Below, one piece after another: positions 1-64,000 of a DNA stretch of 64,000 nucleotides. The notes under the pieces are model-generated. The model had not been told where the DNA came from. It searched no databases and was given only the letters and a program-made list of their open reading frames with translations. Source of the DNA: Methylotenera sp. (GTDB lineage Bacteria > Pseudomonadota > Gammaproteobacteria > Burkholderiales > Methylophilaceae); contig NZ_JAQSCU010000008.1 of the NCBI RefSeq assembly GCF_029945535.1, forward strand, positions 62,001 through 126,000, given 5' to 3'. Positions within the stretch are counted from its first letter, which is position 1. Every line of letters begins with the position of its first letter. The position numbers were made by a program, and so were the translations under genes.

Positions 1-33
1 TGATTCAACCTTATAAATGAATAGTAGTGATCT

Positions 34-963
34 ATGAGCTATATCGCAGAACTAATTCAGCAGTTTGGGTTAATCATCGTATTTGTTAATGTTTTCTTGG
101 AGCAATTAGGGGTACCCATCCCTGCTTACCCTACATTAGTGATTGCGGGAGCTTTAATCAGCCCTGAACAGTTTTCTTTACCAGTGCTTTTATTGACTGC
201 CGTAGTGGGGGCAGTCATCGCGGATACATTCTGGTATTTTGCTGGGCGAAAATATGGAAACAGGGTATTAAGCAAGCTTTGTAAAATATCTCTTTCACCA
301 GATGCATGCGTGGCTCAATCTCAGTCACTGTTTCTGAAATTCGGCTCGCCAGCTTTATTAATATGTAAATTTATTCCTGGATTCGCCTCCATCTCTAGCG
401 CCTTGGCAGGCTCTACAGGTACTAAATTAATCGTTTTCCTTATTATGGATGCCCTAGGTGCAGCGTTGTGGGCTGGCTCTGCATTATGGTTAGGCTCGTT
501 ATTCAGCAATGCTATTGATGAACTGATGAATGTGTTAATTGAGATGGGTAAATGGGGCATGTTGCTGGTTTTATTCGCACTATTTGCTTTCATCGCATCT
601 AAATGGTGGGAGAGGCAAAGATTTCTGAAAGACTTGCGAATGGCGCGCATTAGTGTGGAAGAACTCAATACGCTATTAACAAATGGTGAAACGCCCATTA
701 TTTTAGATACAAGAGCACCTCATCTTGTTAAGGATGGCTGGATTCCTGGCGCGCAATTCATCACGATGGAAACCTTAGATCGGTTAACACTTAAAACGGA
801 TGATAATGAAGCCGTCATACTTTACTGCTCTTGCCCAAATGAGGTAACGGCAGCAAAAATTGCTAAAGCACTGATGACTCGAGGCCATTACAATGTAAGG
901 CCACTAGCTGGTGGAATTGATGCTTGGCGTGCTGCTGGGCATAGCATAGAGAATCTCAAGTAA
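34..963 (+). CDS. DedA-family membrane protein with C-terminal rhodanese domain
   Basis: The first ~190 residues are a DedA/SNARE-associated membrane domain: hydrophobic helices, the VPIPAYPTLVIAG start typical of the family, and a FAGRKYG motif. Residues ~215-305 form a rhodanese domain with the LDTRAP and AGGIDAWRAAGH motifs and an active-site-like loop with cysteines at about 265 and 267 (LYCSCPNE). DedA proteins act in membrane lipid (undecaprenyl phosphate or phospholipid) translocation, and rhodanese domains carry sulfane sulfur on cysteine. Together they suggest an inner-membrane protein with a cytoplasmic sulfur or redox domain, which is inference. DedA-rhodanese fusions occur in other proteobacteria. 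The ATG start is taken because the DedA N terminus begins there. A hairpin follows the stop codon. Confidence 0.88.
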   Translation: MSYIAELIQQFGLIIVFVNVFLEQLGVPIPAYPTLVIAGALISPEQFSLPVLLLTAVVGAVIADTFWYFAGRKYGNRVLSKLCKISLSPDACVAQSQSLFLKFGSPALLICKFIPGFASISSALAGSTGTKLIVFLIMDALGAALWAGSALWLGSLFSNAIDELMNVLIEMGKWGMLLVLFALFAFIASKWWERQRFLKDLRMARISVEELNTLLTNGETPIILDTRAPHLVKDGWIPGAQFITMETLDRLTLKTDDNEAVILYCSCPNEVTAAKIAKALMTRGHYNVRPLAGGIDAWRAAGHSIENLK

Positions 964-987
964 GATTCACCATCATGAGCTTTTGGC

Positions 988-1023
988 TTTTTTAAAACCC
1001 AGCTCGGGCTAGGTTTTAAAAAA
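988..1023. terminator. Bidirectional terminator-like hairpin
   Basis: TTTTTTAAAACC (988-999) pairs exactly with GGTTTTAAAAAA (1012-1023), giving a stem with T/A tails on both strands. It lies between the convergent dedA-rhodanese gene and the small exported protein gene and could end transcription from both sides. Confidence 0.65.
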
Positions 1024-1039
1024 GTGATTGAAATGTAAA

Positions 1040-1393
1040 TTAATGTTTTTTCGTAGCTTCCGAGCTATCGGTAGGGGCATCAGTAATCGTTGTGCCTGGT
1101 TTAAAAGAGGTTTTAACGTATTTATCTCCTTGCTTAACAATACGTGTAGTCCAGCCAGTCTTCCAGCTAATCACAACTGCACCATCCACTTCTTTCCAAG
1201 TACCATGCTTCATCGAGTCGCCATGCGTTCCTGAAGCGCTACCATCTGGACTAAGAGTCGCCTCAAAACCACCTCCATGCGTGTCATATAACATCCATGA
1301 CCCTTCATACTCTCCAGCAAATACGTGACTAGAAGCGCCTAAGAACAGCATAAGTGAAAGCAATGCCGCGAATCTATTAAAAGCTATAACCAT
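1040..1393 (-). CDS. Small exported protein of unknown function
   Basis: This 117-residue protein begins with a classical signal peptide (hydrophobic core ~8-22, likely cleavage after HVFA at ~27). The mature part of about 90 residues is rich in glycine, tryptophan and beta-forming segments (GSWMLYDTHGGGFEATLSPDG, then GTWKEVDGAVVISWKTGW). This resembles a small lipocalin- or beta-barrel-like fold that builds up repeated GxW units, but I do not recognise the family. The tail is hydrophilic (DSSEATKKH). The start is well supported by a GGAGGG Shine-Dalgarno sequence about 8 bases upstream of the ATG. It is a single gene facing the dedA-rhodanese gene. Probably periplasmic, function unknown. 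Confidence 0.75.
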   Translation of the reverse strand: MVIAFNRFAALLSLMLFLGASSHVFAGEYEGSWMLYDTHGGGFEATLSPDGSASGTHGDSMKHGTWKEVDGAVVISWKTGWTTRIVKQGDKYVKTSFKPGTTITDAPTDSSEATKKH

Positions 1394-1605
1394 TGTTTAT
1401 CCCTCCGTTTAAGTTTTTTTTACGTTGTTTTAAGTTAATAACATCTATTTTTTACATGCAAAACTCAGACAACCAATATCGACTTATGTTCCAAACTAAT
1501 GAACACATCAAGGTTACTAAGGCTCACATAGATGTATGGCTAATGTCTTTACGGTTAAATGAATGTTGTACTACTTGTAATTAGCGTTTATTAAAGCGAT
1601 AATTA

Positions 1606-1627
1606 ATCGAACGAACGTTCGTTCGAT
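1606..1627. promoter_or_regulatory. Perfect 22-bp palindrome, likely operator of the LexA-like repressor
   Basis: The core TCGAACGAACGTTCGTTCGA (1607-1626) is its own reverse complement and extends by one more pair (A1606/T1627). It contains two overlapping matches to CGAAC-N4-GTTCG, the LexA/DinR (Cheo) box known from Gram-positive bacteria, at 1608-1621 and 1612-1625. It lies 38 bp upstream of the LexA-like start codon, which fits autorepression. Binding is inferred from position and symmetry. Confidence 0.7.
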
Positions 1628-1664
1628 AACGTGAATTATTTTAGCGTAAAGAAGGTTTCTACCC

Positions 1665-2261
1665 ATGAGTGATTTTAATGAAGTACAAGAATCGGATATC
1701 CAGAAATTAGGTCAGTTGCGCGATTACTTTGCAAGTTATCGGTCATTACCAAGCTATCGATATATGCAAGATCAGTTGAATATGAAATCTAAAGATACGA
1801 TTAGCAGATTTGTATCGAGGCTCAAACTAATGGGTTTCTTAGACATGGCGCCTGATAATAAATTAATTCCTGGTAAACGATTCTTCGAGCGAGCATTATC
1901 TAACACGACAGTACAGGCGGGGTCTTTTACCGCTGCGTACAGTGAAGGTGGCGATTACATTACGATTGATGAACACCTCGTTAAAAAGCCTTCAATCACT
2001 GAGCTAATACCTGTCGCTGGAGACTCAATGAGAGACTTAGGGATTCTTGATGGCGATACTGTGATTGTGGAAAAAAGACCATTTGCGAATATTGGCGATA
2101 TTGTAGTGGCTATCATTGATGACAAGTTTACGATCAAGACACTCGGAAAAGAGAAGGATCTATTTGTGCTGATTCCGGCAAATCCTGATTTTGATATTAT
2201 TCGACCCAGAGAAGCATTTGGAATTTATGGCGTTGTCACTGGACAATTTCGCAGCTACTAG
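1665..2261 (+). CDS. LexA-like self-cleaving transcriptional repressor (S24 peptidase family)
   Basis: Residues ~10-75 form a winged-helix DNA-binding domain like that of LexA (SLPSYRYMQDQLNMKSKDTISRFV). Residues ~85-198 are the S24 latent protease domain. The autocleavage pair Ala85-Gly86 (VQAGSF), the nucleophile Ser121 (VAGDSMRD) and the general-base Lys158 (FTIKTL) are all present, so the protein should be capable of RecA-stimulated self-cleavage. At 198 residues it is of LexA size but its DNA-binding domain diverges from canonical LexA, so it could be a second SOS repressor or a stress-specific paralogue. The upstream 22-bp palindrome is its likely operator. The MarC-family gene starts 15 bp downstream and is probably co-transcribed. 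Confidence 0.85.
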   Translation: MSDFNEVQESDIQKLGQLRDYFASYRSLPSYRYMQDQLNMKSKDTISRFVSRLKLMGFLDMAPDNKLIPGKRFFERALSNTTVQAGSFTAAYSEGGDYITIDEHLVKKPSITELIPVAGDSMRDLGILDGDTVIVEKRPFANIGDIVVAIIDDKFTIKTLGKEKDLFVLIPANPDFDIIRPREAFGIYGVVTGQFRSY

Positions 2262-2276
2262 TTAAGGAACTAAAAA

Positions 2277-2909
2277 ATGGATTGGGCTTATCTATTTAAG
2301 ATCGGAATAGCACTATTTGCAATAGTGAACCCCATTGGAAGTGTGCCAATATTTATTAGTGCGACAGATGGCTGGAATAGAAAAGAAAAGTTAAGAACAG
2401 CCAACGTTGTGACTGTGACCGTTTTTCTGGTGCTGCTAACTTCAGCTTTGTTTGGCGATGGGATTCTTGAGTTTTTTAGTATCACGATTCCATCGTTCCA
2501 GGTTGGCGGAGGAATTTTAATACTGTTAATTGCAATCAATATGCTGCATGCCAAACAAAGCCACTCTAAGCAAACCCCTGAAGAAGCTAGAACACTAGAA
2601 GAACGAGATGTTATTGCGATAGTACCTCTGAGTATTCCGTTACTAGCTGGCCCTGGCGCTATAGGCAGTATGATTATTGCAGCACAGCAAAGTAAAACCT
2701 TTTTTGGACATATCTCACTAGCGATTCCAATCTTTGTGGTTGCTATTCTTATCTGGCTGACTTTGCAGCTTTCTAGTTATATAGCGGATAAATTAGGGAC
2801 TATAGGAATTAATATTGTGACGCGATTAATGGGGCTGATTCTTGCTGCGATGGCAGTTGAGTTTATAGCGCACGGTCTCATAGGGCTGTTTCCTGCGCTC
2901 GGAAAATAG
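2277..2909 (+). CDS. MarC-family integral membrane protein
   Basis: The 210-residue protein has about six hydrophobic segments, the family length, and typical MarC/YchE features: the opening NPIGSVPIF motif, the loop LLAGPGAIGSMIIAA, and the end segment TRLMGLILAAMAVEFIAHG. The biochemical role of the family is not settled; despite the name it is not an established multidrug resistance determinant. The start is backed by an AGGAAC Shine-Dalgarno and lies just behind the LexA-like repressor gene, so it may be under the same palindrome and respond to DNA damage or related stress, which is inference. Confidence 0.85.
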   Translation: MDWAYLFKIGIALFAIVNPIGSVPIFISATDGWNRKEKLRTANVVTVTVFLVLLTSALFGDGILEFFSITIPSFQVGGGILILLIAINMLHAKQSHSKQTPEEARTLEERDVIAIVPLSIPLLAGPGAIGSMIIAAQQSKTFFGHISLAIPIFVVAILIWLTLQLSSYIADKLGTIGINIVTRLMGLILAAMAVEFIAHGLIGLFPALGK

Positions 2910-3000
2910 AAGATATTTATTAGCACTTATTAAAGTCCATAGTTCACGTGGAGTGAAGGTTTCAGTATTCAACAGTTACACTAGTCATGATGAATGACAA

Positions 3001-3054
3001 CTTTGGACAAGTAGCTCTGCTAGTTTAGAACTCAACTAGCAGAGCTACCCAAAG
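3001..3054. terminator. Long stem-loop between convergent genes
   Basis: GTAGCTCTGCTAGTT (3011-3025) pairs perfectly with AACTAGCAGAGCTAC (3034-3048) over 15 bp, and CTTTGG (3001-3006) pairs with CCAAAG (3049-3054) outside a small bulge. It lies between the ends of marC-like and the guanidine operon. It lacks a strong T tract, so termination is likely but not certain. The rest of 2910-3072 shows nothing else. Confidence 0.5.
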
Positions 3055-3072
3055 TGCTTATATAGTCTTACT

Positions 3073-3477
3073 CTAAGCCACTTCTTTCAAATAATGCCGC
3101 CATCCGCCTAGATGTGAAATATCAACAGCGTTTAACGTTGCATAGTGCTCACACATAAATCCATTTACCGTGCGGCCATCCGCTAATGTTAATGTACCGA
3201 AACCTAGCGGGGCAGGCACACCAGATACAAAGGTGCCATAATTTTCAATTGGCAATTGCCATACTTCTAGCGCTATTGCAGCGCCGCCGTCGACAACGCG
3301 TATCAGACCTGGGCGTGCGGGTGTGAATCCATTTAATTGATATAACTTGTAGGCTGGTGCAGTGGTCGTTTCTTCGAGGAAGGTACCGCCCAAGCTTGTT
3401 AGTTGCCCATTGAGCGGTAAGCCTGTCATATGCGCGCCACAGACTGCCACTTGGATAAATTTTACATTGTTGGTCAT
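3073..3477 (-). CDS. Stand-alone C-terminal domain of allophanate hydrolase
   Basis: The 134 residues match the C-terminal domain of AtzF/DUR1-type allophanate hydrolases (the AtzF_C, gamma-glutamylcyclotransferase-like fold): VAVCGAHMTGLPLNGQL at the start, the central PARPGLIRV and ALEVWQLP segments, and the terminal GFGTLTLADGRTVNGFMCE and GGWRHY motifs. In full-length enzymes this domain acts on the N-carboxycarbamate made by the amidase domain. Here it is a separate gene 34 bp after the amidase gene, with its own ATG and a weak GAG Shine-Dalgarno. It is the last gene of the guanidine operon. It may assemble with the amidase as a two-subunit enzyme. Confidence 0.85.
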   Translation of the reverse strand: MTNNVKFIQVAVCGAHMTGLPLNGQLTSLGGTFLEETTTAPAYKLYQLNGFTPARPGLIRVVDGGAAIALEVWQLPIENYGTFVSGVPAPLGFGTLTLADGRTVNGFMCEHYATLNAVDISHLGGWRHYLKEVA

Positions 3478-3511
3478 AGGTGCTCGTTTCTATTCTAGTG
3501 ATTAATTGGTA

Positions 3512-4885
3512 TTACTTAACAAACGGCAAGCCAGTTGCACCCAAAGTTTTTGCTGAGTGTTTCTGTACTTTGGCGGCTAAAGCCAACAACTGCATATCTT
3601 TAAACGCGGGGGCACAGATAGTCACGCCAAAAGGCATGCCATCACTTTGAAAACCTGTAGGCACAGCCGTTGCCGACAAATCTAGCAGGTTCATAAAATT
3701 GGTGTAGTAACCCAAATTAGAGTTACATCTTATTGGGTCAGCGTTCACTTCATCAATGGTATATATCGTGCCGGCAGTTGGTGTCACCATGACATCAATA
3801 TCGCTCCAAACCGCTTCCGCTTTGCGTTGCAAGGCTTTAAGTCTGTATTGTGAAAGGTAAGTATCTGCTGCACTAAACTTAGTGGCACCTCCTATGATTT
3901 GTTTGGTGACTGGAAATATAGCATCGGGTTTCGCTTCAAAAAATTCACGAATAGCAGCATAACGCTCAGCCACCCAAGGGCCTTCATAAAGCAAGCGTGC
4001 CGTCTCTAAGAATGGCTCAAAATCGATCTCGACAGCTTTTCCGCCAAGTGCTTTAAGTTGCTCAATCGCTTGCTTAAAGAGCTCAGGTGTTTCAGTGTTA
4101 TCAAAAAATGCGAGCTGATCTTGCTTTGGCACACCAAAAGTAAATCCTTTTTCTGCAATCGTAAGCACTTCAGCAACAGCTTTACGCGAATAAGCATCTT
4201 CTTCATCAAAGTCCTGAGCGCTTTCAAGCACTTGAGCGGCATCTTCAGCGGTAAGTGCAAAGATTGATACGCAATCAAGTGTTCGACAGGCTGGAACAAC
4301 TCCGCTGGTGCTCAACAAACCACAACTAGGTTTATGCCCAACCAAATTATTAAACGAGGCTGGTACACGGCCAGAACCCGCCGTATCTGTACCTAAACTA
4401 AAACTTGCCATGCCAAGTGCTACTGAAACCGCAGACCCAGCGCTTGAGCCACCTGAAATATAGTCCGGATTAAAGCTATTTTGACAGGCGCCATAAGGTG
4501 AGCGTGTGCCGACTAAGCCCGTGGCAAACTGATCTAAGTTAGTTTTGCCGATTGGAATCGCACCCGCATCAATCAGCTTTTGTACAACAGTGGCGCTCAC
4601 CATTGGAATATAGGCGTACTCTGGACAAGCTGCAGTAGTGGGAATGCCAGCCAAATCGATATTGTCTTTAATTGCAAATGGCACGCCGTACAAAGGTAAT
4701 TCAGCAATGCTTTTTCCTTCCAAACGTTTAGCGTAACTCAGCATTTCATCAAGCGTTAAGCGCCTGATCCAAATATTACGACTATCTTCATTACCAATTT
4801 CTGTATCGAGTTGTTTTACTAAATCTGTTGGTGTTAGCGTATCTGAAAGATACAAGTTTCGTAAATGTGAGATTTGTAAGTTCAT
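3512..4885 (-). CDS. atzF: Allophanate hydrolase, amidase subunit (lacks the C-terminal domain)
   Basis: An amidase-signature enzyme that should hydrolyse allophanate, the product of carboxyguanidine deimination, to release ammonia. Numbered from the ATG, the catalytic triad Lys73 (AIKDNID), cis-Ser147 (GGSSAGS) and nucleophile Ser171 (GTDTAGSGR) is intact. It ends at ~457 residues, where AtzF enzymes of ~600 residues continue into the C-terminal domain; that domain is the next gene. An upstream in-frame TTG at 4906 would add seven residues, but the ATG at 4885 aligns with family N termini and has an AGAGGA sequence upstream. The start lies just past the carboxylase stop codon, indicating translational coupling. 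Confidence 0.9.
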   Translation of the reverse strand: MNLQISHLRNLYLSDTLTPTDLVKQLDTEIGNEDSRNIWIRRLTLDEMLSYAKRLEGKSIAELPLYGVPFAIKDNIDLAGIPTTAACPEYAYIPMVSATVVQKLIDAGAIPIGKTNLDQFATGLVGTRSPYGACQNSFNPDYISGGSSAGSAVSVALGMASFSLGTDTAGSGRVPASFNNLVGHKPSCGLLSTSGVVPACRTLDCVSIFALTAEDAAQVLESAQDFDEEDAYSRKAVAEVLTIAEKGFTFGVPKQDQLAFFDNTETPELFKQAIEQLKALGGKAVEIDFEPFLETARLLYEGPWVAERYAAIREFFEAKPDAIFPVTKQIIGGATKFSAADTYLSQYRLKALQRKAEAVWSDIDVMVTPTAGTIYTIDEVNADPIRCNSNLGYYTNFMNLLDLSATAVPTGFQSDGMPFGVTICAPAFKDMQLLALAAKVQKHSAKTLGATGLPFVK

Positions 4886-4892
4886 TCTATTT

Positions 4893-7800
4893 TCATTCCT
4901 CTTCAATCACGATTAGATTTTGACCGGCAGAAACTGACATACCTTCAGTGCATAAAACTTTAGCAACCTTGCCTGCAACAGTTGCCGTGACAGCGATTTC
5001 CATCTTCATAGACTCCACAATCGCTACTTCATCGCCCTCTTGTACCAAATCACCTTCTTTCAGTTTAATCTGCCACAAGTTGCCTGCTACATGCGAGGCT
5101 ATAGCGCGACTACCTGCCGGAATTTCCAATACATCTAATGCGCTTGCAGACTCCGTTTCATTGCTGTAATTGGCCTGCCCACTAGCAATCCATCGCTCAC
5201 GCTCTGCATCAAAAGCGTTTTGCTGCTTGGCTTTAAATGCATTAATAGTTTCAGCTTCATTACTTAAAAACTGGTTATAGTCTTTGAGACGGAACGTTTG
5301 CTCTTCAACTTTCAGTTTGAATTTGCCATGTAGAAAATCCTCGCGCATTTGCAAAAGCTCATCGGCTTGTACTGGATAAAAACGAATTTGATCAAAGAAA
5401 CGTAATAGCCACGGTTTACCATCTACAAAGTCTTTGGTCTGGTTCCATCTGTTCCACATTTGTATGGTTCGACCCACAAACTGGTAACCACCTGGGCCCT
5501 CCATGCCGTATACACACATATAAGCACCACCAATACCCACCGCATTTTCAGGCGTCCAAGTACGTGCTGGGTTATATTTTGTGGTCACCAAACGGTGACG
5601 TGGATCCACTGGTGTTGCAACTGGCGCACCGAGATAAACATCACCTAGACCTAACGTTAAGTAGCTGGCATTAAAGACAATGTCTTTCACTTGTTGAATA
5701 GAATCTAAGCCATTAATGCGGCGAATAAACTCAATATTGCTAGCATGTCCGTCGACCATTTCGCACCAAGGGGCGTCTTTGCGCACCGATTGCATATACT
5801 TCTCAATCGCTAATTGCGTGGCGACATCATCCCAAGAGAGAGGTAAATGCACGATGCGTGTGGGCACTTCCATCTCATCAACACTAGGCAATTCAGATTC
5901 GCCTTTTTGCAGAATCTGAATAAGCTGCTTGACGGGTAATACTAAACTTTCAAAATGTACTTGCAGCGAGCGAATACCCGGAGTGAGATCGATAATGCCT
6001 TTGATTTTCTGTGCTTCCAGCCATTGCATGAGTGCATGCACGCGGAATCTTAAATTTAAATCCAGCACTAGCTCGCCGTATTCAATCAACAGATATTTAT
6101 CGCCTGATTGCCTATACACGACTTTAATTTGATCGGTTGTTTCGGCAATTTCAGCCAGAATCGGGCTATGTTGGGTTGTTGGGTTGGCGACCAACTTTGC
6201 GGGCTCTCCAGCAAGGTTCGTAATTCCTGTATTTGAAATGACAGCATTTTGCGCTAACTCATAGCATGCTGCATCCTCTTGTGTCACTTTGATAAAGCGT
6301 ACTTTATCGCCAGCTTTAAGCTGCCCCATTTTCCATAGCTCAGCTTGGATGATGGTTGCAGGACAAACAAAGCCACCCAAACTCGGGCCATCTGGTCCTA
6401 AAATCACGGGCATATCGCCAGTGAAATCCACCGCACCAATAGCATAAGCATTGTCGTGGATATTAGATGGATGCAAACCAGCTTCGCCACCATCTTTACG
6501 TGCCCATTGTGGCTTGGGACCGATTAGGCGGATACCTGTTGTATTGGAGTTGTAATGCACTTCCCAATCGGTCGAGAAGAACATGCTGATGTCATCATCA
6601 GTGAAGAAATCAGGGGCACCGTGCGGACCATACAGCACACCGATTTCCCAATAATTACTGTAACTTGGTTGCAATGTTTGGGGTAAAACTTTCGCAATAT
6701 ATTCAGTTGCCAACGGCGGTATGTGCAGCACATCCCCAACACGCAAGGTTCTGCCGCCATGCCCTCCGAATTGACCTAACGTAAAGGTAGATTTACTACC
6801 CAAATAATCAGGCACATCAAAGCCACCTTGAACAGCCAAATAGGTGCGGCAACCTGCATCAAGCACTTTACCTAACTTTAAAGTGCTCCCTGCTTTAATG
6901 AGGTGCGATTGCCACATCAAAATGGTTTCACCATCCAAAGTCGCATCAATGGGCGCACCAGTAATGGCAATCACAGCATCGGTATTAAATTTAAGTTTTG
7001 GGCCAATCAATGTCACTTCTAACGCAGCAACTCCTTCGGCGTTGCTTACTAACTTATTCGCAAACCTAAAAGCTAGATGATCCATAGGCCCAGAAGGCGG
7101 CACACCAACTGCCCAGTAGCCAGTTCGGCCTGGGTAATCCTGAATGGTCGTCATCACACCACCATCTTGCACGTCTATGGTATGTGGCTTGTATGTAAAG
7201 CTATTCAAATAACGGGTGATTTGTTTGCCTGCGGGGAAAACACTATCCATCAAAACTTGGCGCAAATACTCCAAATTAGTTTCGATGCCGTATATAGAGG
7301 TTTCAGCTAAAGCAGTACGCATTTTTTCCACAGCACTATCACGGTCTGAAGCGTGGACTAAGACTTTGGCGATCAGCGGGTCATAGAATGGTGAGACATC
7401 ACTACCAGTTTCCACCCAAGTATCATTACGTGCTGCCGATGAAAACTTAACTTCCGTCAACACACCACTTGAAGGCTCAAAGTTTTTATTGGGGTCTTCA
7501 GCATATAAACGCACTTGAATAGCGTGCCAAGAGGGGTTGTGCGAATAAGTATCTAGTGCGTTAGTTTCACCTGCAGCGATACGTATCATCCACTCAACTA
7601 AATCTACGCCAGTGACCAACTCAGTGACACCATGCTCTACTTGCAGACGTGTGTTCACTTCTAAAAAGTAGAACTGCCCTGAGTCGTTATCGTAAACAAA
7701 TTCAACAGTGCCTGCTGAACGATAGCTTAAAGCGCTCCCTAATTTAACAGCTGTGGCAGATAATGCTTGTCTAACATCCTCTGAAATGTTTGGCGCGGGT

Positions 7801-8522
7801 GTTTCTTCAATCACTTTTTGATTACGGCGCTGTACCGAGCAATCACGCTCACCAAGCGCAATCACCTTGCCTAGGCCATTACCAAAAATCTGCACTTCGA
7901 TATGGCGTGCTGCCTGCACATACTTTTCTAAATAAATGCCAGTACTTTTAAAGTTTGCACGTGATAATCGTTGGACGGATTCAAAAGCCGCATTAAGCTC
8001 ATCTTTACTCCAAATAAGCTGCATGCCAATACCGCCACCGCCAGCAGTACTTTTAAGCATAACTGGGTAACCGATTTTTTCAGCGTTAATATGTGCGTCT
8101 TCTACACTAGCTAATAAACCTGTGCCCGGTAATAAAGGTACGCCATTCTTTTCGGCTAATTCACGTGCAGTATGCTTCAAGCCAAAGTCGCGCATTTGCT
8201 TAGGCGTTGGGCCAATAAAGACGATGCCTTTCGCTTCGCATTTCTCAGCAAAGTCAGCATTTTCAGAAAGAAATCCATAACCGGGGTGGATTGCTTCCGC
8301 GCCAGTTTCTATGGCAACTTGGAGAATTTTGTCAGCATTCAGGTAGCTTTCAGCGGCTGGTGCTGGGCCAATACAAATGGCTTCATCGGCATCCAACACA
8401 TGGCGAGCACCTGAGTCTGGTTGCGAATACACCGCGACTGATTGAACGCCCATTTTCTTGAGTGTGCGAATCACACGGCAAGCAATCTCTCCGCGATTGG
8501 CAATTAGGACTTTTTTAAACAT
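4893..8522 (-). CDS. Biotin-dependent guanidine (urea-type) carboxylase
   Basis: A 1209-residue single-chain carboxylase. Order: biotin carboxylase with ATP-grasp (1-~450; [25 protein letters not shown]), carboxyltransferase with AHS2 and AHS1 parts (~455-1030; [25 protein letters not shown]), a linker, and a C-terminal biotinyl domain with VESMKMEI, biotin acceptor Lys1173. The length matches urea carboxylases without the fused allophanate hydrolase. Homologues beside DUF1989 gene pairs and guanidine-I riboswitches carboxylate guanidine to carboxyguanidine with ATP and bicarbonate, and that context is exactly present here. Substrate preference for guanidine over urea is therefore inferred from neighbours, not proven by a residue I can assign. 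Confidence 0.92.
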
Positions 8523-8607
8523 ATTGTTATTCTCACTGCGTTGCGAGCCGTCTCGCTTTTTTCAATCCGCATCAGGTCGTCCAGCTACGGTTGTCTATTT
8601 GGTTAAC

Positions 8608-9255
8608 CTAATTCCAAACCAACAATTGAATGGGTGTTGGGTTGTAGGCATTGCATGGGTTATTCAATTGTGGGCAATTTGAGATAAGTACTAACACGTC
8701 CATCTCAGCACGCATTTCTACATATTTACCCGGCGCTGAAATGCCATCGGCAAAACTTAAACCACCATCAGACGTGACAGGCACATTCATGAAAAAGTTG
8801 ATGTTAGCTGTTATGTCGCGTTTAGTGATGTTGCGCTCAATCACACAAGCCGAATGGGTAATAGCATGCATAAAACTATCGCGACAACTGTGCATAGGGC
8901 GTTTTGATAGTGCATAGCGCGTTGTATTGCTTTCCGCCGAGCAAGCGCCGCCTATGGTGTCGTGTCGACCACATGTATCTGCTGTAATCGTCAGCATTGG
9001 GTTGCCTTCGCTGGAATACAACACCGAGCCTGTGGTAAGGTAAATCTGGCCTTGGCGTTGAATGGTATCTACCGCGCTGTAACGCTCGGTCGCATCATCT
9101 GCATTGTAAAACAACGTATCAACCGCTTGATTACCTTCCAAATCTAGAATGCGGAAGGTTTGACCTTTTTTGACGAGACCAGTCCATGGGTCACCAGCGT
9201 TGCACTTCTCATTCAATACTGCATCTTGAGTGCGTAATTTGCTTTCAGTTAACAT
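8608..9255 (-). CDS. Carboxyguanidine deiminase subunit (DUF1989, urea-carboxylase-associated protein)
   Basis: This 215-residue DUF1989 protein is one of the two paired proteins formerly called urea-carboxylase-associated and now known as the carboxyguanidine deiminase CgdAB, which removes one ammonia from carboxyguanidine to give allophanate. Visible family features are [31 protein letters not shown] (with conserved His and Cys likely to be metal ligands) and the distal [21 protein letters not shown]. It has an AGGA Shine-Dalgarno before the ATG. It lies 9 bp after its partner and 85 bp before the carboxylase. I cannot say with certainty which subunit is A and which is B. Confidence 0.88.
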
Positions 9256-9264
9256 ATCTAAATC

Positions 9265-9993
9265 CTAATTAGCGTAAAAGCGTTCAGTGTTGATAAAGCC
9301 GCGCTGATTCTGCTCGCAAGCGTTACGGCAAACGTCATCCTCTGCTGCAGTGCCAGCATGCCAAGCGCTTAATAACACATCCGATGGTTTGTAAGCGATT
9401 GCAGTATCTAAAGGATGTGGCGCAGTTGATAGCACCACTAATACGTTCATATCAAAGCGCAAATCGACTACATCACCCACTTTGCTATTGCCTGCATTAA
9501 AAACTAAACCACCAGTATCGTTCGCACGTACTTTGCTGAATAAATTCACATTGGCAACCAAATCACGTTGACCTAAACCATGCTTGGCAAGCTCGATTAA
9601 CAAGCCATCTTTTGCACTACGGTACATGTTATTGCGATGTGTTTGATAATTGGCAACGCCATATTTCTGTTCGATGAGTTTTGCATCAGAGATGCCGCAC
9701 ATGGTGTCATGCCAGCCTACCGTGTCATGAATAAATGAGCACATCACTCGCCCCATGTCGGAATAACACACATTCCCCGTAGTTAAAAAAGCCGTATGTT
9801 GTGCTTTCAAACTATCGGGCATGTTGTAGCGTTCTAGTTTTTCTTCGAAGTTATATAGCAAGAGAGAGACATTCGCCCCACCTTGCAAGTCAGTAAAACG
9901 CAATGCGGAACCTCTGCGCATAAGCCCAGACCAGTGATTACCTCCTGGTACAGTTTCTTCCCACAGTATTTCTTTTGGATTAAATGTGCTCAT
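9265..9993 (-). CDS. Carboxyguanidine deiminase subunit (DUF1989, second paralogue)
   Basis: A 242-residue DUF1989 protein, paralogous to its downstream neighbour: it shares the GGNHWSGLMRRGSALRFTDL start, the YSDMGRVMCSFIHDTVGWHDTMCG core (conserved His and Cys), and the VGDVVDLRFDMNVLVVLSTAPHPLD end. The two proteins form the heteromeric carboxyguanidine deiminase in characterised systems. The close spacing (9 bp to the next gene, about 40 bp after the glutamine synthetase-like gene) supports one transcript. The C-terminal tail contains two cysteines (CRNACEQNQRG). Confidence 0.88.
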   Translation of the reverse strand: MSTFNPKEILWEETVPGGNHWSGLMRRGSALRFTDLQGGANVSLLLYNFEEKLERYNMPDSLKAQHTAFLTTGNVCYSDMGRVMCSFIHDTVGWHDTMCGISDAKLIEQKYGVANYQTHRNNMYRSAKDGLLIELAKHGLGQRDLVANVNLFSKVRANDTGGLVFNAGNSKVGDVVDLRFDMNVLVVLSTAPHPLDTAIAYKPSDVLLSAWHAGTAAEDDVCRNACEQNQRGFINTERFYAN

Positions 9994-10033
9994 TTTTTCA
10001 ACTTAGTCTTATTTATAAATAACAAAATACTGC

Positions 10034-11395
10034 TTAGAACATATAGCTGTAGCGCTCGATTTCCCATTGGCTGACAGTCAAATGGTAGGTTTCCCACTCT
10101 TCAGTTTTATATTTTATGAATTCATCACGCAGCTCTTTACCTAATGTTTTTTCAACTAATGGGTCTGCTGCAAACGCTGCGACTGCCTCTATTAGCGTTT
10201 GTGGTAAAAAGCCAATTCCACGCGCTTGGCGTTGCTCTTCGTTCATGTCATAGAGGTTATCTTCATTCGGTTTACCTGGATCTAATCCTTCACGAATGCC
10301 CTCTAAACCAGCGGCCAAAGCTAATGTTGCAGCAAGATATGGGTTTACCGCGCCATCAGCATTGCGCGATTCACAACGCCCGCCGCCCATAGGTACGCGT
10401 ACAGAGTTAGTGCGGTTATTGGAGCCGTATGAGTTAAATACTGGTGCCCAGCTAAAGTAGCTCATTGCACCACGGCGAACCAATCGTTTATAACTGTTAA
10501 CCGTAGGTGCAAATGCAGCACATAGGGCGGGGCCGTGCTTCAAAATACCAGCGATGAACTGATAACCTAAAGTCGTTAAACCCAGTCCGCGCGGGTCATC
10601 TTTAGGGTCGCAAGCAAATAGGTTTTTACCTGTTGTTAAATCGTACAGTGACATATTAAAATGTGCGCCCGTGCCCGTTTTATCGGCAAATGGCTTAGGC
10701 ATCATGGTGGCAACAAGCCCATCTTCTTTGGCATAGTGCTTTGCCATATAACGGAAGAAAATCAGGCGGTCACACTGAGTGAGTGCATCGCTATAGTTAA
10801 AATCAAACTCGAATTGGCTGTTGGCATCTTCATGGTCAAATGAATATAAATCCCAACCCAAACCATTGATTGCCGTGGCCATTTTATCTAGCCAGGCAAA
10901 GTTATCCATAAAGCCGCGTACGTCATAGCAAGCCTTCTCTAGCTTATCGTCTGGATTAGGCACGCTTAAGCTACCATCAGCATTTTGTTTCAACAAATAA
11001 ATTTCGCACTCAATACCAAGGTTCATGCCGAAACCCATTTCAGCAGCTTGTGCTAAAACATTTTTAAGCGCTACGCGAGTATTCAATGCATAAGGCTTAC
11101 CTTGAAAGTGATTATCCGCTGGCATCCATGCAACTTTAGGCTCCCAAGGCAGTTGAATGATATGGTCTAGATCTGGTACGGAATTCAATTCATCATCACT
11201 CGGCGCCTGACCCAAGCCATCCAGCGCGTAGCCTGTATATCGCTCTGACCCAGCCGCCATTTGTGGCAAATGATCTATAGGCACTACTTTAGCTTTAGGA
11301 ATACCGTGAATATCGACATAAGCACCGATGCAGTATTTAACACCTTGGTCTTGTAGTTTTTGCTGTATTGCTGAAACTTCTTTTGCTGATTTCAT
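10034..11395 (-). CDS. Type III glutamine synthetase-like enzyme (GlnT/GmaS family)
   Basis: A 453-residue glutamine synthetase-fold protein with the beta-grasp N terminus and a catalytic domain: [23 protein letters not shown], the [10 protein letters not shown] region and the [23 protein letters not shown] and [19 protein letters not shown] motifs that bind ATP and glutamate. The family includes GlnT glutamine synthetases and gamma-glutamylmethylamide synthetases of methylotrophs, so the amine could be ammonia or methylamine. Inside the guanidine operon, the simplest reading is capture of the ammonia released from guanidine, which is inference. It starts 12 bp after the creatininase-family gene. 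Confidence 0.85.
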
Positions 11396-11407
11396 AAATA
11401 ATTCTTT

Positions 11408-12172
11408 CTAATGCGTATGATTGGAAAAATAAGAATTTGCTAAAGGGGGTGTTTCTTTTAAACCTTGTTGAATTAATCTACTCAGGTCTTCTACCATCCA
11501 TTGAAACCATTCCTGACCTTTTTCAGCAGTCGAAATACTGGGCATGCCAGTGACACCATTAGTACTAGTGCGGTTGACGGGGTGAGAGAAAACTAAGCCT
11601 TCTGTACGATCCGGGTCATCAGCAAGATTTAATAACTCAGTACGTACCATATGAGGCGCTGTGGCAAGCATCAGCGAAGTTTCTGCATCATTCGCATGCC
11701 AATCGTCACCATCTGCATGATGAAACTGTCTCACGCGCTCGCTAATATGGGCGGAATTAATCACTGTCACCATCATGTCGTCGTGTTCTGCACGTAACAT
11801 TTCTAAAGCACAGCGTAACGGTGCGGCATTGGTAACATGGGTGTTCACAATAAATAAGCGACGAATTCCACTGTGATAAGCCCAGTCTCCAATATCTTTC
11901 ATCATGTTTATCAAGGTGATTGGCTGAATTGCCAAAGTACCCGGCCAGCGTTGGCTATGCCCGATTGAGCAACCATAGGGCATGGTTGGCAACATTGGCA
12001 CATTGGTCAATGTTGATACGGCACTACATAAAACATCCGCTAAAACATAATCCATGCCACAGCCCATGTGCGGCCCATGTTGCTCGGTTGCGCCTATCGG
12101 CAAAATGGCGGCTTGATTCGCTTCTGCAATTTTTTCGGGCAATTCTGCCCATGTGAGTTCAGACCAAAACAT
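11408..12172 (-). CDS. Creatininase-family amidohydrolase
   Basis: The 254-residue protein has the creatininase signature: LPIGATEQHGPHMGCGMDYVLAD (metal ligands Glu, His, Asp), GIRRLFIVNTHVTNAAPL, and the DDWHANDAETSLMLA segment with further metal-binding residues. Family members hydrolyse small cyclic amides such as creatinine, or act on other amide bonds. Its place between the ABC ATPase and the glutamine synthetase-like gene of a guanidine operon is unusual and suggests that the importer may also bring in a guanidino compound that needs ring opening or amide cleavage. That substrate is inferred, not seen. Confidence 0.83.
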   Translation of the reverse strand: MFWSELTWAELPEKIAEANQAAILPIGATEQHGPHMGCGMDYVLADVLCSAVSTLTNVPMLPTMPYGCSIGHSQRWPGTLAIQPITLINMMKDIGDWAYHSGIRRLFIVNTHVTNAAPLRCALEMLRAEHDDMMVTVINSAHISERVRQFHHADGDDWHANDAETSLMLATAPHMVRTELLNLADDPDRTEGLVFSHPVNRTSTNGVTGMPSISTAEKGQEWFQWMVEDLSRLIQQGLKETPPLANSYFSNHTH

Positions 12173-12180
12173 GCTATCGA

Positions 12181-13095
12181 TTACTCCACATTATCTTCAA
12201 TGTTTACAAAACGAATCATGCGCTGAGTAATGGCTTCATCTTCAGCGTCCTTTTCAGCCAGCGTTTTGGGTGGATGGATAAGTGCTTCCAGCCGCGCCTT
12301 GGTAGCTAAAAATTCTGGACTTGTAAAATCTCTAACACTTCGTGGTCTTGGCACAGGTACTTCAATCAACTCTTGCACTTCGCCTGGGTGTGCTTTTAGA
12401 ACCAGAATTCTATCCGCCAGAAAAATAGCTTCATCCAAATCATGTGTAATAAACAAAATAGTCACATCGACATTGCGCCAAATTTCAAGTAAATGTGTTT
12501 GCATCTTGGCGCGAGATTGCGCATCCAATGCACCAAAAGGCTCATCCATTAACAAAATACGTGGTTGATTGACTAGGGCACGCGCGATGGCAACGCGCTG
12601 CTTCATACCGCCCGAAAGTTCATGCGGATAGGCATTTGCGAACTTCTCTAGGCCAACTAATTCCAGCCACAAATCCGCTTCTTTTCCAGCTTCATCGGCG
12701 CTGGCATTGTTCATTTCCAAGCCGAACATGACGTTTTTTCTAACACTTAACCATGGAAATAAAGTGTAGCCTTGGAATACCATTCCCCGGTCACGTCCTG
12801 GCCCTGTCACTGGTTTTCCATCAAGTAAAACATCACCAGAAGTGTGTGGTTCCAAACCGGCCAAAATGCGAATTAACGTTGATTTACCACAACCTGATGG
12901 GCCAATCACGCAAACAAATTCACGTCTATGCGTTTTAAAATTAATGTTTTTAAGTGCGGTGACCTCACCTTTTGCAGTCTTGTACACTTTACCTAACTGC
13001 TTCACCTCTAAAATCACTTCGCGCTGTTTGAGTCTATCAAAGCGATTTTTAACGGCTTCAGATTGATCTAAATAACTTGGAAGATTAGTGTTCAT
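12181..13095 (-). CDS. ABC transporter ATP-binding protein (nitrate/sulfonate/taurine type)
   Basis: A 304-residue ATPase. Residues ~30-260 hold the nucleotide-binding domain with Walker [11 protein letters not shown]-loop [11 protein letters not shown], signature LSGGMKQR, Walker [13 protein letters not shown] and switch [14 protein letters not shown]. The subfamily is that of SsuB/TauB/NrtD importers; this type accompanies guanidine-I riboswitches and urea-type carboxylases elsewhere. It has an extended N terminus (~28 residues) and a C-terminal extension after residue 260. It lies 14 bp after the permease gene, and presumably energises uptake of guanidine. Confidence 0.92.
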
Positions 13096-13109
13096 GTCTA
13101 TATACGCCC

Positions 13110-14075
13110 TTACTCTTTATTCGCAGGCCTGTCCCAAGGGAACAAGTGCTTACCTAGCCAAGCTAGAATTAAATCTCCACCTAAGCCAATCACGCCGATA
13201 ATGATGATGGCAGCATAAACGTTATCAAAATGCTGATACCGTGCCTGCTGTGTGATAAACCATGTGATGCCTGATGATGTACCTATCAACTCTGCCACTA
13301 TCAGATATGTCCAGGCCCAGCCTAATAGGATGCGTTGATCACGATATAGCTCTGGCAAAATACCAGGGATAATCACGTGCATCATGAGTTTAAATTTACT
13401 AGTGCCTAGCGTTAGCGCGGCTTCTAGCAGTGAGTAATCCAGCTTACGTGTGGTATTTGCGATAATCAGAATTTGCTGAAACAAAGTACCAATCACGATA
13501 ATGGCTATTTTCGGACCGTCATATATCCCCAAAATAGCGACCGCTAACGCACCGAATGCAGGTGCAGGCAAATACCTGAAAAACTCTATGAATGGCTCAT
13601 TTAGCCTAGAAACTGCACTGTATGTTCCACATAAAATTCCGATGGGAACACCAATCAATGATGAGATAAAGAACCCCCAAAATATAATCTGAATGCTATG
13701 CCAAAGACTTTCATGTAGCCATTTACCATCACGCTGCTCAGGCGCTGTTGTAAAGCCTGTATACAATGCTTTTGCAACTTCATGTGGTGCAGGTAAGTAG
13801 ATGGGGTTGGCAGGCTTGCCTTCAGGAATCACCTTGCCAGCAGCCTTCATGTTGGCGGACTCTTCCTTAAATGATGCCTTATCCACCAGCATGTCTACCT
13901 GAAAGTAATCGACATCTCCTGGCTTACTCACTAACACCATCGGATGCCATACAAACGGCACATAACTCACTACACACCAAATTAGCAAAGGCAACAGAAA
14001 TGAGCCTAAACCCAATAACTTTTGCCTACGCGGCGACAGCTCCCTACGCACAGCAAACCAAGACTCTAGACTCAT
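13110..14075 (-). CDS. ABC transporter permease (SsuC/TauC type)
   Basis: A 321-residue permease with about six hydrophobic segments. Between the first helix (~20-40) and the core there is an insertion of about 75 residues, probably periplasmic, longer than in most SsuC proteins but usual for the urea-carboxylase-linked subgroup. The cytoplasmic coupling (EAA) loop [25 protein letters not shown] is clear. It pairs with the adjacent ATPase and substrate-binding protein. Confidence 0.9.
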
Positions 14076-14134
14076 TCTGCAACCAATCTATTTAGTTTAA
14101 TTAGTGTCGATATTCAAAAAACTAAACAGTCAGA

Positions 14135-15136
14135 CTATTTAGTTAGCAATGATGGGTCTATCGCTTTTTGTATATCCATAGGCTTTTTGTATACGCCGTA
14201 TTTCACATTGAAGTCATCTGAGATTTTTGAAGAGCCGTATAGAGATTTAAAGCCAGGTGCTTTAACAAATACTTTTCTACCTTCTTCTAGGCTGAGCAAC
14301 TTAGTGCCTTTCAATAATGGTAAATAAGCTTCTGGTTTAATACCAACGCGAGCTGCCATTATTTTTACTGCATCTGGTTGAGTTTTAGGGTCATTGATGT
14401 ACATCACCACTTTGTCCCAAACTTTAATCACTTTTTTCCAGTCAGCTTTGCGGCTAGACAAGCTCGTTGGGCTTACTGTTAATACGTCATAGATAAGGCC
14501 GGGTTCATCAGCAGAAGTGTAGATTGGTTTAGCGCCAGGAACGCGACTCATAGCTTCACCAGAATTTGGTTGCCATGCGCCAATAGCAGACAAATCACCT
14601 GAAGCTAATGCTTGTGGGGTTTCGTTGGTTTTGGTGTTGATGATTGTGACATCAGACTCTTTCATGCCAATTTTTTCTAAACCATTCAGCAGTAAAAGAT
14701 GTTCAACAAAGCCTGTTTCAAGACCGATTTTTTTGCCTTTTAAATCCTTTAGACTTTTAATGCCCTGCTTAGCCACAATCATATCGTTGCCGTTAGAGTA
14801 ATCAGTCAAAAGTATCATGACATTTTTAGCGCCACCTGAACCAGTAACAAGCGCATCGCCATTGGTGACAGTAACACCATCAATTTTCCCTGCGGCAAAT
14901 GCATCCATAGAAGCAACGTAATCAAACCACTCAAATTGGACATCTACACCAGCCTCTTTAAACCAGCCCTTATCAATGGCAACTTGCCATGCGACCCAAC
15001 CTGGCCAATCGCTGTAACCGACCTTTAAAGGCGCAGCAGCGTTAGATAGACTTGTGAATAGTAAAGATGCGGTAAATGCAGTGGCAGTTAATACAGTACG
15101 TGCAGAAAAACGTTTGATAAAACTTGAGTTTTGCAT
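14135..15136 (-). CDS. ABC transporter periplasmic substrate-binding protein
   Basis: A 333-residue NMT1/TauA-like binding protein. It has a Sec signal peptide (hydrophobic core ~15-30, probable cleavage after SNA at ~33) followed by [25 protein letters not shown], the typical lobe-1 start, then [18 protein letters not shown] and a second lobe. Shine-Dalgarno AGGAG (15143-15147) lies six bases before the ATG. It is the first gene after the guanidine-I riboswitch, so the ligand is most likely guanidine or a related guanidino compound. Confidence 0.92.
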
Positions 15137-15187
15137 GGCTGGCTCCTAGGTTGGTAAAAAGTCGAGAAGGCGGCATTTATATAAACG

Positions 15188-15290
15188 CTTCCTCCCGGGC
15201 TTTTATCCCTCCGTGTAGCCACATGTTGATTGGCCGACAACTCTCGGACCAGACACTCTTATAAAATAAAAGCCGGAACCCTAGTCATCT
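15188..15290 (-). ncRNA. Guanidine-I (ykkC) riboswitch
   Basis: Read on the minus strand, the leader shows the conserved blocks of the ykkC motif in order: CTAGGGTTCCGGCT (15284-15271), CTGGTCCGAGAG (15252-15241), and ACACGGAGGGATAAAAGCCC (15217-15198) followed by GGGAGG. These match the guanidine-binding aptamer class almost base for base. It lies ~50 bases upstream of the substrate-binding protein start codon. The expression platform is not obvious: I see no strong terminator, only a weak AT-rich inverted repeat around 15173-15189, so control could be by that helix or by access to the ribosome site. Confidence 0.95.
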
Positions 15291-15345
15291 TTTTGAAACT
15301 TCAGCGGTTAGTAAACACTCACCGCTTTCTCGCTGATTACTTATA

Positions 15346-15361
15346 AGCAATCAGCATGCCA
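15346..15361 (-). promoter_or_regulatory. Sigma54 (-24/-12) promoter of the guanidine operon
   Basis: The minus strand reads TGGCATGCTGATTGCT, matching TGGCAC-N5-TTGCW, with GG and GC separated by exactly 10 bases. It would start transcription near 15335, about 45 bases upstream of the riboswitch aptamer. It overlaps an imperfect inverted repeat (15332-15355). Confidence 0.7.
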
Positions 15362-15446
15362 GCTATTGATAAAAATTACTTTCCTTCTAAATCATATAGT
15401 TAATAACTCATCACGAAATTGACGATCTTGTAATTCATAGCTATCC

Positions 15447-15461
15447 GCACCAACTTAGTGC
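15447..15461. promoter_or_regulatory. NtrC-type enhancer site
   Basis: GCACCAACTTAGTGC fits the NtrC core GCAC-N7-GTGC. It is centred about 119 bp upstream of the start predicted from the sigma54 element, a usual distance for NtrC enhancers. Only one site is clear. Confidence 0.6.
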
Positions 15462-15528
15462 TGCGTAATGAGAATTGCACTGTTTAAATAGCGCCGAAAT
15501 GTTATGAAGAAATAATTTCCATTAATTA

Positions 15529-15567
15529 TATATAGGCTCCTATACAATTTGCATAGGAGCCTATATA
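15529..15567. promoter_or_regulatory. Large inverted repeat overlapping the marR promoter, probable MarR operator
   Basis: TATATAGGCTCCTAT (15529-15543) and ATAGGAGCCTATATA (15553-15567) are perfect 15-bp arms with a 9-bp spacer. A TATAAT -10 box (15564-15569) begins inside the right arm, 30 bp before the marR start codon, so a bound regulator would block transcription. Autorepression by the adjacent MarR protein is inferred. Confidence 0.7.
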
Positions 15568-15599
15568 ATATATCCACCATTAAGCAGGATAGTCAATAA

Positions 15600-16076
15600 A
15601 TGTCAGAGTCATCAGAAAATTGGCAGCCAAAAACGATGCCCTCAATACTCATCTCTCATGCGGCAAGAGCGCTTGCGCGTAGAGCCGATACAAAGTTACG
15701 AGATATTGGCATCAGCACTAGTCAATTCCCTGTGCTTGTAGCTTTAAAGGATGGTGCACGGCTTACACAAAAAGAGTTGGCACTATTAGCCAACGTCGAA
15801 CAGCCCAGCATGGCCCAGCTTCTAACTCGCATGGAGCGCGACGGTCTTATCCGCAGGGAAGCTGATCCGAACGATGGAAGAAGCAGTCTTATTTCACTGA
15901 CTAATACCGCCACTAGCCTGTTCTCACCTGTTCGAGCCATCCTTACTCAAGGTAATCAAGAAGCCTTGGCAGGTTTTAACGACAGCGAGATCGAACAGTT
16001 GGTCGCTTTGCTTCACCGTGTGATTGCTAATGTGGGCGATGGCAAATGTCTATTAGCGACTGTATCCCCCAAATAA
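15600..16076 (+). CDS. MarR-family transcriptional regulator
   Basis: A 158-residue MarR protein: dimerisation helices at both ends, winged helix at ~40-105 with LTQKELALLANVEQPSMAQLLTRMERDGLI as the helix-turn-helix and DPNDGRSS as the wing. An AGGA Shine-Dalgarno lies ~10 bases before the ATG. It is divergent from the guanidine operon and 44 bp ahead of an MFS transporter gene that it probably controls through the palindrome at 15529-15567. Confidence 0.9.
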   Translation: MSESSENWQPKTMPSILISHAARALARRADTKLRDIGISTSQFPVLVALKDGARLTQKELALLANVEQPSMAQLLTRMERDGLIRREADPNDGRSSLISLTNTATSLFSPVRAILTQGNQEALAGFNDSEIEQLVALLHRVIANVGDGKCLLATVSPK

Positions 16077-16120
16077 TCTACGTTTAACCAACAATATTTG
16101 ACGAATTGACGATCAATCCT

Positions 16121-17380
16121 ATGACTCACGCTGACGTACAAAAAAAACCCGAATTTACTCGCTATCAAATCTTTGTCATGGGGCTGTTAGCGTTTTTACA
16201 GTTCTCGGTCATTCTTGATTTTATGATTATGTCGCCGCTCGGTGCACTGATTATGCCTGCGATGGAAATTAGCCCGCGCCAGTTTGGCCTGATTGTTTCT
16301 GCATATGCATTTAGTGCGGGCATCAGCGGGCTATTAATGGCTGGGTTTGCCGACCGCTACGACCGTAAGAAAATATTGCTCGTCTTTTATACTGGCTTTG
16401 TTGCCGCCACCGTATGGTGTGGTTTAGCTCAAACATTCCCAATGTTACTACTGGCGCGCATCGTCACCGGAATCTTCGGCGGCGTGATTGGCTCAGTCGT
16501 TCTTGCGATTGCTACCGATCTTTTCGCACCGCAATTGCGTGGGCGCGTGATGGGCGTCATTCAAACGGCGTTTGCAGCAAGCCAGGTATTAGGATTGCCC
16601 GTAGGACTTTACTTATCGAATCGTTGGACTTGGCACGCGCCTTTTTTAGCCATGGCAGCATTCGGTGCCATTGGAGGCATCATCATTGTGTGGCGCATGC
16701 AACCCGTTGTTGAGCATCTCAAAGCGCCGCAGGAACACAGTGCATTTACACACTTACTCAATACGCTATCTGACCCGCGCCATCTAACAGCCTTTGCTAC
16801 GACCGCACTATTAACGACTGGTGGATTTATGCTCATGCCTTTCAGCAGTGTATTCACAGTCAATAACTTGGGAGTGAGTATTGAACACTTGCCGACAATC
16901 TATTTGATCACTGGCTTATGCACAATATTTGTGGGGCCGTTAGTTGGCAGAGCCGCTGATAAATTTGGCAAAATTCCAGTGTTTATGGTTGGCAGTATTG
17001 TCACCATGATAATGGTGATGATCTACACCCATTTAGGTACAGTTCCATTCGCCACAGTCATCATCGTCAACGTCTTAATGTTTATTGGCATATTCTCTCG
17101 GATGATTCCGTTTCAGGCATTAGTAACGTCTGTTCCGGAAACAACTAAGCGCGGCTCATTCAACGCGGTCAGTGCCTCTATTCAGCAGTTTGCGGGCGGT
17201 TTTGCCTCAATTCTAGCTGGTCACATTGTCGCGATCGGGGCAGATGGAAAGTTGCAGCATTTCGCCTGGGTCGGTTATATCGTCGTCGGGACGACAATTG
17301 TGACCGCCGTCCTGACATGGTTTATTCAGCAGGGAATCCAGAAGCGCGCGCAGCCTATACCTGAAGCAGCAACCACTTAA
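16121..17380 (+). CDS. MFS transporter (12 TM, sugar efflux/multidrug type)
   Basis: About 419 residues with 12 hydrophobic segments and the MFS loop 2-3 motif GFADRYDRKKILL; the second half repeats it as GRAADKFGKIPVF. It resembles AraJ/DHA1-type drug or sugar exporters. The ATG at 16121 is chosen; an in-frame TTG at 16106 would add five residues, and neither has a strong Shine-Dalgarno. It follows the MarR gene, a typical arrangement for an inducible exporter. Substrate unknown; guanidine is possible given the neighbour but there is no direct evidence. Confidence 0.88.
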   Translation: MTHADVQKKPEFTRYQIFVMGLLAFLQFSVILDFMIMSPLGALIMPAMEISPRQFGLIVSAYAFSAGISGLLMAGFADRYDRKKILLVFYTGFVAATVWCGLAQTFPMLLLARIVTGIFGGVIGSVVLAIATDLFAPQLRGRVMGVIQTAFAASQVLGLPVGLYLSNRWTWHAPFLAMAAFGAIGGIIIVWRMQPVVEHLKAPQEHSAFTHLLNTLSDPRHLTAFATTALLTTGGFMLMPFSSVFTVNNLGVSIEHLPTIYLITGLCTIFVGPLVGRAADKFGKIPVFMVGSIVTMIMVMIYTHLGTVPFATVIIVNVLMFIGIFSRMIPFQALVTSVPETTKRGSFNAVSASIQQFAGGFASILAGHIVAIGADGKLQHFAWVGYIVVGTTIVTAVLTWFIQQGIQKRAQPIPEAATT

Positions 17381-17469
17381 GTTTGTCTAGATGCTTCGCT
17401 GCTTCGCCACAACTATTGATAAAAGATTTTACTGAAGAGTCATAATTTAATATTACTCATAACTTGAGC

Positions 17470-18438
17470 TTAAAACTTAAACCTTGCTCCCAATGTCGAC
17501 CTAGCTAAAATATTCGGTACAAATGTTGAAAGTATCAAAACTATCGCCAGCAGTAGGTACACCCATCGCATAGAATAAGAGGTCACAAAACTAGCTGCTG
17601 GTTTTTGTTTTTGCACAAAATCATAAAAGGCTGAGTTGTCTTGGCCTTTGATATATTTAGCCTTAATTTCTCCTGCGAGCGAGATTAAATAGTCGCCTTC
17701 AAGCTGAGATAAAAAGCGGTCATATTCAGCCGATGCCACAGAAGGATCAGGCTCATCTTGACTAGGGTCAGAATAAGTGACCCCTACAGCCCCTGCATTA
17801 TTGTTGTCACTAATCGGCCAGTAACCAACACGTTTATTCGCAGAGTTGAATCTTGGCACGCCAACTTTAGTATTGCCGCCAACGCCTACAAATACAAAGT
17901 TTTTACCAATTTGAATACCACTCAAATCTTGCTTGATGGTCACATTGACTCTTGGCGCTTCATCGCCATCCGTAAAAAATAGCATCTGCGCAGGCACGTT
18001 TAATGAGTCAAAAGTATTGGCCGCAGCACGTACGCCAAAACTTAAACGGCTATTACCTTTCCAAGCCATGCGCCATTCCAAGTGATCAATAGAATCTGTA
18101 ATCACATCTAGATTTGCGCATACTTCTAGCGGAGTTATCAGCAAAGCAACATTATCTGAGGCGAAAATACCCACGCTAAAATAGGTGCCACAAGGCGAGG
18201 TTTGCACTACTTTTTTCATGAGTTGGCGCGTGTAGGCTAACCTGCTGACTGGCTGATTATTCAGCTTTTCATCTTCTGCATTCATGCTTTGTGACACATC
18301 AGCCACTAGCAAGTAATTGTGTACTTCTTGCTTTAGTTGAATGTCTGGCTTAAAAAGTGCTAATAACAATAAGCCAAAAGCAGCCACATAGAGCGATGTT
18401 TCATGATTGTCTTTTAAAAATGGTAGTATTTTTTTCAT
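17470..18438 (-). CDS. mxaL: MxaL, VWA-domain methanol dehydrogenase maturation protein
   Basis: 322 residues with a membrane segment near the N terminus (~15-28), a periplasmic von Willebrand A domain with a MIDAS motif (LLVADVSQSMNAED) and a C-terminal transmembrane helix (~292-312). It is the last gene of a minus-strand run in the order R-S-A-C-K-L, the order known from methanol dehydrogenase (mxa) clusters, where A, C, K and L are needed for metal (calcium) insertion into the enzyme. Its ATG overlaps the mxaK stop by ATGA, so translation is coupled. Confidence 0.85.
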   Translation of the reverse strand: MKKILPFLKDNHETSLYVAAFGLLLLALFKPDIQLKQEVHNYLLVADVSQSMNAEDEKLNNQPVSRLAYTRQLMKKVVQTSPCGTYFSVGIFASDNVALLITPLEVCANLDVITDSIDHLEWRMAWKGNSRLSFGVRAAANTFDSLNVPAQMLFFTDGDEAPRVNVTIKQDLSGIQIGKNFVFVGVGGNTKVGVPRFNSANKRVGYWPISDNNNAGAVGVTYSDPSQDEPDPSVASAEYDRFLSQLEGDYLISLAGEIKAKYIKGQDNSAFYDFVQKQKPAASFVTSYSMRWVYLLLAIVLILSTFVPNILARSTLGARFKF

Positions 18439-18971
18439 GGCAAACCTATCGGCAAATTGCTAAGTTCCACGGTAGATTGGTCTTTAGGCGCTGGCTTCAT
18501 GTTGTTCGCCATCACCGAATGCAATAGGCTTAGATTAAACTTCGCTGCACGGTCTTGTGGGTCAATTCTCAACGACTGCTCATAAGCCATTTTTGCTTGC
18601 GTGTAGGCGTAGCGCGCTTCATCTTGCAGGGTGCCATCATCATTAATTCTACGAATCAAGCCAAATACAAACAGATTATTGCCGATATTGTATTGAATCT
18701 TCGCCTGATCATGTAGCGATGGTTGCGTCTCTAAAAGTTGCCCGTAGGTCTGCACGGCGTGTTTATAGTCTTTTTTATTGCCTTGGTCATAAGCGGCGGT
18801 GAATTTTTGCAAATACGGGTAAGCATCATCAGTCACTAATTGCCCAGCAGCAACTGTCTGATTCACCTTGGTGATGTGATGGATTTGATAAGCTTCATAA
18901 CCCGCACCTATTAAGCCAATAGCTAGAAATGCCCCAAATATCATATTGCTATTTTTGATATGTTTTACCAT
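18435..18971 (-). CDS. mxaK: MxaK, TPR-like membrane-anchored methanol dehydrogenase accessory protein
   Basis: 178 residues: one N-terminal membrane anchor (~10-27), then a periplasmic helical domain with tetratricopeptide-like segments (YAYTQAKMAYEQSLRIDPQDRAAKFNLSLL). Identification rests mainly on position between mxaC and mxaL, with overlapping start and stop codons on both sides, and on a size typical for MxaK. Role in methanol dehydrogenase maturation is taken from the family. Confidence 0.8.
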   Translation of the reverse strand: MVKHIKNSNMIFGAFLAIGLIGAGYEAYQIHHITKVNQTVAAGQLVTDDAYPYLQKFTAAYDQGNKKDYKHAVQTYGQLLETQPSLHDQAKIQYNIGNNLFVFGLIRRINDDGTLQDEARYAYTQAKMAYEQSLRIDPQDRAAKFNLSLLHSVMANNMKPAPKDQSTVELSNLPIGLP

Positions 18972-19936
18972 GAGTGTACCTTTAGGTTTTTAATGACTAA
19001 TATCAGCAGGCTTAAAACCAACGCAAGCACGATGAGGTTATTCGAGTAATCATGCCCAGGAATGCTCACCGTATACTGAATCATATTTTTTTCTTTAGAG
19101 TCGATGTATTGCAGGGCGGACTGCAGAGCCGTTGGGTTATCCGCCTCAAACGCCTTATATTTGATTTTGAGTGATTTAAAGTATTGATCCAGTACAATCG
19201 AATCAGGTACTTTGTCCTCTGAGTAGGTTTCTTTAGTAAAAATGCTGATGTCATCTGGCTCTCGTAACACAATCCAGTAGAGATTCAGTTTCTTGCCAAT
19301 AAAGTATTGTGAAATTTTTAGCTTCACGCGCGGACTTAACTTACCCGCCCCATCTGAAAGCAATATCACTGCGCGTGAGCCAGAGCTTTGGATGTTATCG
19401 AACAAATTAACCGCTTCAGTAATCCCCGCACCAATATTGGTTTGATTCAGCGCGGAGCCTGTCGCGGCATTAATTGCCGCATGAATGGCATCGCGGTTCG
19501 TGGTGATTTTCATACCGTATAAGGCAGAGTTAGTAAAACCCACCACGCCCATCATGTCATCTGGGCGCGAGTCGATAAAATCAGTAATCAACCTTCGTGC
19601 AGCGGCAGATTTAATTTCTGCCGCACGACCGCTAGTCGTTTGCCCAGCGAATGGATGATCCATACTCACGCTGCGGTCAATCACTAAAACTGTTTGTGCA
19701 CCTTTACCTACTTTTTGCTCTTTTCTACTCGCCCCTTGAGGCGAAGCCAAAGCCAAGATAATGCTCAATAAGATTAATGAGGTAATGGCTTTTACAACAA
19801 GGTTTGCGATTTCGGAAACCCTGTCTTTCGGCATAATTTCAAGCCAAGAGTACAGTTGACCTTGATGGCTTTTAAATACAAACGGCGCGGCTACAAGCGG
19901 CAACAGCAAGAGTGCCCATGGTTGCAATAGAATCAT
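18965..19936 (-). CDS. mxaC: MxaC, VWA-domain methanol dehydrogenase maturation protein
   Basis: About 323 residues. An N-terminal double membrane segment is followed by a VWA domain (~85-280) with the MIDAS motif VLVIDRSVSMDHPF and LLSDGAGK, then a final transmembrane helix near the C terminus (LIVLALVLSLLILVI). It resembles BatA/BatB proteins. The ATG at 19936 overlaps the mxaA stop (TAATG); a TTG six codons upstream is less likely. It belongs to the mxaRSACKL series. Confidence 0.86.
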   Translation of the reverse strand: MILLQPWALLLLPLVAAPFVFKSHQGQLYSWLEIMPKDRVSEIANLVVKAITSLILLSIILALASPQGASRKEQKVGKGAQTVLVIDRSVSMDHPFAGQTTSGRAAEIKSAAARRLITDFIDSRPDDMMGVVGFTNSALYGMKITTNRDAIHAAINAATGSALNQTNIGAGITEAVNLFDNIQSSGSRAVILLSDGAGKLSPRVKLKISQYFIGKKLNLYWIVLREPDDISIFTKETYSEDKVPDSIVLDQYFKSLKIKYKAFEADNPTALQSALQYIDSKEKNMIQYTVSIPGHDYSNNLIVLALVLSLLILVIKNLKVHSW

Positions 19937-20853
19937 TAAACGCCCCGCTCGCAATCTCTTAAACGCTTACTGAGTGTTTTAAGCTGTTGTAGTTGATTAG
20001 CACTTGCTACTTGATTGGCAAATAAGGCGGCATTCGACTGCTCAAAAAATTGAGTGATTTCTTGCTTCACTTTCAAGAATTTTGGATTAGCCGCTAAAAA
20101 ATGCTCTAGCTCATTGGCAAAGAGATTTGCACCGTAAATCTTATTAAATGCTTGATGCATATGCATCAAGGCATTCTTATTTGCAGTTTGCTCATGACCA
20201 AGCTTTTTAATATTGCGATGCGCTTGGGCAAATGCGCCATTCATAAACGGTAACCAACGTTTATCTGCATTCACATAAACAAGGCCAAGCAAGCCAGTTA
20301 CCAGCAAGGCTAATGCCGCCCAAAACCGAGCATAATGCATATTCAAATCAATCAGCGCAGGCTTAGACTGTGGCAGCATATTATCTTTTGCGTTAGTAAT
20401 GCCTTCTGCAACTAATGGTGCATACCAGAATTTCCATGCAGGAATATCAATCGATAATGCTTTTGCACCGCCTATAAGCGCCAGATGCTCATCTGGCAGT
20501 TGCATCACTAAAGGCTTTGCTGCGCTGATAAACACTTGATAACTTAGCGTGATTTTATAGATATTTGTGCTGCTACCTTTAGATGTCCGCACACTTACAT
20601 CGCGCAGCTCAATGCCATTCCTACTTTCACCTTTCATCGGCAATGAAGTTTTTGGTAGTTGGTAGGCGGCGTCCACTTCAACTTCAATGCTGCGACTTAA
20701 CACATCGCCCATCTGTATGTTATTACTAGTTTGTGGATTGATTGTGCTTAGAATCTTGACATCTGTTGTCTGCGCAAACGCCAGTGACGCGAACAGCGAC
20801 AAGCTGACAATCATCATTGATTTCATTATTGAGTTTTTCATCATTCTCTTCAT
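19936..20853 (-). CDS. mxaA: MxaA, methanol dehydrogenase calcium-insertion accessory protein
   Basis: 305 residues. A signal peptide (hydrophobic ~12-26, cleavage after AFA) leads to a periplasmic beta-rich domain, a transmembrane helix around 180-198 (WAALALLVTGLLGLVYV) and a helical cytoplasmic tail. The ATG follows the mxaS stop directly (TAAATG). MxaA is required for active calcium-containing methanol dehydrogenase in methylotrophs; its exact activity is unknown. Identification rests on gene order, length and architecture. Confidence 0.83.
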   Translation of the reverse strand: MKRMMKNSIMKSMMIVSLSLFASLAFAQTTDVKILSTINPQTSNNIQMGDVLSRSIEVEVDAAYQLPKTSLPMKGESRNGIELRDVSVRTSKGSSTNIYKITLSYQVFISAAKPLVMQLPDEHLALIGGAKALSIDIPAWKFWYAPLVAEGITNAKDNMLPQSKPALIDLNMHYARFWAALALLVTGLLGLVYVNADKRWLPFMNGAFAQAHRNIKKLGHEQTANKNALMHMHQAFNKIYGANLFANELEHFLAANPKFLKVKQEITQFFEQSNAALFANQVASANQLQQLKTLSKRLRDCERGV

Positions 20854-21714
20854 TTAAGCCATCATCTGTTCAAAATAATGTGACATCACATCTGGGTCGT
20901 ACTTGCCACTGATATAAATCGCCTGACTGTCAAAACGTGTGAATAAAGCTTCCAGCGCTTGTTTTCTTTCTGCAAAAGCTTCCTCAAATTGCGCTCTGAC
21001 TGCCTCACGAAAGAAAATAGTGCGATTCAAGCCAGTCTCAGGATCGATCATGTTGCCAAAACCAAACTTGGGCAGCTTTTTGTATTCGTGATCGTCCCAA
21101 AGTACGATAGGAATCACTTGATGCGCAGACATCGCATTTAAAGCCTGTTCAATCATAGGCATTGGCATATGAAAGTCTGAAATCCAAAACACCAAACCTC
21201 GGTTCTGACTCAAATACTCCGGCACTTCGAGTATGCCTTCAGAACCAACGCGCATCTTTTTGTATTCGCCAAGCTGCTCAATTACCTCAAATGACTGATG
21301 CACGTGATGACTTAAACTGAGCGTAAGGTCTTCAATCACATGATTGTTGTAAGCAATAAAGCTAAAAACATCACTTTTATCAAAGGCTGAATAGGCAATT
21401 GATGCCGCGATGTCCTTTGCCAAGTCTAATTTTCGGCCTTGCCCCTTATACTGCATGGAGCTAGATAAATCACAAACGGCAAAAATTGGCGTGGTATTGT
21501 CTTGATTAAACAACTTCACCTGCACCTGTTCATAGGGATCGCGCAACGTTTGGCGCAAGTCCACACGCCTAGCATCAGGATAATCAATCAAAGGTACATT
21601 ACCTTTGAATTCAAAACCCAAACCACGCTGCGTGCCACGGTGTTCACCAAAATGGATGCTGCTAGACTTCCAAGGAATTTGGTAATAAAACGGTTTAGCG
21701 TAAGCTGGAATCAT
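20854..21714 (-). CDS. mxaS: MxaS, DUF58/VWA-like protein
   Basis: 286 residues of the DUF58 family: RRVDLRQTLRDPYEQVQVKLF then a VWA-like metal site FAVCDLSSSMQYKGQGRKLDLAKDIA. Proteins of this kind partner with MoxR AAA+ ATPases as cofactors in metal insertion or maturation. The start overlaps the mxaR stop (ATGA), matching the mxaR-mxaS pairing of known clusters. Confidence 0.87.
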   Translation of the reverse strand: MIPAYAKPFYYQIPWKSSSIHFGEHRGTQRGLGFEFKGNVPLIDYPDARRVDLRQTLRDPYEQVQVKLFNQDNTTPIFAVCDLSSSMQYKGQGRKLDLAKDIAASIAYSAFDKSDVFSFIAYNNHVIEDLTLSLSHHVHQSFEVIEQLGEYKKMRVGSEGILEVPEYLSQNRGLVFWISDFHMPMPMIEQALNAMSAHQVIPIVLWDDHEYKKLPKFGFGNMIDPETGLNRTIFFREAVRAQFEEAFAERKQALEALFTRFDSQAIYISGKYDPDVMSHYFEQMMA

Positions 21715-22772
21715 GCTGCTTTTGCTTGAACTGATTTAGTTTGTGAAGGCACCGCTACCGTACTCAGAATCTGCGTGGTCAGTTCGCGCGCCAATTGCGT
21801 TCTGCGATTTTCATACATAGTGTTGAATACCAATCGGTGCGCTATTAACTCGTGGAATACCGCATGAATATCTTCAGGATATAAACTGTCACGGTTCATT
21901 AACCAAGCATTGACGCGTGCGGCTTTGAGCAACATCCCCATACCGCGCGGACTCGCGCCAGTGTGTATTAAACGATTCACATCAACGCTATCCAGCTTAA
22001 TGCCAAATTTTTCTGGATTTTGAGTTGATTCCCATAAATCTAAGGCATATTCCTCCAGCACATCACTAGATTTGATATGGCTTTGCAGCACATCTGAAAA
22101 TGCATTCAACTGGTCAAATTGCAATACATTTGACTCAACTTGTTTAGTCAGACTTTCCGCATGTTGAAACTTCACATCAAACATCAAAGCCTTGCGCAGT
22201 TCTCTATCGGCTGGAATATCAATCGGAATTTCCATCATAAAGCGATCGCGCGCTGCGGATGGAATCTCAAAGGTTTCATTTTTTTCGACTTGGTTACGGT
22301 CAGCAAATACCACCATGTGTGGCAAACGATATTCTTTTTTGAATGCACTGATATGGCGCTCAGCCATCACACGCAGCATCAAAGCATGCACTTGCGGACG
22401 TGCACGATTGATTTCATTGAAGAAAAATACAGATAGATTTTCACCTGCACGTAACAACGGACCTTCATCAATTTTTGGTCGACCATCCTCACCCAAATAG
22501 GTGTGATAAATCAGGTCATTTGGCATCAGGTCTACTGTGCCTTCAATTCGCTCATAAGCGCCACCGATACATCTGGCGATAGATTGAAGTAATGTCGTTT
22601 TACCAACCCCAACGCCACCTTCCAGCAACACATGACCACGTGCAAAGATGGCAATATTCATCAATCGTATGGCTTTATCCTGCCCTACAATCACTTTCTG
22701 CACTTCCTTTTCCAGCTTTAAAGCATGGCTGCGCCAGTCGGCCAGCTGAATATCGTGAGTTGCTATATGCAT
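21711..22772 (-). CDS. mxaR: MxaR, MoxR-family AAA+ ATPase
   Basis: 353 residues with the MoxR core: Walker A GGVGVGKTTLLQS, Walker B SVFFFNEINRARPQ, sensor and arginine finger region AARDRFMME, and a C-terminal lid with TGASPRGMGMLLKAARVNAWL. MoxR ATPases act as chaperones with VWA proteins; this is the first gene of the mxaRSACKL series and probably works with MxaS, MxaC and MxaL on methanol dehydrogenase metal loading. The ATG has an AGGA Shine-Dalgarno 8 bases upstream. The divergent gene at 22961 may share its promoter region. Confidence 0.9.
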   Translation of the reverse strand: MHIATHDIQLADWRSHALKLEKEVQKVIVGQDKAIRLMNIAIFARGHVLLEGGVGVGKTTLLQSIARCIGGAYERIEGTVDLMPNDLIYHTYLGEDGRPKIDEGPLLRAGENLSVFFFNEINRARPQVHALMLRVMAERHISAFKKEYRLPHMVVFADRNQVEKNETFEIPSAARDRFMMEIPIDIPADRELRKALMFDVKFQHAESLTKQVESNVLQFDQLNAFSDVLQSHIKSSDVLEEYALDLWESTQNPEKFGIKLDSVDVNRLIHTGASPRGMGMLLKAARVNAWLMNRDSLYPEDIHAVFHELIAHRLVFNTMYENRRTQLARELTTQILSTVAVPSQTKSVQAKAA

Positions 22773-22881
22773 ATATAATCCTATGTAAAATAAATTTTTA
22801 AAGGGTACGTTTGGTTTGTTATTGCGTTACTTTTACGGTCTCTTTTTGCGGTTGCTTTTTATTCATTGTTAATGTAATATT

Positions 22882-22893
22882 CAGACAGGTCTG
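22882..22893. promoter_or_regulatory. Inverted repeat CAGACAGGTCTG, candidate TetR operator
   Basis: CAGAC and GTCTG are inverted arms separated by two bases. It lies in the 188-bp region between mxaR and the gene at 22961, whose operon partner encodes a TetR regulator. AGAC/GTCT symmetry is common among TetR operators. The rest of this region shows no clear -35/-10 pair. Confidence 0.4.
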
Positions 22894-22960
22894 TTCACTT
22901 ATTTACAGTCTACTTGAAGAGTTCTGAAATATACAAGTAAATTTTTAGGGGTAATTTACA

Positions 22961-23755
22961 TTGAACCAAACTCATAGTTTTCAAACTGAGAGTCTGAGAC
23001 TTCTAAACTTAGGTTATCTAGGTTCATTAGGCTTTTTAAAGAGCTTAGCCACTTACAAAAGAACCTCTAACGCTTACCTATTGAAGCTTTCCAGCCAATT
23101 GAGCCGTTGGAATTTAGAAAGAATTTCTAATAAAAACATCAATGAACAAGCGCTAGACTTAACGCTTGATGACGTGAATGCGCTCAAAGAATTGATTCAA
23201 GTGGCTATCAACAAAGCGTCGGTCAAATACCCTGAAACTATTTATGATCAACTACTTTTTTTGACGATTGGCGCAATTCAGGTGCAATCACAGACCGGCT
23301 CTGATAAAGCATGGGCATTGGTCAATCAATCGATACAAAGCTTTTTAAGTGCTCAAAAAAGCAAACGCTTATTTTCATTCGGCCTTCTCACTGCAGCCAT
23401 CCTGATTTGCCTGAGTTTAACCACAGTGCCAATGCCTAAAATGCATCAGATGGAAGATACATCACAGATATTAGCAACAGAAGCTGTTGCGACTAAAGTT
23501 GTAGCAAGCGGCACTGACCCAGTCACAATGAGTACGCTGTTACTTGCTTACAACAAAATGAAAAGTGGTACTTGTCAGCTACCGCAAGCGGCAATGTTAC
23601 CGCCCGAACAAAGACAAGCCTTTTTAATGTTTGTGAATAATGGGATTGTTGAAGTACAACATGTAGAAAATCTAAGACTTGCTTTAGGTTACGTTAATTG
23701 CCTATATCCACAGGAGCTCATGCATCCAGTAGTTTCCACGGGAAATAGGTTATAA
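22961..23755 (+). CDS. Unrecognised single-pass membrane protein
   Basis: 264 residues that I do not recognise. The first ~135 residues are soluble and helical, followed by one transmembrane helix (~141-158, FGLLTAAILICLSLTTV) and a C-terminal domain of ~100 residues with two cysteines (about residues 204 and 247) that could form a disulfide if periplasmic. The start is TTG, preceded by AGGGG at a good distance; there is no in-frame ATG before the transmembrane helix. It is divergent from mxaR and 9 bp ahead of a TetR gene, so it is probably part of that regulated unit. Confidence 0.65.
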   Translation: MNQTHSFQTESLRLLNLGYLGSLGFLKSLATYKRTSNAYLLKLSSQLSRWNLERISNKNINEQALDLTLDDVNALKELIQVAINKASVKYPETIYDQLLFLTIGAIQVQSQTGSDKAWALVNQSIQSFLSAQKSKRLFSFGLLTAAILICLSLTTVPMPKMHQMEDTSQILATEAVATKVVASGTDPVTMSTLLLAYNKMKSGTCQLPQAAMLPPEQRQAFLMFVNNGIVEVQHVENLRLALGYVNCLYPQELMHPVVSTGNRL

Positions 23756-23764
23756 GGAACGAGT

Positions 23765-24319
23765 ATGAAAATGCGCGATAAAATACTAGCGACGGCTACC
23801 AGTTTATTTGAATCCCGAGGCATTCAGGCTTCTGGAGTAGATACCATCATTGCTGAGGCAGGCATTGCTAAAGCCACGCTTTACAAGCACTTTCCCAGTA
23901 AGAATCTATTGATTACTTCTTATCTTAGAGAGAAATCAGATAGATTCTATGAATGGCTAAACTCAAGCCTTGTCTCTAAAAAGGCGACTTCGCTTGAGAT
24001 ATTGATTTCGCTATGTGAGCTTGTTGAACAATGGATTATGACGCCTGAGTTCCATGGTCTGCCATTTCACATTGCGGCTGTAGAGTTCCCAGAACCCGAT
24101 CATCCAATCAATCAATATTCAGCGGTTTTAGCAGTTGAGCTACAAGGCTATTTATCCAAGATTGCAGCAACGGCTGGTGCAAAAGACCCTGAAGCATTAG
24201 GGCAACAGCTCACCATCTTGTTTGAAGGTGCTGCTTTGGTTGAAAGATTAAGCCCTGGATCAGGCGCCGCTAGCCGCGCAAAAAATGCAGCCATCACGCT
24301 GATACGCGCGTCTATTTAG
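23765..24319 (+). CDS. TetR/AcrR-family transcriptional regulator
   Basis: 184 residues. The N-terminal helix-turn-helix is canonical (ILATATSLFESRGIQASGVDTIIAEAGIAKATLYKHFPSK, residues ~6-48), with a ligand-binding helical domain after it. Shine-Dalgarno AAGGAACGAG precedes the ATG. It follows the unknown membrane protein by 9 bp and likely regulates it and itself, possibly through CAGACAGGTCTG at 22882. Confidence 0.9.
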   Translation: MKMRDKILATATSLFESRGIQASGVDTIIAEAGIAKATLYKHFPSKNLLITSYLREKSDRFYEWLNSSLVSKKATSLEILISLCELVEQWIMTPEFHGLPFHIAAVEFPEPDHPINQYSAVLAVELQGYLSKIAATAGAKDPEALGQQLTILFEGAALVERLSPGSGAASRAKNAAITLIRASI

Positions 24320-24353
24320 ACTCACCACTCAACTAAACTATAGTATTTGAATA

Positions 24354-24381
24354 TTAATATAAAATAATTATTTTATATTAA
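24354..24381. promoter_or_regulatory. Perfect 28-bp AT palindrome upstream of a marR gene
   Basis: The left arm TTAATATAAAATAA (24354-24367) is the exact reverse complement of TTATTTTATATTAA (24368-24381). It has no GC pairs. It may be an operator or a promoter region, or act as a weak terminator for tetR; the sequence alone does not decide. Confidence 0.45.
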
Positions 24382-24392
24382 ACTTGCATTTA

Positions 24393-24423
24393 AGTACGGA
24401 ACCATATTATCATTATCCGTACT
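24393..24423. promoter_or_regulatory. AGTACGG/CCGTACT inverted repeat, candidate MarR operator
   Basis: AGTACGG (24393-24399) and CCGTACT (24417-24423) are inverted 7-bp arms ending right at the marR start codon. The half-site CCGTACT recurs at 24959-24965, just before the efflux operon, in GGAACCGTACT, and GGAACC also occurs next to the first arm. This suggests that the MarR protein binds both upstream of itself and upstream of the efflux genes. Confidence 0.5.
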
Positions 24424-24927
24424 ATGTTATTACTCAAAGAATTACCTACCTCTAAAAGCTTAGAAAAGTTTGTGAAGCGTTATCCAGACGCTGACATCGC
24501 AGCTATTTCTGATTTTGTAAACTTGCTTCGTGCAAGCTCCGACATTTCTACCGCACTTGATAAACTGCTAGCTAAACATGAGCTTCTACAAGGGCGCTGG
24601 TGGGTGCTTGTATTGCTAATGCGTCAGGATGATCTGACTTCGACGCCGACAGATTTAGCTGAAAAAGCTGGTGTAACGAAAGCCACAATGACGGGGTTTA
24701 TTGATGGCCTGGTGAGAGAAGGCTTAGTCACCAGAATTACAGACGATGTAGATCGCAGAAAACTTCTCATTAAACTGACTGATGCTGGTCAACAAAAATT
24801 AGATATGGTTTTGCCTGATTACTATAAAAAAGTCAGCGCACTTATGTCGCTCCTTAATACTGACCAGAGGGCAAGCTTGCTGGTTAATGTTAACGTTTTA
24901 GCGTCTGGTCTTGATGTAATGAAATAG
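24424..24927 (+). CDS. MarR-family regulator of the adjacent efflux operon
   Basis: 167 residues. A winged helix at ~60-125 (TPTDLAEKAGVTKATMTGFIDGLVREGLVTRI with the wing DDVDRRKL) is flanked by dimerisation helices. There is no Shine-Dalgarno before the ATG, which directly abuts a CCGTACT half-site. It lies 50 bp ahead of the NodT/FUSC/DUF1656/HlyD operon and is its likely repressor, released by an aromatic or similar compound; that ligand is inferred. Confidence 0.87.
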   Translation: MLLLKELPTSKSLEKFVKRYPDADIAAISDFVNLLRASSDISTALDKLLAKHELLQGRWWVLVLLMRQDDLTSTPTDLAEKAGVTKATMTGFIDGLVREGLVTRITDDVDRRKLLIKLTDAGQQKLDMVLPDYYKKVSALMSLLNTDQRASLLVNVNVLASGLDVMK

Positions 24928-24954
24928 GTCGTTATTTTTTTACCCATATTGTTT

Positions 24955-24965
24955 GGAACCGTACT
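24955..24965. promoter_or_regulatory. GGAACCGTACT half-site before the efflux operon
   Basis: It repeats the CCGTACT element found at the marR promoter and lies 12 bp upstream of the outer-membrane efflux gene start. Confidence 0.4.
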
Positions 24966-24977
24966 AAATAAATATCA

Positions 24978-26456
24978 ATGTTTAAATTTCACAAATTTAA
25001 TGTAAGTAATGTCATTCACACCGCACGCAATATCACTGCAGCGGCTGTGATGATTTCATTGGTGGGCTGTGTCAGCATGTCTGGTATCAATCCAAAAGCG
25101 AAAAGTACTCAAGCAGTCACATTAAAGTCTGGTCAGGCAATAGCGTCCGCCTCACATATTGAGTGGCCCACGGTAGATTGGTGGAAGGCATATCACGATA
25201 AGCAGCTAGATGCTTTAATTGATAAAGCTGTGAGCGATAGTCCAACATTACGCATGGCACAAAGTCGCGTAAATCTAGTACAAGCCTATGCAGATAGCAT
25301 GCATGCCGAAACACTACCTAATATAGGCGGTGATGCTTCTGCAGTTCGTCAACGTTTTACCGAGTTACAGTTCATTCCTACACCATCGGCTGGCAATTGG
25401 GATTGGGACAATAAAATGACAGCTTCAATCGCCTATGACCTTGATTTATGGGGTAGGCAGGAAAGCATTTGGAATGCCTCGGTTAATGAAACTAATGCAA
25501 GCAAGTTAGAAGTTCAGCAGGTTAAACTTGAACTCGTAAATGCTGTGACTAGAAGCTATGTTCAATTAGCTATGGAATACCAATTACGTGACCTTGCTGA
25601 AGAGTACTTAGCTGAAGTTAATCAGCGCGTAGCTATTAAGCAACGTAGTATGAAAGCTGGGCTGGGTAACGAAATGGAGGTAATTGAAGCTGAAACTCCG
25701 CTGCCACTAGCAAGGGCAAAAATTGAAGTGATTGACGAGCGTATTAAGCTGTTACGCAATCAATTAGCGGCGTTATCAGGTCAAGGACCTGGCGCTGGTG
25801 ACAGCATCACACGTCCATCCATGACACTGGAAGCCAGTGCTGGGCTGCCAGACACTTTGCAAGCTAATCTAGTTGGACGCAGACCTGATGTACTAGCGCA
25901 TCGTTTGCATGTGGAAGCGGCGCAAGAAAATATTGAAGGAGCAAAGAAAGCTTTTTATCCGAATATTAACTTGATTGGGTTTATTGGTTTTCAGGCACTC
26001 GGCTTTGGTCAACTGCTTAGCACCGCTGCGGGTATTGCTGGCGCCGGCCCTGCAATTTCATTGCCTATATTTGATGGCGGAAGACGACGTGGAAACTTAT
26101 CAGCTAAAACTGCTAGCTATGATATTGCGGTAGAAAATTACAATACAGTCCTCGTTAAAGCGCTGCAAGATGTTTCAGATCAGTTAGTGATTATGCAGTC
26201 TAATCGCAAGCAAATCCAAGAGGTTGATATGGCATTGGCTTCTGCAAAAAAAGCGCATCATTTAGCCGAAGTAAGTTATAGCGGCGGCTTAAGCAATTAT
26301 CAGCATGTGCTTGATACCAATAACATAGTCATTCATCAACAAGAAATACGCACGCAATTACAAGCCGTTCGATTAGATGCTTATGCTGGCTTGATGCGAG
26401 CGCTTGGTGGCGGCACAGTTGATGAAACTATAGCTAAAGCTATGCCTTTGCCATGA
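24978..26456 (+). CDS. NodT-family outer-membrane efflux lipoprotein
   Basis: 492 residues of the OprM/NodT type. It has a lipoprotein signal (SLVGC, lipid-modified Cys near residue 31), then two repeats of coiled-coil/beta-strand structure (WPTVDWWKAYHDKQLDALIDKAV; LVGRRPDVLAHRLHVEAAQENI; SLPIFDGGRRRGNL). It forms the outer-membrane channel for the downstream FUSC/HlyD pump. Its stop overlaps the next ATG by four bases. Confidence 0.9.
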   Translation: MFKFHKFNVSNVIHTARNITAAAVMISLVGCVSMSGINPKAKSTQAVTLKSGQAIASASHIEWPTVDWWKAYHDKQLDALIDKAVSDSPTLRMAQSRVNLVQAYADSMHAETLPNIGGDASAVRQRFTELQFIPTPSAGNWDWDNKMTASIAYDLDLWGRQESIWNASVNETNASKLEVQQVKLELVNAVTRSYVQLAMEYQLRDLAEEYLAEVNQRVAIKQRSMKAGLGNEMEVIEAETPLPLARAKIEVIDERIKLLRNQLAALSGQGPGAGDSITRPSMTLEASAGLPDTLQANLVGRRPDVLAHRLHVEAAQENIEGAKKAFYPNINLIGFIGFQALGFGQLLSTAAGIAGAGPAISLPIFDGGRRRGNLSAKTASYDIAVENYNTVLVKALQDVSDQLVIMQSNRKQIQEVDMALASAKKAHHLAEVSYSGGLSNYQHVLDTNNIVIHQQEIRTQLQAVRLDAYAGLMRALGGGTVDETIAKAMPLP

Positions 26457-28618
26457 GTGTATTGCAATTAATGAAAGGCAGAAGAAATAGACTGCTTGTT
26501 ACTATTAGAGCCGAACTGAGTGATTGGTTAAATGAAGATGCGCCCGTTTTTGGCTATCTGTTAAAAGTACTGTTAGCCAGTTTGCTCGCGATGTGGTTAT
26601 CACTTAGGTTCGAGCTAGATCAGCCACGCACAGCCATGCTGACAGTGGCGATTGTCATGCAATCACGTTCTGGTATGGTGTTCGCAAAAAGCTATTACCG
26701 CTTATTGGGTACATTGGTTGGAATTGTCGTATCCCTCATCCTCGTGGCTTTGTTTGCTCAAGAGCGCGTATTGTTTCTACTAAGCATGGCACTGTGGATA
26801 GGTTTGTGCACTGCAGGCTCTATGGTTTACCGCAATCATCAGTCTTACGGATTCGTATTGGCGGGTTACACGCTTTGTATCGTTGGCTTACCTGCAGCTA
26901 TCAGCCCAGAGCTTACCTTTAATATTGCAGTCACTCGAATTTCAGAAATATTGATTGGGCTAATATGCGCCACCATGGTCAGCGACTTAGTTTTCCCGCA
27001 GCGTCTCTGGGATGCCATACAAACTAAGGTAAGGCAACGTTTCAGTGATTTTTCTGATTTGTTACGCACGACTGCAGAAAGCTCAGTCTCTACTAAAAGC
27101 TCAAAGCAAGTGCTATTAAGATTTATAGGCGATATTTATAGTCTGGAGTCTTTTCGTGCCTCCGCTATCATGGAAAATGACGGCGCTAAACATAATCGTT
27201 TACGTATCAGTGAAATGAATAACGAGTTCATGGCGGTGGCGACTACTTTCCATGCGCTAGAAGAACTGCTACGTCGTCAACGAAACAACGGTCACCCTGA
27301 AGTTGGCGCGGCATTAGTCAGCATGTATCGACAGTTAAGTGAGGCGATTACGTTTGATGGAAAAAGCGCATGCAATGAGCAAGAGGCGGCGCTTGTCACA
27401 AAACAGCTCACCGCTTTTCGGAGCACTTTTACACAAAATCTGACTGTTTATAGAATGCAGTTACCTCAGGAGATGAGTGATCACAAATTTCTGGACTTTG
27501 AAACTGGTGCTGAATTATTACAACGCCTGGCGGATGAGCTGCATGCGTATGCTGTTACTTACTCCTCTATAAACTATAGTGAACAGAAGTCAGCTACAGA
27601 GGAAACGGTAGCGCCACCCAAGCTAGAAATGCATTTTGACCCAGTAGAAGTTGCCTTAGCTGGTGTGCGAGGTACATTGACGCTTGGCATTATGACGGCT
27701 TTATGGCTATTGACTGACTGGCGCTCGGGGATTGAAGCCATCACTATCGGGGTGATTACCAGTACGCTTTTTGCGACGTCTCCTTCACCTAATCAAACCA
27801 TCAAGCAGTTTATGATAGGCGCGATTATCGGGACTATTCTGGCCTATATTTGCAATTTCCATTTACTCACTCAAGCACAGGGCTTTTTGATGCTGGCATT
27901 GGCAGTGACACCAACCATACTCTTTGCTAGCTGGTTAACAACCAAGCCTTCAATTGCGGTTGTTGGCTCCGGTATTTTTATCGTGTTTTTAATGCACATT
28001 GGCTTTAATAGTGCATACAACGCCAACCCCGTGACTTTTATTAACGATGCGATTGCAGATTTATTGGCGGTACTTGTTTCTGGGGTGATGTATGGCCTCA
28101 TTGATATTAGTAGCAGTACATGGTCTAGGCGTCGCATTGCTGCAACTTTGCGTGGATTAATTGTCACAGCATGTCGCAGCCCATTAATGATGAAGCGCAG
28201 CCAGCTTGAAAATGCCGCTTTCGATTTGGTGCAGCGTGCTGGCAGCGCACAGCGTGTCGCACAAGAACAAGATAGATTGGTCATTGACTGGCTGTTATCC
28301 ACGCTTGAAATTGGTCACGCCGTGATTGCACTACGAGAACTTAAACCTGAAATTAATCATCCATATTTTTCCGAGCTTTTGTCGATGTGTCTTGATTCAA
28401 TTGCGGCATTACATGAAACACCTACTGAAGCGCTACGCATAAAAACTTTGAAATCCATAGACAATGCCATTCAAAATCTCTCGACAGATATCTCTACAGA
28501 TATTGCCATGTCTGAAGCGGCACACCAACTGAGAGGCCAAGCGCTTTCTATGCTGCACTTTATTCATAGCGCATTACTGGATGAGGAATCTGTTCTAGTG
28601 ACTAAGGAGAAAAACTAA
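26453..28618 (+). CDS. FUSC/AaeB-family efflux transporter
   Basis: 721 residues with the duplicated aromatic acid exporter layout: about five membrane helices at ~35-175, a long soluble helical domain, then a second set of helices (~400-550) starting EVALAGVRGTLTLGIMTALWLL, and a C-terminal soluble domain. This matches AaeB/FUSC transporters that export aromatic carboxylic acids and similar compounds with an HlyD partner. The substrate is not determined. Translationally coupled to the outer-membrane gene by an ATGA overlap. Confidence 0.88.
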   Translation: MSVLQLMKGRRNRLLVTIRAELSDWLNEDAPVFGYLLKVLLASLLAMWLSLRFELDQPRTAMLTVAIVMQSRSGMVFAKSYYRLLGTLVGIVVSLILVALFAQERVLFLLSMALWIGLCTAGSMVYRNHQSYGFVLAGYTLCIVGLPAAISPELTFNIAVTRISEILIGLICATMVSDLVFPQRLWDAIQTKVRQRFSDFSDLLRTTAESSVSTKSSKQVLLRFIGDIYSLESFRASAIMENDGAKHNRLRISEMNNEFMAVATTFHALEELLRRQRNNGHPEVGAALVSMYRQLSEAITFDGKSACNEQEAALVTKQLTAFRSTFTQNLTVYRMQLPQEMSDHKFLDFETGAELLQRLADELHAYAVTYSSINYSEQKSATEETVAPPKLEMHFDPVEVALAGVRGTLTLGIMTALWLLTDWRSGIEAITIGVITSTLFATSPSPNQTIKQFMIGAIIGTILAYICNFHLLTQAQGFLMLALAVTPTILFASWLTTKPSIAVVGSGIFIVFLMHIGFNSAYNANPVTFINDAIADLLAVLVSGVMYGLIDISSSTWSRRRIAATLRGLIVTACRSPLMMKRSQLENAAFDLVQRAGSAQRVAQEQDRLVIDWLLSTLEIGHAVIALRELKPEINHPYFSELLSMCLDSIAALHETPTEALRIKTLKSIDNAIQNLSTDISTDIAMSEAAHQLRGQALSMLHFIHSALLDEESVLVTKEKN

Positions 28619-28620
28619 CC

Positions 28621-28818
28621 ATGCCACGTGAAATCGCACTCCTAGATGCGCTAGTCCCCACCTTATTATTTGGCTTTTTAGCCGCAAGCTGTGGCTCACT
28701 CATCATAGATTGGTTACTTACACGCTATCATCTATACCGCTTTATTTGGTATCCAGCACTGTTTAGATTAGCGGCTTTTGGCTGTATGTTCGCCTTGAGT
28801 GGGCTTTGGATTTACTAA
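28621..28818 (+). CDS. DUF1656 small membrane protein (AaeX-like)
   Basis: 65 residues with two transmembrane helices, and the family pattern (LDALVPTLLFGFLAAS; LLTRYHLYRFIWYPALFRLA). DUF1656 proteins sit between FUSC and HlyD genes, as here (two bases after the FUSC stop). Function is unknown; probably a helper of the pump. Confidence 0.88.
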   Translation: MPREIALLDALVPTLLFGFLAASCGSLIIDWLLTRYHLYRFIWYPALFRLAAFGCMFALSGLWIY

Positions 28819-28831
28819 TAGGAATAAAAAA

Positions 28832-29704
28832 ATGAACGGTCTTAGCAAAAAACTGATTCGACTATCAATTACGCTTACATTGGTGATTGTCGCCATTATT
28901 CTTGGTCGCATGCTCTGGGTGCGCTACATGGACTCGCCATGGACACGTGACGGCAGAGTGAGGGCTGATATCGTGAATATCGCACCTGATGTGAACGGCT
29001 TAGTCACCTCGGTAGCCGTACGAGACAATCAATTCGTGCATCGTGGCGATGTACTGTTTACTGTGGATACTGAGCATTACAAAACAGCCGTTGCTCAAAC
29101 AAAAGCCTTAGTTGAGCAGCGCAAAGTTGAGCTGACTATGAAACGTGGTCAGGCAAAGCGACGCGCTGAAATTGATGATCAAGTCATCTCGCAGGAAAAT
29201 CGTGAAGATAGCTCGCTAATTGCCACTAGCGCCAGAGCAGAATATGAAGCCGCATTAGCGCAATTAGATCTAGCTAAATTGAATTTATCACGTACGGTTG
29301 TGCGCTCACCTGTTGATGGCTGGGTATCGAATTTATTAGTACGACCCGGCGATTTTGCCCAGATAGGCACACCTAAACTGGCGGTGATAGACCAACATTC
29401 ATTCTGGGTTTATGGCTACTTTGAAGAACACAAACTCGCGTTGATGCAAATAGGTGACCCAGCGGAAATCAGGTTAATCAGCTCTAATCAAATTTTAAAA
29501 GGCCACGTAGAAAGCTTTGCACACGGCATTACTGACCGAGACAATCCCACTGATGTGAGATTATTGGCAAACGTGAACCCGAGTTTTAACTGGGTAAGGT
29601 TATCGCAGCGGGTGCCTGTCAGAATTACGCTGGATGAAATACCTAAAAATATGACTTTAGTGGCGGGGATGACGTGTACCGTGATTGTACATCCCAGAAA
29701 TTAA
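28832..29704 (+). CDS. HlyD-family periplasmic adaptor (AaeA-like)
   Basis: About 290 residues. One N-terminal membrane anchor (~8-26), biotinyl-lipoyl-like halves (SPWTRDGRVRADIVNIAPDVNGLV and TVVRSPVDGWVSNLLVRPGDFAQIGTP), a short coiled coil, and a beta-barrel end. The ATG at 28832 has an AGGAA Shine-Dalgarno; an upstream GTG overlapping the DUF1656 gene is less likely. It links the inner-membrane FUSC protein with the NodT-type channel. Confidence 0.9.
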   Translation: MNGLSKKLIRLSITLTLVIVAIILGRMLWVRYMDSPWTRDGRVRADIVNIAPDVNGLVTSVAVRDNQFVHRGDVLFTVDTEHYKTAVAQTKALVEQRKVELTMKRGQAKRRAEIDDQVISQENREDSSLIATSARAEYEAALAQLDLAKLNLSRTVVRSPVDGWVSNLLVRPGDFAQIGTPKLAVIDQHSFWVYGYFEEHKLALMQIGDPAEIRLISSNQILKGHVESFAHGITDRDNPTDVRLLANVNPSFNWVRLSQRVPVRITLDEIPKNMTLVAGMTCTVIVHPRN

Positions 29705-29714
29705 CTCTTTGAGT

Positions 29715-30617
29715 TTAATATAAATTCAAGTTATTCAGCGTTTTCACTAAATGATCAAACACCAGCCTTACACGCTCAGCCACAGGGCCGCGTTGTGGGC
29801 GATAGATATAAATACCCCATGGCGTGGGTGATTGGTCTGGCAATACAGTGACCAACTTACCATTATTAATATACTCCGCACATAAAAAATCCCCGAGTTG
29901 ACCATAACCAATACCAGCAAGTACCGCAGCTAATTCAGCCTCCGGATCGTCAGTAACAAATGCAGGTGCAGTCGAAAAGCTATTAGACGTATTTGCAAAA
30001 GACCAAGGCCACGTTCTGCCTGTATTTAGATCAATTAAATTGGTATAGGGCATTTTAAATAGCTCATCCACTGTATTAGGTAAACCGGTTTTTGCGATAA
30101 GTTCTGGCGTTCCAACGATATGAAGTTTCATTTCATTCACTCGCCTGGCAACGTTTCTGTTATTGTTAAAGAAGCCTATGCGCACCCCAATATCCATTTG
30201 GTCAGCCACTACATTATCAATTAAGTCAGAAAATCTTAAATCCAGCTTAATGCCTGGGTGATCTTTTAAAAAATCTGTGAGTGCTGGTAACAAATACCGC
30301 CGACCTAATAGGCTCGTCATAGTGATTTTAACTAAGCCTTCAACACGCAGCGGATTAGGGCTTGTAGTTCGTTGAAGCAGTGCATCGATCTGGTCAATCA
30401 CACTTTCACTTTTTAGCGCCATCTGTTTGCCAAATTCGGTAATAGTCGTGTTGCGTGTACTTCTGTAAAACAGTGGCTCGCCTAATATATCTTCCAGTTC
30501 TTTGATCGCACGCGTCACAGACTGCGGGGAAACCCCTAATCTGACAGAGGCTTCTTTAAAGTTTGCAGACTCTGCAACCACCTTAAAAATACGCAGCATT
30601 TCTAGTTTATTTTGCAT
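29715..30617 (-). CDS. LysR-family transcriptional regulator
   Basis: About 300 residues. Helix-turn-helix at ~1-62 (MLRIFKVVAESANFKEASVRLGVSPQSVTRAIKELEDILGEPLF) and an effector-binding domain. The ATG at 30617 is preferred since GGTGA lies 7 bases upstream; an ATG at 30632 would add five residues. It is divergent from the SDR-MFS genes, and a 59-bp element in the shared promoter region recurs before the molybdenum hydroxylase genes, so it probably controls both transcripts. Confidence 0.9.
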   Translation of the reverse strand: MQNKLEMLRIFKVVAESANFKEASVRLGVSPQSVTRAIKELEDILGEPLFYRSTRNTTITEFGKQMALKSESVIDQIDALLQRTTSPNPLRVEGLVKITMTSLLGRRYLLPALTDFLKDHPGIKLDLRFSDLIDNVVADQMDIGVRIGFFNNNRNVARRVNEMKLHIVGTPELIAKTGLPNTVDELFKMPYTNLIDLNTGRTWPWSFANTSNSFSTAPAFVTDDPEAELAAVLAGIGYGQLGDFLCAEYINNGKLVTVLPDQSPTPWGIYIYRPQRGPVAERVRLVFDHLVKTLNNLNLY

Positions 30618-30633
30618 GTTTATTTCACCCATA

Positions 30634-30692
30634 ATATGGAATTATGAAATCCTAATTATTCCATATTCTGATAACCAAGACTATGGGATAGT
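30634..30692 (+). promoter_or_regulatory. Shared promoter/operator element, copy A (before SDR)
   Basis: It begins ATATGGAATTATGAAATCC, includes the inverted arms ATATGGAAT and ATTCCATAT, and ends CTATGGGATAGT. It aligns without gaps to 32940-32998, with 48 of 59 positions identical by my count. It sits between lysR and the SDR gene, the usual place for LysR binding. Confidence 0.65.
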
Positions 30693-30742
30693 GCTGCTTT
30701 GAAAGTAATTGTTCTCAATTAACATCCAAAGGATAGGAAATC

Positions 30743-31576
30743 ATGAGTAAAGTTTGGTTAGTTACTGGTGCTGGAAGTGGTTTAGGTGCGGGAACTGCAA
30801 AGGCAGCATTAAAAGCGGGTGATTGCGTAGTCGCCACAGGTAGAAACATCGACAAAGTGCGTGCTGCTCTACATGATGTTAGTAGCGAAAATCTTGTGAT
30901 TCTTCAGCTAGACGTTAGCAATGCGGCACAAGCAGAATCAGTCGCAGATGAAGCAGTAAAAAGGTTTGGCCGCATAGACGTTTTGGTCAATAACGCTGGT
31001 TACAGCTTGCTTGGTAATTTCGAAGAGCTATCTATGCAAGACATCGAACAGCAGCTTTCTACCAACTTTTTTGGTGTGATGCATGTGATGCGAGCTGTAC
31101 TACCGCTTATGCGAAAACAGCAGTCGGGCCACATTATCAATATAAGCTCTGCTGCAGGTGTAATTGGCTTCAAACACTGCAGTGCATATAGCGCCAGCAA
31201 GTTCGCGTTGGAAGGGCTCTCGCTGTCAGTAGCGCAGGAAGTCGAGCAATTTCACATCAAGATCACAGTAGTCGAACCGGGCTTCTTCCGTACGGATTTA
31301 TTAGATGATCAAAATGCCAAATACCCCACAAACAGCATAGCTGACTATGCCCATGAAGGTAGCTCCAGAAACATGTGGTCGGGCTACCACGGTACACAGC
31401 TTGGTGATTCTACAAAATTCGGTGAGGCCTTAGTGACGTTAACATGTATGGCAGTGCCGCCACAAATTTTTGTCGCCGGAAGTGATGCCTTGGCAATGAT
31501 TTCGCCTGCTATCGAGGCTAGACTTCAGGCGGTACATGCCCATGAAGAGTTATCAAGATCAACTGACGGTGCATAG
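30743..31576 (+). CDS. Short-chain dehydrogenase/reductase
   Basis: 277 residues with classical SDR motifs: the NAD(P)-binding TGAGSGLGAG at ~8-17, NNAG (~87), and the catalytic Ser-Tyr-Lys (ISSAAGV... YSASKFALEG). It resembles oxidoreductases of unknown substrate that act on alcohols or carbonyls. Shine-Dalgarno AGGA precedes the ATG. First gene of a plus-strand unit with the MFS gene, divergent from lysR. Confidence 0.9.
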   Translation: MSKVWLVTGAGSGLGAGTAKAALKAGDCVVATGRNIDKVRAALHDVSSENLVILQLDVSNAAQAESVADEAVKRFGRIDVLVNNAGYSLLGNFEELSMQDIEQQLSTNFFGVMHVMRAVLPLMRKQQSGHIINISSAAGVIGFKHCSAYSASKFALEGLSLSVAQEVEQFHIKITVVEPGFFRTDLLDDQNAKYPTNSIADYAHEGSSRNMWSGYHGTQLGDSTKFGEALVTLTCMAVPPQIFVAGSDALAMISPAIEARLQAVHAHEELSRSTDGA

Positions 31577-31614
31577 TGAGCATGACGCAACATTCAATCA
31601 AACAAAGTTAAGAT

Positions 31615-32793
31615 ATGACGACTTCGACAGCTCAATTAGGCATTTCCGATGGACAGACATGGAGCGCCGTCTGCTCCATGTCAATGTGCGTAGCAATGCT
31701 AATCGCCTCAGAATTCATGCCAGTTAGCTTATTAACGCCAATTGCGGCTGACCTTGGCGCAACGCAGGGAATGGCGGGGCAAGCAATCTCTATTTCAGGT
31801 TTATTCGCAGTAGTCACAAGTTTGCTCATACCGTCCATTGCTAGCCGCTACGACAGACGCCACGTATTAATAGCCCTCACAGGAGTGATGCTGACATCAT
31901 TACTCCTAATTGCCGAGGCTAAAAGTTTTAGCACACTGATGATGGCGCGTGCTTTTTTAGGAATAACCATTGGTGGATTTTGGGCGCTCGCTACGGCCAC
32001 GATTATGCGGTTAGTATCAGAGGAATCCGTTCCCAAAGCACTGGGGGTGATGTTTATGGGGAATGCCATTGCTACCGCTTTTGCCGCACCAATTGGAAGC
32101 TATTTAGGTTCTATTATCGGTTGGCGTGGCGCATTTTGGATGCTCGCTCCACTGGTCATTATAAATTTGATTTGGTTGTGGCTTAGCCTACCATCTATGC
32201 CGCCAGAAAAAAATAAACCTGTTAGCAATCTATTCAAATTGCTAAAGCGCCGAAATGTCGCCTTTGCCATGCTCGGTGTGATGTTAACCTTCTCAGGTGC
32301 GTTTGCGATATTTACATATTTGAGACCTTTTCTTGAAACCTATACACACGTCACTGTGCCTCAACTTTCATTGTTGCTACTCGGGTTGGGACTAGCTGGA
32401 TTTGCTGGCACTTATTTAGCCACTTCACTGCTTAATAAGCATCTTTATGCATTATTAAGGTGGCTTCCGTTAACGCTAGGCGGAGTTACCCTTATTATGC
32501 TGGTTACAGGACATATCATGTGGGCTGTGGGGATTACCATGATTGCATGGGGGACTCTAAACGCGGCAATTCCAGTAGCTTGGTCAACTTGGCTAAGTAA
32601 AGGAATCAGTGATGAGCCTGAGAGTGGCGGCGGTCTTTTTGTGGCAGCTATTCAACTATCCATTATGATGGGAGCTTCATTTGGTGGACTACTCTTAGAT
32701 CATACTTCAATCGCCGCAACACTGATGGGCGGCATCGTGCTTTTAGTTTTGTCATCATTTGTGGTTGGAAATGGCAGTCGCATTAAACCTTAG
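31615..32793 (+). CDS. MFS transporter (DHA1-type)
   Basis: 392 residues with 12 hydrophobic segments. Features include ASEFMPVSLLTPIAADLGATQGMAGQAISISG, the family start of the arabinose-efflux/drug exporters, and SRYDRRHVLIALT in loop 2-3. It lies 38 bp after the SDR gene and is presumably co-transcribed with it. Substrate unknown. Confidence 0.88.
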   Translation: MTTSTAQLGISDGQTWSAVCSMSMCVAMLIASEFMPVSLLTPIAADLGATQGMAGQAISISGLFAVVTSLLIPSIASRYDRRHVLIALTGVMLTSLLLIAEAKSFSTLMMARAFLGITIGGFWALATATIMRLVSEESVPKALGVMFMGNAIATAFAAPIGSYLGSIIGWRGAFWMLAPLVIINLIWLWLSLPSMPPEKNKPVSNLFKLLKRRNVAFAMLGVMLTFSGAFAIFTYLRPFLETYTHVTVPQLSLLLLGLGLAGFAGTYLATSLLNKHLYALLRWLPLTLGGVTLIMLVTGHIMWAVGITMIAWGTLNAAIPVAWSTWLSKGISDEPESGGGLFVAAIQLSIMMGASFGGLLLDHTSIAATLMGGIVLLVLSSFVVGNGSRIKP

Positions 32794-33146
32794 AAGCAGC
32801 TAGTAAAAATTATTTAACTATTACCTGAATAGAATTTCAAACTAGAGTAAAGTAGTTGCAACAAGTATTTTAAAGCGAGTGAATTGGCACAGAAGAACGA
32901 TATTGACTAGATTAATTACATGCCCACAATTACTCCACTATTTGGAATTATCAATTCCAAATTATTCCATACTGTGCCAACTAACACTATGCGATAGTAT
33001 CGATTATCAATAAAAGTGATGTTAAATTTTTAAACCTGTTTAACAATCGAAATATATTAAGACTAAGCTACGTTTTAAGATAAAGCCATAATCAAAATCG
33101 AACCAACAGAGTCAAACCAATAGAACCAAACAAGGGACAATCCAAC
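32794..33146. other. Intergenic region before the molybdenum hydroxylase genes
   Basis: The 353 bp have no convincing ORF. They contain copy B of the shared promoter element (32940-32998), an inner perfect repeat TTTGGAATT-ATC-AATTCCAAA (32941-32961), and a long AT-rich leader to the start codon at 33147 with several imperfect AACCAA-like repeats (33099-33130). Confidence 0.6.
32940..32998 (+). promoter_or_regulatory. Shared promoter/operator element, copy B (before molybdenum hydroxylase)
   Basis: It reads ATTTGGAATTATCAATTCC, then AATTATTCCATA, and ends CTATGCGATAGT; it is a gap-free counterpart of 30634-30692. The conserved GGAATTAT...AATTATTCCATA half and the GATAGT end suggest a LysR site plus core promoter. 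Confidence 0.65.
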
Positions 33147-33605
33147 ATGATTACTTTGAACATTAACGGTAAAGATGTACAACTCGATGCACCAGAAGAT
33201 ATGCCAATATTATGGGCATTACGAGATGTTGTGCATTTGACGGGTACTAAATTCGGCTGCGGCATGGCGCAATGTGGCGCTTGTACAGTGCATCTTGACG
33301 GTCAAGCGATTCGGTCTTGCGTGACGCCAGTCACCGCAGCTGTCGGTAAAAAAATCACCACTATCGAGCATATGCAAAATGACAAAGTCGGTCAGGTCGT
33401 ACAAGCTGCATGGAGTGCCGTTGACGTAGTGCAGTGTGGTTACTGCCAATCTGGTCAGATCATGGCGGCAACCGCCCTACTCACTAGCAATAAGAAACCT
33501 ACAGATGACGATATTGATGCGGCAATGAGCGGCAACATTTGCCGTTGCGGCACTTATCCAAGAATTCGTGCGGCTATCCACGAAGCAGCCAACAAGTTAG
33601 CTTAA
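33147..33605 (+). CDS. 2Fe-2S subunit of a xanthine-dehydrogenase-family molybdenum hydroxylase (IorA-like)
   Basis: 152 residues with both 2Fe-2S sites: plant-type ferredoxin [15 protein letters not shown] at ~39-53 and the helical [10 protein letters not shown] ... NICRCGTY cluster. It passes electrons from the molybdenum subunit, as in isoquinoline 1-oxidoreductase or aldehyde oxidases that lack a FAD subunit. Eleven bases ahead of the large subunit. Confidence 0.93.
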
Positions 33606-33615
33606 GGATCCGACC

Positions 33616-35793
33616 ATGAACTCACCGTTAAATATTTCAAGACGCACTTTTATTAAAGCCACTGCATTAGCTGTTGGCGGGCTGGTGATTGCATTCTCCA
33701 TCCCAAACGCTAAGCGCTTTTTGCTACCAGGTATTCCAGAGGCTAATGCAGCTGAAGAAGGTAATAAACTGCCAACCCCAAACGCATTTTTGCGCATAGA
33801 TACGGACAACACGATTACAGTCATGTTGGCACACAGTGAAATGGGTCAAAGTATTTGGACCACACTACCAATGTTGATTGCCGAAGAATTGGATGTAGAC
33901 TTAAGCAAAGTTAAAGTGATGCATGCACCTGCTGCGCCAGAATATATTCACACCGCTTATGGTATTCAAATCACTGGAGGCTCTTCAACCACGTGGTCTG
34001 AGTTTGACCGCTATCGCCAAGCTGGTGCATTGACACGTGCGTTGCTGGTCAATGCAGCAGCGAAAAAATTAGGTGTTACCGCCGAAAGCATCAAAACAGA
34101 AAACGGTTTCGCCATCAGTGGCGATAAAAAAATTAGCTATGGTGATTTAGCTGAAGCTGCAGCCAAGCTGGAAACACCGAAAGCGGTCACGCTGAAACAA
34201 CCAAAAGACTGGAAGATCATCGGCAAAGCCACTAAACGCCTTGATGGCCCTGAAAAAATTAACGGCACAGCCATCTTCGGTCAGGATATTCACTTTGAGG
34301 GTTTAATGACCGCTATGGTCGCACGCTCTCCAGTATTTGGCGGATCTGTGAAGTCTTTTGATGCTAGCGCCGCAAAGAAAATTAAAGGGGTGCAACAAGT
34401 AGTGCAAGTGCCGTCTGGAGTGGCGGTGATTGCCGATAACTACTGGGCAGCAAAGCAAGGTCGTGAGGCACTTAAAGTGGAGTGGAATTTAGGACCAAAC
34501 GCAGGTCTTGATTCAAAAGCCTTAGTCAGTGAATACCGCAAAATGGCTGCTACCCAAGGATTAACGGCCGCTAAAGCTGGTGACATTAAAACTGCATCCG
34601 CTAAAGTCACAAAAACTGTTGAAGCAGAATATGTTTTACCGTATTTAGCTCACTCGCCGATGGAGCCGCTAAATTGCTCAGTGAAAATCAGTAAAGACGC
34701 CTGTGAAATTTGGACTGGCACACAAATGCAGGGTACCGACCAACAAGCTGCTGCAAAAATACTTGGATTAAAACCTGAACAGGTAACAATACACACCTTA
34801 TTCCTTGGCGGCGGATTTGGCAGACGTGCCAATCCAGCGGCTGACTTTGTCTCTGAAGCCGTTCAAGTTGCAAAGGCTGCTGGCGTTCCTGTGAAAACCG
34901 TATGGAGCCGTGAGGATGATGTGAAAGGTGGTTACTACCGCCCTATGTATCTACATAAAGCTAAAATTGGCTTAGATGCTAACGGTATGCCAGCGACTTG
35001 GGAGCATACGATTGTTGGCCAATCCATCCTATTGGGAACTCCATTCGAAGCATTTATGATTAAAGAAGGCGTGGATGCAACTTCTGTGGAAGGTGTTGCG
35101 GACTCTCCATACTTGAAAAGCGTCCCTAATTATCAAGTCAGTCTGCACACAGCAAAAACTGCCATTCCGGTGCTTTGGTGGCGCTCAGTGGGCCACAGCC
35201 ATAGTGCACTTGTGATGGAAAGTTTGATTGATGAACTCGCACACACAGCGAAAAAAGACCCGCTGGAATATCGTCGCGCCTTATTGAAAGATCACCCGCG
35301 ACACTTAGCTGCACTGAACTTAGCGGCAGAGAAAGCTGGCTGGGGCAAGCCCTTACCTAAAGACGTATTTCGAGGAATTGCGGTACATGAATCTTTTGGT
35401 AGCTTTGTAACACAGGTTGCAGAGGTTTCCGTAGATAAAGGTGTCGTTAAAGTACATCGCATGGTATGTGCGATTGATTGCGGCTTATCGGTCAATCCAG
35501 ATTCTCTGAAAGCACAAATGGAGTCGTCTATTTCTTTCGGTCTTGGTGCTGCAATGCAAAGTGAAATCACCTTTAAAGATGGCATGGTAGAGCAATCAAA
35601 CTTTCATGACTATAAGGTGATGCGCATGGCCGACATGCCTAAAGTTGAGGTTTACATTGTTCAAAGTACTGAAAAAATGGGTGGTGCAGGCGAGCCTGGT
35701 TTACCGCCTGTAGCACCTGCAGTCACTAATGCCATTTTTGCTGCGACAGGTAAACGCATACGCAGCTTGCCAATTGGCAATCAACTGGCTTAA
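33616..35793 (+). CDS. Molybdopterin-binding large subunit, TAT-exported (IorB-like aldehyde/isoquinoline oxidoreductase)
   Basis: 725 residues. It begins with a twin-arginine signal ([21 protein letters not shown]), so the enzyme is periplasmic. The xanthine dehydrogenase-family domains follow, with [37 protein letters not shown] (molybdopterin binding), and the catalytic glutamate loop [15 protein letters not shown] near the C terminus. Substrates in this group include aldehydes and N-heterocycles; I cannot choose between them. No FAD subunit is near, so electrons likely go to a cytochrome or quinone. Confidence 0.92.
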
Positions 35794-35797
35794 GAAA

Positions 35798-36781
35798 ATG
35801 AAATCGCTCGATTGGGAAGTGCTGAGCCGAGCTGTTGAATGGCTAGATAGTGGCTATAAAGCGCATTTATTTACCGTGATGCACACTTGGGGGTCGGCAC
35901 CACGTCTACCAGGTGCATTACTGGTTGTGCGCGAAGATGGGCATCTTATTGGCTCGGTGTCTGGGGGTTGTATTGAAGATGACCTTGCCGACAAAGCGCG
36001 CCATCAGGAATTACCACTATCAGCCACGGTACTGGAATACGGCGTCAGCAATGATGATGCGCATCGATTCGGTATTCCATGTGGCGGTCGTCTACAGATA
36101 TTTGTCGAACCTTTAAATGATTCAGCACACTTATCATTGCTATTGCAAAGTATTGAGCAGCGTAAGTTAATCAAGCGTTCCGTTAGCCTGAGTACAGAAC
36201 AAGTAAAGATTAATCAGGTGCTACCTGAAGGACCGCCAAGAATTGACGGCGATTGGTTCCACAGCTACTTTGGGCCGCAATGGCGCTTACTGATTATTGG
36301 CGCCAATCAACTTGGTTCTGTTTTAGCAAGCATGGCACAGGTACTGGATTTTGACGTACTTATTTGTGACCCTCGTGCAGATATTCGTGCCGAGTGGCAC
36401 GTAGAAGGCGTGGAGTGGATTTATGAAATGCCAGACGATGCCGTGGTGGAAATAAACCCCGATGCCTACACAGCCATTGTAGCCGTCACACATGACCCTA
36501 AACTAGATGATATGGCATTACTTGAAGCACTCAAATCCAATGCATTCTACGTTGGGGCGCTGGGCTCAATCAAAAATCAAGTAAAGCGTCGTGAGCGCAT
36601 GCGTATGTTCGACCTGACTGAATCAGAGATTGCTACATTGCATGGCCCTGTTGGCCTATCTATCGGCAGTCGCACGCCAGCTGAAATCGCGATTGCGATA
36701 CTTGCTGAGCTTATTCAAGTGCGGGCGCAACAATTAAAGGCTAATGCTGAAAATCCAATCTATGAGTATTGCGCCGCCTAA
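35798..36781 (+). CDS. XdhC/CoxI-family molybdenum hydroxylase maturation factor
   Basis: About 327 residues, with the XdhC N-terminal part (HLFTVMHTWGSAPRLPGALLVVREDGHLIGSVSGGCIEDDL) and a Rossmann domain (LLIIGANQLGSVLASMAQVLDFDVLICDPRADIR; AIVAVTHDPKLDD). Such proteins bind molybdenum cofactor and insert its sulfurated form. The ATG at 35798 lies four bases after the large subunit stop; an upstream alternative would overlap it. Confidence 0.9.
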   Translation: MKSLDWEVLSRAVEWLDSGYKAHLFTVMHTWGSAPRLPGALLVVREDGHLIGSVSGGCIEDDLADKARHQELPLSATVLEYGVSNDDAHRFGIPCGGRLQIFVEPLNDSAHLSLLLQSIEQRKLIKRSVSLSTEQVKINQVLPEGPPRIDGDWFHSYFGPQWRLLIIGANQLGSVLASMAQVLDFDVLICDPRADIRAEWHVEGVEWIYEMPDDAVVEINPDAYTAIVAVTHDPKLDDMALLEALKSNAFYVGALGSIKNQVKRRERMRMFDLTESEIATLHGPVGLSIGSRTPAEIAIAILAELIQVRAQQLKANAENPIYEYCAA

Positions 36782-36784
36782 TAC

Positions 36785-37360
36785 TTAAAGTATCAGGTCT
36801 GCTGGGGTATCAATATCGGTCAGAATTCCTGAGTCATCACATTCTAAAAAGATAATCTCTTCCGGGTAACGTTTAAGTATCGACCGCGCGCCCTCATCGC
36901 CATGCAAGCTTTCAAGCTCAGTGCGAAATTTGGCAGAAAACCCAACAGGATGCCCTCGCTTGCCTTGATAAGTAGGTACAACGATAGATGCACCTTCACT
37001 TAATTTAGAAGCGATTGCAGCTGTAGTCTTTGAGTCAACATACGGCATATCCGCCAACGCAATCACAAAACCATCACTCGAGTCTCTAAAGGCAGCAGAA
37101 AATTTAATTGCTGCAGATAAGCTATCTGCCATCTCTGTCTCTTGCTCGGTGCAAAAAAATACCTTAAGTCCTGCATCTTGCAACAACTGCGCTAACACCT
37201 TATTTTCAGGTCTAACAATTGCAATAGAAAGTGGAATGGCCTCAATTAGTCTTTTAGCTGACGCCTGCGCTATGGGGCTACCATCTGGCAAAACTTGTAA
37301 TAATTTGTTGGAGGCGCCAAATCGTCTAGAGAAGCCCGCCGCCAATAAAATACCTATCAT
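36785..37360 (-). CDS. MobA/MocA-like molybdenum cofactor nucleotidyltransferase
   Basis: 191 residues with the nucleotidyltransferase fold: LLAAGFSRRFGASNKLL (NTP-binding loop) and VIALADMPYVDSKT (metal-binding Asp). Within the family, MocA makes molybdopterin cytosine dinucleotide for xanthine dehydrogenase-type enzymes, which suits the neighbouring hydroxylase. It is convergent with the XdhC gene, three bases apart, so it must come from a separate promoter upstream of 37360, where 63 bp are available. Confidence 0.85.
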   Translation of the reverse strand: MIGILLAAGFSRRFGASNKLLQVLPDGSPIAQASAKRLIEAIPLSIAIVRPENKVLAQLLQDAGLKVFFCTEQETEMADSLSAAIKFSAAFRDSSDGFVIALADMPYVDSKTTAAIASKLSEGASIVVPTYQGKRGHPVGFSAKFRTELESLHGDEGARSILKRYPEEIIFLECDDSGILTDIDTPADLIL

Positions 37361-37423
37361 TGATACAATCCTAAGTTTTAATTGCGTAGAAAGTGATGCC
37401 CATCATACAACGGCTAAGCGATT

Positions 37424-37894
37424 TTAACGCTCTAGAATTTTAAAGCTGGCATGACAGGCAATACAGTTTTTCATGAGGGCATCTAGCTGTTGGCGGCTAT
37501 GCATTGGATTTTTTAGTTGTAGAGCATCTGAGGCGATTTGGTCGAACTTTTGGTGCGTGTCATAGCCTAGCGTTTTCATTGCGAGCGGGATCTTTGGCAG
37601 TAGCGAGCTTGGAGCATCCTTTTCAGTTTGCATTCCCGCCTGCGTGGCAAGCTTAGCCGCAAGTTCCAAATCTTTGTTAGTAATGGCTTCACTTACACCC
37701 TGCGTTGTAATAAGGAAGTTCCGCATTTCAGTTAATACAAAATTGCGCTCATTTTTACTTAGATTCACCGCTATACTATTGTCGTCAGATGGGGTGACAT
37801 TCCCTTGCACCAGCTTATAAGCAATGGTAGTGAGTGCTAACATTAGTAATGCAATCACACCCCATAATATTTTGTAATTTCTCATGCACACCAT
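37424..37894 (-). CDS. Cytochrome c'-like (class II) monohaem cytochrome
   Basis: 156 residues: an N-terminal membrane helix or uncleaved signal (~9-26), a helical domain, and a single haem site CIACH at 144-148 close to the C terminus, the class II layout. Such cytochromes bind nitric oxide or act as electron carriers. Its ATG overlaps the porin stop; a second in-frame ATG at 37885 is also possible. It is the last gene of the nirK-nirV-SCO-porin series. Confidence 0.8.
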   Translation of the reverse strand: MVCMRNYKILWGVIALLMLALTTIAYKLVQGNVTPSDDNSIAVNLSKNERNFVLTEMRNFLITTQGVSEAITNKDLELAAKLATQAGMQTEKDAPSSLLPKIPLAMKTLGYDTHQKFDQIASDALQLKNPMHSRQQLDALMKNCIACHASFKILER

Positions 37895-39219
37895 TAAAAC
37901 ATATACATCACCGTTGCTAGCAATTTATCGATGTCGCGTTTACGACTTGCAGCGGCAACCGAGCCATACAATTCATTTTCTTTGAAGCTAAAGTACTCTA
38001 ATTTACCGCTCCAGTTTTTATTGTAGTTATACCCAGCTACTAAATCTAACTCTTTGCCGTATTGACTACTATTTGGTGCACTGCCAGCTGCAGTAAAATT
38101 TTTATCAGAGTTAAGCCAATGGTACTCAGCCGATAATTGCACATCATAAACCTTGCCATTGAGCGTGATGAACGTATCTTCTATGCCATCTTTTGGCGTG
38201 GTTAAGAATGAGTCACCTAAACCTTGGAATAAATGCCCTGTTGCTAATGGCGTTTGAAATCCATATAAGCTGTTGTTACTAGAAAGTACTTCGCGATCTA
38301 ATCGGGCTGACCAATTGCCAAACCCTGCACCAGCGCCAAGTCGCCAATAGTGCGCATCAATGCGACTGTCACCACCACGGTAATCATCCTGCTTTGCGCA
38401 TTCAGCGGTATAAAGCACTTTCCAGTCGGCATCTACCTTGTGACTGCCATCTGCACGTAATCCAAGGGTACGACTTGAGTTGTTGATGAAAGCTGCGCCT
38501 GTTGTTGGGTAAGTAAAGCCATTAAGCGGCATGGCTTGGAAGTAGCCATAGCCTATCAAACTTTCAGTGAGAGAATACTTCCAACTGGCATGCGCAATAT
38601 CGACGTTGCCATCGCTTAAGTATTCGCTAGTGATGCGTCTAAGCCCTTCAAAGTGAGCTGCATAGATTTCTACATTTGGAACGCTTTTGTTCTCAATGGC
38701 AATACCATCAAACACCTGCATGATTTGGCGGAATTCAACATTTCCCACAAAACGCACATTATCGAGCTTGACTGATTGGCGCCCTACTCTTACTTTGGTC
38801 TCTGGTATGCCTGTCCATTCAATAAAAAATTGGTTAACACCTGTGTAATCGGGATCAACAACTAATGGGAAATTCTTTTTATCTGCCGGAGTAGCGCCTC
38901 CAAAAGTTGTATTGGTGCCATCATAAAAATCATGATTGAACTGTGCTACGTTTATTAGTTGTGCGGCAATACTGAAATTATTAAGTGGTTTGGTTTGCCA
39001 GCCAATTAGACTCCGCATAGTCCAAGCGTTAGATTGCTCTGCCTTACCATCTTGATCGACATTCTCATAACGTAGACGAAAGCTGGTCATAGGCTTACCC
39101 ATAGTGATTGCTTCCATCAGCGTTGTTGGCGTCTCTGTTTTGGCGACATCTTCAGCCAAGGTCGGCAAGGCGTAAAATGCCGCAATAACTGCCAGTAAAA
39201 TGCTTGATGCGCGTTTCAT
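37894..39219 (-). CDS. Outer-membrane porin, alginate-export-like
   Basis: 441 residues: signal peptide (cleavage near LAEDV, ~22), then alternating beta-strands throughout and a C-terminal aromatic residue (YMF), typical for outer-membrane barrels. The pattern FRLRYENVDQDGKAEQSNAWTMRSLIGWQTKPL is characteristic of the alginate-export porin family. Probably a channel for anions such as nitrite, given the neighbours; this is inference. AGGG precedes the ATG. Confidence 0.82.
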   Translation of the reverse strand: MKRASSILLAVIAAFYALPTLAEDVAKTETPTTLMEAITMGKPMTSFRLRYENVDQDGKAEQSNAWTMRSLIGWQTKPLNNFSIAAQLINVAQFNHDFYDGTNTTFGGATPADKKNFPLVVDPDYTGVNQFFIEWTGIPETKVRVGRQSVKLDNVRFVGNVEFRQIMQVFDGIAIENKSVPNVEIYAAHFEGLRRITSEYLSDGNVDIAHASWKYSLTESLIGYGYFQAMPLNGFTYPTTGAAFINNSSRTLGLRADGSHKVDADWKVLYTAECAKQDDYRGGDSRIDAHYWRLGAGAGFGNWSARLDREVLSSNNSLYGFQTPLATGHLFQGLGDSFLTTPKDGIEDTFITLNGKVYDVQLSAEYHWLNSDKNFTAAGSAPNSSQYGKELDLVAGYNYNKNWSGKLEYFSFKENELYGSVAAASRKRDIDKLLATVMYMF

Positions 39220-39256
39220 ATCAATACCCTATCGTGTTTAAAATATTCATAATCAA

Positions 39257-39847
39257 TCAGCGTGTTGCATCAGTCGGACTAGCCGAGTATTCCTTCGCAA
39301 CTAAGTCCAGAATCGGTTTAATTCCTGTTAGCGTTCCGCTGGTCTGCATTTGAATTTGACCTTGGCTGTCTAGTAGCGTGACTGTGTTGGAGTGGGCAAC
39401 ATCACCATCTTTAATGACTTTGTACCTTCCATTAAGCGCATTAGAAAGTGTGCGAACTAATTCGTTATTGCCGCGAAGTAGCTTCCAGTTTGAATTCAAC
39501 CCCTTTTTTTCGGCAAAAGCTTTGAGCGTTTTTGGGTAGTCGGTATCTGGCGTAAGTGAAACCAGCACGAAGCCCATCTTACTGCGCATATTTGCTGGAA
39601 CTTGTTTTTCTACACGCTTCATACTTTCCACAATAATCGGACAAGCGTTAGAACAGCCCGTGTAAATCAATGCAATAAGCTGCGGCTTACCTGCTAAAGA
39701 CTCTAGTTGAATAGACTCATTATTTTCTGTTAGCCATGTACCGCCGACTTGATAAACAGAGTCGCTCGGCAAATCAGATGCAGCAAAGACTGAACTACTG
39801 AAACTAAATAACAAAGCTATTATTAACATTCGCATGGTGTGAATCAT
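39257..39847 (-). CDS. SCO1/SenC-family copper/thiol protein
   Basis: 196 residues: signal peptide (~1-22), thioredoxin fold with the copper-binding CSNACP motif (Cys-x3-Cys) and a later His (DVAHSNTVTLLD). SCO proteins deliver copper to cuproenzymes; here the neighbour is a copper nitrite reductase, suggesting NirK metallation. AGGA Shine-Dalgarno. Thirteen bases or less separate it from nirV. Confidence 0.9.
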   Translation of the reverse strand: MIHTMRMLIIALLFSFSSSVFAASDLPSDSVYQVGGTWLTENNESIQLESLAGKPQLIALIYTGCSNACPIIVESMKRVEKQVPANMRSKMGFVLVSLTPDTDYPKTLKAFAEKKGLNSNWKLLRGNNELVRTLSNALNGRYKVIKDGDVAHSNTVTLLDSQGQIQMQTSGTLTGIKPILDLVAKEYSASPTDATR

Positions 39848-39859
39848 TTGGTGTAATCC

Positions 39860-40648
39860 TTAATCATTGCCATCTGCCGCGCACCTGAAACCCAAGCTAC
39901 TCAGTGTAAACTTGGCATTGAGACTAGAACGAAATCCATAGCGCATAAACGCTGCGTAATCGCTGGGATTCACTGCTCCAGCGCTACCTGACGCACAGTA
40001 AAGGTCTTTATTCACACTGCTGTCATCACGCGATTCACCACTAATAAGATTTGAATTAAAGTCTTCAGTCCATTCCCAAATCAAGCCATGCATATTATGT
40101 ACGCCCCAATAGTTAGCCTCATCTTTACCGACTTCTGCAGGTTGCTGTTTAGCAGCCTTCGCGTACCAATCCAATATCTTTTGGTTATAGTCCTTTTCCT
40201 GGCTTCCATCTTTCTGAGTAAATGAGGCCTGCGCCACATACTCCCATTCAGCAACGGTTGGCAGACGCTTCTGCTGTGCCTGACAATAAGCTTGTGCTGC
40301 ATACCAAGAGACATAAATCACAGGCTTTTCTAAATCAGTAAAGCTGGGCTGGTATTGATTAGCTGATTTTTCCCAATGATTTAAATATGCATTTTCAGCA
40401 AACAAACTGGGGACAGCATCACGCTGCCACTTTGGATTTTTCACCACGAACTGTTGAAACTCGCGATTGGTGACAGGCTGCTTATCCAACTTAAATGGCG
40501 CCATACTCACTAATGGGCTGTCAGAACTAAGATACAGCGGGCGATACTCACCCGCCGTAATATTAGCCATGCCATGGTTTGCCATACTATCTTGCCCCCA
40601 AGTGCTAGGGGGAATGAACACCATAAGAGCAAGACAGTATCGCAACAT
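39860..40648 (-). CDS. nirV: NirV-like protein (formylglycine-generating enzyme fold)
   Basis: About 262 residues with a signal peptide and the SUMF1/FGE-sulfatase fold (FKLDKQPVTNREFQQFV; PVIYVSWYAAQAYCQAQQKRLPTVAEWEYVA; YWGVHNMHGLIWEWTEDF; GFRCAA). Genes of this family next to nirK are called nirV; the role is unknown, perhaps in nitrite reductase maturation. ATG at 40648 with AAGG upstream is used rather than the TTG two codons before. Confidence 0.85.
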   Translation of the reverse strand: MLRYCLALMVFIPPSTWGQDSMANHGMANITAGEYRPLYLSSDSPLVSMAPFKLDKQPVTNREFQQFVVKNPKWQRDAVPSLFAENAYLNHWEKSANQYQPSFTDLEKPVIYVSWYAAQAYCQAQQKRLPTVAEWEYVAQASFTQKDGSQEKDYNQKILDWYAKAAKQQPAEVGKDEANYWGVHNMHGLIWEWTEDFNSNLISGESRDDSSVNKDLYCASGSAGAVNPSDYAAFMRYGFRSSLNAKFTLSSLGFRCAADGND

Positions 40649-40676
40649 AGTCAACCTTAGCTGCTAGCCTTAGTGA

Positions 40677-42218
40677 CTAGCCATGGTTGTCAGAATTTGC
40701 AGGAGCGACCTTACGCTGTTTATCAACTTGGGCGGGTGTGACCTGACCACCATTATTGCCAAAACTGTTCAACACATAAGTTAAGACATTCGCAATTTGC
40801 TCATTATTAAGAGCAATAGCAGGCATCACACTGTCAAAGTTTTTGCCATTCACCGTAATCGGGCCTGAGCGACCGTGTAGCAAGATGCCAATCGCACGGT
40901 CATGGTCTGCATTTAAGAAATCAGATTTAGCCAACGGTGGGAATGCGTTCGGAATGCCTTCGCCATTAGATTGGTGACATGCTAAGCAGTTATTCTCGAA
41001 TACGTTTTGACCTTGGGCGATTTGCTCGTCTTTAGTTAAGGTTTTAACCACTGCAGCGGTCGGGTTAGCGATTGATTGTGTGGCTGAGCCCTCTGGCAAG
41101 TAAACTTTATCAGCCTGTTTACCTGAGTAAATGATTTTGTCTTCTGGGCCGGTGACTTTCAACATACCAAGAGCACCCTTGTTAAAGGCGCGGAAAATGG
41201 AATGGTCAACCATAATAAACGTGCCCGGAACATCTACCTTAAATTCAGTAATGGCGGCACCACCAGCTGGTACTAGAGTTGTTTGGACATTGTGATTTTC
41301 TAACTTGCCGCCTTCTACGTAAACTTTGTCAAAAATCTCACCAATGACGTGGAACGAAGACACCATATTCGGGCCACCATTACCCACAAACAAACGCACT
41401 GTTTCACCTACTTTGGCGGTAATCGCCTTCTCACCATTGAGTGCGCCCACTGAGCCGTTAAATACCACGTAATCTGGTTGCTCTTTAATAGCTTTTTCCA
41501 TATCAAACGGTTGTAAGCCAGCTTCGCCATATTTACCTTTGGTGTAGAAATCACCTTGCAACACATAATATTCACGGTCAACTTTTGATAAGCCAGCTTT
41601 AGGTTCTACCAAAATCAAACCATACATACCGTTACCAATGTGCATGCCCACTGGCGCTGTGGCGCAGTGATAGACGTATAAACCAGGATTGAGTGTTTTA
41701 AAGCTGAATGTAGAGGTATGACCAGGGGCTGTGAAAGATGATGCAGCCCCGCCGCCTGCGCCAGTCACTGCATGTAAATCAATGTTGTGTGGCATCTTGG
41801 AGTCTGGGCTATTGGATAAGTTAAACTCAACCTCATCACCCTCACGAACGCGCATAAACTGCCCCGGCACTTGTCCGCCAAACGTCCAGAACATATAGTC
41901 CACGCCATCAGCCATGCGCATCACTTTTTCTTGCGTTTCTACATTGATGACTACTTTTGCAGCGTAATTACGGGTAATTGGTGGCGGCACATTCGGGGCA
42001 TGCGTTAAAACTGCTTGTATAACAGGCAGTTGCCCAATAGCGCTGGTGTCTTTTTTTGCACTACTTGACGTTGACTGTGATGCCGATTGTTCAGCGACTT
42101 GAGCGCATGAAACCAGTGCTAATGCCGCACTCACCATAGTCACGAGTACTTTAGTCTTGAAATTTAAGGTCTTGGAATTAAAGGTCTTGATATTAAATTG
42201 GCTCTTGAAACTGAACAT
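40677..42218 (-). CDS. nirK: Copper nitrite reductase NirK with fused cytochrome c domain
   Basis: 513 residues. A lipoprotein signal (VSCAQ, Cys38) is followed by two cupredoxin domains with type 1 and 2 copper ligands ([36 protein letters not shown]), and a C-terminal cytochrome c domain with CLACH at 411-415 and an axial Met in SVMPAIAL. It reduces nitrite to nitric oxide in the periplasm, and the fused haem can accept electrons directly. Residues 8-22, before the signal core, are three 5-residue repeats ([15 protein letters not shown]). An FNR/DNR box lies ~100 bp upstream. Confidence 0.94.
42153..42197. repeat. 15-bp x 3 tandem repeat in the nirK signal region
   Basis: Three consecutive 15-bp units: AGTCTTGAAATTTAA (42153-42167), GGTCTTGGAATTAAA (42168-42182), GGTCTTGATATTAAA (42183-42197), encoding the pentapeptide repeats before the hydrophobic core of the NirK signal. 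The in-frame unit length means that copy number changes would not break the gene. Confidence 0.8.
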
Positions 42219-42318
42219 GATTACCTCCCTTTGACGATAGGTATGACATTTTTTTCAAATGTTTGCGACCATGTGTCGCACCTTGAAGACAGAATAGCGG
42301 CTAACTATTTAGATTAAC

Positions 42319-42332
42319 TTGACCAGTATCAA
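42319..42332 (-). promoter_or_regulatory. FNR/DNR-type box of nirK
   Basis: TTGACCAGTATCAA is one base off TTGAT-N4-ATCAA. A -10-like TATTCT on the minus strand (42296-42291) is at the distance expected for a site centred at -41.5. The Crp/Fnr protein at 48103 is the probable activator. Confidence 0.75.
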
Positions 42333-42362
42333 GAACCCCGTAATTAATTATTAAAGGTTCTT

Positions 42363-44201
42363 CTAGCGCGTCATCTGCGCATACAACAACGGAAGTTCTT
42401 TAGGTAAATCTTCTGGTTTCCGTATCACGGCAAACCCGCCTACGCCAAACAAATGCGGTAGATACTCGTTAGCTTCATTATCAATCGTCACACAGAATGG
42501 TCGTAAACCAAGCTGGCGTGCTTGGTGTAGCGCCATGCGCGTATCTTCAATACCATAGCGCCCTTCATAGCGATCTAAGTCATTAGGTTTACCATCGGTC
42601 AGCAATAGCAACAGGCGCTGACGTTGTGGCTGCGCCGCAAGTAAAGCACTGGCTTGGCGGATTGCTGCGCCCATGCGCGTGTAGTAGCCTGGTTTAATGG
42701 CTTGAATACGACCTCGCGCAAGGCCATCATAACGATCATCAAAACTTTTTAAGCGATTAAAGCGCACGTTGCCGCGTTTGAGCGATGAAAAGCCGTACAT
42801 AGCGAAACGATCACCCGTTGCGGAAAGCGCTTCAGAAAATAAAAATAAACTATCACGTATCACGTCAATCACGCGTGCATGGTCAGAAGCATAAGCATCG
42901 GTAGATAGCGATAAGTCCGCCAATAGCAAGCATGCCAAATCACGTTGCTGATTCACTTGCGCTCGATACATGCCGCGGCTATCTGCATGTGCGCCGCTAA
43001 GCAAATCAGCTTCTTGCCGCACCCACGCATCCAGATCTATCTCTTCGCCATCTTGCTGGCCTTTTAACCAAGTTCTGGTTGGTGCCAGTGCCTGAAATTG
43101 ACTACGCAAGCGCCTCGCGGTGCGACGTAAGTGTGGTGGCAATTCGCATGGCTGAGCTTGTGGGGATATACACTCTTGCAGACGGCAATAATCTGGCTGC
43201 ATCACTTGTTTTTTATAATCCCATTCAGGCAATGAAATGCCTTCTCCCAGCGGCGCGTCATCCTCACCTGCGGCTGGTAGGTCTAGGTCGAAACGCAGTT
43301 TCGCCACAGTTGTTTCACCGTCGCGAGCCACGGTCATACTATCCATATCTTCTGCGGCAAGAGCGGCGCTTTCAATATCATCCTCTTCATCTTGCGGACG
43401 ATTCACATTGATATATTCAGTCCATGAAAATAAGCTCTCGGCGCGAAACATCATGAGAAACCCGTCTTTACCATCAGGCATGTCGGTGCGTTCAGCGGCA
43501 TGCTTACGACGACTTTTCGCAACATTTTTATCGTCAGATTGCTCTCGTTCAGGCGCACCATCACTGGTGCTAACTTTATTGCTCACACTGACTGGCGGGC
43601 TTGGGTGCGTCCACAGCGGTACTGGTTGAAATGGTTTCTTCGATAGTGGCAAAGTATGAATGCTGCCTGGTTGTTGAAGTGCCTGGCGAATGGCTAGCTC
43701 TTGTGCAGCTTCATCGCTAGGCAGTTTAGATGGCAAGGTGCGCAAAGGTAGAAGCGCGTCCACGAGACGATTGTATCGAGAACCCAAACCTGGGAAACGT
43801 GCAAGTGTTGCCAACGTCGCCGTCTGATTGCGAACAATCCAAGGTAAGCTATCGTTAACATCAGCCGCAGACAGCGCCACTAGCCATAGATATAAATCGC
43901 GATTAAGGCTACGCTCTGTGAATAGGTCTATTTTTTCAGGTAAACGTAAAGTTTCGCCATCGCGCCAAGATAACTCAACCCGCTCACCACTGCTGGCAAG
44001 TCTATCTCGCCAGCCACGACGCGCGCCATGTCGAGTAGAAGGCGCTGCAGAGAGGTTTAAGCCTGCATCACCACCCAAAGCGCGAAAAAAAATAGCGGCA
44101 GTTTTGCTGATTTCATCTAAGCTAACGGCAGCCCCCACATGCTGCTTATCGGCAACACGTGTGACCAATTTATGCCATAACTCACCGACGTATTCTTCCA
44201 T
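42363..44201 (-). CDS. norD: NorD, VWA-domain nitric oxide reductase activation protein
   Basis: 612 residues; the C-terminal third holds a von Willebrand A domain with MIDAS motif DLSLS at ~429-433 and LLLLTDGKPND. The N-terminal part is helical and the middle is acidic and low complexity. NorD works with the AAA+ protein NorQ to activate nitric oxide reductase, probably by inserting the non-haem iron. It lies 41 bp after norQ. Confidence 0.92.
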   Translation of the reverse strand: MEEYVGELWHKLVTRVADKQHVGAAVSLDEISKTAAIFFRALGGDAGLNLSAAPSTRHGARRGWRDRLASSGERVELSWRDGETLRLPEKIDLFTERSLNRDLYLWLVALSAADVNDSLPWIVRNQTATLATLARFPGLGSRYNRLVDALLPLRTLPSKLPSDEAAQELAIRQALQQPGSIHTLPLSKKPFQPVPLWTHPSPPVSVSNKVSTSDGAPEREQSDDKNVAKSRRKHAAERTDMPDGKDGFLMMFRAESLFSWTEYINVNRPQDEEDDIESAALAAEDMDSMTVARDGETTVAKLRFDLDLPAAGEDDAPLGEGISLPEWDYKKQVMQPDYCRLQECISPQAQPCELPPHLRRTARRLRSQFQALAPTRTWLKGQQDGEEIDLDAWVRQEADLLSGAHADSRGMYRAQVNQQRDLACLLLADLSLSTDAYASDHARVIDVIRDSLFLFSEALSATGDRFAMYGFSSLKRGNVRFNRLKSFDDRYDGLARGRIQAIKPGYYTRMGAAIRQASALLAAQPQRQRLLLLLTDGKPNDLDRYEGRYGIEDTRMALHQARQLGLRPFCVTIDNEANEYLPHLFGVGGFAVIRKPEDLPKELPLLYAQMTR

Positions 44202-44242
44202 GTTAGCTTCTATTCAGATAAGGTGACTTCATCGCGCTCAGG

Positions 44243-45025
44243 CTAAAGTCCAAAAGTCGCATCAATCACTTCTCGCAGAGCCACCGCTGTTTCAGGGTCA
44301 TCGGTCAACGTCTCAACTAAGGCAGCTTGACAAGCCAGTGTTGGCTCACAACCATCTTTAATCAGAGTGGCGGCATACACTAATAAGCGCGTACTGGCGA
44401 CCTCTTCCAAATCATGGTCGCGCAATGCACGGAATGCATTGGCGATAGAAACTAGGCGTTTTGCCAACATTTCATCGACACCTGTTTCGCCAATCAGAAT
44501 AGCTTCTTCTCGCGCGGCGGAGGGGAAATCAAAAGCAAGTGAAATGAAACGCTGCCGTGTAGATGGCTTCATGCCTTTTAGAAAATTTTGATAGCCGGGG
44601 TTATAAGAAACCACCAACATGAAAGATGGTGGTGCGGCCAATATTTCACCAGTGCGGTCTATCGGCAATATACGCCTATCATCAGCCAGCGGATGCAAGA
44701 CAACCGTTGTGTCCTTACGCGCTTCTACTACTTCATCCAAATAGCAAATACCACCCTCACGCACTGCCCGCGTTAAAGGGCCATCGCTCCATACGGTTTG
44801 ACCATCAACAATCAGATGGCGACCTACCAAGTCAGCCGCGGTGAGATCATCGTGACAGGCTACGGTATAGAGCGGCAAATTAAGCTTTGCTGCCATGTGT
44901 GCAACAAAGCGTGTTTTACCACAGCCAGTTGGCCCCTTAATGAGCAAAGGCAGATTGTTACGCCATGCCCGCTCAAAAAGCTCTATTTCGCTGCCTTGCG
45001 ATTGATAAAATGGTAAGTTTTCCAT
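44243..45025 (-). CDS. norQ: NorQ/CbbQ-family AAA+ ATPase
   Basis: 260 residues; Walker A GPTGCGKT at 31-38, Walker B GGICYLDEVVEARKDT, then sensor region LVVSYNPGYQNFLKGMKPSTRQRF, typical of NorQ/CbbQ. Partner of NorD in nitric oxide reductase maturation. The family also includes RuBisCO activases, but the nor context settles the role. Confidence 0.94.
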   Translation of the reverse strand: MENLPFYQSQGSEIELFERAWRNNLPLLIKGPTGCGKTRFVAHMAAKLNLPLYTVACHDDLTAADLVGRHLIVDGQTVWSDGPLTRAVREGGICYLDEVVEARKDTTVVLHPLADDRRILPIDRTGEILAAPPSFMLVVSYNPGYQNFLKGMKPSTRQRFISLAFDFPSAAREEAILIGETGVDEMLAKRLVSIANAFRALRDHDLEEVASTRLLVYAATLIKDGCEPTLACQAALVETLTDDPETAVALREVIDATFGL

Positions 45026-45074
45026 AATGTTTCCCGTATTACTTTTAAATTTAGTCGCTTAAATGCGTTTAATT

Positions 45075-45353
45075 TTATTTAAGGCCCATTAAATAAGCCA
45101 TGGCGATCAAGCCGCCAACGATAATGAAATATCCAAACATAATGGCGCGCCACAAGAACTTAGTTTTGCGCAAAGCCATAAAATAATTAGCGACCAACTG
45201 ACTTTTAATCATAGTGATGGCTAATAGCGTAAGCATGACGCCTTTGCCCGACAATCCCGCCTCACCTAAGCTAAAGGTCGCAATGGTCAACGCCACCAGC
45301 ACTAGCCAAATGGTTGTGGGAAATAGCTTAGATTGTGCTCTATCGTTGCTCAT
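45075..45353 (-). CDS. NorF-like small membrane protein (cytochrome oxidase subunit IV family)
   Basis: 92 residues with three transmembrane helices (WLVLVALTIATFSLG; VMLTLLAITMIKSQLV; AIMFGYFIIVGGLIAMAYLMG), matching COX4/NorF proteins beside NorE. The ATG at 45353 has the Shine-Dalgarno AGGAAAAC and starts 7 bases after norE; a longer frame extending into norE is not supported. It likely helps assemble or stabilise nitric oxide reductase. Confidence 0.85.
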   Translation of the reverse strand: MSNDRAQSKLFPTTIWLVLVALTIATFSLGEAGLSGKGVMLTLLAITMIKSQLVANYFMALRKTKFLWRAIMFGYFIIVGGLIAMAYLMGLK

Positions 45354-45360
45354 AGTTTTC

Positions 45361-45969
45361 CTAACGTATGATGTAAACCAGTGGGAATAAAATAATCCAT
45401 AGAAAATCCACCATGTGCCAAAACGAGGCGCCAGTTTCAACGCCAACATAGTCTTGGGCACTGTAAGCACTACGACGCGCTTTAACGATAATGCATGCAA
45501 GAATAATCATGCCCATCAGTACATGCATAAAGTGAAAAAACGTGAGAGATAGGTAAAACATATAAAAATTGTTGGTACTCATGGTGATGTCAGCAGCGAA
45601 CTTAGCGTGGAATTCCACTATTTTGATGCCGACAAATACGCCGCCAAGTAAAAAAGCTCCTGTCAGCCAATGCGCACATTGTTTATTTAAACCACGTTTA
45701 ATGGCAGCAACGCCTTGAACTACAAAGTAACTGCTGGTAATCAGCACCAGCGTGTTGATTGCGCCAGAGGTACGACTTAATGTCAGCTGCGATGCATTGA
45801 ATAGCTCAACATTGTTAGCGCGGGTAAAGGCATAAGCCACAAATAGCACACCAAATGCTAGCATTTCCGCAAAAATGAAAATCCAGATAGCAAAATCACC
45901 TGGAAGATCTTCTTTATGATGAGTGCTATTGCTGTTCACTAGATGAATGTTCACTAAATTAGGGTTCAC
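45361..45969 (-). CDS. norE: NorE, cytochrome c oxidase subunit III-like protein
   Basis: About 200 residues with five transmembrane helices (GDFAIWIFIFAEMLAFGVLFVAYAF near the start, FHFMHVLMGMIILACIIV, and SFWHMVDFLWIILFPLVYIIR at the end), as in NorE. The start is uncertain: the longest frame opens at a GTG at 46014, but the FNR box at 46034-46047 predicts a transcript start near 45999, so I favour the GTG at 45969 with GGAA just upstream. The N terminus then carries pentapeptide repeats (LVNI, LVNS) from a 15-bp tandem repeat. Confidence 0.85.
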   Translation of the reverse strand: MNPNLVNIHLVNSNSTHHKEDLPGDFAIWIFIFAEMLAFGVLFVAYAFTRANNVELFNASQLTLSRTSGAINTLVLITSSYFVVQGVAAIKRGLNKQCAHWLTGAFLLGGVFVGIKIVEFHAKFAADITMSTNNFYMFYLSLTFFHFMHVLMGMIILACIIVKARRSAYSAQDYVGVETGASFWHMVDFLWIILFPLVYIIR

Positions 45970-45975
45970 TAAATT
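45931..45975. repeat. 15-bp x 3 tandem repeat at the 5' end of norE
   Basis: Units GCTGTTCACTAGATG (45931-45945), AATGTTCACTAAATT (45946-45960) and AGGGTTCACTAAATT (45961-45975). On the coding strand each unit gives N/H-L-V-N-x, and each contains a possible GTG start, so copy number could alter start position or the N terminus. Confidence 0.78.
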
Positions 45976-46033
45976 CCAATATATGAATTGATTAGTCTTG
46001 AGTGCATGATGCACTGCTAAATCAAATTACTCT

Positions 46034-46047
46034 ATGATGTAAATCAA
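46034..46047 (-). promoter_or_regulatory. FNR/DNR-type box of norE
   Basis: On the minus strand TTGATTTACATCAT, one base off TTGAT-N4-ATCAA. It lies downstream of a norB terminator, indicating that norE-norF-norQ-norD has its own promoter. Confidence 0.7.
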
Positions 46048-46072
46048 GTTACAAAAACCAATTGAAAGTAAT

Positions 46073-46102
46073 GTAAAAGAGGAGCCAAAACTCCTCTTTT
46101 AC
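46073..46102 (-). terminator. Terminator of norCB
   Basis: GTAAAAGAGGAG (46073-46084) and CTCCTCTTTTAC (46091-46102) form a perfect 12-bp stem with a six-base loop. The stem contains its own T-rich end, and it follows norB by 22 bp. Confidence 0.75.
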
Positions 46103-46124
46103 CTTCACTACCCTTCTTACTTAA

Positions 46125-47513
<1,389 letters not shown>

Positions 47514-47528
47514 TTAGAAAATGACGAA

Positions 47529-47954
47529 TTAGCCTTCAATGTTTGGCGGCCATTTGTTAGTGTTGATTTCTGAAGCGTATTTGAGGAACGCAACAACATC
47601 ATCAATATCTGCATCGCTTAGATTAAATTGTGGCATTTGACGACGTCCCGGCACGCCAGTAGGCTGACCTTTGATCCAAGCTTTAATAAAATCAGGTCCG
47701 CGACGGGTGTAAACATTGCCCAGTTCAGGCGCAAAATATGCACCCTCGCCTAATAATGTATGGCAACCAATGCAGTTGTTGGTCTCCCACAGTTTTTTGC
47801 CGTGTGCTACGGCAGGCGTAATGTTTTGGCTATTGTCTCGCTTAGGTAAGACTTTCATGGTGTCGAAAGTCAGTGCGAGAAACAAAAGGAAGAAGAACAC
47901 TCCCCCACCGTAAAAAACATTTCGCGCCATGGACTTAGTGAAAGTTGCGCTCAT
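47529..47954 (-). CDS. norC: NorC, nitric oxide reductase cytochrome c subunit
   Basis: 141 residues from the ATG at 47954, chosen because AAAAGGAGC lies 8 bases upstream; longer in-frame starts would run into the promoter. One N-terminal transmembrane anchor (~13-31) and a periplasmic cytochrome c domain with CIGCH at 61-65 and an axial Met in RRQMPQF. It passes electrons to NorB; 27 bp separate the two genes. The FNR box at 48028-48041 predicts a start of transcription near 47993, with TATTGT as the -10. Confidence 0.95.
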   Translation of the reverse strand: MSATFTKSMARNVFYGGGVFFFLLFLALTFDTMKVLPKRDNSQNITPAVAHGKKLWETNNCIGCHTLLGEGAYFAPELGNVYTRRGPDFIKAWIKGQPTGVPGRRQMPQFNLSDADIDDVVAFLKYASEINTNKWPPNIEG

Positions 47955-48027
47955 AACATTGCTCCTTTTAATGACAGAGTTAATAAAAATACAAGACGAA
48001 CAATAACAGGTGACCATTCTTTAGTTC

Positions 48028-48041
48028 TTGACGCTAATCAA
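48028..48041. promoter_or_regulatory. FNR/DNR-type box between norC and the regulator gene
   Basis: TTGACGCTAATCAA, one base off TTGAT-N4-ATCAA. Its position suits activation of norCB on the minus strand (-10 TATTGT at 48005-48000) and could also affect the divergent regulator gene. Confidence 0.75.
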
Positions 48042-48102
48042 GTTTTGAAACTTGAGTAATTTAGTACACAATACTTTTATAAAAAATATCAGGGAAATAA
48101 CA

Positions 48103-48777
48103 ATGGATAAAGCGCATATTGCTCTAAGACTGTCTCAGTTCTACATGTTCTCAGAGCTTCAGCCTGCTCAAATTGAGCCGCTAGCCAATGGCACTAGAAT
48201 GATAGATGCGCCAAGAGGAGGCATCTTGTTTAACCGTGGAGACAGAGCACATGGCTTTTATTTACTACTTGAAGGTCAGATTAAACTTGGCGTGATTTCT
48301 CCACAAGGTGATGAAAAAGTCATTGGCTTGATTCAGCCGGGTGAAAGCTTCGGTGAGGCAGTCTTGTTTTTAGAGCGCACGTTTCCAATATATGCGCAGG
48401 CAACTTTAGATTCCAAAGTATTACTAATTACCAGAGATGCAATTTTTGATATTCTGGATAACGACGTGACCGTGGTGAGGCGTATGTTGGCTGGTATATC
48501 TGCTCGTAACCGCCAACTAGTGAACGATATAGAATCTATTTCATTGCAAAATAGTACACAACGGCTTATTGGCTATTTATTACAGATTAGCGCTGACTCG
48601 CCTAATCCAGAACGAGTGCAATTACCTGCGAATAAACTGACAATTGCATCCATGCTCAACATCACGCCTGAAACACTCTCGCGCGTGATGCTTAGGTTAC
48701 AAACCGCTAAACTCATTGAAGTTAACGGTAAGGAAATCGTCATTACCAACGTCGCTGGCTTACGTAATTTCGAATAA
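48103..48777 (+). CDS. Crp/Fnr-family regulator of denitrification (Dnr/NnrR-like)
   Basis: 224 residues from the ATG at 48103, which has GGGA upstream. Cyclic-nucleotide-binding-like domain (~20-135), long dimer helix, and a C-terminal winged helix whose recognition helix TPETLSRVMLRL has the Glu-x-x-Ser-Arg pattern that reads TTGAT half-sites. There are no cysteines, so it cannot carry the FNR iron-sulfur cluster; it is more like DNR/NnrR, which sense nitric oxide through haem. Divergent from norCB, so a dedicated activator is likely. Confidence 0.88.
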   Translation: MDKAHIALRLSQFYMFSELQPAQIEPLANGTRMIDAPRGGILFNRGDRAHGFYLLLEGQIKLGVISPQGDEKVIGLIQPGESFGEAVLFLERTFPIYAQATLDSKVLLITRDAIFDILDNDVTVVRRMLAGISARNRQLVNDIESISLQNSTQRLIGYLLQISADSPNPERVQLPANKLTIASMLNITPETLSRVMLRLQTAKLIEVNGKEIVITNVAGLRNFE

Positions 48778-48800
48778 CACTAATTCCGTTAAACAAATAA

Positions 48801-48827
48801 AAATGCCCGCATCACTGCGGGCATTTT
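48801..48827. terminator. Bidirectional intrinsic terminator
   Basis: AAATGCCCGC and GCGGGCATTT (48801-48824) form a 10-bp stem with the loop ATCA/CT, with A tracts before and T tracts after. It sits between the convergent regulator and galU genes. Confidence 0.88.
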
Positions 48828-48850
48828 TAAACTTAAAACCAATTCAGGTT

Positions 48851-49738
48851 TTAGCTAGTTTTCTTTTTATCATTCACGATAGACTCTAACAAAGCGCGCA
48901 AGTCCTTAGAAACCTCAGGATGTTTTAGCCCTAAGCGAATCGTTGCTTCTAAATAACCAAATTTAGAACCGCAATCATAACGAACACCATCAAATCGATA
49001 CGCTAAGATTTGCTCTTCGGTTAATAATGCTGAAATACCATCCGTTAATTGTATTTCACCACCAGCGCCCGCTTTAACATTGTCTAAATGATGGAAAATT
49101 CTAGGGGTAAGAATATAACGTCCAACCACCGCCAATGTAGATGGCGCATCTTTTGGATCTGGCTTTTCTACAATCGCTGAAACCTGCTCAATATTTTTGT
49201 TGAGTGGCGTAGTTGCCACAATACCATAGCTCTTGGTTTGATCCGCTGGGACATTTTCAACGCCTAAAAGTGAGCAACGGTAGTAATCATAAGCCTCAAC
49301 CATCTGCTTCATGATTGGCATTTTACCGTCGAGCAAATCATCTGCCAAAATGACAGCAAAAGCATCGTCATTCACCACAGGCTTAGCTAAACGCACCGCA
49401 TGGCCTAAACCCAACGCTTGCGTTTGGCGAATATAAATACAGTTAACGTTTTTAGGAACAATATTTTGTACAATTTTAAGCAACTCGGTTTTACCGTTAC
49501 GCTCAAGCTCATTCTCTAACTCATACGCCATATCAAAATGGTCAGATATAGAACGCTTATTTCTACCCGTAATAAAAATTAAATCAGTAATTCCCGCCGC
49601 AACCGCTTCTTCAACCGCATATTGAATCAATGGCTTATCTACAATGGGTAGCATTTCTTTTGGATTTGCTTTGGTAGCTGGCAAAAAACGTGTGCCTAAA
49701 CCGGCAACTGGGAAAACTGCTTTAGTAACTTTTTTCAT
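48851..49738 (-). CDS. galU: UTP-glucose-1-phosphate uridylyltransferase
   Basis: About 295 residues with the nucleotidyltransferase signature [23 protein letters not shown] and the catalytic loop [10 protein letters not shown]. It makes UDP-glucose, used by GalE and the UDP-glucose dehydrogenase in the same locus. ATG at 49738 is used; the TTG three codons upstream is less likely. Confidence 0.95.
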
Positions 49739-50108
49739 TATGACCAATCATCAAGTAAGTTAACAACATTTCAATTATATTCACATACAACAGTACTGAC
49801 TACACCAAATTTGTAATTGATTTGTATTGTACAAAGTTAATCATTGAAACCTCATTTTTGTTAAAAACACCTGATTTAACTTACCTAAATCTATAGTTAT
49901 AACGACTCAATATCTTTGCATTTTTAAGTTGCGAACAGCGTATACTTTCATAGCTATGATGAAAATTATCTACAATTAGTCTAAACTTACTAAAAAGTTC
50001 GCAAATACTATCTACTTGAATTTGGCATAATGCTTGCTTCATTAAAAGTGAATTTTTTAAATCCTAAAGTATGCCTAAGCATTTAACCCAATTAAAAATT
50101 ATTAACTA
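49739..50108. other. Divergent intergenic region between galU and hddA
   Basis: The 370 bp are AT-rich without a convincing ORF. They hold a perfect inverted repeat TTTGTA-TTG-TACAAA (49821-49835) and a sigma54-like element (50022-50039); no clear terminator or RNA. Confidence 0.6.
50022..50039 (+). promoter_or_regulatory. Possible sigma54 promoter of the heptose operon
   Basis: TTGGCATAATGCTTGCTT matches the -24/-12 consensus with GG (50024-50025) and GC (50036-50037) exactly 10 bases apart. The start would be about 60 bp ahead of the hddA start codon. No activator site was found by eye. Confidence 0.5.
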
Positions 50109-51149
50109 ATGAATAACGACAATTCAACAATAAGAGCTAGAGCCCCCCTAAGATTAGGTTTAGCAGGCGGCGGTACAGATGTATCCCCTTACTCAGACGA
50201 ATTTGGCGGTTTAGTCCTTAACGTGACTATAGATAAATATGCTTACGCAACCATCATACGTCGCAACGATGACCATGTAGAGCTGATTGCTGCGGATAAT
50301 AACAATCGCTGGTTTGGCAAAATGTCATCTAAGCTGGAACGTGTTTCTGGTGTAGATTTACATGTAGGTGTGTATAACCGCATCATCAAAGACTTCAACA
50401 ACAACAAGCCGCTATCGCTTAGCATTATCACACACTCTGAAGCGCCTCCAGGCTCAGGCTTAGGCTCGTCGTCGACTATGGTTGTTGCCTTAGTACAGGC
50501 GTTCTGCGAGCTGCTCTCCTTACCTTTAGGTGAGTATGAAATTGCGCAACTTGCTTATCAAATCGAGCGTAATGACTTAGGCTTAACAGGTGGTAAGCAA
50601 GACCAATACGCTGCCACTTTTGGCGGGCTAAACTTTATGGAGTTTTATAAAGATCGCGTGATTGTTAATCCACTCCGCATTAAGGCTCACATTAAAGCCG
50701 AGTTGGAATCATCATTAGTGCTGTTTTACACGGGCGTTTCTAGAGAGTCTGCTAAGCTGGTTGACGAGCAAACGACTAATGTAAAAACAGGCGATGCTAA
50801 ATATCTAGAGCCTTTACATGCAATTAAAGCGGAAGCCGTCAGTATGAAAGAAGCTATATTAAAAGCTGATTTCGATGCTTTTGCGGCCTCTATGCAGCAT
50901 GGTTGGGAGTCTAAAAAGAAAATGGCTAAGAGTATTTCCAACCCAATGATAGAAGAGATTTATAATGCGGCTATTGCTGCTGGCGCAAAAGCGGGCAAGG
51001 TTTCAGGCGCAGGCGGCGGTGGATTCATTATGTTTTTTGTTGACCCAGCACAGCGCCCCTACGTAATGCGCGCACTTTCTAAATTTAACGGCCAAGTATC
51101 AACATGTAACTTTACTGATACGGGCACTCAATCATGGAGAAAAGCTTGA
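50109..51149 (+). CDS. hddA: D-glycero-alpha-D-manno-heptose-7-phosphate kinase (GHMP)
   Basis: 346 residues with GHMP-kinase motifs: APLRLGLAGGGTDVSPYS at the start, ATP loop PPGSGLGSSSTMVVALV, and the C-terminal VSGAGGGGFIMFF. It phosphorylates heptose 7-phosphate at C1 in the alpha-anomer route to GDP-heptose. Together with GmhA, HddC and GmhB in the same operon the assignment is firm. It overlaps gmhA by 16 bp. Confidence 0.92.
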   Translation: MNNDNSTIRARAPLRLGLAGGGTDVSPYSDEFGGLVLNVTIDKYAYATIIRRNDDHVELIAADNNNRWFGKMSSKLERVSGVDLHVGVYNRIIKDFNNNKPLSLSIITHSEAPPGSGLGSSSTMVVALVQAFCELLSLPLGEYEIAQLAYQIERNDLGLTGGKQDQYAATFGGLNFMEFYKDRVIVNPLRIKAHIKAELESSLVLFYTGVSRESAKLVDEQTTNVKTGDAKYLEPLHAIKAEAVSMKEAILKADFDAFAASMQHGWESKKKMAKSISNPMIEEIYNAAIAAGAKAGKVSGAGGGGFIMFFVDPAQRPYVMRALSKFNGQVSTCNFTDTGTQSWRKA

Positions 51150-51742
51150 GATCATTCATCAATCAAGAGATTGAAAAGTCAATCAATACGTTTTCTAGCA
51201 TTCTGGGCAACGAGAAATTACTTTCGCAAGTTGAAGTTTGCGTGACTGAAATTTGCTCAGCCCTTGGCAACAAAAATAAAGTTTTGCTGGCTGGTAATGG
51301 TGGTAGCGCGGCGGATGCGCAACATATTGCAGGTGAGTTTGTCAGCCGCTTTAATTATGACAGACCTGGTTTAGCTGCATTTGCACTCACAGTGGATACC
51401 TCAATATTAACGGCTATTGGCAATGATTATGGCTACGACAAGTTATTTTCTAGGCAAATTCAAGCAGTCAGTGTACCAGGCGATATTTTCTGGGCATATT
51501 CAACCTCGGGTAAGTCAGCGAATATTATCGCTGCAATGGAAACAGCAAAACAACTAGGTTTGAAAGTCATTGGCTTTACAGGTCAAAATGGCTGGAGCCG
51601 TCCAGACCTAGTCGATTTCTCTATAGAGATTCCGTCTCCTGAAACGCCAAAAGTACAAGAAGGCCATTTGCTCTTAGGCCATATTATTTGTGGCTTAGTA
51701 GAGCTTAAAATATTCCCACGCGAACAATACGCACCAACATGA
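51134..51742 (+). CDS. gmhA: Sedoheptulose-7-phosphate isomerase
   Basis: 202 residues, SIS fold: LLAGNGGSAADAQHIAGEFVSRF and the second site STSGKSANIIAAMETAKQLGLKVIGFTG. It converts sedoheptulose 7-phosphate to D-glycero-D-manno-heptose 7-phosphate, the first step of the pathway. Overlaps both neighbours. Confidence 0.93.
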   Translation: MEKSLRSFINQEIEKSINTFSSILGNEKLLSQVEVCVTEICSALGNKNKVLLAGNGGSAADAQHIAGEFVSRFNYDRPGLAAFALTVDTSILTAIGNDYGYDKLFSRQIQAVSVPGDIFWAYSTSGKSANIIAAMETAKQLGLKVIGFTGQNGWSRPDLVDFSIEIPSPETPKVQEGHLLLGHIICGLVELKIFPREQYAPT

Positions 51743-52446
51743 TGCATCCAGTTCTAATTCTAGCAGGCGGCTTTGGTACGCGCCTTAAAAGTGTTGTGCC
51801 AGACCTACCTAAACCCTTGGCAGATGTGAATGGCAAACCATTTTTATGGTGGCTATTACAGCAGCTTGAAAACCAAGGCGCCAAAGAGGTGTATCTATCA
51901 GTTGGCTATATGCATGAGCATATACAAAGTTATTTTGGTGCAAAATTCAATCAAATGAATCTTCACTATATTGTAGAAACTGAGCCGCTAGGCACTGGTG
52001 GAGCAATTATGAATGCTTGCCAACAAATTCCAGAACAAGAAGTTTTAGTGTTAAATGGCGACACGTTGGCCATGACAGACTTAAATGACTTTATAAATTT
52101 CGCAAATAGCTTTGCTTCAAAACTGTTTTTAGCCGTAGCCAAAGTTACAGATGCGGGCCGATATGGCACAGTCATTGTTGATGGCAACCAAATTACGGGC
52201 TTTGCTGAAAAAGGCAAAACTGGTGCAGGTTTAATAAATGCAGGTATTTACTTGCTGAATAAGTCATTATTTAATGATTTTAATCTGCCACAAAAGTTTT
52301 CATTCGAAGCAGATATTCTAATGAAACACATCAACAGCTTAAATTTGATTGCCTATAGCGAAGTCACAGATTTTATTGATATTGGCATCCCAGAAGACTA
52401 CGCGCTAGCTCAAGAAAAAGTACCAAATATGGTATTAAAAAAATAA
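51739..52446 (+). CDS. hddC: D-glycero-alpha-D-manno-heptose 1-phosphate guanylyltransferase
   Basis: 235 residues of the sugar nucleotidyltransferase family: LILAGGFGTRLKSVVPDLPKPLADV, the metal site VLNGDTLA and FIDIGIPEDYALAQ. In this operon it should activate heptose 1-phosphate with GTP to GDP-heptose, the donor for surface glycans. The start overlaps the gmhA stop by ATGA; a second ATG follows immediately. Confidence 0.9.
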   Translation: MMHPVLILAGGFGTRLKSVVPDLPKPLADVNGKPFLWWLLQQLENQGAKEVYLSVGYMHEHIQSYFGAKFNQMNLHYIVETEPLGTGGAIMNACQQIPEQEVLVLNGDTLAMTDLNDFINFANSFASKLFLAVAKVTDAGRYGTVIVDGNQITGFAEKGKTGAGLINAGIYLLNKSLFNDFNLPQKFSFEADILMKHINSLNLIAYSEVTDFIDIGIPEDYALAQEKVPNMVLKK

Positions 52447-52471
52447 CATTCAATAAGTAAGCCTACCATTC

Positions 52472-53044
52472 ATGACACTCACCCCCGCGCTGTTTCTAGA
52501 TAGAGATGGCGTCATCAATATAGATAAAGGCTACGTACATCAGGCCGCAGAATGCGAGTTCGTAGAAGGCATTTTCGACTTAGTAAAACGGGCAAATTCG
52601 TTAGACTATAAAGTAATCGTTGTCACCAACCAAGCTGGAATTGCCCGTGGTTATTATACTGAAGCTCAATTTCTAGATTTCAGCGCTTGGATGAAGAATG
52701 AATTCAGCCGCAATCAAGCACATATTGATGAAATATACTTTTGCCCACACCACCCAGTACACGGTTTAGGTGAATACCATACTGAGTGCGATTGCCGAAA
52801 GCCAGCACCGGGCATGTTTTTAAAAGCGCAAGCCGCATTTAATATTGATATGCAAGCCTCTGTGATGGTTGGCGACAATATATCTGATTTAGAGGCTGCT
52901 ATTGCTGCCGGGGTGGGGCATTTGAATCTATTTATTAGTAATCGCATAGACCGAACTATCACGGGAATAGAGCAAGTTCAGGCGAAGGAACTTCAGATTA
53001 AAGCTGTAACGTCACTTAGTGAAGTGACGTTACCTTCAATTTAA
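52472..53044 (+). CDS. gmhB: D-glycero-D-manno-heptose 1,7-bisphosphate phosphatase
   Basis: 190 residues of the HAD histidinol-phosphatase-like group: FLDRDGVINIDKGY (nucleophile Asp), VVTNQAGIARG, the zinc ligands CPHHPVHG...ECDCRKPAPGM, and MVGDNISDLEAA. Removes the 7-phosphate. The last codons carry a terminator stem. Confidence 0.93.
   Translation: MTLTPALFLDRDGVINIDKGYVHQAAECEFVEGIFDLVKRANSLDYKVIVVTNQAGIARGYYTEAQFLDFSAWMKNEFSRNQAHIDEIYFCPHHPVHGLGEYHTECDCRKPAPGMFLKAQAAFNIDMQASVMVGDNISDLEAAIAAGVGHLNLFISNRIDRTITGIEQVQAKELQIKAVTSLSEVTLPSI
53006..53033 (+). terminator. Terminator hairpin overlapping the end of gmhB
   Basis: GTAACGTCACTT (53006-53017) and AAGTGACGTTAC (53022-53033) form a perfect 12-bp stem with the tetraloop AGTG, inside the last codons of gmhB; a moderately T-rich stretch follows. 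Confidence 0.65.
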
Positions 53045-53132
53045 TTGGTATACGATTTCTGTGATTGATTTTATATTTTGCTACAGGGGTAATATAACGA
53101 GTTAAATTATTGAATTTTCTTTTGGGAGTTAA

Positions 53133-54146
53133 TTAGCCAGTTAAGACCAAATGCACATTTTTCCTTACTACATGGTTAGAAATTCTTGGCTCCAAGAACC
53201 GAGTCACAACAGTAACTTGGATGTATGTTATTAAAGTTGCACCCAGTAAGGCTATTGGGAACTTAACAAACCATATAAGATGCACGGCCTGTATCAGTGG
53301 AATATGCCACATATAAATCCATATACTGTTTTTAGCAATAAATAAGATGAATTTACTCAACCGAATCTTAACAGAATAGGCATACAGTCGATCTGAAAAT
53401 ACCCAGAGGATAAATCCAGCAAAAAGAGCATAGGAAAAATAGTAGCCGGTTGGCGGGTATTTAAAAGCTTGCGTATATTTTAAATGACCTGTTGTGAAAA
53501 TATAATAGAGCAAATACGAAGTAAAGGTTATAAAGAAAAATCCTGCAAGAAGTAATATTGCCCTTGTTTTTAATAATGGCATACGCAACCCTAAAGCAAA
53601 GACGCAACCATAGCCCACTAGTAAAAATATGCTTTGTAAAGTAAATGACTCTGGGGCTTTTTCAAGCAACTCGCTGTTGGTAAAAACAAAAAATTCATAA
53701 ATTAAATATATGCTAAGCAGCGCCACCAAATAGACTGAAGTCGAAGTCTGTTTTTTATTCAACCAATATAAAACTGGGGCGATAAGAGCCACCAATAAGA
53801 AAACTCGTATCACCCATACATAGCCAATTCCGCTGAGTAGCGCATAAGTATTAAATATAACATCGTACGAGACTGAGTTGAGCTGGTAGCCAGTGATATA
53901 AATGGCTGAGAAATATACCGTGAGGAAAACCCAGACCGGCAAGACCAATCGCTTAAAGCGCTTCCAAACATAAGCGAAATAGTTCTCGCCTTTGTACGAT
54001 AGTCCAAATACTGCCCCAGACAGTAGTACCATTAAGGGAACATCAAAATTTCTAAGTTGGAATATAACTGACCCAGGCGATGAGTGAGCCAAGATAATCA
54101 TTGAAAGGCCAACAAATCGTAATAAGTCTAGCTTTTCAAATCTCAT
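53133..54146 (-). CDS. Acyltransferase family 3 membrane protein
   Basis: About 337 residues with ten or so hydrophobic helices. The start MRFEKLDLLRFVGLSMIILAHSSPG includes the conserved Arg and His of the acyltransferase-3 family (O-acetylation of surface polysaccharides). GGAGG lies ten bases before the ATG at 54146; the TTG seven codons upstream overlaps that Shine-Dalgarno. Likely decorates the exopolysaccharide. Confidence 0.88.
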   Translation of the reverse strand: MRFEKLDLLRFVGLSMIILAHSSPGSVIFQLRNFDVPLMVLLSGAVFGLSYKGENYFAYVWKRFKRLVLPVWVFLTVYFSAIYITGYQLNSVSYDVIFNTYALLSGIGYVWVIRVFLLVALIAPVLYWLNKKQTSTSVYLVALLSIYLIYEFFVFTNSELLEKAPESFTLQSIFLLVGYGCVFALGLRMPLLKTRAILLLAGFFFITFTSYLLYYIFTTGHLKYTQAFKYPPTGYYFSYALFAGFILWVFSDRLYAYSVKIRLSKFILFIAKNSIWIYMWHIPLIQAVHLIWFVKFPIALLGATLITYIQVTVVTRFLEPRISNHVVRKNVHLVLTG

Positions 54147-54177
54147 CGTTGCAATTTCCTCCAACACCTAATTTCAA

Positions 54178-54957
54178 TTAACGACGACTCGTCCACTCTT
54201 TCCAAACTAACCCTGGAAACACCAAGGCATCACCTGCGTAGCGCTTTGCCAAACGCCTAGGCTCCGTCATCATGCGGTAAAACCACTCAATGCCGATATT
54301 AGTCATCCATTTAGGTGCACGTGGTTTATTACCTGCTAAAAAGTCTATCGTTGCGCCGGCACATATTGCCACTTTCACGGGTAATTGACGAGCATACTGA
54401 TTTACCCATGTTGCTTGTTTAGGCGCGCCAAGTCCTATTAGCAAAAAGTCTGCACCAGAATCACTAATCAGTTGGCAAATTCGCTCACATTCAACGGCAT
54501 CTTTTTCAAAACCAAACGGTGGGCTATACAAGCCGGTGACTTTAACGTGTTGGTATGTGCGTTCTATATTTCCAGCAGCAATTTCAGCTACACCAGGCAT
54601 AGCGCCAAGCAAAAAGACTTTTAACTCAGCATCGGCATTATCATGAAAGTGTTGAAAAATGGCTGGCACGAGGTCACTACCAGTGACCGTACCGGGGATG
54701 CTTTCACCCATTAATCTTGCAGTCCAGACCACAGGTTTACCATCTGCCACAACCATTGAGGCACTCTCAAAAGCATCTCGATAAGCTTGATTTTTACTTA
54801 GCTGCACCACACAGTTTACATTTGGTGTCACTATAAATTTGCAGTTACTTTCTGCAAACCTTATCCATGTACTCACATAATCAACGGCTTCATTCATCGT
54901 GAGCGGATTAATCGTAATACCGAATATATTAATTTTCTTTGCAATAATATTTGCCAT
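54178..54957 (-). CDS. WecG/TagA/CpsF-family glycosyltransferase (first copy)
   Basis: About 259 residues of family GT26: NIFGITINPLTMNEAVDYV, FIVTPNVNCVV, ADGKPVVW, VFLLGAMPG, LLIGLGAPKQATWV, DFLAGNKPRAPKWMTNIGIEWFYRMMTEPRRL. Enzymes of this family add an N-acetylated or similar sugar to a lipid-linked intermediate. The ATG at 54957 is preferred to an upstream TTG. A paralogue is at 58456-59229. Confidence 0.88.
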   Translation of the reverse strand: MANIIAKKINIFGITINPLTMNEAVDYVSTWIRFAESNCKFIVTPNVNCVVQLSKNQAYRDAFESASMVVADGKPVVWTARLMGESIPGTVTGSDLVPAIFQHFHDNADAELKVFLLGAMPGVAEIAAGNIERTYQHVKVTGLYSPPFGFEKDAVECERICQLISDSGADFLLIGLGAPKQATWVNQYARQLPVKVAICAGATIDFLAGNKPRAPKWMTNIGIEWFYRMMTEPRRLAKRYAGDALVFPGLVWKEWTSRR

Positions 54958-54983
54958 ATTTTTTAAATTTCTCAAATGCTTAA

Positions 54984-56165
54984 TTAATTATCGCGCTTAG
55001 AGCGCACCCATTCAGATTGGCGTTTAAACACAAATTTGATATACAAAGGGATTTTTGCAAGGATATAAAACGGAACCATTAGTAGCTCTGAAAACTTGAC
55101 GATATTACGACCAAATTTAGACCATGCCAATATCACCGCCATAGCAGCCAATAGAAAATCTAAAAATATCCAAGACCATGGCATCAGTTGCTGAGTCAGT
55201 ATCACCATCAGCACGCCAACCGTACTTAATGTGGAGATAATTAACACTAGCAAGGCAAGTGGCGGCACACACATATCAAGCGCGATAGCCAACATATTTA
55301 AGTTAACTTTTTGAATACTTTGCATAATTAAAGGCAAACCCTCTTTAACGATCATGCCAATATGTCCGTGCTCCCAGCGCGTACGCTGGGTTTTAATACC
55401 TTCGGCACTACTTGGGAACTCGCTCGTAACGAGCGCAGCAGGGCAAAATCTTGGCGCAAGCTTTAACTTAGCCAAATCCACACCCAGTTTCATGTCTTCC
55501 ACAATATGCCCACTCGCTAAATTGACTTGGCTAATCACCTGCCAAGGGAACGCCATTCCTGAACCCATCAACTGACAGGGCAAGCCCAATCGGTGAAAAC
55601 CCAATGGCCTAGCCCAGTTTTTCACTGCCCAAGCAAACGCTGCAATTTTTATTTTCAGTGGTGAATCTGCCTTAGCATGCATTAAATATAAGCCCTGTAT
55701 AGGACGCTTATATTGCACGGCCTCACTCACTAAGATTGAAATTGCATTCGTTCCTAGTACGCAATCTGCGTCTAAAATTAACACAATATCTGGCGGATTT
55801 TTAGCCAAATGTTGGATACCAAAATCAAGTGCAAAACCTTTACCACGCTTGGTCTCATGAAACCGCTCAATCACCTCAACATCATGGCTTCTAGCCACAG
55901 TGGCCGTATCATCGTTACAATTGTCAGCCACCACTAGTACCTTAACATTAGCTGTTAATTGCGCCTTAATAGACCGTAAAGTTTGAGTGATCCCTGTAGA
56001 TTCATTATGTGCAGGAATCAATATTGTCGTTAATGAGGTCGATTTTTCACTTCTACTTTTATTGCTTATAGGCAACAGCGACATTAAAATTTGCACGAAG
56101 AAAGTAGCCACTGGAATGCTGATTACAGCAATAGCCACACAAAAAAGCACTTCTAGCACTATCAT
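54984..56165 (-). CDS. Family 2 membrane glycosyltransferase
   Basis: 393 residues with a leading helix, a GT-A domain (TTILIPAHNESTGITQTLRSI; ILILDADCVLGTNAISILV; the QxxRW-like TQRTRWEHGHIG) and further membrane helices. This pattern is of processive or membrane-bound GT2 enzymes. Overlaps the GT4 gene by ATGA. Confidence 0.87.
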   Translation of the reverse strand: MIVLEVLFCVAIAVISIPVATFFVQILMSLLPISNKSRSEKSTSLTTILIPAHNESTGITQTLRSIKAQLTANVKVLVVADNCNDDTATVARSHDVEVIERFHETKRGKGFALDFGIQHLAKNPPDIVLILDADCVLGTNAISILVSEAVQYKRPIQGLYLMHAKADSPLKIKIAAFAWAVKNWARPLGFHRLGLPCQLMGSGMAFPWQVISQVNLASGHIVEDMKLGVDLAKLKLAPRFCPAALVTSEFPSSAEGIKTQRTRWEHGHIGMIVKEGLPLIMQSIQKVNLNMLAIALDMCVPPLALLVLIISTLSTVGVLMVILTQQLMPWSWIFLDFLLAAMAVILAWSKFGRNIVKFSELLMVPFYILAKIPLYIKFVFKRQSEWVRSKRDN

Positions 56166-57394
56166 GCACTAGCCTTGCTATTAGCAATTGTTTCGTTAAA
56201 TAATTGCGCCAATTTGGCGGCTTCTATACTCACCGAATGTCGTTCTAACACACGTTTATATGCCAAATTACCCATTTGCGTTAACTGTTCATTGGGTAAG
56301 GCTAAAAATTTCTCTAGTGTATCTGCCAAAGCATCCACATCTCCCGCAGGGAAGAGAAAACCATTTTCACCAGTAATCACTAACTCAGGAATGGCCGCAA
56401 TATAAGTGCTAATCACAGGACGCCTGAGTGCCATAGCCTCCATAATCACCACTGGCAAACCTTCAGCAAAACTAGGCAATACCAATGCTTTTGCATTTAA
56501 AATTTCATTGCGCACTTGGTCGCTACTAATCCAGCCTGTAATGCGCACTTTGTCGCCTAAGCCGTAGCGTTTAATTTGCGCCTCAACCTCTGAGCGCATT
56601 TCGCCATCCCCGCCTAATACCAATTCAAAATCAATGCCTTTTTTGGCTAAAATATTAGCCGCATCTACTAATAACAGCTGGCCTTTTTGTTCACAAATTC
56701 TACCCACACATACCAACTTTGGCTTTGCCGTGATAGGTACAGGGCTAATATTATGGAAGGCATCTTCAATACCACAATGCACCTCTTTAACCTTTGACCA
56801 TTGCGAGTAAGGAATCCAGCGAAAAATTTGGCTGCGGCAATATGATGAAATTGCGACGACAAAAGCACAACCATTAATTTTTTCTGCTAACTTGATAAAC
56901 TCAGGCTTATCAAACTCTTCTGGGCCATGAATAGTAAAACTATAGCTAGGGCCACCCAGCGTGCGCACCAGCAATGCCACTTCGGTAGCATTTGCGCCAA
57001 AATGTACATGCATATGTTGTGCATCACTTTGTTTAAGCCATAATAATACTTGGCACGCCTCTAGCACGTAAATCAAATGATACGGCCAAGACCTATCGGC
57101 TCTTAAACCTAGCTTCACAGCCAAACCAAGTGCTTTCAAAAAGCTGACCGGGCTACTCAAGAATACCTTTAAAGTAGCTGACAACAAGCCAGCAACGCCA
57201 TTTCTCAGTACATATTGTGTTTTAGCTCGTTCTTGTATATCAATAGGGTCAACTAGCTCATCCCCCCAACCGCGCACAGATATACGGCTAACCTCTACGT
57301 TGTTAGTTTCAAGGGCAAGAATTTCTCGCCTAATAAAACTATGACTCACTTTAGGATATTGGCTGGTTAGGTATGCTACTTTGATGTTGTTCAA
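56162..57394 (-). CDS. Family 4 glycosyltransferase
   Basis: About 410 residues with the GT-B fold: VAYLTSQYPKVSHSFIRREI at the start, LVCVGRICEQKGQLLLVDA, and the donor site ALVLPSFAEGLPVVIMEAMALRRPVI. The start has no ATG; a TTG at 57394 with AGGAA five bases upstream is the best choice, giving MNNIKVAYLT. Adds a sugar to the growing repeat unit; sugar unknown. Confidence 0.88.
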   Translation of the reverse strand: MNNIKVAYLTSQYPKVSHSFIRREILALETNNVEVSRISVRGWGDELVDPIDIQERAKTQYVLRNGVAGLLSATLKVFLSSPVSFLKALGLAVKLGLRADRSWPYHLIYVLEACQVLLWLKQSDAQHMHVHFGANATEVALLVRTLGGPSYSFTIHGPEEFDKPEFIKLAEKINGCAFVVAISSYCRSQIFRWIPYSQWSKVKEVHCGIEDAFHNISPVPITAKPKLVCVGRICEQKGQLLLVDAANILAKKGIDFELVLGGDGEMRSEVEAQIKRYGLGDKVRITGWISSDQVRNEILNAKALVLPSFAEGLPVVIMEAMALRRPVISTYIAAIPELVITGENGFLFPAGDVDALADTLEKFLALPNEQLTQMGNLAYKRVLERHSVSIEAAKLAQLFNETIANSKASA

Positions 57395-57436
57395 ATGTTG
57401 TTCCTGCAAATTGAATTATTATTTAAATTAAACTGA

Positions 57437-58408
57437 CTACCGAACCTTAGTTTCCCAAGCCCATGCATGCTTAATAATGGTCGCTAGATCAGTATAGACT
57501 GGCGCCCAGCCAAGTGTGCGTTTCGCTAAGGTTGCATCTGCCACCAGCCTAGCTGGATCGCCATCGCGCCTAGGCGCATCAATTACTTTGACTTTTTTGC
57601 CAGTCACTTGCTCAGCGACTGAAATAACCTCTTGCACTGAAAACCCAGCTCCATTACCAAGGTTAAAACGCTTGCTCACGCCATCTACAGTTAATTGCTT
57701 AAGCGCCAATAAATGTGCGGAGCATAGATCAACAATATGAATATAATCACGAATACACGTGCCATCTGGCGTATCGTAATCGCGGCCAAACACACTTATA
57801 TGCGGCCGCTTACCTGATATTGCCTGTAATACCAATGGAATTAAGTGTGTTTCAGGCTCATGACGCTCACCCAGCAAAGCAGATGGATCTGCTCCAGCCG
57901 CATTAAAATAACGCAAACAGACAGATTTTAAACCATAGGCGCGCTCATAATCTGCAAGCACCTGCTCTACCATCCATTTTGAACGGCCATAAGGATTTAA
58001 CGGCGCTTTAGGATGCGCTTCATCAATTGGCACATATTCTGGCTCGCCAAATACAGCAGCAGTAGATGAGAAAATGAAGCTCTTAACATCATGCTTTACC
58101 ATCACGTTTAAAAGATTAAGCGTATTTGTAAAGTTGTTTAAATAATATTTATCGGGGTGCTGTACGGACTCACCCACCTGTATGTATGAGGCAAAATGCA
58201 TCACAGCATCTGGCTGATATTGCTGAAACACTTTATCAATAGTGGGTATATCAGCTAAATCACCCTGTACAAACTCTCCACCCAATACTGCATCTCTAAA
58301 TCCAGAGGATAAGTTATCAAACGTAATAACCTGATTTCCTAAATCATGCAGCATTTTCACCATGTGAGAGCCTATATAACCGGCCCCACCAACGACTAAT
58401 ATTTTCAT
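57437..58408 (-). CDS. galE: UDP-glucose 4-epimerase
   Basis: 323 residues, extended SDR: VVGGAGYIGSHMVKML (NAD site), SSTAAVFGEP, the catalytic Tyr-x3-Lys in NPYGRSKWMVEQV, LRYFNAAGADP. It interconverts UDP-glucose and UDP-galactose (or the N-acetyl forms) for the locus. Start codon ATG at 58408. Confidence 0.94.
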   Translation of the reverse strand: MKILVVGGAGYIGSHMVKMLHDLGNQVITFDNLSSGFRDAVLGGEFVQGDLADIPTIDKVFQQYQPDAVMHFASYIQVGESVQHPDKYYLNNFTNTLNLLNVMVKHDVKSFIFSSTAAVFGEPEYVPIDEAHPKAPLNPYGRSKWMVEQVLADYERAYGLKSVCLRYFNAAGADPSALLGERHEPETHLIPLVLQAISGKRPHISVFGRDYDTPDGTCIRDYIHIVDLCSAHLLALKQLTVDGVSKRFNLGNGAGFSVQEVISVAEQVTGKKVKVIDAPRRDGDPARLVADATLAKRTLGWAPVYTDLATIIKHAWAWETKVR

Positions 58409-58455
58409 CTACACTCCAACAAGCAGCAACACCGCTATGCGCTTCTCAACAAACA

Positions 58456-59229
58456 TCATGACTTAATACTCGGCTTTCTATATTTAATACAGCTAACTAA
58501 AAACTTTAACGCGTCTAGCGTATAGCGTTTATAAAGCCGCTTTGGCTCTAAGCATAATCGGTAAAACCACTCCATACGAATATTTTGCATCCATTTTGGT
58601 GCACGAGGTTTATCACCGCTCCAAAAGTCAAATAACCCCCCAACACCTGCAAAGAACTTTGCATTGATTTGCTCAGAATTAGCCAATATCCACTCTTCTT
58701 GTTGCGCATTACCCAGCGCAACCAGCACGACATCGGCACGACTATCATTAATAGTATCAACTAAACTTGAACCATTATTTAAGCCGTCGTACCCATCGCA
58801 AGTACCGGCCACCTCATGCCCCAATGTATGGGTTAAATAATACGCAGCACCATTCAAAGTAGCAGGTTGACCACCCAACAAAAATACACGCAACTTTTGC
58901 TTAGACTGCATAAAGAAATACGGCATAAAATCCGTACCATTTAAATTAGACCTAAATTTGCGCCCATGCAACAACATACAAGCAATGTCCATGCCCAAAC
59001 CATCGTTAACAATTACAATATTTTCATTTGAAAAACGCTCTACCAGTAACCTGCATTTAACAATAAAGTTAGTATTGGCAAAAAACAAAATACTCTTTTT
59101 AGAAGCCCCAATGCAGCTGGATATATGCGCAGCTAACTCGTCTGGCGATGTCACTCGCACAGGAAATCTCGCAATCATCACTACATTGTTACTTATCATG
59201 AATGATTGTTTCAAATCAATACTGGTCAA
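58456..59229 (-). CDS. WecG/TagA/CpsF-family glycosyltransferase (second copy)
   Basis: 257 residues, family GT26: PVRVTSPDELAAHISSCI, FFANTNFIV, NDGLGMDIACML, VFLLGGQPAT, VALGNAQQEEWI, and the end motif DFWSGDKPRAPKWMQNIRMEWFYRLCLEPKRL, which is almost the same as in the copy at 54178-54957. The start is uncertain: a TTG at 59229 or ATG at 59199; neither has a clear Shine-Dalgarno. Two GT26 enzymes in one locus suggests two different linkages or a duplication. Confidence 0.85.
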   Translation of the reverse strand: MTSIDLKQSFMISNNVVMIARFPVRVTSPDELAAHISSCIGASKKSILFFANTNFIVKCRLLVERFSNENIVIVNDGLGMDIACMLLHGRKFRSNLNGTDFMPYFFMQSKQKLRVFLLGGQPATLNGAAYYLTHTLGHEVAGTCDGYDGLNNGSSLVDTINDSRADVVLVALGNAQQEEWILANSEQINAKFFAGVGGLFDFWSGDKPRAPKWMQNIRMEWFYRLCLEPKRLYKRYTLDALKFLVSCIKYRKPSIKS

Positions 59230-59241
59230 TAATCATAAATA

Positions 59242-60249
59242 TCACTTTGGCTTACCGTAATCCATGGGTAAAAACTGTAATTTATCCCAAGGGAAATTCT
59301 CCAAAATTTTATATCCAGGAGAGCCTGCATATAAAGCTTCATAAGGATTAGGTTTACTTAAAGCAGTATATGAGTAAGGATTTTGTGCGCGTAACGTAAT
59401 AGCGCCAGCTTTATCCCAAACAACAAAACCATATTTCTGTGCGGCTTTAGCAATAATTTTACCAACGGGATGCATATTGAGTGCATCTACATTCACTTTT
59501 GGATCTAATCTAAAACGTAAACCTTCGGGAATACGGTTTGGCACATTATTAGGGTTAAATCCATCGGAACGATGCGCTGGCCATGAAAAAACTTTAGAAC
59601 TTTCAGTTTCTACTAGCGAAATACCGATTGCATGTTTAATTTCACCGCGCTGTAGCTCCTCTGCAGTAATTTGTCCACCAAGAAAAGGTAAACTAGTCGC
59701 AGTAGTACCGTAGTAAGTATTAAAAACACCATCACTCAAAGACGCATGCTGTATACGACCACCCCAACATGCTTGCCATTGCCCATTCACCTGCCTAGTC
59801 TTCCAAAACTCCCATAAGGTATCTGTTGAAGCTTGGTAAATCGTCATCTCAGCATCTGTACCATCAGCAGGTTTAGCATAACTAGGAATCGGCACCTCAG
59901 CCCACTGTTCCGCCAAACTAGTATCTAACGACCCTTTATTTTGGCAATCCCACTGAGTGACTTTGACTTTACGTAAGCTTAAGTCTGCGTTGTAAACAGG
60001 GCTAGCATATTTAAAAGTATTAATACTAACAGTGCCGTAATAAGTATTTTTCTGCCTAATAAAATCAGACAAAAACCCAGATGAATTTGGATGTAGCGGT
60101 ACAATATTCGGAATTGGTGTATACCAAAAACTACTCGGCGCAAAAACTTGATCTGTCACTAAACTCGCCGCGACTAATTTCATTGGCATGAATATTAAAG
60201 CTGAGCTTATTAAAAGCCTTTTCACTAATGTTAGATTATTTATACTCAT
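59242..60249 (-). CDS. Secreted protein of unknown function in the polysaccharide locus
   Basis: 335 residues. A signal peptide (hydrophobic ~12-26, cleavage after VAA or thereabouts) is followed by FAPSSFWYTPIPNIVPLHPNSSG. The mature protein is rich in Trp, Tyr, Pro and Gly, with WQACWGGRIQHASLSDGVF and KHAIGISLVETESSKVFSWPAHRSDG, and a final segment KAAQKYGFVVWDKAGAITLRAQNPY. The conserved-looking His and Trp residues recall secreted proteins that bind or cleave glycans, but I do not recognise a family and do not assign an activity. It sits between a glycosyltransferase and an acetyltransferase gene. Confidence 0.75.
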   Translation of the reverse strand: MSINNLTLVKRLLISSALIFMPMKLVAASLVTDQVFAPSSFWYTPIPNIVPLHPNSSGFLSDFIRQKNTYYGTVSINTFKYASPVYNADLSLRKVKVTQWDCQNKGSLDTSLAEQWAEVPIPSYAKPADGTDAEMTIYQASTDTLWEFWKTRQVNGQWQACWGGRIQHASLSDGVFNTYYGTTATSLPFLGGQITAEELQRGEIKHAIGISLVETESSKVFSWPAHRSDGFNPNNVPNRIPEGLRFRLDPKVNVDALNMHPVGKIIAKAAQKYGFVVWDKAGAITLRAQNPYSYTALSKPNPYEALYAGSPGYKILENFPWDKLQFLPMDYGKPK

Positions 60250-60272
60250 ATATGCCCTTCAATACTCAAACT

Positions 60273-60791
60273 TTAATTAACTGACTTTAAAATAATACGA
60301 GCAGGATTCCCAACAGCAGTTGCTCCATCAGGCACATCGCATAGAACTACAGACATAGCACCGATTTTACAGTGATTACCTACTCTAATATCCCCCAAAA
60401 TCTGAGCATACGCACCAATATCAACATCATCGCCTATTACAGGTACAGGGCCATTCTCTTTTCTATTACCAATAGTTACCCCCTGCCTTAGAGTGCAGTT
60501 TTTACCAATAATAGCATCTGGATTAACAAAAACTCCTCCGAAATGCCATATACGCAACCCTCCACCAATAGTAGCTGACTTTGGCAAGCTAACACCTGTA
60601 ATTGTCTCTACCACTCTAAACAGAAGCCAGTAGATAATCGTGCATACCCTACGAGACAGACCTGCTGGCTTTATATCGACGCTTCGGCCGAAACGATAAA
60701 CCCAAACAGCCCAAATTGATTGCTCTTTAAAAAAAGGCCTTACTTGCGGATACCGCGCTAAATCTTCCAACCAGTCATTACCAACCAACAT
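60273..60791 (-). CDS. Serine-acetyltransferase-like hexapeptide-repeat acetyltransferase
   Basis: 172 residues from the ATG at 60791 (AGGT upstream; a longer frame would overlap the polymerase gene). A short N-terminal helical part, then left-handed beta-helix repeats (GGLRIWHFGGVFVNPDAIIGKNCTLRQGVTIGN; PVIGDDVDIGAYAQILGDIRVGNHCKIGAMSVVL). It resembles CysE but is too short for a cysteine pathway enzyme, and the location suggests sugar O-acetylation in polysaccharide synthesis. Confidence 0.85.
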   Translation of the reverse strand: MLVGNDWLEDLARYPQVRPFFKEQSIWAVWVYRFGRSVDIKPAGLSRRVCTIIYWLLFRVVETITGVSLPKSATIGGGLRIWHFGGVFVNPDAIIGKNCTLRQGVTIGNRKENGPVPVIGDDVDIGAYAQILGDIRVGNHCKIGAMSVVLCDVPDGATAVGNPARIILKSVN

Positions 60792-60829
60792 AGTAAACCT
60801 AACATCTATGATTTTAAAAATTAAAACAC

Positions 60830-62290
60830 TTACGTCTTTGCCTCGGCCGGCGATTCTATTGGCTTTAATGTGTTCACGGCATAAACAGCGCCTAATACAA
60901 ACCACATATACCAAATATAAGATAAGTATGACAACATATTGTCTGCATATGCTTCAAAAGCAAACTCTAATAAGAGCATAATCATTGTAAATATCATGAG
61001 TTTATTCTTTTTATAAAATGGCGCCAATAACGTTGCCGTTTTAATATGTAGCCAAATATAGGTGACTAAGCCAAAAATGCCTGTTTCAAAAAACAATTGT
61101 ACATAAACACTATGTGCATCCATTTTTTTACCACCCGACATGGTGAAAAAATCTACCGAACGCTCTTTAAATGCCTCTAATCCATAACCAAAAAAGTAGT
61201 GGCTCCGGCTCATAAAACTTAAACCATCATGCCAAATTAACTTGCGCCAAGCATACGAATTTAACTTACTATAGTTGATAACCTGGTTGCCTTGACCAAG
61301 ATCTAAAAGCCGATCCCTAACTTCAGGAATCATGAAGGCCAATATTGGTGCTAATAAAATGTAAAGCAAATACTTACGCTCATAAATCAAAGCATACATA
61401 GTAAAGAACGCAGCACATGATACCCATGCAGTTCGTGTTTTAGTGAGCACTAATAGAGCCAGCAGAATAAATATATAGATGGGTAAAGTGCGACGTATGA
61501 ATACTGAAATATATGCAGCTTTAGTTTTATAACAATAAAAACTTAAAGAAATCATCAGTACTAAATAAAACGCAAACACATTGGGGTGTGAGAAGGTGCT
61601 ACTTATTCTCAAACCTTCTGACTCTTGCCCATTATAGCCACCATTAGCAAGATCAATAAATCCATAAATAACAGGGATAACTGAAGATAAAAGTACAGCT
61701 TTAATCCAACGACCGTAATCTTCCTCACTTTTTATCAGCACTATAGCCAATACAAAAGTTGATGCAAAAGATAAAAGCACTAAGAAGTACTTTAATGCTG
61801 TAAGTTTTTCTGGCGCAAAGAATATACTCATAAGCGCAATCAATAAGAACGACAACCATGTTTGACAAAAAACTTTTCGCGCTGGAATAGGGTGTTGAAT
61901 AATAGCAATTATTGCCATAAATATGACTAATGCATTTAATACAGCGCCAAGCCCGAAACTACCAAAACGAGTATTATCTAAAAGTACGTCTAGTGACGCT
62001 CTAGAAAGCATAATTAAAAGTAGCAGTGAATATCGATCAAACAGAAATAGGAAGCCAATAACCATCGCCATTGGTAACGCAACAAGAAGTCCCAGACTAT
62101 CACCGACAGCGGAACCAAAGTACGCTACAAAAATACCAAAAAAAATGGCTATGAACATCCCCAATAACATAAGAACCACTATTGGTTTAGACATTGATGA
62201 TGCAGATTTAGCCAAGAAATCATCCTTAAAGTAACTTGTAGCAGAGGTGTGTAAAATCACTTCAATAAAATATATTTGAGAACATTGCAC
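60830..62290 (-). CDS. O-antigen ligase/polymerase-like membrane protein (Wzy type)
   Basis: About 450-486 residues with 10-12 transmembrane helices and a long periplasmic loop (RLLDLGQGNQVINYSKLNSYAWRKLIWHDGLSFMSRSHYFFGYGLEAF...), including the SHNVYVQ-like SVYVQLFFETGIFG motif of the Wzy/WaaL family. It probably polymerises repeat units. The start is uncertain: the frame opens with GTG at 62290, while the first ATG is at 62194. Confidence 0.85.
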   Translation of the reverse strand: MQCSQIYFIEVILHTSATSYFKDDFLAKSASSMSKPIVVLMLLGMFIAIFFGIFVAYFGSAVGDSLGLLVALPMAMVIGFLFLFDRYSLLLLIMLSRASLDVLLDNTRFGSFGLGAVLNALVIFMAIIAIIQHPIPARKVFCQTWLSFLLIALMSIFFAPEKLTALKYFLVLLSFASTFVLAIVLIKSEEDYGRWIKAVLLSSVIPVIYGFIDLANGGYNGQESEGLRISSTFSHPNVFAFYLVLMISLSFYCYKTKAAYISVFIRRTLPIYIFILLALLVLTKTRTAWVSCAAFFTMYALIYERKYLLYILLAPILAFMIPEVRDRLLDLGQGNQVINYSKLNSYAWRKLIWHDGLSFMSRSHYFFGYGLEAFKERSVDFFTMSGGKKMDAHSVYVQLFFETGIFGLVTYIWLHIKTATLLAPFYKKNKLMIFTMIMLLLEFAFEAYADNMLSYLSYIWYMWFVLGAVYAVNTLKPIESPAEAKT

Positions 62291-62518
62291 GCACTTACTT
62301 TCAATCTAAAATCTTACAACATTATCATCGTAGCGAAGGTAGGGATCCATTTAACAGTTTGATTAAAATGGATTCCCGCTTCCGCTAGAAGGACGAGTTG
62401 CAGTTACTCTTCAGATTTTTAGCCGTATTCTGTTCCGCACAAAGTGCTCTATTTATTATAAATAGTGATGATTATTGTTTAAAAATTTAGCAATCGCAAA
62501 AAGGCTGCCTAAGAAATA
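62291..62518. other. Intergenic region with a degenerate hairpin repeat
   Basis: There is no ORF. ATCCATTT (62345-62352) pairs with AAATGGAT (62366-62373), followed by GGATTCCCGCTTCCG, which resembles the start of the dispersed GGATTCCCGC-type repeats common in proteobacteria, though the second arm is lost. No convincing promoter stands out. Confidence 0.4.
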
Positions 62519-63694
62519 TTAATCCTTAGCAAACAAATCGCGCGTATAAATTTTATCTAGCACATCACTTAAATCTTCAGTAATGCGGTTTGCTATAATA
62601 ACGTCAGCGCGTTTTTTAAACTCTTCAAGATTATTCACGACTGGTGATCTAAAAAACTCAGCCTCGGTGATGACGGGTTCATAAACAATCACATCAATAC
62701 CTTTAGCTTTTATGCGCTTCATAATACCCTGAATGCTAGATGCTCTAAAGTTATCGGAGCCGGCTTTCATAATTAGCCTATAAATTCCCACCACTTGAGG
62801 ATTTCGTTTTAGTACATCCTGTGCAATAAAGTCTTTTCTAGTGGTGTTGGCATCAACAATTGCACGGATCAAGGTTTGCGGTACGTTTTGATAGTTTGCT
62901 AGCAGCTGTTTAGTATCTTTAGGTAAGCAATAGCCACCATAGCCAAATGAAGGGTTATTGTAGTGCTGACCAATGCGTGGGTCTAAGCATACGCCATCGA
63001 TAATTTGGCGAGTATCAAGATTGTGGGTAGCCGCATAAGTATCAAGCTCATTAAAATAAGCTACACGCATTGCCAAGTAGGTATTCGAGAATAATTTAAT
63101 CGCCTCAGCTTCAGTACTATCAGTATAGAGCGTAGCTATATTTTCTTTTATAGCGCCTTGCTGCAATAAGCCTGCAAAAATCTCAGCGCGCGCTGACCGT
63201 TCGCCCATCACGATGCGCGATGGGTAAAGGTTGTCGTATAGCGCTTTACCTTCTCGTAAGAATTCTGGTGAGAAAATGATATTTTCAGTCTGATATTTTT
63301 GTTTGACGCTCGCCACAAACCCAACTGGTATGGTTGATTTAATCACCATCACCGCATTAGGATTAATCGCAATCACATCTTGAATCACCTGCTCAACAGA
63401 GCTGGTATTAAAAGAGTTAGTTTCAGCTTCATAATCTGTAGGGGTAGCAATCACTACATAATCAGCACCTTCATAAGCCTCTTGCTTATTCAGCGTAGCT
63501 TTAAAGTTTAATACCTTATTTTTAAGATAATCTTCAATTTCATGATCAGCGATTGTTGACTGCTTATTATTAAGCATGGCTACTTTTTCAGGCACAATAT
63601 CTAGAGCAACAACCTCATGATTTTGTGCTAATAAAACAGAAATTGAGAGACCAACATAACCTGTTCCAGCAATACATATTTTGTAAGACTTCAT
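62519..63694 (-). CDS. ugd: UDP-glucose/GDP-mannose dehydrogenase family protein (UDP-glucose 6-dehydrogenase)
   Basis: 391 residues: Rossmann start [23 protein letters not shown], the middle domain with [23 protein letters not shown], the catalytic cysteine in [18 protein letters not shown], and a C-terminal domain ending with IYEP-like VIVYEPV. It makes UDP-glucuronate from UDP-glucose, matching galU and galE in the locus. ATG start at 63694. Confidence 0.92.
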
Positions 63695-63748
63695 ATTTAA
63701 TCAACCAATCATCAACAATTAAAAACTAAATTCAATTAACTAACACTT

Positions 63749-64000
63749 TTATGGTCTAAATGTGGCAAGTGCCAATTTAAGAAGCCCTTTTGGCCAAAAA
63801 CCTAGCTTAGTAAAACTCAACCAATCGGTTAGTCCAGGTCGAACGCCATAATGCTTAGAAAACATTTGTAGCATCAGGGCCTGCGAATTTCTTGGCTGAT
63901 TTACAGCATGTATAGTAGAGAACTGCTTATATGCATTACGAACTTTACTTTCAGCCTTAACTGATATTCGATCTTTCTTGGGAGAGTCATCATAAAGTTG
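63749..64000 (-). CDS. C-terminal part of a gene cut by the window end
   Basis: An open frame on the minus strand runs from the window end to a TAA at 63751-63749, giving 83 residues with no stop: it contains KAESKVRNAYKQFSTIHAV, ALMLQMFSKHYGVRPGLTDWLSF and ends FWPKGLLKLALATFRP. I do not recognise the family. Position next to ugd makes a polysaccharide gene, perhaps a glycosyltransferase, likely. The gene continues beyond the window. Confidence 0.6.
   Translation of the reverse strand, partial: QLYDDSPKKDRISVKAESKVRNAYKQFSTIHAVNQPRNSQALMLQMFSKHYGVRPGLTDWLSFTKLGFWPKGLLKLALATFRP

Follow-up and report, generated by a model that had tools for sequence, protein, structure and literature searches.

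Architecture of the locus

The window, that is, the whole stretch of 64,000 nucleotides analysed here, belongs to a genome of 3.0 Mb whose transporter gene has its closest named matches in Methylotenera bins (97 and 96%). On the minus strand, an NtrC-like palindrome, a σ54 element, a Guanidine-I aptamer and a terminator precede, in this order, an operon of the guanidine carboxylase type. Its genes are the following:

14135..15136, minus strand, ABC transporter substrate-binding protein, NMT1-like, first gene of the operon (top profile TIGR03427, below its cut-off, 153.8 vs 333.9)
13110..14075, minus strand, ABC transporter permease (profile matches all below cut-offs)
12181..13095, minus strand, ABC transporter ATPase (top profile matches below cut-offs)
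11408..12172, minus strand, creatininase-family protein (PF02633, 230 bits)
10034..11395, minus strand, type III glutamine synthetase-like protein (TIGR03105, 654.9 bits vs a cut-off of 469.6)
9265..9993, minus strand, CgdB-like protein, UAAP1, DUF1989 (TIGR03425, 343 bits; PF09347)
8608..9255, minus strand, CgdA-like protein, UAAP2, DUF1989 (TIGR03424, 344 bits; PF09347)
4893..8522, minus strand, urea/guanidine carboxylase (TIGR02712, 1929 bits)
3512..4906, minus strand, allophanate hydrolase, amidase part (TIGR02713, 629 bits)
3073..3477, minus strand, allophanate hydrolase C-terminal domain as a separate ORF (PF21986, 170 bits)

The Cgd names are given by analogy. A ribosome-binding sequence, AGGAG, precedes the substrate-binding protein gene at 15147-15143. 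The carboxylase, two DUF1989 subunits and allophanate hydrolase stand together, as is required of a guanidine carboxylase operon, and we assign the gene set to that pathway. A preference for guanidine over urea is not established by this assignment: TIGR02712 is named for urea carboxylase, and none of the models used here separates the two activities. The splitting of allophanate hydrolase into amidase and C-terminal ORFs (3073-4906) is found in the same order in one other locus (L105).

The elements upstream of the first gene are listed in the direction of transcription of the operon:

15474..15480, minus strand, upstream NtrC half-site GTGCAAT, 30 bp above the main site
15461-15447, minus strand, NtrC enhancer-like palindrome GCAC-N7-GTGC, GCACTAAGTTGGTGC, a conserved block in the genus
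15390..15402, minus strand, IHF-like site TAACTATATGATT, with one mismatch to the well-known IHF consensus YAANNNNTTGATW
15361-15346, minus strand, near-perfect σ54 -24/-12 element TGGCATGCTGATTGCT, reading towards the operon
15303..15326, minus strand, conserved 5' leader RNA hairpin AGCGGU...ACCGCU, an inverted repeat between the predicted start and the aptamer
15295-15190, minus strand, Guanidine-I riboswitch aptamer RF00442 (88 bits vs a cut-off of 63)
15197-15156, minus strand, intrinsic-terminator-like hairpin with UUUUU, whose 5' arm takes the last bases of the aptamer, CGGGAG

A predicted NtrC/σ54 promoter precedes the aptamer

In the σ54 element, the GG of the -24 box (15360-15359) and the GC of the -12 box (15348-15347) are separated by exactly 10 nt. 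With this spacing, its consensus context and its conservation, the element meets the sequence requirements of a σ54 promoter. The centre of the NtrC palindrome lies about 119 bp above the predicted start near 15335. The original prediction, made from the sequence alone, had described a GG-N10-GC element just upstream of a guanidine riboswitch and a GCAC-N7-GTGC site about 119 bp up. All three elements held, and the anatomy is extended here by the IHF-like site and the second NtrC half-site.

The σ54 and NtrC consensus motifs used in our searches are those generally known, and the σ54 score, out of 20, uses weights of our own. Within the window, the σ54 pattern with at most one mismatch occurs 10 times vs 9.44 expected, the element at the locus being one of two without a mismatch, and the exact NtrC palindrome occurs once vs 1.41 expected. 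Neither motif alone is significant by count in the window. Since such single-motif counts in 64 kb are compatible with chance, the reality of the promoter rests on the joint order, spacing and conservation of its parts.

Across the whole genome, the strict σ54 pattern occurs 37 times vs 4 for a reversed control. The strict NtrC palindrome has 10 sites vs 3 for its reversed control; one pair of them, separated by 30 bp, counts as a single place, leaving nine. A σ54 score of at least 19 is found within 320 bp at 3 of the nine: glnA (TIGR00653, 630 bits), an ammonium-transporter-family gene (TIGR00836, 309.7 bits, under the cut-off of 343.3) and the guanidine operon. Relaxing the score to at least 17 adds a fourth place (L159). 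The ammonium-transporter gene is likewise preceded by two NtrC palindromes 30 bp apart. The genome carries one rpoN match (438 bits), one protein over the NtrC equivalog cut-off (701 bits) and at least 6 further NtrC-family proteins below it. The locus thus has what is expected of an NtrC-activated σ54 promoter, namely an upstream enhancer site shared with other promoters and the genes for both regulators in the same genome.

Several other sequences lie close to these elements. A 24-bp near-palindrome (15332-15355) overlaps the -12 element; a like sequence occurs in the closest kin (L021) and is not genus-wide. A σ70-like pair (10/12) lies further up on the minus strand at 15596-15567. A 19-nt near-perfect inverted repeat (15529-15567), perhaps a MarR operator, stands before a divergent marR-MFS gene pair; it overlaps a plus-strand σ70-like pair (15541-15569) and touches the end of the minus-strand pair.

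The σ54 element is conserved upstream of most sampled Guanidine-I aptamers

Aptamers were gathered by a regular expression, which replaced a first, too loose one, from samples of the family, class and phylum and from named loci; all are proteobacterial. The 171 matches were deduplicated to 149 (same aptamer and 60 nt upstream), reduced to 147 by leaving out L109 and L269, and to 144 by excluding aptamers with less than 150 nt upstream. Outside this set remain L270 and L271, without a match to the expression, and matches below the cut-off in G507, G522 and G715. Kinship inflates all conservation counts given below.

A σ54 score of at least 17 out of 20 was found upstream of 125 of the 144 aptamers; dinucleotide shuffles gave 9.95 on average, and the opposite strand 13. 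Some of these elements are out of place; restricted to positions -115 to -15, the count is 122/144 vs 3.95 in shuffles. The exact NtrC palindrome is present in 43 leaders (1.6 in shuffles) and missing in 101; with one mismatch allowed, it is found in 104/144 vs 26.4. By kinship, the σ54 element precedes 16/16 aptamers of the genus itself, 15/16 in the rest of the family, 5/6 in the order, 73/77 in the rest of the class (31/33 families with at least one), 10/19 in other classes of the phylum and 6/10 in named loci. It occurs in 51 of 63 genera. Of the 19 aptamers without it, 9 belong to other classes of the phylum (19 sampled), 4 to named loci (L097, L107, L108 and L110; 10 sampled) and 6 to the remaining groups. 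Lack of conservation of both elements in relatives would have refuted the original prediction, and it survived this comparison. The pairing of aptamer and σ54 element is thus the norm for proteobacterial aptamers in this sample and is not unique to this Methylotenera genome.

The element is found with different first genes: transporter binding protein (85/96), permease (13/14), DUF1989 protein (7/9), a weakly HRI1-like protein (6/7), arginase-family protein (4/5) and desaturase-like protein (4/4). It therefore tracks the aptamer and not solely the transporter. Two of these gene contexts are worth recording in their own right. In L002, L226 and two more cases, Guanidine-I with a σ54 element (4/4) stands ahead of a fatty-acid-desaturase-like gene. 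In L003 and six more, the gene after the aptamer encodes a protein of about 240 residues, whose only match is a weak one to HRI1, below the Pfam threshold.

Alignment of 16 genus leaders showed these main common blocks: the GTGC half-site (GTGC in 15/16), the NtrC palindrome, the IHF-like site, the σ54 element and the hairpin before the aptamer. The leader alignment called for by the original prediction thus places the NtrC block across the genus. An IHF-like site with at most one mismatch is present in 13/16 genus leaders vs 3.1 in shuffles, 40-42 bp above the σ54 element, and in 8/15 leaders from the rest of the family vs 2.4. The distances between NtrC and σ54 sites cluster near 68, 79, 88 and 98. 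The best period is 11.0 (p 0.0014 in a jitter test that leaves out the own family) and 10 for exact sites, uncorrected for kinship. Such clustering could fit an activator that needs to face the polymerase.

The RNA step resembles transcription antitermination

The aptamer's covariance-model match exceeds the gathering score of the family, is full length (positions 1-107 of 107) and is the only RF00442 match in the genome. The hairpin that follows folds with a z of about -2 against shuffles. Its 5' arm uses CGGGAG of the aptamer, so the two structures are mutually exclusive, as in an expression platform, by folding only. A terminator-like structure follows 16/16 genus aptamers: 11 overlap the aptamer, and in 5 the scored hairpin lies further on, although the printed folds of these 5 leaders show an overlapping hairpin too. 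Over the whole set, terminator-like structures were scored after 66/144 aptamers vs 32 in mononucleotide shuffles; 44 of the 66 run into the end of the aptamer. Among the 16 leaders from the rest of the family, 5 showed no terminator-like structure, four of these belonging to a single genus (g15). From these uneven counts, the RNA step is not uniform, and other lineages may use another platform. The original prediction had left the RNA step as read-through or translation. This is corrected here: with the terminator overlapping the aptamer end, the step is probably transcription antitermination and not translation, judged by folding and with guanidine binding inferred.

The leader hairpin has a five-pair consensus stem, paired in 23 to 28 of 28 family leaders per position, with some changes on both sides among these leaders. 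CGAGAA precedes it; its role is unassigned. An Rfam scan of 15100-15620 returned RF00442; its eight other matches all fell far short of their cut-offs, giving no support for a further riboswitch in the leader hairpin.

A family of presumed ammonia oxidisers has the aptamer without the σ54 element in the leaders examined

One family of the same order serves as a natural control. We take its members as ammonia oxidisers because AMO was found in 67 of 125 genomes. The aptamer is present in 101/125 of these genomes and rpoN in 116/125, whereas no NtrC was detected in the 125 genomes at E<=1e-150. Since the first-look candidates of a genome were scored only in part in this search, a divergent NtrC is not excluded. 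We examined 31 loci (L223 and L272-L301, with 33 leaders), a subset of the places found. A sense-strand σ54 element was seen in 0/33 of these leaders; 2/33 have a σ54 element in antisense together with a one-mismatch NtrC-like palindrome. The first genes, judged by eye, are mostly APC-type-permease-like, and APC-type permeases as first genes have been described for comammox organisms (PMC11410670). The aptamer can therefore exist without the promoter, and the promoter is absent where NtrC seems absent. Loss of NtrC alone would explain the missing promoter. A second conceivable reason is that ammonia-oxidising cells use guanidine for energy.

Most relatives without the aptamer carry a palindrome and a NikR-like gene

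Among 80 named loci with the transporter gene, 62 gave no aptamer. Rfam scans of 23 of these 62 found no Guanidine-I; the other 39 were covered by the Guanidine-I regular expression only. A σ54 element lies above the transporter gene in 60/62 (3 on the other strand), and an NtrC-like site with at most one mismatch in 43/62, for which no shuffle control was run. In two aptamer-less loci, a Guanidine-II match was observed (L039, 12869-12917; L089, 12101-12150); the transporter leaders there have the NikR-like palindrome described next.

Most aptamer-less loci carry a palindrome close to GTATTAC-N14-GTAATAC shortly past the -12 element, by the predicted start. It was counted only in the leader next to the transporter gene, over 700 nt and with up to 2 of 12 mismatches. 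By this count, it is present in 56 of 65 aptamer-less leaders, 9 having neither element, and in 0 of 15 leaders with an aptamer. Over 600 nt, where the aptamer of L107 is cut off, the palindrome is found in 0/14 aptamer leaders vs 56/66 others (Fisher 1.3e-9, kinship uncorrected), with a background of 33/1600 in mononucleotide shuffles, and a NikR-like gene in 0/14 vs 48/66 loci; several of the loci without the gene are short contigs. One locus, L075, has both aptamer and NikR-like gene; here the transporter leader holds the palindrome, and the aptamer lies several kilobases away. A quick tree built from the transporter protein requires 6 changes of the aptamer/palindrome state, or 14 if leaders with neither element count as a separate state; for the aptamer group, no fewer than 5 changes are forced by well-supported branches.

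The NikR-like regulator is represented by L049 11193-11663 and 47 homologs in other named loci, all but L075 aptamer-less. It is homologous to 2bj1 over 126 of 157 residues (E 4e-32), covering the ribbon-helix-helix and nickel-binding domains that define a NikR homolog. It scores over the cut-off of two NCBIfam NikR models and under that of TIGR02793. The nickel ligands of NikR, in E. coli numbering, are H76, H87, H89 and C95. In columns set by alignment to 2bj1, the H87 position is retained in 48/48 and the H89 position in 46/48, but H76 is a histidine in 2/48 and C95 a cysteine in 0/48, so the requirement for all four ligands is not met. With two of the four ligands gone, the usual nickel sensing is unlikely in this protein. 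In some of these loci, the available DNA shows no DUF1989 genes following the one for the glutamine synthetase-like protein, and the ligand therefore need not be guanidine. The NikR operator reads GTATGA-N16-TCATAC, and the palindrome of the relatives likewise has 16 bp between its hexamers. Unlike NikR, the protein of the relatives lacks two of four ligands in nearly all 48 cases and is linked to a nitrogen-compound transporter operon. That the palindrome is the operator of the NikR-like protein is inferred from co-occurrence and NikR-like spacing, without binding data.

The aptamer-less relatives keep the promoter while the palindrome seems to take the place of the aptamer, so the promoter looks constant and the substrate sensor exchangeable. 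In a bolder reading, one NtrC/σ54 starvation promoter would form a fixed chassis on which evolution repeatedly swaps the sensor, a guanidine-binding RNA against a NikR-derived repressor that lost nickel binding and responds to guanidine or to some other compound carried by the same transporter. We find the balance tipping slightly against this reading at present. Were it true, it would represent repeated replacement between RNA and protein in one gate, and an unrecognised small-molecule-sensing branch of NikR, now annotated as nickel-responsive.

Proposed mechanism and alternative explanations

The elements, their order, spacing and conservation, the genes of the regulators and the overlap of terminator and aptamer are established. 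From these, we consider it highly probable that the operon is gated twice in series, by an NtrC/σ54 promoter and by a Guanidine-I aptamer. Binding, start site, response directions and the AND product are inferred, without expression or binding data. Under nitrogen shortage, phosphorylated NtrC would occupy the palindrome at 15461-15447, with help from DNA bent by IHF and from the weaker half-site located 30 bp further up. It would contact the σ54 polymerase waiting at 15361-15346, and transcription would fire from about 15335. The nascent leader would fold the aptamer. With guanidine bound, the aptamer would retain CGGGAG and the polymerase would read on; without guanidine, CGGGAG would join the terminator hairpin ending in UUUUU, and transcription would stop before the transporter gene. 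The output would be nitrogen limitation AND guanidine. In relatives, the promoter stays, and the second gate would pass to the NikR-like repressor, with its palindrome near the predicted start. The AND gate of the original prediction is thus supported and probably right, its function being inferred. In the proteome of Vreelandella boliviensis, such an operon is reported to be high on guanidine and for the most part not detected on ammonium (PMC12508155); this fits the proposal but does not separate the two gates.

The alternative that survives best is that the σ54 control belongs to the transporter gene, the aptamer merely lying between them in an unselected pairing. In its favour, aptamer-less relatives of the transporter gene have the σ54 element as often (60/62). 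Against it, the element also stands ahead of aptamers with other first genes, and we regard the alternative as improbable in full. In part it is nevertheless true, in that the promoter is independent of the aptamer; this would be the reason why the gate could be exchanged.

A second alternative accepts the σ54 element but assigns it to another enhancer-binding protein, with GCAC-N7-GTGC incidental. The genome encodes at least 6 more NtrC-family proteins, and the exact palindrome is absent in 101/144 leaders. However, the palindrome is common to the glnA and ammonium-transporter promoters and forms a conserved block in the genus, and the family without a detected NtrC equivalog is also without the σ54 element. 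We judge this alternative very improbable.

Less probable still is a third, in which a σ70 promoter drives the operon mainly, the riboswitch alone regulates and the σ54 element is minor or a relic. It can point to the same-strand σ70-like pair at 15596-15567 and to the ammonia-oxidising family, which has the aptamer without the σ54 element. A relic, however, would hardly be kept at a fixed position in 122/144 leaders, and the σ70-like pair is flanked by the inverted repeat on one side and by the start of marR, the divergent gene, on the other, a context that is not conserved since marR is found in only 1/80 named loci (L031). This pair could still supply basal read-through.

Two further candidates were rejected. 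Chance accounts for either motif alone in 64 kb, not for the conserved set. A promoter of the divergent marR is ruled out, as the σ54 element points towards the operon, both elements hold their spacing to the aptamer in the genus, and marR stands beside a single named locus.

Discussion

Serial double gating of the operon, our preferred reading, combines parts known from other systems. The Guanidine-I riboswitch (ykkC class I, RF00442) is known before guanidine carboxylase operons, with the same aptamer, ON-type architecture and carboxylase/allophanate hydrolase genes as here. NtrC is not mentioned in the main texts of PMC12508155, PMC12186494 and PMC11410670, nor RpoN in the two checked for it. 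The AND logic has precedent in Klebsiella nasF, which follows the same serial scheme of NtrC/σ54 initiation and substrate-controlled leader antitermination (PMC5424462, PMC3369931). There, a nitrate-sensing ANTAR protein, NasR, reads the leader, whereas in Methylotenera the leader RNA itself would sense the substrate. Predictions of σ54 regulons include 102 genes of COG3665, which we take to be the DUF1989 family, 59% of them named urea carboxylase, as well as ABC-type nitrate transporter COGs (PMC12316311). That paper differs in never mentioning guanidine and in mentioning riboswitch once, in a cited title; no coupling is described in the sections bearing on it.

Our searches of the open-licence PMC literature found neither the coupling nor the exchange described; most subscription papers are outside this scope. 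A search for ykkC with NtrC returned nothing, and guanidine, riboswitch and NtrC together returned only c-di-GMP papers. The NikR-containing PMC2667541 is unrelated to the exchange.

If the proposal is true, guanidine alone would be insufficient for expression of the operon, and the promoter would confine it to nitrogen hunger. The comparison also gives a rule, that the aptamer and the NtrC/σ54 promoter occur together and that the pairing is lost or replaced in defined lineages. The exchange of an RNA sensor and a repressor on a constant promoter would offer a natural experiment on the replacement of riboswitches by proteins and the reverse, and it draws attention to a set of NikR annotations in which the assignment to nickel is probably mistaken.
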